This document shows, piece after piece, positions 1 through 37,190 of a stretch of DNA of 37,190 nucleotides. Origin of the DNA: Gallionellaceae bacterium. Its GTDB lineage: Bacteria > Pseudomonadota > Gammaproteobacteria > Burkholderiales > Gallionellaceae. Below the pieces are notes generated by a model. The model had not been told where the DNA came from. It worked only from the letters and a program-made list of their open reading frames with translations, and did not search any database. The stretch lies in NCBI GenBank assembly GCA_008080515.1, contig VIKH01000009.1:1-37190 (forward strand). Reading direction: 5' to 3'. How positions within the stretch are numbered: position 1 is the first letter of the stretch; each line of letters begins with the position of its first letter. Made by a program: the position numbers and the translations under genes.

Positions 1-268
1 TCACACTGGCGCTATAAGTCACTTCGGCCACCCCGCTGGCGTTGATCGTGCCGCCCGAAAGCAGGGAAACCAGATTGCCGTTGGCGTCTCTGAGCGTGAC
101 GGTCGCGCCGCTGGAAAACGGGCCTTTGAAGGGAGTGACGGTAGCGCTGGCGGTGGCCGCGCCGCCAGCGCCGCTGCCCCCGCCGCAACCGGCCAGTACC
201 AGTGATGTGATGGCGGTCAGCGCGATGCCCAGTTCCGCCGCTTTGAGAAGGTTGCGTTTGTTGTACAT
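1..268 (-). CDS. Lipoprotein, N-terminal part (runs off the window)
   Basis: Reading leftward from an ATG at 268 there is an open frame of 89 codons that leaves the window at position 1. It begins MYNKRNLLKA and has a hydrophobic segment ending in a lipobox (LVLAGC, Cys about residue 28) followed by a Gly/Ser-rich linker, so it should be a lipid-anchored, exported protein. The visible mature part (TVTPFKGPFSSGATVTLRDANG) looks like the start of an Ig-like or carboxypeptidase-regulatory-like beta domain, but that is a guess from a short piece. A good ribosome site (GAGGAA) lies 6-7 bases before the ATG. No function can be assigned. Confidence 0.75.
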   Translation of the reverse strand, partial: MYNKRNLLKAAELGIALTAITSLVLAGCGGGSGAGGAATASATVTPFKGPFSSGATVTLRDANGNLVSLLSGGTINASGVAEVTYSASV

Positions 269-490
269 GGTTTGTTCCTCGGGTTGGTTGGGGTCTGGAA
301 AACCGGACTCGTTCAAATATGTTCCCATGGCGCCAACGTTAAGGCATCGCCGCTGGTTTGTGTACCCCGCGTTCTGGGGGGGTATGGCGCTTTCCTTTCC
401 CAAGGCGGAGGGCTGGGTCTGTGCTGAGCCTCCTGAAATATCGAAGGGCGAAGGAGGGCGGGCGGGGGAGCCACCATACAAATTCACCCG

Positions 491-516
491 CCCCCTCACG
501 TCAAGGGAGGAGGGGG
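491..516 (-). terminator. Possible terminator hairpin after the beta-barrel gene
   Basis: CCCCCTC (491-497) pairs with GAGGGGG (510-516) around a 12-base loop, just past the stop of the minus-strand gene at 534. There is no good T-run on the minus strand after it, so it is only a weak candidate. Confidence 0.3.
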
Positions 517-533
517 TTTACGAAACCAGAATG

Positions 534-1172
534 CTAAAAACGATACGTTGCGCCGAGCGAGTAGAGGTCAATATCGCCTTGCCCGGTGGTGTTGGGGTCA
601 CCCAGTTTGCTGAATTTTTCCCATTCGCCGCGGATGCCCCAGTTGCGGGAAAAGTTGTATTGCAGGCCGACCCCATAATGGGTGTTGGTGGAAATCGCCC
701 GCGAGGGAAGGGTCAGGGTGAAAAATCCCGTGGAGGCCACGATATCGGCGGTCACGCTTGCCCGGATGATCCCCAGCCTGCCATATACCGAGAAGTTGTC
801 TGTCACGGGGGCTGCGGCGACCACATCCGCGTTCCAGCCGTCGGCCTGGATGCTGTCGCTGAAGGCTCCACCCGGCAGAGGGGCGGTGAAGGTTCCCGCC
901 GCCTCCAGCTTGCCCAGATTGACGTAGCCGCCTTCGATGGCGAGCCAGCCGTTCAGGCCATAACCCGCATACAGTTTGAAATCGGTGCATTTGCAGTTGA
1001 CTGAGCTTTGCGCGGTGATTCCCTGCGCCGCCAGGGTCGCGTCAAGATCGGTCGCGCCGGATTGAACCACGCCTTGCCCGATCGCGCCCCCGATGTACCA
1101 GCCGACCTCCGCCCGGACGGGCAGAGCCGAACAAATTCCCAGCACACCGATTGCCAGTAACGAGCCGCGCAT
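534..1172 (-). CDS. Outer-membrane beta-barrel protein (OmpA-like/opacity-protein type)
   Basis: A 212-residue protein with a signal peptide (MRGSLLAIGVLGICSALPVRA) and a mature part with alternating beta-strand patterns, repeated aromatic/Gly strand ends (GWYIGGAIGQG, LYAGYGLNG, YGRLGI, HYGVGLQYNF) and a C-terminal Phe (LGATYRF), the signature recognised by the BAM machinery. This fits the eight-stranded outer-membrane beta-barrel family (PF13505-like). A CKC pair near residue 60 could form a periplasmic or surface disulfide. The start is well supported by AAGGAG 6 bases upstream. It stands alone, between the lipoprotein and the NarL-type regulator. The substrate or role is unknown. Confidence 0.8.
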   Translation of the reverse strand: MRGSLLAIGVLGICSALPVRAEVGWYIGGAIGQGVVQSGATDLDATLAAQGITAQSSVNCKCTDFKLYAGYGLNGWLAIEGGYVNLGKLEAAGTFTAPLPGGAFSDSIQADGWNADVVAAAPVTDNFSVYGRLGIIRASVTADIVASTGFFTLTLPSRAISTNTHYGVGLQYNFSRNWGIRGEWEKFSKLGDPNTTGQGDIDLYSLGATYRF

Positions 1173-1260
1173 ACCATTCTCCTTATAGTTGTTTCCGAAT
1201 ACCCCGCCGACCGGGGCGGCATGATAACAAATGCGGGGCGCCCGATTCCCGGTTTTTCGC

Positions 1261-1890
1261 TTACACGATCCCCATGTTGCGCGCCGTTAGCGCGGCCTCG
1301 GCGCGGGAGGAGACGTTGAGTTTCCGGTAAATATCCTTGACGTAGCCGGACGCGGTATGCGGGCTGATACCAAGCAGCTTTGCGGTCTCGGATAAGGTGA
1401 GCCCCTTGGCGATGCAGCGCAGCACATCGGTCTCGCGCTCGGTGAGCCGCTCGCGCACCGGTTGCGGGGCGGGCTGGAAGTAGCCGAGCATTTTGCGGGC
1501 GATGGCGGGCGATAGCGGCGGATGGCCTTCGGTAATGCCTTTGAGCAAAGCCACGATTTGTGCCAGCGGCTGGTCTTTCAGCAGGTAGCCGCGCGCGCCC
1601 GCGCGCAGGGCGGGGAAAATATGCTCGTTGTCGTCAAAGATACTGGCGACCACGCACAATGTTTGCGGCGCGCTGCCGTTCAGCTCGGCGATCAGCTCGA
1701 CGCCGCTGCCATCAGGCAGCTCCAGGTCTATCAGCGCGAGGGCGGGCGCGGGGTGCGCGCTCAGCCATGCGCGCGCTTCGGCGAGGTTGCCGGCGCAGTG
1801 CAGGGCGATGCCGGGGTAAACGGCCTCCAAGGCCTGGCTCAACCAGGTCTGGGATTCGGGGATGTCATCCAGGATCAGTGCGGTTTTCAT
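1261..1890 (-). CDS. NarL/FixJ-family response regulator
   Basis: A 209-residue two-domain regulator. The N-terminal receiver domain has the acidic pair LDD (residues 8-9), the probable phosphoacceptor Asp55 (ALIDLELPDGSG) and the conserved Lys in YLLKDQP. The C-terminal LuxR-type helix-turn-helix is intact (LTERETDVLRCIAKGLT, then ETAKLLGISPHTASGYVKDIYRKL). It should bind DNA after phosphorylation. It begins 31 bases after the stop of the histidine kinase at 1922, so the two are almost certainly cotranscribed and form a cognate pair. The target genes cannot be told from the sequence. Confidence 0.9.
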   Translation of the reverse strand: MKTALILDDIPESQTWLSQALEAVYPGIALHCAGNLAEARAWLSAHPAPALALIDLELPDGSGVELIAELNGSAPQTLCVVASIFDDNEHIFPALRAGARGYLLKDQPLAQIVALLKGITEGHPPLSPAIARKMLGYFQPAPQPVRERLTERETDVLRCIAKGLTLSETAKLLGISPHTASGYVKDIYRKLNVSSRAEAALTARNMGIV

Positions 1891-1921
1891 GGTGGGGATG
1901 ATAGCGGAGCAGGCAAAAATA

Positions 1922-3856
1922 TCATCCCCGCGTTTCGGGGGGGACGCCGCGAAGCGGGATTTCCAGCATCACTTTGCAGCCGCCCGGCGGGTTTTCCCCC
2001 CAGGTCAATTGGCCGCCCAGCGCTGCGGCGCGCGCGCGCATTCCGGTCATGCCGCGATGCGGCCTGACGCTGGCCACCGGGCACCCTGCGCCGTTATCGC
2101 GCACTTCCAGCACAAAACGGTCGTGGGGGAACCGCGTGATGATTTCGATGTGGCTCGCGGCGGCGTGGCGCAGCACGTTGGAGACCGCCTCGCGCAGAAT
2201 GCGGCTCAGGTGCAGCGCGGCGTCGGCGCCGATGTGAAGATCGCGTTCCTGTTCCGGAAGCTGCCAGGTCAGCTCGAGACCGGCAACCCGCACGCGCTGC
2301 TCGGTTTCGGCGCGCAGATCGGCCAGCAGGTCGCCGAACGGGGTGGCGGATTGCTCCGAGCGCGATACCACATCGCGCAGGTCCTGCAGGGCGGAACGCG
2401 CCAGGTCGGCCTGGTGCGGCAAATTGGCCCGTTGCGCCGAGATCGCCAGGCCGAGCAGCTTTGCGCCCACGTCGTCGTGCAGGTCGCGGTAGATACGCTC
2501 GCGCTCGGTGGTCGCGGCCTGGCTCATTTCCAGCGCATGCCGCGCCTCGTAGTTCCTTTTCAGTTCCTTTTGGGCGGCGGCGACCCGCTGCTCCAGCTCG
2601 CGGTTGAGGCGCTCGGTTTCGTCGAGCGCGGCAACGAAACGCTGGACCAGATGCAAGGAAAGGAACAGCACCAACACCGGAACCAGGAAAAACAGCAGGT
2701 GGAACTGGTTGCTCCACAGCGACACCAGCGTTTCCCAGGACAGCAGCCCGGGAATGGGGTTCTCCATCAGCCAGTCGTGCAGACCGGCCAGCACAAAAAG
2801 CGTGAGCACCACCGCCAGCGCCAGCGATTTGCCGCCGGGCGCTTTGCGCCAATGCTGCCATGACAGCACCATCAGGTAGATCCCGAGCGCAAACGTGACG
2901 GCGTGAGTGGTCGTGGCGTGGGAAACAAAATCCGTGTCGTAGGCCGCCATCGGGTAAAGGAAAGCCAGCGCGAACACGCCCTGGGCGGCGATCAACAGCT
3001 TTTCAAAACGCGCGCGTGCGATCCCGAGAAAGCGGTGCATGAAACCGACCAGAAACACCATCCAGAAATCCAGCGCGGTGTGGGCGAACCATAAAAATAG
3101 TCCGCCCTGGATGGGCGGGTCGCGCACGAACAAATGGGTGTTGAACCCGGCCCAGCAAAAGCTCGATAGCGCGAACCAGAGATAGGCCGTATCGCGGCGG
3201 CGCAACAGCCACAGCCCCAGGAAAAACAGCCCGACCAGCCCGAGCAGCGCGGTGAAGGTCTGGCTCAACTCGTTCTGCACGAACTGGCGCTGCAGGTAGA
3301 CCGGCTTGAGCTGGGCGTCCGGGCCGATTTGCACCGGGGAAAACATGCCGAAGCCGGGGTAGGTTTTCAGGTGGATCAGCAGCTCGTTTTCGCCGCTGCG
3401 CCACAGCGCGGCGGGCGCGGTGACGTAAAGCGGGCGGTTCCAGTTGCGCGTCAACCGGCCGCTCATCTTTCCGCCGTCGCCCAGGTAGACGCCATTCAAA
3501 TAAATCGCCGCATTCATGTTGAGGCGGAACAGGTAAATGCCGTGCAGTTGCTCCGGCTGCCGTTCGAGCCGGACGCGCAGCCGGTACCAGCCGCCCGTCG
3601 CAATCACGCCGCGCCGCCATAACAGGTCGGGCAGCTCTATCGCAGACCAGCGCGGGTCGTCTGCGGCAGGCGGCAGAGCCGCGTCTGCCGCGAGGAATTC
3701 CGCCTGGCGGAGCTCGCGCACATCGCCGGTTTCCGTGCGCGTCAGCGACAGGGTGAAAAGCAGCAGGAAAAGCCCCGCTGCCAGAACCGCCAGCGCGAGC
3801 AAAAGTCGGCTGCGGCCAGAACCGGGTAGCGTTTCGGAAGAATAGGACTGCAACAT
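1922..3856 (-). CDS. 7TM sensor histidine kinase (HisKA_3 type)
   Basis: A 644-residue membrane kinase. After an N-terminal membrane segment (about 17-38) comes a periplasmic domain (about 60-180) that resembles a jelly-roll/galactose-binding fold (GGWYRLRVRL, AAIYLNGVYLGDGG). Seven predicted membrane helices follow (about 200-405), then a coiled coil (about 408-450), a NarX-type dimerisation domain with phosphoacceptor His460 (YRDLHDDVGAKLL) and a HATPase domain with N box (REAVSNVLRHAA), G1 (VRDNGAGC) and G2 (RGMTGMRARA). This is the 7TMR-DISM architecture. It likely senses a small periplasmic ligand and phosphorylates the regulator encoded 31 bases downstream. No strong Shine-Dalgarno precedes the ATG, so the exact start is slightly uncertain. 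Confidence 0.9.
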   Translation of the reverse strand: MLQSYSSETLPGSGRSRLLLALAVLAAGLFLLLFTLSLTRTETGDVRELRQAEFLAADAALPPAADDPRWSAIELPDLLWRRGVIATGGWYRLRVRLERQPEQLHGIYLFRLNMNAAIYLNGVYLGDGGKMSGRLTRNWNRPLYVTAPAALWRSGENELLIHLKTYPGFGMFSPVQIGPDAQLKPVYLQRQFVQNELSQTFTALLGLVGLFFLGLWLLRRRDTAYLWFALSSFCWAGFNTHLFVRDPPIQGGLFLWFAHTALDFWMVFLVGFMHRFLGIARARFEKLLIAAQGVFALAFLYPMAAYDTDFVSHATTTHAVTFALGIYLMVLSWQHWRKAPGGKSLALAVVLTLFVLAGLHDWLMENPIPGLLSWETLVSLWSNQFHLLFFLVPVLVLFLSLHLVQRFVAALDETERLNRELEQRVAAAQKELKRNYEARHALEMSQAATTERERIYRDLHDDVGAKLLGLAISAQRANLPHQADLARSALQDLRDVVSRSEQSATPFGDLLADLRAETEQRVRVAGLELTWQLPEQERDLHIGADAALHLSRILREAVSNVLRHAAASHIEIITRFPHDRFVLEVRDNGAGCPVASVRPHRGMTGMRARAAALGGQLTWGENPPGGCKVMLEIPLRGVPPETRG

Positions 3857-3892
3857 GAGTCAAAGAAACGCGAAGCCATGCGCACCAAGAAA

Positions 3893-3914
3893 AACGGGGG
3901 CTCCTGCCCCCGTT
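3893..3914 (-). terminator. Rho-independent terminator after PEP-CTERM gene
   Basis: A perfect 9-bp stem (AACGGGGGC / GCCCCCGTT) with a TCCT loop. On the minus strand it is followed at once by TTTTTCTT. It lies between the PEP-CTERM gene stop (3956) and the kinase start (3856), so it should end the PEP-CTERM transcript. The kinase promoter then has to lie very close to or inside this hairpin, or rely on read-through. Confidence 0.85.
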
Positions 3915-3955
3915 CCGCTTTGCACCACAAACCTGGAACCCATTGCGGGCAGCCG

Positions 3956-4786
3956 CTACGCGGATTGCCCGGCGGCCCCTTTTCTGCGGCGCACCGTAAA
4001 GCCCAGCAGACTCAAACCGGCCAGCAACATGGCGTAGCTTTCAGGCTCGGGGACGGCGGTGATCAGGATCGCCGTGTTGTTGGTGAGCACTGCCTGGTTG
4101 TTCGACCATTGCAGGTAACGGCCATTCAGGTAGGCATTCTCATCCCGGATGCCGACCGTGGCGGTCGCGCCGCGCGAGGCATCGGGGTTTACCAGGCTGC
4201 CGCCGGTTTCCATGTCGAGATAGCGGAATTCGATGGCGTTGGTGCCTTCGTACAAGACCGCTTCAAAGCTGACCGGGCTGGAGTTGCTGTTGCTGGCCGG
4301 GTCGTAAGCTTTGGTGTTGCGCCATTCCACGGTGAAGCTCTGGCTTCCCGGTGCGCCCTGCGTTTTGTAGTACACGCCGTCCGTGCCGGAGTAAGTGGTG
4401 GTCCAGTCATCCCACGCAACCGCGATCATCGGTGTGGTGGTGAAAGGCATCATCTGGCCGAGATCGGTATTGGCATTGTAGGTCGTCGAGCCGCCGAAAG
4501 TCAGCAGGCCGTTGGAAGTGATTTGTACTTGGGTGTAAGCCTGGTTGAAAAACTTGAAGCTGAAACCGAGGTTGATAGAACCGGTAACGCTGTCGTCATT
4601 GCTGCCGAGCACGCGGGTTGCGCCCGCTACCGGTGTTTTGGCTGGTGTACCCAACTCTTCCCACTGAAAGGGGATGCTGTCTGTCGCGGCGTAGCCGCCA
4701 TTGGTGACAGTGGCAGCGCTTGCTGCGGATGGCAGAACCAGCAGCGCAACTGAAATGGGCAACGCCAGTAAAGCTGTTTTCTTCAT
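3956..4786 (-). CDS. PEP-CTERM sorting-domain protein
   Basis: Starting at the ATG at 4786, the protein has 276 residues: a signal peptide (MKKTALLALPISVALLVLPS), a beta-rich mature domain (SVTGSINLGFSFKFFNQ, ITSNGLLTFGG, FTVEWRNT) and a C-terminal PEP-CTERM signal: VPEPESYAMLLAGLSLLGF followed by RRRK. PEP-CTERM proteins are processed by the membrane exosortase EpsH/XrtA and usually end up outside the cell with exopolysaccharide. The mature domain resembles nidogen-like or other secreted beta domains, but I cannot name it. An alternative upstream ATG at 4822 has its own GGAG site and would add 12 residues before the signal peptide; I prefer 4786 because the signal peptide begins there. No exosortase is in the window. 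Confidence 0.88.
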   Translation of the reverse strand: MKKTALLALPISVALLVLPSAASAATVTNGGYAATDSIPFQWEELGTPAKTPVAGATRVLGSNDDSVTGSINLGFSFKFFNQAYTQVQITSNGLLTFGGSTTYNANTDLGQMMPFTTTPMIAVAWDDWTTTYSGTDGVYYKTQGAPGSQSFTVEWRNTKAYDPASNSNSSPVSFEAVLYEGTNAIEFRYLDMETGGSLVNPDASRGATATVGIRDENAYLNGRYLQWSNNQAVLTNNTAILITAVPEPESYAMLLAGLSLLGFTVRRRKGAAGQSA

Positions 4787-4890
4787 ATTATCGTTCTTTC
4801 CATTATGGTTATAAATCTGCATCTACCCAACTCCATAAAGCGCGGCTTCAGGTTTCTGGCTGCACAGTAGCACCAAGAGGCTTCCGGCGC

Positions 4891-4910
4891 ACCCCCGCGT
4901 TTGCGGGGGT
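4891..4910 (-). terminator. GC-rich hairpin between phosphoesterase and PEP-CTERM genes
   Basis: ACCCCCGC and GCGGGGGT form a perfect 8-bp stem with a 4-base loop, 18 bases past the phosphoesterase stop. It lacks a T-run, so it could be a weak terminator or an RNA-stabilising hairpin. Confidence 0.35.
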
Positions 4911-4927
4911 CGCGTGCGACCGGCTTG

Positions 4928-5737
4928 CTATCGTTGCCACACGCCACTGATCGGCTGCGCATCCGCGCTGTTTCCGAGATAAGGCAAGTCGAACATTTCT
5001 TCTATGGTGCGCAGGATGTTGTAGTGGTTGATGCGCTGCGCGCTGCTGCCGGATTTCACCATTGGCCCGTAGAATAGGGTGGCGACGCGGTTGTCCGCCG
5101 AACCGTCGTCTTCGTCCCAGGTGACGATGAGCAGGCTGTTATGCGCCATCGCCCATTGCGCGTAAGGCCCGATGTGTTTGGACAACCAGGCGTCGCCCCG
5201 GGCGATGCTGCCGTCGTGCATATCGTCGAGCTGGTCGGGGATGACCAGGGATACGGCGGGAAGCTGGCTATAGTCCTGCGGGAGGGAAGTGAACGGAAGG
5301 TTGAACGGTGCCAGTTCCTTCCAGTTGGCCGCCGGGTTGTGTTTGCGCTGGTACGCGCCATACACGCAGCCCTCGAAACCCGGCTCCGGCATGGATTCCG
5401 AATAGCTGGCAAAGCTCAATCCTTTTGCCAGCAGCGCACTGGCCAGATTATCGCCGCTCAATTCCAGCGGGCAGGCGTTGCTGCGGATGCCGCGCGTGCT
5501 GCCGGAAAACAGCGCGAGGTAATTCGGCTGGCTGGGGTGCGTTACGCCGTAAGATTGCGTGAACAATGCGCCGCGTTCGGCCAGCGCATTGAGATAAGGC
5601 GCATCGCGGTTGCCGATGATTTGCGAGTAGCGCCGGTTTTCTTCCACCACGATCACGATGTGGTCGGGTCGCGGCAGGGGTTGCGCCTGCACCGCAGCGG
5701 CGCACCAAACGGACAGCAGCATGATGGCCAAACCCAT
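4928..5737 (-). CDS. Secreted phosphoesterase (acid phosphatase / phospholipase C superfamily)
   Basis: A 269-residue protein from the ATG at 5737, chosen because GGGAGG lies 7 bases upstream and a signal peptide starts there (MGLAIMLLSVWCAAAVQAQ). The mature protein matches the PF04185 phosphoesterase family: HIVIVVEENRRYSQIIG near the N-terminus, YLNALAERGALFTQSYGVTHPSQPNY, SLVIPDQLDDMHDG and LLIVTWDEDDGSADNRVAT carry the acidic and His residues that bind metals in this alkaline-phosphatase-like fold. It probably hydrolyses phosphate esters in the periplasm or outside the cell; the substrate is unknown. It lies 79 bases after the ligand-binding protein gene on the same strand and may be cotranscribed with it. 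A longer start at 5833 would overlap that gene and has no signal peptide at its start. Confidence 0.85.
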   Translation of the reverse strand: MGLAIMLLSVWCAAAVQAQPLPRPDHIVIVVEENRRYSQIIGNRDAPYLNALAERGALFTQSYGVTHPSQPNYLALFSGSTRGIRSNACPLELSGDNLASALLAKGLSFASYSESMPEPGFEGCVYGAYQRKHNPAANWKELAPFNLPFTSLPQDYSQLPAVSLVIPDQLDDMHDGSIARGDAWLSKHIGPYAQWAMAHNSLLIVTWDEDDGSADNRVATLFYGPMVKSGSSAQRINHYNILRTIEEMFDLPYLGNSADAQPISGVWQR

Positions 5738-5816
5738 CCAGCCGCCTCCCGTATCCCGGTCGGGTTTGCCCGGAACAGCCAGTCCGCGCCGGAAGATGGG
5801 GCCGCAGCCGGAGAGG

Positions 5817-7001
5817 TCACTGCTTGAGCACAAAACTTCGTTCTCCAGTGTCGCCTTTTTTGATCTTGCAGAGGATGGGGTGCTTTACCGGCATGTTATC
5901 CGGGGTGAAACTGGTTTTGCCGGTCACGCCTTCGCAATCCTTCCGGCTGATCATGGCATCCCTTATTTTTGCGGCGTCTGTCGAGCCTGCCTGTTTGATG
6001 GCTTCCGCCACCAGCATGAACGTGTCGTAAGCCAGGGCGGCAAACCGGTCGGGGTTGGCTTTGCCGTAATCCTGCATGAACTCGGCCATTTTTGCGGACT
6101 GGGCATCCTTGGAAAAGGTGGTGTAGAGCAGCGTCTCGTTTACGGCATCGCCGCCCTTCAGAAACTCTTCGGAAAATAAATCTTCGCCCCCGAGAATAGG
6201 CAGGTTAATTCCAGCTTTTCGCATTTCCTGCGCAAGCTGGACCCCTTCGCTGACACTGCCGGTAAAGATGACGCCATGCAGGGGCTCGGGGCTATTCTTT
6301 ATCGCGCTGACTACCGCGCCGACATTGTGGCCTCCGGTGAGGGTGTCATAACTGTCGGCCAGCAACTTGATCTCTCCCTTGTGTTTGTTCAGCGCCTTCA
6401 TGAACATCGCGCTCAAATCGAGGGAATAGTCGTTGTCGGCAGCGGTAACCAGCGCGAAATTCACAAAGCCCAATTCCGTGACCGCGTGCTTGATCAGGTC
6501 ATCCGTCGCCAGTTCGTCCGGAACGGCGGTGCGGAACACGTACTGGCCGCTCGCCTTGAGGTGCCGCCTCGACCCGACGGAAACAAACAGCGTTCTGGAT
6601 TCGTTGACCAGATGAACCGGCGCAAATGTAGAGGATCCGGTGGGGGCGGCAAGGATGGCAACGACCTTTTTGGCGATCAGATCTTCCACGATTCTGGTGG
6701 TGGTTTCGATGTTGCTCTTGTCGTCAAAGTGCAACACCTGAATTTCCTTCCCCCCCACTCCGCCCTGGGAGTTGAAGCGCTTGGCAGCCGCCAGCGCACC
6801 TTCCACCACGCTGTTGCCGAAGCTTGCTTCTTCGCCGGTTTCCGGCCCGACTATCCCGATTATCAGGGGGCCATCCACGCTAACCGGTTTTGCGGGCGCT
6901 TTGCCCGCCTCGTTATCCGTGCAGCCAGAAAACAGCGATAGCGCAGTTGCCACAAAGACCGCAACACACAGCTTATAAATAGTCATGGGGCCAGTTTCCA
7001 T
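5817..7001 (-). CDS. Periplasmic ligand-binding lipoprotein (Leu/Ile/Val-binding protein type)
   Basis: A 394-residue protein with a lipoprotein signal peptide (lipobox LFSGC) and the type I periplasmic-binding fold of branched-chain amino acid receptors (Peripla_BP_6): GIVGPETGEEASFGNSVVEGALAAAKRFN, then VGGKEIQVLHFDDKSN and GGEDLFSEEFLKGG. In the cell it should be tethered to the membrane and bind a small solute such as an amino acid, amide or carboxylate. The ATG at 7001 is supported by GGAG 8 bases upstream. No ABC permease or ATPase genes accompany it, so it may act with a transporter encoded elsewhere, or as a sensory binding protein. Immediately downstream lies the secreted phosphoesterase; upstream, after about 195 bases with no gene, ends the TctE-like kinase. 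Confidence 0.88.
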   Translation of the reverse strand: METGPMTIYKLCVAVFVATALSLFSGCTDNEAGKAPAKPVSVDGPLIIGIVGPETGEEASFGNSVVEGALAAAKRFNSQGGVGGKEIQVLHFDDKSNIETTTRIVEDLIAKKVVAILAAPTGSSTFAPVHLVNESRTLFVSVGSRRHLKASGQYVFRTAVPDELATDDLIKHAVTELGFVNFALVTAADNDYSLDLSAMFMKALNKHKGEIKLLADSYDTLTGGHNVGAVVSAIKNSPEPLHGVIFTGSVSEGVQLAQEMRKAGINLPILGGEDLFSEEFLKGGDAVNETLLYTTFSKDAQSAKMAEFMQDYGKANPDRFAALAYDTFMLVAEAIKQAGSTDAAKIRDAMISRKDCEGVTGKTSFTPDNMPVKHPILCKIKKGDTGERSFVLKQ

Positions 7002-7196
7002 TTTTCGGTCTCCTTGAGTGGGTGCGCGCTCCCGAAAGCCGCACCCGGTACAGGCAAGCCCAAACCGGAGCCGTTATTGCCCGAAACGAAATTGTCATTT
7101 GATCCTGCAGGTTGGTCGGATCGCAAGTTTTTGCTGCGAAGCGATTCTTGGGCGCCATGATACTCCAACGCTTGCGGGTGGGCGTGTGAGAGTTCC

Positions 7197-8594
7197 TTAC
7201 CGATGCCCGGGTGTGACAGGAGGAAAATATACGCTGATCCGGGTTCCGGCGCCGCCGCTTCCGGCATTCAGCTCGAGCCTGGCGCGATGGCGCTTGGCGA
7301 CTTCGGCAACGATGGCGAGCCCCAGCCCGCTGCCGCTTTGACCACTGCCGAGGATGCGATAGAAGCGCTCGAATACCCGCTCGCGATATTGCGGCTCGAT
7401 CCCCATGCCGTTGTCCTCCACGTGCAGTATGGCCGCATCTTGCACAGAATCCAGCCTGACCGTGACATGCCCGCCCGCTTGCGTATAGCGGATGGCGTTG
7501 TCTATCAGGTTGCCGAGCATTTCGGTCAGGCTGGTTGAGTCGCCGCTGACCAGCGCGTGCAGCGGGCTTTCTTCGAGCCCGAGGTCAATGTTTTTTTCCA
7601 GCGCCGCAGGTACCCAGAGCGTGGTGCATTCCTGGGCCAGCTGGTTGAGATCAACCGTGGAAAAAGTATAGCCTCCCTGGCCGTCAGGTTCGTTGCGCGC
7701 CAGCGCCAGCAGCTGGTTGATCAGATGGGTGCTGCGCCGTGCGCTGGTCAGCAATTGCTCGAGGATGTAATGTTTGCGCTCCATGTCGTTTTCGCGCAGC
7801 GCCAGTTCGGTTTGAGTTTTCAAACCGGCAAGCGGGGTGCGCAGCTGGTGCGAGGCGTCGGCGATGAAGCGTTTCTGCCCCAGCATGGCCTGTTTCAACC
7901 TCTCAAGCAGGCTGTTCACGGCATCTATCAGGGGGCGCACTTCTTCTGGCGCCCGGGTGGCATCCAGACGGCTCAAGTCGTCGTCTTGCCTTGCCGCCAC
8001 TTCGTGGCGCAGGCGCTCCAGCGGCATCAGCCCCCTCTTCAATCCATACAGGACTGCCGCGACCGCGATCATAATCAGCAGCAACTGGGGGATCACGATA
8101 TAGGCGAGGATGCCGCGTATCAGCGCCTGGCGCTGATGGATGGTTTCTGACAGATGCAGCTGGAATATCTCGCCGCTGGATGGGCTGGCATAGACCAGGC
8201 TCACCATGCGGGTTCTTTCCCCATTTTGCTCGCCGTTGCTGAATAGCGGCCCGGTTTTGCCCATGCGGTAGGAAAGCGGTCGTGAAAGATCGGCATTGCC
8301 GGCGATTTTTTTCCCGCCGCTATCGCTGACGGTGTAGACCACTTGATCCGATATGCCAGGGTCGCTGCCATCCGGCAGGTTTGGCTTGAAATCAAACCGT
8401 TCCTGGCCGCTTCCCAACCGGATCTGCTCCGCCACCATGTGCGCCCGTTCCAGCAATACCTGGTCATATGGGTAATTCGCATAGTTAAGGGTGGCAAAAT
8501 AACCGACCCCGGAGCTTGCCAGCCACAGCAGAAAGAGCGATGTCAGCAGGCGCTCCATGAGGTGGCTGCGCAAGGAAAGAACGTTATCTTTCAT
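7197..8594 (-). CDS. TctE/QseC-type sensor histidine kinase
   Basis: A 465-residue kinase: N-terminal membrane helix (about 15-35), a periplasmic sensor of about 120 residues of the 2CSK_N kind (YANYPYDQVLLERAHMVAEQIR), a second helix (about 160-185), a HAMP-like linker, HisKA with phosphoacceptor His249 (ADASHQLRTPLAGLKT), and HATPase with N box (EMLGNLIDNAIRYT), G1 (VEDNGMGI) and G2 (GSGLGLAI). Its partner is the OmpR-type regulator whose stop lies 56 bases upstream. TctDE systems control tricarboxylate uptake; here the divergent neighbour is a sodium:solute symporter, so control of that carrier by an organic acid signal is a reasonable inference. Confidence 0.92.
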   Translation of the reverse strand: MKDNVLSLRSHLMERLLTSLFLLWLASSGVGYFATLNYANYPYDQVLLERAHMVAEQIRLGSGQERFDFKPNLPDGSDPGISDQVVYTVSDSGGKKIAGNADLSRPLSYRMGKTGPLFSNGEQNGERTRMVSLVYASPSSGEIFQLHLSETIHQRQALIRGILAYIVIPQLLLIMIAVAAVLYGLKRGLMPLERLRHEVAARQDDDLSRLDATRAPEEVRPLIDAVNSLLERLKQAMLGQKRFIADASHQLRTPLAGLKTQTELALRENDMERKHYILEQLLTSARRSTHLINQLLALARNEPDGQGGYTFSTVDLNQLAQECTTLWVPAALEKNIDLGLEESPLHALVSGDSTSLTEMLGNLIDNAIRYTQAGGHVTVRLDSVQDAAILHVEDNGMGIEPQYRERVFERFYRILGSGQSGSGLGLAIVAEVAKRHRARLELNAGSGGAGTRISVYFPPVTPGHR

Positions 8595-8650
8595 TTGGGT
8601 CGTCCCATGGTTGATCGGATTGATGCGTGGCAGGCCGCCAGGGTCAGGCT

Positions 8651-9334
8651 CTAAACTGCCCCTTTACTTACCTTGTCAATGACGTAGCCCAACCCGCGGA
8701 TGGTGCGTATGGTTATGCCGGCGGGCTCGATTTTCTTGCGCAGCCGGTGAATATAAACCTCGATGGCGTTGCCGCTCGCTTCTTCGGAGTAGCTGTACAA
8801 ACGTTCCAGAAGCTGCTCCTTGCTGACCACCCAGCCGATGCGCAACATCAGCGCCTCCAGCACGCTCAGCTCGCGCGTGGTCAGTTCCAGCGGCTCGCCA
8901 TGGATGGATGCGCGCCGCCCCACGCTATCGAAGGCCAGTGCGCCGCAGGAAAATACCGGGTGGGTACCGCACTGGCCGCGCCTTAACAGCGCGCGTACAC
9001 GCGCTTCCAGCTCCGGGAGCTTGAACGGTTTTGCCAGATAGTCGTCGGCGCCGAGATCGAGCCCCCTGACGCGATCCTCCACGGTATCCCGTGCCGTGAG
9101 GATAATGACGGGAACCTGGCGGTTGTGCTCGCGCAGGTTGCGCAGCACCACGAGTCCGTCCAGCCGCGGCAGCCCGAGATCGAGAATGACCAGGTCAAAA
9201 GGCTGGTCTCCCTTGAGGTGAGTGTCCGCATCCAACCCGTCGCTGACGCAATCAACCGCATAGCCCGACTGGCGCATGGAGTTGACGATGCCGTCGGCCA
9301 ATATCTCATCATCTTCTGCAACCAGAATGCGCAT
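8651..9334 (-). CDS. OmpR/TctD-type response regulator
   Basis: A 227-residue regulator with a receiver domain (acidic pocket AEDDE, phosphoacceptor Asp52 in VILDLGLPRLDG, Thr in LTARD, Lys in LAKPF) and a C-terminal winged helix (LELTTRELSVLEALMLRIGWVVSKEQL, AIEVYIHRLRKKI, IRTIRGLGYVID). It is first in the operon with the TctE-like kinase and is divergent from the DUF4212/symporter pair across 277 bases. Short direct repeats just before its start (9342-9374) are likely binding sites for it or a related regulator. Confidence 0.92.
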   Translation of the reverse strand: MRILVAEDDEILADGIVNSMRQSGYAVDCVSDGLDADTHLKGDQPFDLVILDLGLPRLDGLVVLRNLREHNRQVPVIILTARDTVEDRVRGLDLGADDYLAKPFKLPELEARVRALLRRGQCGTHPVFSCGALAFDSVGRRASIHGEPLELTTRELSVLEALMLRIGWVVSKEQLLERLYSYSEEASGNAIEVYIHRLRKKIEPAGITIRTIRGLGYVIDKVSKGAV

Positions 9335-9341
9335 GGATACT

Positions 9342-9374
9342 GTAAGTTTTGCGTAAGGTTAGGTCTGTAAGGTT
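9342..9374 (-). promoter_or_regulatory. Direct repeats, possible OmpR-family operator
   Basis: GTAAGGTT occurs at 9353-9360 and 9367-9374, with a shorter GTAAG at 9342-9346; read toward the regulator these are AACCTTAC, AACCTTAC, CTTAC. Starts are 11 and 14 bases apart, close to one helical turn, as expected of OmpR-family sites. They lie 8 bases upstream of the regulator start, so autoregulation or control of the divergent symporter is plausible. The repeats are seen; the role is inferred. Confidence 0.45.
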
Positions 9375-9611
9375 GAAACCGAGATAGCTGGGACGTACAG
9401 CCAGCCGTCTTTGGCGTGGTCATTTTAATTGGCGGGCAGGGAATGTCAAAACCACAGTTAAATTGGGCTGCTTTTGAGGTTGCATCAATGGTTTTCTGAT
9501 TCTCGTGCTGGCTGTAGTAGTTTCTTGGCATTCAATCCCGGGCACCTGCCGGTTATCTGCACCATGTATTCGTAACTGGCTCGGCTCCGTCAAATTATAG
9601 AGGAGGGAAAT

Positions 9612-9875
9612 ATGCAGCTTACCCAAAAACACCATGACTACTGGAGGAGAAACTTGCGGGTCACCGGCATTTTGCTGGCGATCTGGTTTGTAGTGACTTT
9701 TGTCGTGGGGTATTTTGCCCGCGAACTCAACGAGATCACCTTCATTGGCCCGCTGGGCTTTTACATGGGCGCGCAGGGCGCCCTTATCATTTATGTGGTG
9801 ATCATCTGGTACTACGCGCGCTTCATGAACAACCTGGACAAGGAATACGACGTCCATGAAGGGGAGGAAGAATAA
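9612..9875 (+). CDS. DUF4212 small subunit of a sodium:solute symporter
   Basis: An 87-residue protein with two membrane helices (about 18-38 and 54-75). It matches the DUF4212 / putative solute:sodium symporter small subunit family, including the TFIGPLGFYMGAQGALIIYVVIIWYYARFMN-like core with its conserved Gly and aromatic residues. The family is always found with a large VC_2705-type symporter, as here: its TAA overlaps the ATG of the symporter by one base (TAATG), so translation is coupled. A strong GGAGGG site lies 8 bases upstream of its ATG. It probably helps fold or gate the large subunit in the inner membrane. Confidence 0.93.
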   Translation: MQLTQKHHDYWRRNLRVTGILLAIWFVVTFVVGYFARELNEITFIGPLGFYMGAQGALIIYVVIIWYYARFMNNLDKEYDVHEGEEE

Positions 9876-11986
9876 TGGCTACCGTTTCCCAAACACAATT
9901 TACGGCCAACCTGAAGAAATACTACAGTTTCTATACCGGTGGCTTTGTCGCTTTCGTCATTGTTGTCGCCATCCTCGAGCAGATGGGCGTGCCGAACAAG
10001 ATACTGGGCTATATCTTCCTGTTCGCCACGGTGCTGCTCTATGCCGGCATCGGCTTCATGTCGAAAACAGCGGAAGTGTCCGAGTATTATGTGGCCGGAC
10101 GTCGCGTCCCGGCTTTCTTCAACGGCATGGCCACCGGCGCGGACTGGATGAGCGCGGCCTCCTTCATCGGCATGGCTGGAACGCTTTACGCCGCAGGCTA
10201 CGATGGCCTGGCCTTCGTCATGGGCTGGACCGGCGGCTACTGCTTGGTAGCGCTGTTCCTTGCGCCGTATCTGCGCAAGTTCGGCCAGTTCACCATTCCG
10301 GATTTCCTCGGCGAACGCTACGGCGGCAACATCCCGCGTCTGATCGGTGTGCTCGCAGCCGTCGTCTGCTCCTTCACTTACGTGATTGCGCAGATCTATG
10401 GCGTCGGACTGATCACCAGCCGCTTCACCGGCCTGGAGTTCAGTATCGGGGTATTCGTCGGCCTGGCCGGCATTCTGGTTTGTTCGTTCCTCGGCGGTAT
10501 GAAGGCGGTGACCTGGACCCAGGTGGCGCAGTACATCATCCTGATTGTCGCCTACATGATCCCGGTGGTGTGGCTGTCGGTGAAGAGCACCGGCATCCCG
10601 GTTCCGCAGATCGCCGCCTATACCTCGGCGTTGCCGAAAGTCACGGCCTTGGAAAAGGAATTCAACGATAAGGCCACTCCCAAGGGCGCTGCCGAGGAAT
10701 CGGTGCGCGCGATCTTCCGTGACAAGGCTGCCGCTGCCGATGCCAAATTGAAAGGTCTTGAAGCTGGCGGTGCTGGCTTCCTTGCCGAAGAGAAGAAGAA
10801 GCTGGAGGACAAAGTGGCCGCGCTGAAGGCGCAAACCGAACCGGCGCCCGATCCGAAAGCAGTAGAAGCCGCCGAAAAGGCAGTCAAGGACTTCCCGGCT
10901 GACCCGGCCAAGGCCAAGGAGCAGTGGGCCAAGGACAAGACGGCATCAACTACAAAGGCTGCGCCGGTTGCCGCACATGCCGAACCTTTTGCCGGTGCGG
11001 GCAAAACTCCGGAAGAAAAACAGAAGAGCAGCGATATCAAGCGCAGGAATTTCCTGGCCTTGGTTCTGTGCCTGATGGTGGGTACGGCCGCACTGCCGCA
11101 TATCCTGATGCGTTACTACACCACGCCCTCGGTCAAGGAGGCGCGGCAGTCGGTATTCTGGTCACTGTTCTTTATCTTCCTGCTCTACTTTACGGCACCA
11201 GCGCTGGGCATCCTGGTCAAATATGAGGTCTACCAGAACCTGGTCGGCAGCAGCTTCGCTCAATTGCCGGCTTGGGTGCAGAACTGGCAAGCGGTGGACA
11301 AGTCGCTGCTGTTCCTGCAGGACGTCAATCTGGACGGCATTGTGCAGCGAGCGGAGATCGCCATCGGCGGCGACATCGTTGTGCTGGCCACACCGGAAAT
11401 CGCCGGTCTGCCCTACGTGGTCTCCGGTCTGGTCGCGGCCGGCGGCCTGGCGGCAGCGCTGTCTACCGCCGACGGTCTGCTGCTGACCATCGCCAACGCC
11501 CTGTCGCACGACATCTATTACAAGATGATAGACCCGAACGCCCCGACAGTGCGCCGACTGGCCGTATCCAAGGGACTGTTGCTGGTGGTGGCCGTGATCG
11601 CGGCTTATGTCACCTCGCTCAAACCGGGCGACATCCTGTTCTTGGTCGGCGCCGCCTTCTCGCTGGCCGCCTCGGGCTTCTTCCCGGCGCTGGTGCTCGG
11701 CGTATTCTGGCGGCGCGCCAACAAGCTGGGGGCGATCATCGGCATGTTGAGCGGTCTGGGTATCTGCATGTACTACATGTACATGACCTACCCGTTCTTC
11801 GGCATCAAGGCGCCGCTGTGGTGGGACATCAACCCGATCTCGGCCGGTCTCTTCGGCATCCCGGCCGGCATCATCGGCGTAATCGTCGGCTCGCTGATTT
11901 CACCCGCACCGAGCAAGGCGGTACAGGATCTGGTGGATCACGTCCGCTATCCGAACCTGGAAACGGACTACAAGGCATCCATGTAA
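9875..11986 (+). CDS. Sodium:solute symporter, VC_2705 / ActP-like large subunit
   Basis: A 703-residue inner-membrane carrier of the SSS (LeuT-fold) family. The N-terminal helices include the conserved EYYVAGRRVPAFFNGMATGADWMSAASFIG segment (split here by description: residues 70-99), and the C-terminal half has LAAALSTADGLLLTIANALSHD near residue 530, typical of acetate/lactate-type members. Two unusual parts: a hydrophilic, Ala/Lys/Glu-rich, coiled-coil-prone insert at about 255-390, and an EF-hand-like loop at 483-494 (DVNLDGIVQRAE) with Asp, Asn, Asp, Gly and Glu in the calcium positions. Similar inserts are, as far as I recall, a property of the VC_2705 family. It probably takes up a small organic acid with sodium; the substrate is not certain. 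Expression is likely under the divergent TctDE-like system. Confidence 0.9.
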   Translation: MATVSQTQFTANLKKYYSFYTGGFVAFVIVVAILEQMGVPNKILGYIFLFATVLLYAGIGFMSKTAEVSEYYVAGRRVPAFFNGMATGADWMSAASFIGMAGTLYAAGYDGLAFVMGWTGGYCLVALFLAPYLRKFGQFTIPDFLGERYGGNIPRLIGVLAAVVCSFTYVIAQIYGVGLITSRFTGLEFSIGVFVGLAGILVCSFLGGMKAVTWTQVAQYIILIVAYMIPVVWLSVKSTGIPVPQIAAYTSALPKVTALEKEFNDKATPKGAAEESVRAIFRDKAAAADAKLKGLEAGGAGFLAEEKKKLEDKVAALKAQTEPAPDPKAVEAAEKAVKDFPADPAKAKEQWAKDKTASTTKAAPVAAHAEPFAGAGKTPEEKQKSSDIKRRNFLALVLCLMVGTAALPHILMRYYTTPSVKEARQSVFWSLFFIFLLYFTAPALGILVKYEVYQNLVGSSFAQLPAWVQNWQAVDKSLLFLQDVNLDGIVQRAEIAIGGDIVVLATPEIAGLPYVVSGLVAAGGLAAALSTADGLLLTIANALSHDIYYKMIDPNAPTVRRLAVSKGLLLVVAVIAAYVTSLKPGDILFLVGAAFSLAASGFFPALVLGVFWRRANKLGAIIGMLSGLGICMYYMYMTYPFFGIKAPLWWDINPISAGLFGIPAGIIGVIVGSLISPAPSKAVQDLVDHVRYPNLETDYKASM

Positions 11987-12014
11987 TCAGCCTGGTTTCT
12001 GCGTGACAACTTTG

Positions 12015-12042
12015 GGCCCGCTGCAAGGCGGGCCTTTTCTTT
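12015..12042 (+). terminator. Rho-independent terminator after symporter operon
   Basis: GGCCCGC (12015-12021) and GCGGGCC (12028-12034) form a 7-bp stem with a 6-base loop, followed by TTTTCTTT. It lies 28 bases past the symporter stop. It works only for the plus strand; there is no T-run for the convergent TPR gene. Confidence 0.9.
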
Positions 12043-12067
12043 ACTCACTGACAAAATGGGGCAGGAA

Positions 12068-12658
12068 TTACCAGGGTATTTCCGGCAGCAGATGTTTCAA
12101 GTCGTCGCGCCCGCTGTCCCTGACCAGTTGGCGGGCGGTCTTGGGGTCGCACTGCAGCAGGCTGGTGAGCGCCTCTTCGACTTTATCCCGCTCACCGTGA
12201 TGGTGGCAGGCCATGCCGAGCTGGTACCAGGCTTGGCCGTTCATTGGCTGCAAGCGGGCGGCCTCGCGGAAAGCCGCTGCCGCCTCGGCGTGTTCGCCAA
12301 GCGCGGCATGAGCCAGGCCCATGCCGTACCAGGCACGATCCAGCGCGGGCCGGAAGCGCACCGCTTCCTTGAAGGATTCGATTGCCGGACGCGACGCTTT
12401 CATCTGTTCGCGCACAAAGCCGAGGTTGTAGTGGCTGTCGGCATCTTCCGGCGTAATGCGTAGCACTTCGAGGAACCAGTGCTCGGCCAGATGGAAATCC
12501 TTGCGTTGTGCGGCGATGGCGGCAAGATGGCGGGCGGACTGCACATCCTGCGGGTTATGGTGGAAGGCGGTGGCATAGGCTTCGTAAGCCAGTTCGGGTT
12601 TGCCGGCAAAATGAAACAGCCAGCCCCGCGCATAATGACGCCAGTGATCGTAACTCAT
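12068..12658 (-). CDS. TPR-repeat protein
   Basis: A 196-residue protein from the ATG at 12658 (MSYDHWRHYARGW). From about residue 10 to the end it is built of tandem tetratricopeptide repeats, with the usual small/large pattern (LAYEAYATAFHHNPQD, AEHWFLEVLRITPEDADSHY, AIESFKEAVRFRPALDRAWY, AAAAFREAARLQPMNGQAWY). No signal peptide or membrane segment is seen, so it is probably a cytoplasmic scaffold or adaptor; the partner is unknown. A longer version would need a TTG at 12691 and overlap the region before the divergent membrane protein. The ribosome site is weak. Confidence 0.8.
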   Translation of the reverse strand: MSYDHWRHYARGWLFHFAGKPELAYEAYATAFHHNPQDVQSARHLAAIAAQRKDFHLAEHWFLEVLRITPEDADSHYNLGFVREQMKASRPAIESFKEAVRFRPALDRAWYGMGLAHAALGEHAEAAAAFREAARLQPMNGQAWYQLGMACHHHGERDKVEEALTSLLQCDPKTARQLVRDSGRDDLKHLLPEIPW

Positions 12659-12699
12659 GGGTACAATTCTACCGTTAACATGAAAACACAAACAGCAAA

Positions 12700-13002
12700 A
12701 TGGCTAATCCGGAAATCCTCATCATCAGCATTCTGCGCGCCCTGGCCGAAGTGGCCTTGCTGACCTTGCTCGGGCAGGGCTTGCTGGCCGTGCTCGCGGG
12801 TAGCCGACGCGCAACGAACCCGGTCTATCAGCTGTTCCGGATCGTGACCGGGCCGGTGTTGCACATCGCCCGCCTGATCACGCCACGGATGATCCTGGAC
12901 AAGCATCTGCCGTTTGTCGCCTTTTTCCTGCTGTTCTGGCTGTGGATAACGCTGGCGCTGCTCAAGCGCTATTTCTGCGCTCTGGGCGGCCTGGCCTGTT
13001 GA
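12700..13002 (+). CDS. Small conserved-type inner-membrane protein
   Basis: A 100-residue protein with two hydrophobic helices (about 8-32 and 70-91) joined by a basic, Pro-containing linker (NPVYQLFRIVTGPVLHIARLITPR). The arrangement recalls YggT-family proteins (helix, xPxxxxxRxxxPVxxxxRxxxP, helix), but the match is too loose to assign. It is divergent from the TPR gene with only 41 bases between their starts, so the two share a promoter region. The function is unknown. Confidence 0.7.
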   Translation: MANPEILIISILRALAEVALLTLLGQGLLAVLAGSRRATNPVYQLFRIVTGPVLHIARLITPRMILDKHLPFVAFFLLFWLWITLALLKRYFCALGGLAC

Positions 13003-13040
13003 GCGGGCCGCGCGCCAGCCAGTCTTGCATCTGCTACCGC

Positions 13041-13170
13041 TCACCAGTCCAGCAGAATTTTAAATCCGATCAGGATCAAATTTGATGCTGCCTTCCCTGG
13101 CGCCGAGGCCGATGGACACCGCAAAGGCATCCATGCCGAGCGCGATTGCCAGGATGACAACTTCTGTCAT
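13041..13170 (-). pseudogene. mntP: mntP remnant (manganese exporter) with large internal deletion
   Basis: From the ATG at 13170 the minus strand encodes MTEVVILAIALGMDAFAVS then IGLGAREGS, which matches the first helix of MntP/YebN with its conserved GMDAFAVSIG. The frame then runs into a stop after about 36 codons. One base out of frame, at 13041-13075, lies ILIGFKILLDW followed by TGA, which matches the C-terminal end of MntP (usual pattern ILIGxKILLEH). A full-length MntP has about 185-190 residues, so roughly three quarters of the gene is missing and the two ends were joined out of frame. It cannot make a working manganese exporter. No intact manganese riboswitch was recognised upstream. 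Confidence 0.75.
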
Positions 13171-13296
13171 GGTAAACCCGGGCAAACAGGTGGGGCGCAG
13201 CGGGGGCAGGGCAGTTGATGCGATGCGATGGAAAGTTTCATGCCCGACCAGAATCCGGTTTCGCCAGGGTTGGGATGCGGCAACGGGCCGCCGGGC

Positions 13297-14700
13297 TCAA
13301 CCTTCAATCCCGTAATTTTTCAGCCGTTTCCACAAAGTGGTGCGCGACATGCCGAGCTTCTCGGCCGCTTCGCTTTTATTGCCCCCCGCCTCGGCGAGCA
13401 TGGCCAGGATTAACTCCTTTTCGTTCGCTGCCGCCGCGCCGCGATAATAGCGAATAAGCGGAGCTTTCTCACTGTTCGGGGAAGCGGCGGGCGCAGCGCT
13501 CCCGTTTTCCGGGCCGACAGGAAGCGGCGCGCTGCTGCCCAGCTCGACCGGAAAATGCTGCGGCTGGATAGTCGTTCCATCGGCGTGTACCAGCGCGTAT
13601 TCCAGCGTATTGGCCAGTTCCCGCACGTTGCCCGGCCAGCTATAAGCGAGCAGCGCATCCATGGCTCGCGAAGAAAGCGATATGTCATCGCGCTTGTAAT
13701 GGGCCGTCAGCCCGGCAAGGATGGCGGTGGCAAGCATCGGCACATCCTCGCGGCGTTCGCGCAATGATGGCACGCGCAACGGCAGCACCCGCAGGCGGTA
13801 ATACAGGTCGGCGCGGAAATCACCGCTCTTGACCATTTCTGGCAAATCGCGGTGGGTGGCGGCAATGATGCGCACATCCACTTTGCGCGGGAAATTTTCG
13901 CCCAGGCGCACCACTTCCCGTTCCTGCAGCACGCGCAGCAGTTTCACCTGGGTGCCCAGCGGGATCTCGCCGATTTCATCCAGCAGCAGCGTGCCGCCGT
14001 CGGCCGCCTCGAAGCGCCCCTCCCGCGCGGCGGTCGCTCCGGTAAAGGCCCCCTTGCTGTGGCCGAACAGCTCGGCCTCGAGTAGATGTTCCGGCAAGGC
14101 GGCGCAATGCACTTGCAGATACGGCTTTTTGCTGCGCCCGGAATTGTCGTGGATCGCCTGCGCCACCAGTTCCTTGCCGACCCCGGATTCGCCGGTAACC
14201 AGCACATTCGCCTCGCTCGTTGCAGCCAGCAAAATTTCGCGGAACAGCGCCTGCATCACCCGGCTGTGCCCCACCAGGTTGCCCAGGCGCATGCGCTGTC
14301 CGGCCAGCTCTTCCAGTTGCGCCTCGCGCGTGAGGTTGCGCAACACCACCGCGCAATGCGCCAGCGACCCGGACGAAGGCAGCGCGGTCGCCCACATATG
14401 CAGGGGGACCAGCACGCCGTCCGGTCGCGCCACCACGATGTCCTGCGCCAGTTTCTTTTCCTGCCTGATGCTTGCCGACATCAGCGAGCACTTGCCGCTT
14501 TTCTCGCAAACGTGCGCGCAGCCGGTGCCGGGAAACAGGCTGGGGCACAGTTTGCCGACGATGTCACCGTACTTGCGCCCGATCATTTGTTCCGCCGCAG
14601 GGTTGATCGCCACCACGTTGCGCCGCTCGTCCAGAAACAGTACGCCCTCTTCGAGCTTTTCCAGAACGACGTTCAAACTTGCCAAAGATATTGCGTCCAT
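13297..14700 (-). CDS. Sigma-54-dependent activator with PAS domain
   Basis: A 467-residue enhancer-binding protein. An N-terminal PAS domain (about 5-125) carries a cysteine cluster, Cys52, Cys61, Cys65 and Cys71. The AAA+ domain (about 142-375) has Walker A TGESGVGKE (169-177), the sigma-54 contact loop GAFTGA (217-222), Walker B LLLDE (238-242) and the arginine-finger region (DLYYRLRVLPLRVPSLRERRED). The C-terminal Fis-type helix-turn-helix is intact (GGNKSEAAEKLGMSRTTLWKRL). It should activate sigma-54 promoters in response to a signal sensed by the PAS domain, possibly redox or metal given the cysteines. The ATG has AAGGA 4-5 bases upstream. Targets in the window are not evident; in many Betaproteobacteria such regulators control PEP-CTERM/exopolysaccharide genes, but I saw no clear -24/-12 sites here. 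Confidence 0.93.
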   Translation of the reverse strand: MDAISLASLNVVLEKLEEGVLFLDERRNVVAINPAAEQMIGRKYGDIVGKLCPSLFPGTGCAHVCEKSGKCSLMSASIRQEKKLAQDIVVARPDGVLVPLHMWATALPSSGSLAHCAVVLRNLTREAQLEELAGQRMRLGNLVGHSRVMQALFREILLAATSEANVLVTGESGVGKELVAQAIHDNSGRSKKPYLQVHCAALPEHLLEAELFGHSKGAFTGATAAREGRFEAADGGTLLLDEIGEIPLGTQVKLLRVLQEREVVRLGENFPRKVDVRIIAATHRDLPEMVKSGDFRADLYYRLRVLPLRVPSLRERREDVPMLATAILAGLTAHYKRDDISLSSRAMDALLAYSWPGNVRELANTLEYALVHADGTTIQPQHFPVELGSSAPLPVGPENGSAAPAASPNSEKAPLIRYYRGAAAANEKELILAMLAEAGGNKSEAAEKLGMSRTTLWKRLKNYGIEG

Positions 14701-14742
14701 CGCATCCTTACCGCAAAACTGCGCTCACAATCGGGTTCAGCC

Positions 14743-16032
14743 CTAAAAATTCAGCGCCGGTTCCCCGCCCTTGGGAAACAGCACCCACATCCGGCCCTGC
14801 TGCTTCATCCTGCCCGCCAGCGCGGCAGCGCGCTCGCCAAAACCCCAGAAGAAATCCGCGCGCACCGCGCCCTTGATGGCGCCGCCGGTATCTTGCGCCA
14901 GCATCAGGCGGTTGAGCGGGGCGCTGTCGTTCGGGTAGGTGGTGGCAAGAAACACCGGCAACCCCAGCGGAATGGTGCGCGGATCCACCGCCAAACTATA
15001 TTCGCCGGTAAGCGGCACGCCCAGCGCCCCCAGCGGTGCCGAAAGTCCGTTCGGTAGCTCGCGGAAAAAAACGTAGCTGGGGTTCTGCGCCAGCAGCGCG
15101 CCCAGCTTGTCCGGGTGCTGCTCGGCCCACGCCTTGATGCCCTGCATGGAAGCTTCTTCGAGCTTGAGCTCGCCGGCCTCGACCAGTTTCTTGCCGATGG
15201 AAATATACGGGTGCCCGTTCTGGTCGGCATAGCCGATTTTTATCAGGCTCCCATCCGGCAGCTCGATGCGCCCCGAACCTTGGATTTGCAGGAAGAATAA
15301 TTCGACCGCGTTCTCCACCCAGAACAACTCGCGGCCCGCGAACGGGCCGCTCCCCGCATCAATTTCGGCGCGGCTGTAATAGGGTACCACGCGCTTGCCA
15401 TGCAGCCGTCCGCGCAGGCGCGAATCCTTGAGCTGCGGGTAGGCATCGCCCAGATCTATTTGCAGCAGATCGTCCGGTGCGGCATACACGGGGTAGCGGA
15501 AGCGCGGGGTCCGGGTGCGGTTGCCGTAAAGCTTGGGCTCGTAATAGCCGGTGATCGTACCCTGATCGCTGCCGTCGGCATTGAATATCTGATAGGGGAC
15601 AAACCACTCTTCGTAAAACGCGCGCAGCGCGGTGCTGCCATCTGCCCCCGATGGTTCGACGCCCAATTTCTCGGCTTGGGCGCAGGCCGCCTGCAGGCGC
15701 GGCTTGGCCTTTGCCGCCCGGCAGCTGTGCTGGAATGCCGCCCAGGACGGGGCGAGATCGAGCGATTGCCACTCCGGCAACATTTCCCACTTGCTCACCG
15801 CAAACAAAGGGGTGGGCGGCAAGACAGCCGGTGGCTGCGCCACAGGCGGCACTGCGGGCGGCTTGGGGGGCGCGACGCAAGCGGCCAGCACTGCGCACAA
15901 CCCCCAGGCCAACCATTTGCCGATTTTCTCTATTGGTTCGGCGCGAATAGAGTAGCAATTCCGTTCGGCCTGAGCTTGTCGAAGGCCCTGAATCCGCTCA
16001 TGTTTCGACAAGCTCAACACGAACGGATTCAT
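14743..16032 (-). CDS. mltA: Membrane-bound lytic murein transglycosylase A, repeat-derived N-terminus
   Basis: A 429-residue protein from the ATG at 16032. The catalytic part is intact: the MltA domain (about residues 100-320) and the 3D domain with the active-site aspartate in LMLAQDTGGAIKG, then RADFFWGFG. It cleaves peptidoglycan glycan strands at the outer membrane. The lipobox (AVLAAC, Cys52) sits unusually far from the start because residues 2-25 (FVLSLSKHERIQGLRQAQAE region) are a translated palindromic repeat. The start at 16032 has AGGAAA close by; another ATG at 16062 overlaps the stop of the methyltransferase gene (TAATG) and is in frame, adding 10 residues. The original start was probably near the repeat. 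It is last in the apaG, methyltransferase, mltA operon. Confidence 0.85.
   Translation of the reverse strand: MNPFVLSLSKHERIQGLRQAQAERNCYSIRAEPIEKIGKWLAWGLCAVLAACVAPPKPPAVPPVAQPPAVLPPTPLFAVSKWEMLPEWQSLDLAPSWAAFQHSCRAAKAKPRLQAACAQAEKLGVEPSGADGSTALRAFYEEWFVPYQIFNADGSDQGTITGYYEPKLYGNRTRTPRFRYPVYAAPDDLLQIDLGDAYPQLKDSRLRGRLHGKRVVPYYSRAEIDAGSGPFAGRELFWVENAVELFFLQIQGSGRIELPDGSLIKIGYADQNGHPYISIGKKLVEAGELKLEEASMQGIKAWAEQHPDKLGALLAQNPSYVFFRELPNGLSAPLGALGVPLTGEYSLAVDPRTIPLGLPVFLATTYPNDSAPLNRLMLAQDTGGAIKGAVRADFFWGFGERAAALAGRMKQQGRMWVLFPKGGEPALNF
15960..16030 (-). repeat. Palindromic repeat (family A) in mltA 5' end
   Basis: Two inverted TGAGCTTGTCGAA-type units: CCGTTCGGCCTGAGCTTGTC starting at 15961, and its inverted partner TTTCGACAAGCTCA with CGAACGGATTC to 16030. 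The same family occurs inside the ABC ATPase gene (23369-23450, 24529-24669), metH (28189-28300) and after dacB (about 35904-35975). Here it is read through in frame as the first residues of MltA. Confidence 0.85.
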
Positions 16033-16061
16033 ACTTTTCCTGTGCCGGAGGAGTAGCGTCA

Positions 16062-16667
16062 TTACGTTTTTTCCTTTTGCAATTCGATCAGGCGGAACCA
16101 GCCGCGCGCCAGCGCGGGTTGGTCCGACAATACGCGCAGTTCCGGCACGGCGTCCAACACATCCTCGAACACCACGTCCAGGCGGGTAGCCAGCCGCCCG
16201 GCCAGCGGGCTCAAGCTGCGCCGCAACCAGGCACGTTGCCCGCGCCGCAAAAATTTGTCGAACAGCAAAATGCGGCCACCCGGTTTGAGCACCCGCATCG
16301 CCTCGGCCAGGCATTTCTGCGGCTGCGGCACCACCGCGAGAATCAGGTGCAGCACCACATAATCGAAACTATGCGCGGCAAATGGCAGAACCATGCTGTC
16401 GCCCCGCACCCACCGCATTTGCAGCCCGCGCATTCTGGGCTTTGATCGCGCCAGCATCGCGGCGGTCAGATCGAGCGCGGTGTACTCGTGGCAGGGCGGC
16501 AAAAAGGGAAAATCCAAGCCGGTTCCGGCCCCGCCGATCAGCACCTGCGCCGCGTCCTGTTGCGGCAGCTTCGCCAGGCTGCGCCGCCGGATGTCGGCCG
16601 CGATGCCGCTTTCGATGAACGCATCGTAGAACGGGGCGATGAAACGGTAGCTGGTTTTTAGCGGCAT
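16062..16667 (-). CDS. Class I SAM-dependent methyltransferase (UbiE-like)
   Basis: A 201-residue methyltransferase of the UbiE/phosphatidylethanolamine-methylase-like group. It has the SAM-binding glycine motif as LIGGAGTGLDFPFL (about 42-55), the acidic end of strand 2 (TALDLTAAML), and motifs SFDYVVLHLIL and VLKPGGRILLFD. No signal peptide. The ATG at 16667 follows GGAG at a good distance. It lies 23 bases after apaG and one base from overlapping a possible mltA start. The substrate is unknown; a lipid or quinone precursor is possible. Confidence 0.85.
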   Translation of the reverse strand: MPLKTSYRFIAPFYDAFIESGIAADIRRRSLAKLPQQDAAQVLIGGAGTGLDFPFLPPCHEYTALDLTAAMLARSKPRMRGLQMRWVRGDSMVLPFAAHSFDYVVLHLILAVVPQPQKCLAEAMRVLKPGGRILLFDKFLRRGQRAWLRRSLSPLAGRLATRLDVVFEDVLDAVPELRVLSDQPALARGWFRLIELQKEKT

Positions 16668-16690
16668 GTGGCTCCAGGCAGAGCTTGTCC

Positions 16691-17051
16691 TCAGTGCAAC
16701 ACGCGCGGCACGCTCAACACAAACTGTGGGATGGGCGCATCAAACTCGGTGCCGTCTTCCGCCACCATCTGGTAGCTGCCCGACATGGTGCCCACCTGGG
16801 TGGCAAGCACCGCCCCGCTGGTATATTCGAAGCTCTGGTCGGGCTGGAGAGTGGGCTGCTCCCCTACCACCCCCTGGCCGCGTACTTCCTGCACATCGTA
16901 GCGGGCATCGGTGATGATCCAGTGGCGGCTGATCAGCTTGACGGCGACGCTGCCGCAATTGGTGAGGGTGATCGTGTAGGAAAAGACGAAGCGGTTGCCG
17001 GTAATTCACCTTGACCACTATGTTGATGCGGTATTTGTTGTCGTCGTCCAT
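16691..17051 (-). pseudogene. apaG: apaG with a frame-breaking deletion
   Basis: The C-terminal two thirds is a clear ApaG ([76 protein letters not shown]). The N-terminus from the ATG at 17051 is also typical ([16 protein letters not shown]), but in another frame: the region is 361 bases, not a multiple of three. The break is near 16998-17005, and roughly six to eight codons usual between the first strand and RFVF are missing. ApaG is a small fibronectin-like protein with a role in magnesium/cobalt resistance. The gene is broken unless this is a sequence error. It heads the operon with the methyltransferase and mltA and is divergent, across the PEP-CTERM gene, from rpe. Confidence 0.8.
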
Positions 17052-17150
17052 CGTGAGATTTCACAACAAATTGCCGCGCAAGGCAACACTTGTTTGGCGG
17101 AGCGGGCGGGATGCGGTGAACTTGCGAGCAGCATCCTGAAGGAACTCAAA

Positions 17151-17178
17151 AACAAACCCCGCCGTAGCGGGGTTGTTT
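17151..17178 (-). terminator. Terminator after second PEP-CTERM gene
   Basis: AACAAACCCCGC (17151-17162) and GCGGGGTTGTTT (17167-17178) form a long stem around CGTA. On the minus strand it is followed by a T-rich stretch (TTTGTTTTTGAG). It lies 69 bases past the PEP-CTERM stop and upstream of apaG, so it separates the two transcripts. Confidence 0.75.
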
Positions 17179-17197
17179 GATGGATCGGAGTTCGCGT

Positions 17198-17236
17198 TGG
17201 TGCAACAAGCTTGTCCCGAACGTAGCCGTAGGGCGG
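17198..17236. repeat. Short repeat (family B), first copy
   Basis: GGTGCAACAAGCTTGTCCCG then AACGTAGCCGTAGGGCGGGTGC resembles the sequence at 27574-27622 (GGTGCAACAAGCCTGCCCTG, AGCGTAGCCGAAGGGGG) at most positions. It looks like a dispersed intergenic repeat, distinct from family A though sharing the CAAGC core. Confidence 0.55.
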
Positions 17237-17246
17237 GTGCTGCGCT

Positions 17247-17897
17247 CTACGATCTGCTACGGCGTCGTGCCGCGAAGCCCATCAAGCCCAAACCAGCCAA
17301 CAGCATTGCGTAGCTTTCCGGCTCGGGTACGGGCGCCGGTACTGGAGCGGCATTAATGCTTATATCATCGATAAGGAATTCCGGCCTGTTGCCATTACCC
17401 TGCGCAGTGAAAGTTACCGAAGACAAGTTGGAAAAGGACGGCGATAGAGAATATTGAGCCCAAGCGTAGCTGGAACTGCTATCGAGAACTACCGAGGTTG
17501 AAACAGTTCCGCCGCCGACCAGGTTGCCCAGGATGTCAATACTTGTTGCAAGAGAGTAATACCCTTGCGGATTTCGCCCGCCCGCAAAAAATGAATTTAG
17601 CGAGAAAGCTGCTCCGCCAACTTGAGCCATGGTAACGACCGACCGGAGATTGGCGTTGATCAGCGCGGCGGTCGTGTTGCTCCCGATCACGCCAGCGTTG
17701 CAAACGAACAAGTTTGAATCAACAGGATTGCCGGTAAAGTTGAACCCCCCACTCTGAACGGCTCCACTATAATAAGAAGCGCAGTTCCCGCTTATTACGT
17801 CTTGAAAATCAACAATGGCTGCCTGTGAGGGCATCGCAAATACAGCAAGTGCAATACCGGCGGCGACAGGGCTTAATAAGGTAGTAATTTTTGACAA
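17247..17897 (-). CDS. PEP-CTERM sorting-domain protein
   Basis: A 216-residue protein starting with TTG at 17897, supported by AGGA 7 bases upstream and by the signal peptide that begins there (SKITTLLSPVAAGIALAVFA). The mature part is Ser/Asn/Gly-rich, beta-structured and lectin-like in pattern, ending in VPEPESYAMLLAGLGLMGFA followed by RRRSRS, the PEP-CTERM sorting signal. Its tail is almost identical to that of the protein at 3956-4786, so both would be handled by the same exosortase. It has two to three cysteines in the first half that may form a disulfide. The binding target is unknown. It is inserted between apaG and rpe, which are near neighbours in related genomes. Confidence 0.87.
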   Translation of the reverse strand: MSKITTLLSPVAAGIALAVFAMPSQAAIVDFQDVISGNCASYYSGAVQSGGFNFTGNPVDSNLFVCNAGVIGSNTTAALINANLRSVVTMAQVGGAAFSLNSFFAGGRNPQGYYSLATSIDILGNLVGGGTVSTSVVLDSSSSYAWAQYSLSPSFSNLSSVTFTAQGNGNRPEFLIDDISINAAPVPAPVPEPESYAMLLAGLGLMGFAARRRSRS

Positions 17898-18237
17898 GGC
17901 TGTTTCCTTTCTATCGGGATGAGTAGCATGTTTTTAGATGGCTTTTAACAGAGTACAGCAGGGCTTGGAGCACATTCTGCCGATACCGCGCGCTTTATAA
18001 CCTGCCTTTCTAACCCTGTCTACTGTACTTTGGTACAGGTACACCAGATGGAAGTGTTGTAATAGGCAGAGGAGGTCAAGCTGCATGGCCGGGCTTTGCC
18101 CACCCGGTCATTGCTTTTTCGGGCCATCACACTTCCGCCTCGACATGCCCTCATCCGGGGGGCGATGCCGTGCGCCACCTCCGAGTTATTCGGTTAAAAT
18201 GCTCGCCTCGCATTCTCGCTTCTATTGAGGTAAAGCC
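17898..18237. other. 340-base divergent intergenic region
   Basis: No gene is seen here. It should hold the promoters of the PEP-CTERM gene (minus) and rpe (plus). The only clear structure is the inverted repeat at 18023-18038. I found no convincing sigma-54 -24/-12 element. Confidence 0.6.
18023..18038. promoter_or_regulatory. Inverted repeat, possible operator
   Basis: CTGTAC (18023-18028) and GTACAG (18033-18038) are perfect inverted copies around TTTG, with partial extension on both sides (TACTGTAC / GTACAGGTAC). It lies about 125 bases upstream of the PEP-CTERM start and 200 upstream of rpe. A regulator site is possible; no regulator can be named. Confidence 0.35.
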
Positions 18238-18924
18238 ATGTACAAAATCGCTCCCAGCATCCTTTCCGCCAACTTTGCAAAACTGGGCGAGGAGGTTGAT
18301 AACGTGCTCGCCGCCGGTGCGGATATCGTGCACTTCGATGTGATGGACAACCATTACGTGCCCAACCTGACCATCGGCCCGCTGGTGTGTGAAGCCTTGC
18401 GCAAGCACGGCGTGACCGCGCCGATAGATGCGCACCTGATGGTCAAGCCGGTGGACCGCATCATCCCGGATTTCGCCAAGGCGGGCGCGACCTACATCAC
18501 CTTCCATCCGGAGGCCTCCGAGCACATAGACCGCACCATCGGCCTGATCCGCGAGAGCGGCTGCAAGCCCGGCCTGGTATTCAACCCGGCCACGCCGCTG
18601 GAGGTGCTGGAATACACCTTGCCCAAGCTGGACATGGTGCTGCTGATGTCGGTGAACCCCGGCTTCGGCGGGCAAAAATTCATTCCCTTCGTGCTGGACA
18701 AGGCGCGCAAGGTGCGCAAAATGATCGTTGCAGGCGGTTACAACTGCCGACTGGAAATTGACGGCGGTGTCGGCCCCGCCAACATCAAGGAGGTAGCGGA
18801 AGCCGGGGTGGATACGTTTGTCGCCGGCTCCGCCATTTTCAATGCGGGCAAGGGCGGCGATCCGCACCGCTACGATACGGTCATCGCCGCCCTGCGCGCG
18901 GAGCTGGCCAAGGTTGGCCGCTAA
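18238..18924 (+). CDS. rpe: Ribulose-phosphate 3-epimerase
   Basis: A 228-residue TIM-barrel enzyme that interconverts ribulose 5-phosphate and xylulose 5-phosphate in the pentose phosphate and Calvin cycles. Typical motifs are all present: [34 protein letters not shown] with the metal-binding His/Asp, [29 protein letters not shown], and LEIDGGVG followed by FVAGSAIF for phosphate binding. The ATG has GAGG 7 bases upstream. The stop TAA once overlapped the gph start; a MITE now separates them. Confidence 0.97.
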
Positions 18925-18925
18925 T

Positions 18926-19033
18926 GGGCACCTCTAAAATTCGGATTTCGTCATTCCGGCGAAGGCCGGAATCCAGTATTTCAATAGGCTGGACACCGGC
19001 TTTCGCCGGTGTGACGAATTTTTAGAGGCTCCC
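18926..19033. mobile_element. 108-bp MITE-like element in the rpe/gph junction
   Basis: The element begins GGGCACCTCTAAAATTCG and ends CGAATTTTTAGAGGCTCCC, which are imperfect inverted copies of each other. It is flanked by TAAT on both sides (18922-18925 and 19034-19037), a likely 4-bp target duplication. Inside are CGTCA/TGACG arms and two hairpins: ATTCCGGC-gaag-GCCGGAAT and CACCGGC-tttc-GCCGGTG. It encodes nothing. The left TAAT supplies the rpe stop, the right one the gph ATG, and AGAGG near the right end lies 7 bases before that ATG as a Shine-Dalgarno. Related sequence is at 27513-27770. Confidence 0.85.
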
Positions 19034-19035
19034 TA

Positions 19036-19728
19036 ATGCTGCAAGCGCGCTTTCCGATCGAAGTTTCGGCGATCCTTATTGACCTGGATGGCACCCTGCT
19101 GGATACGGCGGCGGAGCTGGCGGAAGCCGCCAACCGCATGTTGCGTGACATGGGCCGCCCCGCCGTATCGCAAGACCTGCTGATGAGCTACATCGGCAAC
19201 GGCATCGGCTGGCTGGTGAAGCGCGCGCTGACCGGTGACATGCACAAAGAACCGGATGCCGCGCTGTTCCAGAAAGCCTTGCCGGTTTTCGAGCGCCACT
19301 ATGCGGCCCTGCTGGTGTTGAGCAAGCCCTACGGTCGCGTGGTTGAGGGGCTGGAAGCCATGAAACAGGCGGGGTTCAGGCTGGGGTGCATCACCAACAA
19401 GGCGGCGCGCTTCACCGGCCCGCTGCTGTCCAGTTCAGGCTTGGCAAGCTATTTCGAGATCGTCATTTCCGGCGACAGCCTGCCGGAAAAAAAGCCGCAC
19501 CCGCTGCCGCTGCTGCACGCCGCCCGATTCTTCGGGGTGCCGCCGCAACAGGTGCTGATGATCGGCGATTCGCTCAACGATACGCTCGCGGCGCGCGCCG
19601 CCGGTTGCCCGGTGGTGTGTGTGCCTTACGGCTACAACCATGGAGAACCGGTGGACAAGCTGGATCTGGATGCGGTCATCCCCGATCTGCCGTCCGCGCT
19701 TGACTTGATAAAAAGAGCGCAAGCGTAG
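19036..19728 (+). CDS. gph: Phosphoglycolate phosphatase
   Basis: A 230-residue HAD-superfamily phosphatase that removes phosphate from 2-phosphoglycolate. Motif I is [11 protein letters not shown] with nucleophile Asp16 and Asp18, the cap domain follows, motif II/III are ITNK and KPHPLPLL, and motif IV is [16 protein letters not shown]. The pair rpe-gph-trpE is the common betaproteobacterial order. The start codon comes from the target-site duplication of the MITE just upstream, and its ribosome site is inside the MITE end. Two bases separate its stop from trpE. Confidence 0.95.
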
Positions 19729-19730
19729 CC

Positions 19731-21230
19731 ATGCTGTCCCCCATCTCCGAACAGGAATTCAACCGGCTTGCGCGGCAGGGCTACAACCGGATTCCGCTGG
19801 TTGCGGAAACTTTTGCCGACCTCGACACGCCGCTGTCGCTGTTCATCAAGCTGGCCAATCAACCTTATTCCTATCTGCTCGAATCGGTGCAGGGCGGCGA
19901 ACGCTTCGGGCGCTATTCCTTCATCGGCCTGCCCGCCGATACGGTTATTTCGGCGCGCGGCAACCGCATCACCGTCAGGCGCGCAGGCGTCGAGACCGCG
20001 CAACACGACGGCAACCCGCTGGATTTCATCAAGGCCTACCGGGGCGGCTTCAAGGTGGCGCCCCTGCCGGGCTTGCCGCGCTTCGCTGGCGGGCTGGCGG
20101 GGTATTTCGGCTACGACACGGTACGCTATATCGAGCCCAAGCTGGCCCTGGAAAACAGCAGGAACATCTCGCAAAAGCCCGATGCCCTCGGCACCCCGGA
20201 CATCCTGCTGATGCTGACCGAACAACTGGCGGTGGTGGACAACCTCTCCGGCACGCTCACTTTCATCGTGTACGCCGACCCAGAGCAGGACAACGCCTAC
20301 CAGCGGGCGCGGCAGCGCCTGCGCGAATTGGCGCAGCAGTTGCGCCGCCCGGTGGATATTCCTTGCTCCCCGGCCATGCAGGGCAGCGTAGCCCGATCCG
20401 AATTCGGCGAGGAAGCGTTTCTGCGGGCGGTGGAAAAAACCAAGCGCTACATCGTGGACGGCGACATCATGCAGGCGGTGCTGTCGCAGCGCATGTCACA
20501 GCCCTTTCCGGCCCCGCCGCTATCGCTATACCGCGCCCTGCGCAGCCTGAACCCTTCGCCCTACATGTTCTATTACGATATGGGCGACCACCACGTGGTC
20601 GGCGCTTCGCCGGAAATCCTGGTGCGGCTGGAAGGCGATAACGTCACCGTGCGCCCCATCGCGGGCACCCGTCCGCGCGGCAAGACCCCGCAGCAGGATG
20701 CGGCGCTCGCGCAGGAACTGCTGGCCGACCCGAAAGAGCTGGCAGAGCATTTGATGCTGATTGACCTCGGTCGCAACGACGTGGGGCGCGTCGCGCAACA
20801 CGGCTCGGTGAGATTGACCGAAAGAATGGTGATCGAGCGCTACTCGCACGTGATGCACATCGTCTCCAACGTCGAGGCCGCGCTCAAACCGGGGTTGGAC
20901 GCCATAGACGTGCTCAAGGCCACCTTTCCCGCAGGCACCGTGAGCGGCGCCGCCAAGGTGCGCGCGATGGAAATCATAGGTGAGTTGGAGCCTTCCAAGC
21001 GCGGCATCTACGCCGGAGCGGTGGGCTACCTCGGCTTCAACGGCGACATGGATCTGGCCATCGCGCTGCGCACCGCCGTAGTCAAAAACGCGACACTGTA
21101 CGTGCAGGCGGGAGCGGGCATCGTGGCCGATTCGGTGCCGGCCAGCGAATGGGCGGAAACGCAGAACAAGGCGCGCGCCGTGCTGCGCGCTGCGGAGATG
21201 GTGCTGGCGGGGCTGGATAACGCGGGTTGA
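19731..21230 (+). CDS. trpE: Anthranilate synthase component I
   Basis: A 499-residue chorismate-binding enzyme making anthranilate in tryptophan synthesis. The N-terminal domain has the tryptophan feedback motif LLES ([20 protein letters not shown]). The catalytic domain has [38 protein letters not shown], and [20 protein letters not shown] with [13 protein letters not shown]. Length and motifs are normal. It follows gph by two bases and is probably cotranscribed with rpe and gph. The glutaminase partner trpG does not follow it here and must be elsewhere. Confidence 0.97.
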
Positions 21231-21375
21231 GCAATCCATTGCGGTTTTAAGGTTAACTTCCGTGCCGGTTCCAGTCTACCGCTCATCCGGGTGCTATCTG
21301 CCGACCGCCGTGCCTTGACGTTGCTCAACCCGCTCGGCTACCATCGCCGCAGCTCAAATTTCGTGGGCCTCGCCA

Positions 21376-22736
21376 GTGCTTGCCAACAGACCATCCCCGC
21401 TATGTTTTGCCGTGCTTGTTGCGCTCGTGTCCGCTCCGGTTTTTGGCGTGGATGAAGTGCCCGCCACGAGCGTCGCCGAAGGCCGGGTAGTGGCGCATGT
21501 TGCCGAACCGCCCGCACCGACCGACACTTCCGCGCTTCCGGCCACAGAACCCGCAACCGCGGCCACGAGAAATGGTATGCCAATCGCCCGGAGTATGTGG
21601 GGCGCGTGGTCGAGCGTTCCCGCCGCTACCTCCACTTCATTGTGGAGGAAGTAGAAAAGCGTGGCATGCCAACGGAAATCGCGCTGCTGCCGATGATCGA
21701 AAGCGCCTTCAATCCGATCGCCTATTCGGTGGCGCGCGCCTCCGGCATCTGGCAGTTCATCCCCTATACCGGAAAAAAATACGGCATGCAGCAGAACTGG
21801 TGGTATGACGGGCGGCGCGACATCGTCAGCGCCACCAACGGCGCGCTGGATTATCTGCAAAAGCTGCATGACCAGTTCGGCGACTGGGAGCTGGCGTTGG
21901 CCGCCTACAACTGGGGTGAAGGCGCGGTGCAGCGCGCGCAGGCGCGCAACCGCAAGCGCGGCAAGCCGACCAACTACGCCAGCCTGAAGCTGCCGAACGA
22001 AACGCGCGGCTACATACCGAAGCTGCTGGCGGTCAAGCATATCGTCGGCGACCCTGCCCGCTTCGGCCTGACGCTGCAACCCGTCCCCGATCGCCCCTAT
22101 TTCGCCACCGTCGCCACCGAGCGGCACATAGACGTGCAACTCGCCGCGCAGCTCGCGGAAATCTCGCTGGAAGAATTCAGCGCGCTCAACCCCGGCCACA
22201 GCCGCCCGGTGATCGTGAACGACGACGACAATTTCCTGCTGCTGCCCGCTGACAAGGCCGAAACGTTTCGCGCCAACCTGGAGAGCTACAGCGAACCGCT
22301 GGTTTCCTGGCAGGCCTACCACAGCAAGAAAGGCGAGCAGTTGGATAAGCTCGCTCCACGCTTCGGCCTGTCGGTGGAAAAGCTCAGGCAGGTCAACGGG
22401 CTGCCCGCGCGCGCCACGTTGAGCGACGGGCAGGCGCTGCTGGTGCCGAAAACCGGCGGGGAAGACGGGAGCGAATTCGTGGCATTCAACACCCATCTGC
22501 CGCCCAGCGATCCCCTGCTGGCCAACGCCATCACCCACACCGTGCGCAAGGGAGACACCCTGGGCAGCATCGCGCGGCGCTACCACGTCAACCTGTCCAA
22601 CCTGAAAAGCTGGAACAGCGGCGTAAAAATCCTGCGTCCCGGCCAGAAAATTTACGTCGTGCCGCGCGGCAAGCCTGCCCGCACGATCAAATCCGCCGGG
22701 AGCCGCACAAAAAATCCCGCCACCAGCAACGGCTGA
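21376..22736 (+). pseudogene. mltD: mltD, lytic transglycosylase with disrupted N-terminal frame
   Basis: From 21597 an intact 379-residue frame encodes the SLT/MltD catalytic domain (ALLPMIESAFNPIAYS with the catalytic Glu, ASGIWQFIPYTGKKYG, WWYDGRRDIVSATNGALDYL) and two LysM repeats near 22310-22450 and 22535-22675 (HTVRKGDTLGSIARRYHVN). Homology continues upstream in the same frame (HEKWYANRPEYV from 21564) but has no start codon. The signal peptide (LCFAVLVALVSAPVFG) lies in a different frame starting with GTG at 21376, and the usual LWERIRxGFxMP-like segment between is missing. So there is a deletion or frameshift near 21555-21565. Either the gene is broken for export or the sequence has an error. 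It would cut peptidoglycan in the periplasm. Confidence 0.75.
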
Positions 22737-22794
22737 ATCCGTTCATCCCGTTTTATCCTCAAAGCCGCAATTCAAACCGCAGGGCTTTTCAGGT

Positions 22795-25035
<2,241 letters not shown>

Positions 25036-25596
25036 CGCCTCACCTGGTTGGCGGGCTGTCTGCGCCCTTGTTCAAAGCGTGTTGGTAGTTCATCGCGTCC
25101 CACATCTGTCCGGCTGTCACTCCCGCAAGGGAGCGGTGTTTGCGGCTTCGGTGCCGTATTTCCGCGTTTCCGGCGCGGGCGGCGCGTTGCCTCAAAATAA
25201 AAGGTTACCGAAGAGCTGATCCGTTGCCTCGCATTCGCGATGTTGGCGAAGGAGGTTGAAGACGGCCTTTAGTTTACGTCGAATTTGCCTCTGAAGCTCG
25301 AATGCGGTTCTGGAAATAGCGCTGTAGATGCCAGCTCATGAATTCGCCCCCGGTGTAGCTCCGGCATAACCTGAAGGTTACCTGCGGTGATACCCGTAGA
25401 CCGCGCAGAACCAGTCGGGTATGGCTGTGTGCCGGTTGCGTGTCCGGATCGCCTCGCGATAGGCGCGTCGTTGAATCCTTTTCAGAACCCCTCCGGTAAC
25501 ATCTGTCTTGGGTCAATCCGCGAAGCTGAACGCCATAAACCGGCACCCGGGTTGTGCTAGAATGCGCGCCCTTTGACTTTCAGTCAGGCAGCAACC
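25036..25596. other. 560-base intergenic region without a recognisable gene
   Basis: This lies between the divergent ATPase and typA genes. Several short minus-strand frames exist (for example one ending MSWHLQRYFQNRI near 25290) but none has a family I recognise, a good start or consistent coding character. It includes small hairpins such as AACCTGAAGGTT near 25367 and ATACCCG/CGGGTAT. It could be decayed coding DNA, perhaps of a lost permease or transposase. The typA promoter must be at its right end. Confidence 0.5.
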
Positions 25597-27417
25597 ATGT
25601 CCCGCGCACTCCGCAATATCGCCATCATCGCTCACGTTGACCACGGCAAAACCACCATGGTGGACAAGCTGCTGTCCCAGTCCGGCACCTTTGCCGCCCA
25701 CCAGCACGTCGCCGAGCGCGTGATGGACAGCAACGACCTGGAGCGGGAACGCGGCATCACCATCCTGGCGAAAAATTGCGCGGTGGATTATGGGGGCGTC
25801 CACATCAATATCGTGGACACGCCGGGGCACGCCGATTTTGGCGGCGAAGTGGAGCGCGTGCTGTCCATGGTGGACGGCGTGCTGCTGCTGGTGGACGCGG
25901 TGGAAGGCCCGATGCCGCAAACCCGCTTCGTCACCCGCAAAGCGCTGGCGCTCGGGCTGCGCCCGATCGTGGTGGTCAACAAGGTGGATCGCCCCGGCGC
26001 GCGCCCGGAGTGGGTGGTCAACCATACTTTTGAATTGTTCGACAAACTCGGTGCCACCGATGAGCAACTGGATTTCCCGGTGGTGTATGCCTCGGCGTTG
26101 AACGGTTACGCGACGCTGGATCTGGCGAAGCCGAGCAAGGACATGCGCCCGCTGTTCGATACCGTGTTGAAGCACGTTCCGGAACCGGGCGGCGACATGG
26201 ACGCGCCGCTGCAACTCCAGATTGCCGCGCTGGATTACTCCAGCTTCGTCGGGCGTATCGGCGTGGGGCGGATCACGCGCGGGCGCATCAGGCCGGCGCA
26301 GGAAGTGATGATATTGAACGGCGACAAACCGCCGAAAAAAGGCCGGGTAAACCAGGTGCTGGGCTTTCGCGGCATCGAGCGCGTGCAGATGGACGAGGCG
26401 GGCGCGGGCGATATCGTGCTGATCAACGGCCTCGACGATATCGGCATCGGTGTCACGCTGGCTGATGTGAACCGGCCGGAGGCGCTGCCCATGCCCAAGG
26501 TGGACGAGCCGACTTTGACCATGACTTTCCAGGTGAACAACTCCCCCCTGGCCGGGCAGGAAGGCAAGTTCGTCACCAGCCGCCAGATTCGTGATCGTCT
26601 GACCAAGGAGCTGCTGGTCAACGTGGCGCTGCGCGTGGAAGATACGGCGGACACCGATTCGTTTCTGGTATCGGGGCGCGGCGAACTGCACCTGACCATC
26701 CTGCTGGAAAATATGCGCCGCGAGGGCTTTGAACTGGCGGTTTCCAAGCCGCGCGTGGTGTACCGCGAAGTCAACGGTGAGAAGTGCGAACCATATGAAT
26801 TGCTCACCGTGGACGTGGAAGAAACGAACCAGGGTGCGGTGATGGAAGAGCTGGGCCGCCGCCGCGGCGACTTGCAGGACATGCAGCCCGACGGCAGGGG
26901 GCGGGTGCGCCTGGAATACCGCATTCCGGCACGCAGCCTGATCGGCTTCCAGGGCGACTTCATGACCATGACCCGCGGCACCGGGCTGATCTCTCACGTG
27001 TTCGACGACTACGGCCCGGTCAAGCCGGACATGCCGGGCCGCCACAACGGCGTGCTGGTTTCGCAGGACGATGGCGAAGCGGTGGCCTATGCGCTGTGGA
27101 AGCTGGAAGACCGTGGGCGCATGTTCGTCAGCCCCGGCGATAAATTATACGAAGGCATGATCATCGGCATCCACAGCCGCGATAACGATCTGGTGGTGAA
27201 CCCGATCAAGGGGAAACAACTGACCAACGTGCGCGCCTCCGGCACTGACGAAGCGGTGCGTCTGACTACACCCATCAAGTTGACGCTGGAATCTGCGGTA
27301 GAGTTTATTGACGACGACGAGCTGGTGGAAATCACGCCCAAGTCCATCCGCATCCGCAAGCGCCACCTCAAGGAACACGAGCGCAAGCGGGAATCGAGGA
27401 CGAAGGATACTGCGTAA
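25597..27417 (+). CDS. typA: GTP-binding translational regulator TypA/BipA
   Basis: A 606-residue ribosome-binding GTPase involved in ribosome assembly and stress adaptation. G motifs are complete: [15 protein letters not shown] (G1), RERGITI (G2), [14 protein letters not shown] (G3), NKVDRPGAR (G4). Domains II, III, V and the BipA-specific C-terminal domain follow ([49 protein letters not shown]). I start it at the ATG at 25597 ([17 protein letters not shown]), as in the family; an upstream in-frame start at 25573 adds eight unrelated residues. Single gene, not in an operon here. Confidence 0.97.
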
Positions 27418-27419
27418 CG

Positions 27420-27438
27420 AACCCCGATCCCGGGGGTT
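27420..27438 (+). terminator. Possible weak terminator after typA
   Basis: AACCCC (27420-27425) and GGGGTT (27433-27438) can pair over a 7-base loop, right after the typA stop. There is no run of T after it. Confidence 0.3.
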
Positions 27439-27512
27439 GTTCCCGCGCCTTCACCCGTTTTGGTATCGGCTTAAATGCGCTCGGCCAAGTCTTTCTTTCT
27501 GGCTTGGTTTAA

Positions 27513-27770
27513 GGGCACCTCTAAATATTCGAGTTTCGTCATTCCGGCGAAGGCCGGAATCCAGTTTGCGTAGGGTGCAACAAGCCTGCCCTGAGCGTAG
27601 CCGAAGGGGGTAGCGCATTGCACCATTCATTTTAGGAGCATCCGGCGCAATGCCCGTTGGTTATTACGCCCTTGCTTCAAAAAATTCGAGTTTCGTCATT
27701 CCGGCGAAGGCCGGAATCCAGTATTTTCAATAAGCTGGACACCGGCTTTTGCCGATTATTAGAGTTGCCC
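27513..27770. mobile_element. Composite MITE-like element flanked by TTAA
   Basis: The left end (GGGCACCTCTAAATATTCGA) and first hairpin match the 108-bp element at 18926-19033. The right part (from about 27678) again has ATTCCGGCGAAGGCCGGAAT, CCAG...CTGG and a partial CACCGGC hairpin, ending TTATTAGAGTTGCCC. Outer ends are inverted copies and are flanked by TTAA (27509-27512 and 27771-27774). Between the two halves sit a family B repeat (27574-27622) and about 55 bases of other sequence. It looks like one copy interrupted by, or recombined with, another. No protein is encoded. The rest of the gap to metH (27775-27856) shows nothing. Confidence 0.7.
27574..27622. repeat. Short repeat (family B), second copy
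   Basis: GGTGCAACAAGCCTGCCCTG then AGCGTAGCCGAAGGGGG, ending in TTGCACC, which is the inverted copy of the first seven bases (GGTGCAA). It is similar to 17198-17236. It lies inside the composite MITE. Confidence 0.55.
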
Positions 27771-27856
27771 TTAAGTTTTCGACAACTGCTCGTAAACATG
27801 CTCAAAACTGAAACCACAAACACAGCAACTACAACCATAGCGCCCATGGTTTCTGG

Positions 27857-28294
27857 CTAATACCCCAACACCGGCGCCAGCCAGCGCTCCGTCTCTGCCA
27901 CACTCCAGCCCTTGCGGTTGGCGTAGTCTTCCACCTGATCCCGGTCTACCTTGCCGGTGGCAAAATACTGTGCTTGGGGGTGCGAAAAACAGAAACCGCT
28001 GACCGCTGCGGTGGGCAACATCGCGTAGCTCTCGGTGAGGGTGATGCCCGCGTTCTTCGGGGCTTGTAGCAGATCGAACAGGGGCGCTTTCTCGCTGTGC
28101 TCGGGGCAAGCGGGATAGCCTGGCGCGGGGCGGATTCCGCGGTACTGCTCGGCGATCAGTGCTTCAAAGTCTACGGGTATGGAGGATTCCGTTCGCATTG
28201 AGCTTGTCGAAATGTGAACGGATTTTCGTGCTTCGACATAACCAGCGACTTGCCCGCTTGCGGGCTTAGTCGAATGGCTAGTAGTTCCAAGCAC
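27857..28294 (-). pseudogene. metH: Detached C-terminal part of metH
   Basis: A 145-residue frame, possible GTG start at 28294, whose last 95 residues are the end of the MetH AdoMet-activation domain: [77 protein letters not shown]. The first 50 residues are translated repeat DNA. It is in a different frame from the main metH frame and overlaps its end by 17 bases. It carries the Arg-x-x-x-Gly-Tyr motif that binds AdoMet in E. coli MetH. It could be made as a separate polypeptide by stop-start reinitiation, but no ribosome site is evident, so it is more likely dead sequence. Confidence 0.8.
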
Positions 28295-28300
28295 GAACGG
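28189..28300 (-). repeat. Family A palindromic repeat inserted in metH
   Basis: The 112 bases begin CCGTTCGCATTGAGCTTGTC and end AAGCACGAACGG, with a second hairpin (GCCCGC TTGC GGGC) inside. The core CATTGAGCTTGTCGAAATG is the reverse complement of the copy after dacB. In the metH frame it brings a TAG after VRAWNY. Confidence 0.88.
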
Positions 28301-31300
28301 TTTTCAAATTATTGTTCGCGACTTCCTCGTAGCCCCAGAACTCGCGGCGCACGCGCAGGTGCAGGTGTTCGGCGAAGGCTTCGGCGAGGCGGTCGGCCAG
28401 CGACTGCAACAGGATGGCGCTGTAGTCGTCGTGCGCCCGCTCGAATTCCTTCAGCTTCTTCTCGATGCCGATGCCCGCAGTAACGGCGAATGCGTCGATG
28501 TAATCCGCGACACCCGTTTCTTTCGGCGCGATGAAATCGGCCAGGCAGTAGTTGGGGATGTCGTCCGGTTTTTTCGTCTGCTGCCGCAGGTTATGCCAGG
28601 TCATCGCAACTTGCTTGCGCGTCTCGTCGGCGTAGATTTCAATGTCATCACTGTTCACGCTGTTTGCCGGGAACAAGCCGAACACGGCATTTGCCGTGAG
28701 CCATTGCTCCGCGATGATCTTCTTGAGCATCTCCTGCGCATCGGCGAACAGCTTGCGCGCCTCGACGCCCACCGTCGCATCCTGCAATATCTTCGGGTAG
28801 CGCCCGGGCAGCTCCCATGCCTGGAAGAATGGCGACCAGTCTATGAAATCCACAAGGATGCCGATCGGGTAGTTCTCCAGTTTGTGTAAGCCAGGCAGCC
28901 TGGGCTTTGGTGGAGAATATTTTTTCCAGTCGGTTTTCAGTCCATGCGCGCGCGCCTCAGCCAGCGTGACATATACGGCCTTGGTCTTTTTGCCTGCGTG
29001 CAGGTCGCGCGCAGCCTGGTAATCGGCCTTGATCCCGGCGACATAGCTGTCGCGCAGCGTGGCGCTCAACAGGTTGCTGCACACGCCCACCGCGCGCGAG
29101 GCATCGGCCACATACACCACCGCGCCATCCGGGTAATTGGGTTCGATCTTCACGGCGGTATGCACCCGCGAAGTGGTCGCGCCGCCGATCATCAGCGGGG
29201 TGGAGAAGCCCTGGCGCTGCATCTCTTTCGCCACATGCGCCATCTCTTCCAGCGACGGGGTGATCAGGCCGGACAAGCCGATGATGTCGGCCTTGTGCTC
29301 GCGCGCGGTGTCGAGTATCTGCTGGCACGGCACCATCACGCCCATGTTCACCACCTCGAAATTGTTGCACTGCAACACCACGGTGACGATGTTCTTGCCG
29401 ATGTCGTGTACGTCGCCCTTGACCGTGGCCATGACGATCTTGCCCTTGGCGCTGGTATTGCCGGTGCGCGCTTTTTCCGCTTCGATGTAGGGCACCAGAT
29501 GCGCCACCGCCTGCTTCATCACCCGCGCTGATTTCACCACCTGCGGCAGGAACATCTTGCCCGCGCCGAACAGGTCGCCGACCACGTTCATGCCGGCCAT
29601 CAGCGGTCCTTCGATCACCTCCACCGGGAGTTTCGCTTGCTGGCGCGCTTCCTCGGTGTCCTCCACGATGTACGCGGTGATACCGCGCACCAGCGCGTGG
29701 GTGAGCCGCTCCTGCACCGTGCCCTTGCGCCATTCCAAGTCTTCGACCTGCTCCTTGCCGCCGCCCTTGACGGATTCGGCCAGCTTGACCAGTTTTTCGC
29801 CCGCGTCGGGATGGCGGTTCAGCACCACGTCTTCCACCGCGTCGCGCAGGCCTTTGGGAATTTCCTCGTACACGCCGAGCTGCCCGGCATTGACGATACC
29901 CATGTTCATGCCCGCGCGGATGGCGTGATACAGGAACACGGTGTGGATCGCCTCGCGCACTGGCTCGTTGCCCCGGAAGCTGAAGGAAACATTCGACACG
30001 CCGCCGCTGATTTTCGCGTAGGGCAGATTCTGGCGTATCCAGCACGTGGCCTCGATGAAGTCCACCGCGTAGTTGTCGTGCTCCTCGATGCCGGTGGCGA
30101 TGGCAAAGATATTGGGGTCGAAGATGATGTCTTCCGGGGGGAAGCCGACCTTGTCTACCAGGATGTCATAGCTGCGCTGGCAGATCTCCGTTTTGCGCTG
30201 GTAAGTATCAGCCTGGCCTTGCTCGTCGAACGCCATCACCACTGCCGCTGCGCCATAGCGCCGCAGCAGGCGGGCATGTTCAAGAAATTTCTCTTCGCCT
30301 TCCTTGAGCGAAATGGAATTGACGACGGACTTGCCCTGCACGCACTTCAGCCCGGCCTCGATGATGCTCCACTTGGAGGAGTCAATCATCAGCGGCACTT
30401 TGGCGATGTCCGGCTCGGAAGCGATCAGGTTGAGGAATCTCGCCATCGCGGCTGCGCCGTCCAGCATTGCCTCGTCCATATTGACGTCAATCACCTGCGC
30501 GCCGTTTTCCACCTGCTGGCGGGCGATTGCCAGTGCTTCATCGTGCTGGCCTTCCATGATGAGCCGCTTGAATTTGGCCGATCCGGCCACGTTGCAGCGT
30601 TCGCCGACATTGACGAACAGCGAGTCGTCGCCGACGTTGAACGGCTCCAGCCCAGCCAAGCGCAGCTTTTTCTCGAGGCTTGGGAGACGGCGTGGCGGCA
30701 CGTCCTTGAGCGCCTCGGCAATCGCCCGGATGTGCGCGGGAGACGTGCCGCAACAGCCGCCCGCGACGTTGAGGAAGCCGCTGGTGGCGAATTCCTTCAA
30801 CAGCCGCGCGGTGGTTTCCGGTGTCTCGTCGTAGCCGGTTTCCGCCAGCGGGTTGGGCAGCCCGGCGTTGGGGTGGGCGCTGACATAGCAGCTTGCCACC
30901 CGCGCCAGTTCTTCCACGTAAGGGCGCATCATTTCCGCGCCCAGCGCGCAGTTCAACCCGATGGACAGCGGCCTGGCATGGGACAGCGAATTCCAGAAAG
31001 CCTCGGTGGTCTGCCCCGAAAGCGTGCGGCCGGAAGCGTCGGTGATCGTCCCGGAAATCATGATCGGAACCCGCACACCGTGCTGCTCGAAATGCCGCTC
31101 GATGGCGAACAAAGCAGCCTTGGCGTTGAGCGTGTCGAAAATGGTTTCGACCATCAAAATATCGGTGCCGCCGTCCAACAGCCCGCGCACCGCTTCGGCA
31201 TAGCTTTCCACCAGCTCGTCGAAGGTGACATTGCGCGCGCCGGGGTCGTTCACGTCCGGCGAAATGGAAGCCGTGCGCCCGGTCGGGCCCAGCACGCCAG

Positions 31301-31715
31301 CGACGAAGCGCGGTTTGTCCTTGGTGGAAAATTCATCGCACAGGCCGCGCGCCAGCTTCGCTCCGGCCACGTTCAACTCGTACACCAGATGCTGCATTGC
31401 GTAATCCGCCATCGAAACGGCAGTGGAATTAAAAGTGCATGTCTCGAGAATGTCCGCACCCGCTTCCAGATATTGGCGGTGAATGCCGCCGATGATATGC
31501 GGCTGGGTCAGAAGCAACAGGTCGTTGCAGCCCTTCAAGTCAACCGGGTGGTCGGCAAAGGCGCGGCGCGGGCCGGAATGGTCGCCGTATAGCACGGTGC
31601 CGCGATAGTGTTCTTCGGTGAGCTTGTGGCGCTGGATCATGGTGCCCATGGCGCCATCCAGAATCAGGATGCGCTGTTGCAGCAGGGCTTCGATGGGTTG
31701 AGGTTGGTGTGGCAT
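28278..31715 (-). CDS. metH: Cobalamin-dependent methionine synthase, truncated by a repeat insertion
   Basis: A 1145-residue protein; normal MetH has about 1230. Domains in order: homocysteine-binding barrel with zinc ligands ([10 protein letters not shown] and [10 protein letters not shown]), pterin-binding barrel ([30 protein letters not shown]), cobalamin-binding cap and Rossmann domain with the axial His motif [13 protein letters not shown], and most of the AdoMet-activation domain (to [13 protein letters not shown]). The last residues, after NNNLKT, come from a palindromic repeat and end in TAG. The missing stretch contains the AdoMet-binding [10 protein letters not shown] motif, so reactivation of oxidised cobalamin should fail even if catalysis works. 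It follows hemE by 96 bases on the same strand. The ribosome site is weak. Confidence 0.93.
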
Positions 31716-31811
31716 TGCGTCCGACTCGGGAAATGAGCGCGGATTTTACCATGCGAGGGAGTGATGCCGACACGGCGAACCGCATGGCGGTTCGCCGCAA
31801 AGAACGCGGGT

Positions 31812-32876
31812 TTAGTGGTATTTCCGGCTCAGCTCATGCACCGCCTGCACCAGCGCCGCCGCATTTTCCGGATCGGTGAACTGGGAGATGCCGTGTCCCA
31901 GATTGAACACATGGCCGCTGCCGTAGCCGTAGCTGGCCAGGATGCGCTCGGTCTCGGCGCGGATGGCTTCCGGTGTGGCAAACAGCACGCTCGGATCCAG
32001 GTTGCCCTGCAGCGCGACCTTGTGCCCGACGCGCTGACGCGCCACGCCGATATCCATGGTCCAGTCCAGCCCCACGGCGTCGCAGCCAATGTCGGCGATG
32101 CTCTCGATCCACAACCCGCCGCCCTTGGTGAACACGATCACCGGCACCTTGACACCGTCGTGCTCGCGCTTCAGCCCCCCCACGATGCGCTGCATATAGG
32201 GCAAAGAAAACTCGTGGTAAGCGTAGTGCGACAGCGCGCCGCCCCAGGAATCGAAAATCATCACTGCCTGGGCACCCGCCTCGATCTGCGCGTTGAGGTA
32301 TTGCGTCACCGCCTGCGCGGTGACCTCCAGAATGTGGTGCATCAGCTTCGGCTCGGTGTACATCAGCGTCTTCACGCGCGCGTAGTCGTCGCTGCTGCCG
32401 CCTTCCACCATGTAGCAGGAGAGCGTCCACGGGCTGCCGGAAAAACCGATCAGCGGCACGCGGCCATCCAGCGCCTTGCGGATTTGCGATACCGCATCGG
32501 TCACGTAGCGCAGGTCACTGCCGATGTCGGGTGCGCGCAGCGCTTTGATGGCGGCTTCGCTGTGCAGGGGGCGCTCGAACTTGGGGCCCTCGCCTTCGGC
32601 GAAATACAGGCCAAGACCCATCGCGTCCGGCACGGTGAGGATGTCGGAAAACAGGATGGCGGCATCCAGCGGGAAGCGGTCCAGCGGTTGCAGCGTGACT
32701 TCCGTAGCCATATCCGGACTCTTGCAAAGGTTCAAGAAGCTGCCCGCACGCTTGCGCGTGGCGCAGTATTCCGGCAGATAGCGCCCGGCCTGCCGCATCA
32801 TCCACAGCGGGGTATATTCCGTCGGTTGGCGCAGCAAAGCGCGCAGGAAGGTGTCGTTTTTCAGTTTGGAGTTCAT
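31812..32876 (-). CDS. hemE: Uroporphyrinogen decarboxylase
   Basis: A 354-residue haem-pathway enzyme converting uroporphyrinogen III to coproporphyrinogen III in the cytoplasm. It has the N-terminal signature [20 protein letters not shown], the active-site aspartate region [16 protein letters not shown], the [17 protein letters not shown] motif, the [10 protein letters not shown] segment and the C-terminal [20 protein letters not shown]. Length is normal. It is upstream of metH on the same strand, and divergent from bioA across 161 bases. Confidence 0.97.
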
Positions 32877-33037
32877 GTGGTTCTCTATTGATTTCAGGTT
32901 TGAATTGCCCCGGCGCTACGCCTCGATTATACATTATGGAAGCGCCGGATAAGCTTTGCGCGGTCGCAAGCGCGGCTTCCTTTACTACCAGCCCTCCGCC
33001 AACATAGAATTGTGGCCGGTCACACGCCCCCTCGCCC

Positions 33038-34459
33038 ATGCCCAACTCCGACTTGCTCGCCCGTTCCCGCGCCGCCGTGTGGCATCCCTGCACGCAGATG
33101 AAGCGGCACGAAGCGCTGCCGCTGGTGCCGATCGCGCGCGGCGAAGGCGCGTGGCTGTACGATTTCGACGGCAGGCGCTACCTGGATGCGGTGAGTTCCT
33201 GGTGGGTCAATCTGTTCGGACACTGTAACCCGCGCATCAACGCGGCGGTCGCCGACCAGCTCGGCAAGCTGGAGCATGTGATGCTGGCGGGTTTCACCCA
33301 CGAACCGGCGGTGCAATTGTCCGAGCGGCTGGCGCAGTTGGCGCCCGCCGGGATGGGGCACTGCTTTTATGCTTCGGATGGCGCGTCGGCGGTCGAGATC
33401 GCGCTGAAAATGAGCGCTCACTACTGGCTTAATCTGGGCAAGCCCGACAAGAATGGTTTTGTCAGTCTGCAAAACAGCTATCACGGCGAAACGCTGGGCG
33501 CGCTGTCGGTTACCGACGTGGCGCTGTTCCGAAACGCTTACGGCGCGCTGCTGAAACACCACGCCACCGTGCCCAGCCCGGACTGGCGCCTGGCGGCGCA
33601 AGGGGAGGGTGCGCGCGATTACGCGCTGCGTTGCGCGGAGCTGCTGGAAGCACATTTGCAGCAACATCACGCCAGCCTCGCGGCGTTCATCGTGGAACCG
33701 CTGGTGCAGGGAGCGGCGGGGATGGCGATGTATCACCCGGTTTACCTGCAACGCGCGCGCGCGCTGTGCGACCGCTACGGAGTACACCTGATCGCCGATG
33801 AAATTGCGGTGGGCATGGGGCGCACCGGGACGATGTTTGCCTGCGAGCAGGCGGAAAATCCCCCCTGCCCCCCTTTAACAAAGGGGGGAAGTGCGGGAGA
33901 CCGGAAAGGTTGCAACAGCTCGACGCCATCCCCCTCACCTTTGCCAAATGGGGGGGATGGGGGGATTTCACCGGATTTCCTGTGCCTGTCCAAGGGCATC
34001 AGCGGCGGCTATCTTCCGTTGTCGCTGGTGATGTGTACGGACAACATTTACCGGGCGTTTTATGCCGACGAAGTGGCGCGCGGCTTTCTGCACTCGCATT
34101 CCTACAGCGGCAACCCGCTGGCCTGCCGCGCCGCGCTGGCCACCCTTGATATTTTCGCGCAGGATGGGGTGCTGGAGGCCAATCGCAGCAAGGCCGCACG
34201 TTTCAACCATATCCTCCGACCGCTGGCCGACCATCCAAAAGTGCGCCACTTCCGCAATACCGGCATGATCTGGGCGTTTGAGGTGGACAGCCCGCACCGT
34301 GATTTTGCCCAGCGCTGCTTCACGCTTGCGCTGGAACGGGAACTGCTGCTGCGCCCGATGGACAAAACCGTTTACTTCATGCCGCCCTATATCATAGGCG
34401 ACGCGGAAATGGACATGCTGGTCGCACGCACGCTGGGAATCGTCGCACACCTTTGCTGA
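33038..34459 (+). CDS. bioA: Adenosylmethionine-8-amino-7-oxononanoate aminotransferase with a repeat-encoded insertion
   Basis: A 473-residue class III PLP aminotransferase for biotin synthesis (KAPA to DAPA with SAM as amino donor). Typical motifs: WHPCTQMKRHE, SSWWVNLFGHCNPRI, YASDGASAVEIALKM, NSYHGETLGALSVTD, LIADEIAVGMGRTG (PLP-binding Asp) and the catalytic Lys319 in FLCLSKGISGGYLPLS. Relatives have about 430 residues. The extra 36 (273-308, nucleotides 33854-33961) lie between ACEQA and GISPDFLCLSKG and are encoded by a palindromic repeat. The insertion keeps the frame; whether the enzyme tolerates it so near the lysine is unclear. No other bio genes are in the window. dacB follows after 9 bases. 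Confidence 0.93.
   Translation: MPNSDLLARSRAAVWHPCTQMKRHEALPLVPIARGEGAWLYDFDGRRYLDAVSSWWVNLFGHCNPRINAAVADQLGKLEHVMLAGFTHEPAVQLSERLAQLAPAGMGHCFYASDGASAVEIALKMSAHYWLNLGKPDKNGFVSLQNSYHGETLGALSVTDVALFRNAYGALLKHHATVPSPDWRLAAQGEGARDYALRCAELLEAHLQQHHASLAAFIVEPLVQGAAGMAMYHPVYLQRARALCDRYGVHLIADEIAVGMGRTGTMFACEQAENPPCPPLTKGGSAGDRKGCNSSTPSPSPLPNGGDGGISPDFLCLSKGISGGYLPLSLVMCTDNIYRAFYADEVARGFLHSHSYSGNPLACRAALATLDIFAQDGVLEANRSKAARFNHILRPLADHPKVRHFRNTGMIWAFEVDSPHRDFAQRCFTLALERELLLRPMDKTVYFMPPYIIGDAEMDMLVARTLGIVAHLC
33854..33961 (+). repeat. Palindromic repeat (family C) inside bioA
   Basis: The 108 bases have inverted ends (AAATCCCCCC near 33856 and GGGGGGATTT near 33960), and contain a perfect 9-bp stem, CCCCCCTTT-AAC-AAAGGGGGG. 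The translation (PPCPPLTKGGS, PSPLPNGGDGG) is typical of C-rich/G-rich palindromic repeats seen in several bacterial genomes. It adds 36 codons in frame. Confidence 0.88.
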
Positions 34460-34468
34460 ATAGATACC

Positions 34469-35881
34469 GTGAAATTTTTCATCGCCCTGTTTTTTATCTT
34501 TAGCCTGCTTGCCGGGGCGCAAGCCGCACCGCTGCCGCCGCGAGTGCTGGCGGAGCTGAAAAAAGCGCACATTCCGGCGAGCGCCGTCGGCGTCGTGGTG
34601 CGCGAGATCAAGGCGGGCGCGCCGTTGATCGCGGTGAACGCGAAGCTGCCGATGAACCCGGCCTCTACCATGAAGCTGCTCACCACTTATGCCGGGTTGG
34701 AGCTGCTCGGCCCTGCCTACACCTGGAAAACCGAGGCCTGGCTGGACGGCAAGCTGGAGCAGGGCGTGTTGCAGGGCGATCTGGTGCTGAAGGGCTACGG
34801 CGACCCGAAATTCACCATCGAGCAGTTCTGGCTGTGGCTGCGCGAGCTGCGCGCGCGCGGCCTGCGCGAGATACGCGGCGACCTGGTGCTGGATCGCAGC
34901 TATTTCGAGCTGCCCGCGCACGACCCCGCCGCTTTCGACAACGACCCGGTACGCGCTTACAACGTCGGCCCCGACGCGCTGTTGCTGAACTTCAATACCT
35001 TGCGGCTGCGCTACCTGCCGGACGGGGACGCCTTGAAGGTCATCAGCGAGCCGGATCTGAATGGCGTGACCCTGGATAACCGGCTGGTGCCGCAAGTGGC
35101 ACCCGGTTCGACTAAAGGCGGGTGCGACAACTGGGACGATGCGATCCGCGTGCAGCCGGACGGCGACAGCGTGATCCTGCAGGGCGGCTATCCGAGCGTA
35201 TGCGGCGAGCGCGAGCAGAACTTGAGCGTGATGCCGCACCCGCGCTATGTTGCAGCGCTGTTCCGCACGCTGTGGCAGGAACTGGGCGGGGCGCTGCAAG
35301 GCGGCGCGCGCGAAGGGGTGGCGGGCGCGGGCGCGCAACTGCTTTCTACCCACCCGTCCGCACCGCTGTCCGAAGTGATCCGCGACATCAATAAATTCAG
35401 CAACAACGTCATGGCGCGGCAACTGTTTTTGACGCTGGGCGCAGCGGACGGGGCGACCGCCTCACTCCCGCGCAGCATCGAAGCCACTCGGGAATGGCTC
35501 CGGGGCAAAGGGCTGGATTTCCCTGAGCTGGTGCTGGAAAACGGGGCGGGGCTGTCGCGCGCCGAGCGCATCAGCCCGCAGCATCTCGCGCAACTGCTGC
35601 AAAGTGCGGCAACCGGCCCGTTGAGCGCGGAACTGGTGGCCTCGCTGCCGATTCTCGGGGTGGATGGCTCGGCGAAAAAACGCCTCCGGGACAGCCCGGC
35701 AACCGGCCACGCGCACCTGAAAACCGGCACGCTGGAAGGCGTCAAGACCATCGCCGGGTACGTCAGGTCGCACGCTGGCCGCGAGTGGGTACTGGTGTTC
35801 TTCATCAATCACCCGAACGCAAAACTGGGACAGGCAGCGCAGGATGCGCTGATCGAGTGGGTACAGCGGCGGCACTATTGA
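34469..35881 (+). CDS. dacB: D-alanyl-D-alanine carboxypeptidase/endopeptidase (PBP4)
   Basis: A 470-residue S13-family penicillin-binding protein, started at GTG 34469, where the signal peptide begins (KFFIALFFIFSLLAGAQA). The active-site motifs are SxxK as STMK (in NPASTMKLLTTY), SxN as SNN (INKFSNNVMARQLF) and KTG (HLKTGTLEGVKT). It trims or cuts peptidoglycan cross-links in the periplasm. It follows bioA by 9 bases. The last Tyr codon and the TGA lie inside the 15-bp inverted repeat arm starting at 35876. Confidence 0.95.
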   Translation: MKFFIALFFIFSLLAGAQAAPLPPRVLAELKKAHIPASAVGVVVREIKAGAPLIAVNAKLPMNPASTMKLLTTYAGLELLGPAYTWKTEAWLDGKLEQGVLQGDLVLKGYGDPKFTIEQFWLWLRELRARGLREIRGDLVLDRSYFELPAHDPAAFDNDPVRAYNVGPDALLLNFNTLRLRYLPDGDALKVISEPDLNGVTLDNRLVPQVAPGSTKGGCDNWDDAIRVQPDGDSVILQGGYPSVCGEREQNLSVMPHPRYVAALFRTLWQELGGALQGGAREGVAGAGAQLLSTHPSAPLSEVIRDINKFSNNVMARQLFLTLGAADGATASLPRSIEATREWLRGKGLDFPELVLENGAGLSRAERISPQHLAQLLQSAATGPLSAELVASLPILGVDGSAKKRLRDSPATGHAHLKTGTLEGVKTIAGYVRSHAGREWVLVFFINHPNAKLGQAAQDALIEWVQRRHY

Positions 35882-35998
35882 TCCGGCACGGTTTGAACTT
35901 GATTGCCGTTCGTGCTGCCTGTCGAAGCACAAGAATCCGTTCACATTTCGACAGGCTCAATGCGAGCGGATTCTTGGATAATGCGTGCCGGATCAATA
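35876..35998. repeat. 15-bp inverted repeat enclosing a family A palindromic repeat
   Basis: TATTGATCCGGCACG (35876-35890) and CGTGCCGGATCAATA (35984-35998) are perfect inverted copies. Between them lies a family A repeat (GCCGTTCGTGCTGCCTGTCG... CATTTCGACAGGCTCAATGC, about 35904-35975). The whole can fold into a long cruciform or, as RNA, a stem that might end or protect the dacB transcript. No T-run follows. The dacB stop codon is part of the left arm. Confidence 0.8.
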
Positions 35999-36001
35999 AC
36001 C

Positions 36002-37172
<1,171 letters not shown>

Positions 37173-37190
37173 CTCAGAACACGGTTGCTC

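Follow-up and report, generated by a model that had tools for sequence, protein, structure and literature searches.

The putative rpe gene and the gph gene are adjacent on the forward strand of the window (the whole stretch of 37,190 nucleotides that was analysed), and 108 bp of imperfectly palindromic DNA separate the stop codon of the former from the start codon of the latter. This raises the questions of how this DNA came to lie exactly between the two codons, where it came from, and how gph is translated with the palindrome in front of it. The initial annotation described it as a MITE inserted into a TAATG overlap of the rpe stop and the gph start, where a 4-bp duplication would have rebuilt both codons and the right end of the element would supply the ribosome site of gph. 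The features are listed in Table 1.

Table 1. Features at the rpe/gph junction (positions in the window)
Feature	Position	Strand	Remarks
rpe (putative name)	18238..18924	+	ORF; homologues beside gph in 34 family genomes; stop TAA 18922-18924 kept
Left TAAT copy of the target duplication	18922..18925		contains the rpe stop TAA; empty site in G001
108-bp IS5-type MITE, imperfect palindrome	18926..19033		
Left terminal inverted repeat GGGCACCTCTAAAATTC	18926..18942		inverted arms; ends as in IS5 element
Interior double hairpin	18947..19018		inverted arms; similar sequence without ends in relatives
Right terminal inverted repeat AATTTTTAGAGGCTCCC	19017..19033		inverted arms
AGAGG, candidate gph ribosome-binding site	19024..19028	+	7 bases before ATG; predicted pairing with left-repeat CCUCU
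Right TAAT copy	19034..19037		final AT and G19038 form the gph ATG; empty sites in relatives
gph (HAD-family hydrolase)	19036..19728	+	ORF, start codon intact; Pfam HAD_2, E 2e-31

The outer arms (18926-18939 and 19020-19033) are 86% complementary and the inner arms (18947-18976 and 18989-19018) 83%; the inverted ends extend over ∼16 bp, and a run of T residues is found 3′ of the inner stem. The predicted RNA fold of the element has an energy of −64.9 kcal/mol, compared to −30.4 ± 3.5 kcal/mol for 200 shuffled sequences (z = −9.8), none of which folded as low. No ORF of at least 100 amino acids in the ORF list is confined to the 108 bp, and the Rfam scan of the element gave three matches, all below the gathering score. 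Being short and devoid of a transposase gene, with terminal inverted repeats, a target duplication, dispersed copies and an empty site in relatives, the element has the attributes of a MITE. TAAT is present on both sides of it. As the 4-bp duplication covers TAAT, rpe kept its TAA on the left and gph regained its ATG on the right, the insertion point being CTAATG within the TAATG overlap. Neither gene was lost, and the rebuilding of both codons proposed in the initial annotation agrees with what is present at the junction.

We examined the same junction in other genomes. In G001, which belongs to the same genus, the junction is without the element and reads GGCAAATAATGCTGC (longer read, GGCAAATAATGCTGCAAGCG), and in G002, also of this genus, it is TGATG. 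The empty TAATG overlap expected in close relatives thus exists. Searching with gph, we obtained matches, some of them to paralogues, in 60 of 61 genomes. Of the 36 other family genomes, 34 had a readable rpe/gph junction; in the remaining two, gph matched weakly (G006) or not at all (G034). The two genes overlap by one base in 18 of these 34, are separated by gaps of 0 and 10 in two, and have longer or unresolved spacing in 14. The ends of the element were observed at none of the 34 junctions; 33 were read by script and that of G023, which the script did not place, by eye. As the overlap is common in the relatives and the element is found in none of them, the overlap is likely to be ancestral, with the element a local acquisition. 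Other repeats are present within the rpe/gph junctions of G008 (L042) and G020 (L034), the G008 repeat having a CGTCATTCCAGCG..CGCTGGAATGACG hairpin that resembles the interior of our element. The gph match of G002 (L090) is in two pieces, possibly from an insertion within the gene.

Copies of the element are dispersed. With a 116-base query, the genome under study returned 61 matches at E ≤ 10, a count that includes reverse-strand self-matches; end motifs (two or fewer mismatches) numbered 81, compared to 5 for a reversed control. After deduplication, 127 short elements whose 4-bp duplications match exactly (96) or with a single mismatch were collected across the loci examined, 19 of them from this genome; loci L031-L060, L090-L101, L123-L152 and L293-L340 are not part of the set, nor are spans above 330 bp. 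Other copies thus have terminal repeats and 4-bp duplications, as the initial annotation had anticipated, and the interiors differ. In a rough motif sort of the 127, the interior is a double hairpin like that of the rpe/gph copy in 23, a TTCGACAAGCTCAGTGCGAACGG palindrome in 8, a GAAAAAATTTC-type palindrome in 47, mixed or of other named kinds in 5, and something else in 44. When the 122 elements without N were folded alone, 14.4 to 16 of the 16 end bases were paired on average, by class. In relatives, the listed matches also include interiors without ends, covering only about positions 26-99 of the query.

A second family element is present in the window at 27513-27770 (258 bp), flanked by TTAA duplications at 27509-27512 and 27771-27774; its interior is interrupted by other sequence, partly repeated. 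Elsewhere in the same genome, one family element (L102; G000:C21:6788-8255) has an IS110-family transposase gene, by Pfam, inside it, and another locus (L114; G000:C147:8290-10224) has a reverse-transcriptase ORF, group II intron-like by eye, between the two ends. Three copies of another dispersed palindromic repeat (TTCGACAAGCTCAA..GAACGG) are found in the window at 15958-16037, 28178-28238 and 35920-35980, the first within ORF 14743-16314; this repeat resembles the interior of some elements of the MITE family. The ORF at 17247-17897 (minus strand) ends in VPEPESYAMLLAGLGLMGFAARRR.., which resembles a PEP-CTERM sorting signal.

The family is also widespread. At least 117 stretches matched the exact 17-base end when named genomes were scanned, and among the matches listed, paired ends with an exact 4-bp duplication occur in records titled Nitrosomonas, Candidatus Nitrotoga, Gallionella, Fibrobacter, Phycisphaerae, Clostridiales and Rickettsiales; because these records are mostly metagenome bins, some of the organism labels may be wrong. 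Searches with the element gave one weak match only among plasmids and none among phages. Viral contigs contained 23 stretches with one end motif, of which only L287 forms a short element with paired ends, flanked by a near-duplication.

Next, we searched for a parent of the element. A gammaproteobacterial bin contains a 1292-bp element (L268) with the same ends and a TTAA duplication. Its transposase gene is frameshifted; a 303-aa open piece taken from it matches the NCBIfam IS5 transposase model NF033581 (E 3e-70, 237 bits, cut-off 140) and also Pfam DUF772 and DDE_Tnp_1, and its match to IS1182 (E 6e-34) is far below the cut-off of that model. G051, of the same order, has ten listed IS5 transposase copies, most of them in two pieces read in different frames. 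Of these ten, five lie within 1335-bp elements, whose 16-bp ends, GGGCATCTCTAAAAAT, are a one-letter variant of the MITE ends and whose exact duplications are ATAA, TTAT, TTAT, TTTA and TGAT; a 141-bp short element with MITE ends (L318) is present in the same genome. One copy in G057 has related ends (GGGCACCTCG) and AGAT duplications. The MITE therefore shares its ends with IS5-family elements (L268 and five of the ten G051 copies) and its 4-bp duplication with the presumed parent. The script found no MITE ends around the IS5 matches of the family genomes G013, G024, G030 and G032.

The protein of L268 has matches at E ≤ 1e-15 in 6 of 61 genomes, and in none of the three formed by the genome under study and the two of its genus. 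PF01609 also gave no match in the former, whose assembly is ∼90% complete. A transposase able to move the MITE was thus not found in the same genome, which bears on its present mobility and not on its ancestry. As no such transposase was found in these genomes, the mover has to be deduced from other genomes, and the copies in this genome look orphaned. We propose that an IS5-type transposase, most likely one recognising the 16-bp ends GGGCRCYTCTAAAAAT, would have moved the non-autonomous element to the junction.

ISAzo13 was tried as a parent because an N-terminal fragment resembling an ISAzo13-type transposase adjoins a family element in G002 (L122; C71). Among 30 ISAzo13 loci (L123-L152), many of them partial, none has a pair of MITE ends, and where inverted ends were detected they differ from those of the MITE; ISAzo13 was rejected. 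At another locus (L159, 4419-5710), a 1292-bp element with similar ends and TTAA duplications was observed, in which the recognised ORF is an IS200-like Y1 transposase and not IS5. Insertion together with IS5 ancestry is in our judgement very probably the right explanation of the rpe/gph element, and the insertion, its site, the duplication and the ancestry are each well supported.

The choice of site can partly be understood from the target preference of the family. From 79 elements with exact duplications (71 short and 8 IS-size, both strands counted), the pooled target is C-T-T-A-A-G (C 54%, T 73%, T 66%, A 66%, A 73%, G 54%). CTAATG fits this consensus at four of six positions and departs from it at two (A 23%, T 25%), and TAAT makes up 4 of the 79 duplications. 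This partial fit helps to explain why the stop/start overlap was hit.

We then asked how gph is started downstream of the element. The insertion has moved an AAGG near the 3′ end of rpe, once close to the gph start, to a distance of over 100 nt, and so gph most likely starts from the AGAGG of the element, 7 nt upstream, or by reinitiation. The position of AGAGG given in the initial annotation is correct, and a 7-base spacing is usual for ribosome sites. The proposal that the element now provides the start signal of gph is only partly supported. With the 16S tail, AGAGG is predicted to pair at a modest −5.8 kcal/mol, a value reached by 18% of 2000 random 17-nt windows, and the empty gph site of G001 already has a comparable signal (−4.5). 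The family end AGAGGTGCCC pairs at −9.5 kcal/mol (2% of 2000 random windows as good) and contains GAGGTG, six bases of the Shine-Dalgarno consensus. The AGAAG variant (−2.9) is a poor site, and it is the commoner form in this genome, where 30 of 39 exact end hits are of the CTTCT form, read outward as AGAAG. The initial annotation also has to be corrected in that AGAGG sits within the predicted outer stem, with a mean unpaired chance of 0.00 in the free mRNA, which means that it is predicted to be fully paired.

The modest pairing and the predicted burial of AGAGG suit a reading in which the insertion was neutral for the start signal, gph being reached by reinitiation across the folded hairpin or from a weak start, and AGAGG being incidental. 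Two further observations point the same way. GAGG is about equally well conserved at gene-facing ends (15 of 17) and far ends (14 of 17; all ends, 184 of 254), so that selection on GAGG at gene-facing ends gave no visible signal; and L063, with the same arrangement as gph, has AGAAG, a poor site (−2.1). Against this reading, the 7-base spacing is that usual for ribosome sites, and among the genes described below that begin two bases from an element, GAGG faces the gene in 10 of 10, compared to 8 of 10 at the far end and 184 of 254 over all ends, although the difference is small. We regard a neutral insertion as a real possibility, though one we would not bet on.

The element could also lower gph expression, by attenuating transcription or blocking translation, and persist since a lower level of gph is tolerated. 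The very stable predicted hairpin, the T-run after the inner stem and the AGAGG predicted to be hidden in free mRNA would all fit such a role, but a consensus terminator scan returned 0 sites, compared to 0.9 in shuffles, and similar elements precede open biosynthetic genes, even if openness is not the same as expression. We consider an effect of this kind unlikely.

A different use of the same fold can be modelled. The predicted fold leaves 1 nt between the rpe stop and the foot of the palindrome and 2 nt between the foot and the gph start, and would thereby hide AGAGG; a ribosome finishing rpe may melt the foot of the stem and expose AGAGG in part, keeping gph coupled to rpe through the hairpin. 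When a ribosome at the rpe stop was modelled as covering the mRNA to +9, +10, +11 and +12 to +14 (counted from the first base of the stop), the unpaired chance of AGAGG rose from 0.02 to 0.19, 0.42 and 0.49. The model is compatible with coupling through the hairpin, rather than a proof of it, and we hold such coupling to be conceivable but rather doubtful. The candidate ribosome-site role of the element at gph is plausible.

The arrangement seen at gph recurs at other genes. An ORF of at least 110 codons starts within 20 nt of an element end in 45 cases, of which 26 genes were kept by hand, partly through recognition of protein starts. Two dropped rows have ATG at +2 (L005, probably antisense; L224, start uncertain), two look real (L393, ATG at +10; L385, GTG at +15), and 15 others were judged spurious or of doubtful start. 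In 10 of the 26 kept genes, the ATG lies exactly at +2 from the element end, formed by the last AT of the duplication and a following G, with AGAGG 7 bases upstream. These ten are gph, ilvD, hisZ, argD, cheB and the genes for a D-Ala-D-Ala carboxypeptidase, a GspF-like protein, an AcrB-like transporter, a TPR protein and a lipoprotein-like ORF without family match; in four of them (ilvD, carboxypeptidase, GspF-like and AcrB-like) the duplications have one mismatch. The protein start coincides with position 1 of the family model for ilvD and hisZ and with position 3 for argD, and residue 2 of the AcrB-like protein falls on position 1; the starts of the others are not settled by family models. 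Among eight of the ten that were scored for 16S pairing, ilvD, hisZ, argD, carboxypeptidase and GspF-like reach −9.5 or better and AcrB-like −7.0, and cheB has the same −5.8 as gph.

A second insertion in a TAATG overlap was found in G001 (L063), in a gene pair that is not adjacent in the genome under study. The argD leader has been hit by the family in two genera at different positions (L355 in G001, L436 in G013); the G013 insertion is a different one, and the genome under study has no element there (L433). In G020, hisZ is also preceded by an element; the right flank is shared but the left flank differs, and the hisZ pair may be either one old insertion or two.

How much of the +2 spike comes from the landing rule was estimated from the target weights. 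These peak at +2 (3.99, compared to a mean of ∼1.3 over 0 to +20), giving an expected share of 14.5% of the starts within 20 nt, which is a rough value because the control consists of 356 longest-ORF gene starts, many of them homologues of gph, hisZ and argD, and other positions (+13 to +15) are also high. NNATG fits the target preference and tolerates a 4-bp duplication, which would explain why elements often lie directly before start codons. That the start-codon excess is target preference plus survival only, the insertion sparing the reading frame, is a reading which the peak at +2 favours and which we find rather probable. The observed count is somewhat high for it: 10 of 26 against ∼4 expected (P = 0.002), 8 of 24 without the TPR and lipoprotein genes (P = 0.016), 10 of 28 with L393 and L385 added (P = 0.004), 12 of 30 with L005 and L224 as well (P = 0.0006), and 8 of 26 in a further alternative (P = 0.027). 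All these P values, 0.0006 to 0.027 over the choices, are post hoc, because the pattern was noticed in the same data, and come from hand-kept rows. Much of the spike is accounted for by target preference, and the remaining excess is suggestive only. The rpe/gph case is one instance of an arrangement that recurs across genes and genomes, in good part due to the landing rule.

A bolder reading would make CCTCT-type ends a portable ribosome site. Targeting of NNAT|G would rebuild the start and install AGAGG at 7 bases, wherever the family is common, native start signals of several genes would have been replaced, and in stop/start overlaps the paired ends would act as a switch opened by the upstream ribosome. 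We put this forward as an improbable reading. If true, ribosome-site-like ends and a start-rebuilding landing rule would let mobile DNA rewire translation and operon coupling without gene damage. The wide spread of the family would permit a comparative test, and the two-state hairpin is directly testable.

Mobile elements supply promoters and terminators. In the literature covered, with subscription papers largely outside its scope, no account was found of a bacterial MITE that furnishes a ribosome site together with a restored start codon. The Correia elements and dRS3 repeats of Neisseria are likewise small and bounded by inverted repeats; their ends probably differ from those of the rpe/gph element, and the interior hairpin of the latter presumably resembles dRS3-like palindromes. 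With the IS5-family insertion sequences (NF033581 group) and IS-derived MITEs, the element has in common the 16-bp ends, the 4-bp duplication and a DDE transposase in the presumed parent. It differs from the IS5 family in having no transposase, none of that kind having been found in its genome, and the likeness is one of ends and duplications. In Amoebophilus asiaticus, IS elements are reported to lie too near downstream start codons for the usual upstream signals to fit between, and the accessible part of the report proposes promoters within the IS, not a repeat-borne ribosome site or a rebuilt ATG (PMC3196728). The pneumococcal BOX, RUP and SPRITE are short structured repeats in transcribed regions, and part of BOX can carry a start codon (PMC3049150, which also names Correia and NIME elements). 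As far as the available text of that paper goes, BOX-made ORFs are without good Shine-Dalgarno sequences (PMC3049150). The ends of these repeats differ from those of the rpe/gph element. MITEAba12 of Acinetobacter is a 113-bp bacterial MITE with AT-rich duplications, for which fusions of its ends to genes were considered (PMC6382973). The portion of that article available describes gene fusion and truncation and mentions neither a rebuilt start codon nor a ribosome site (PMC6382973).
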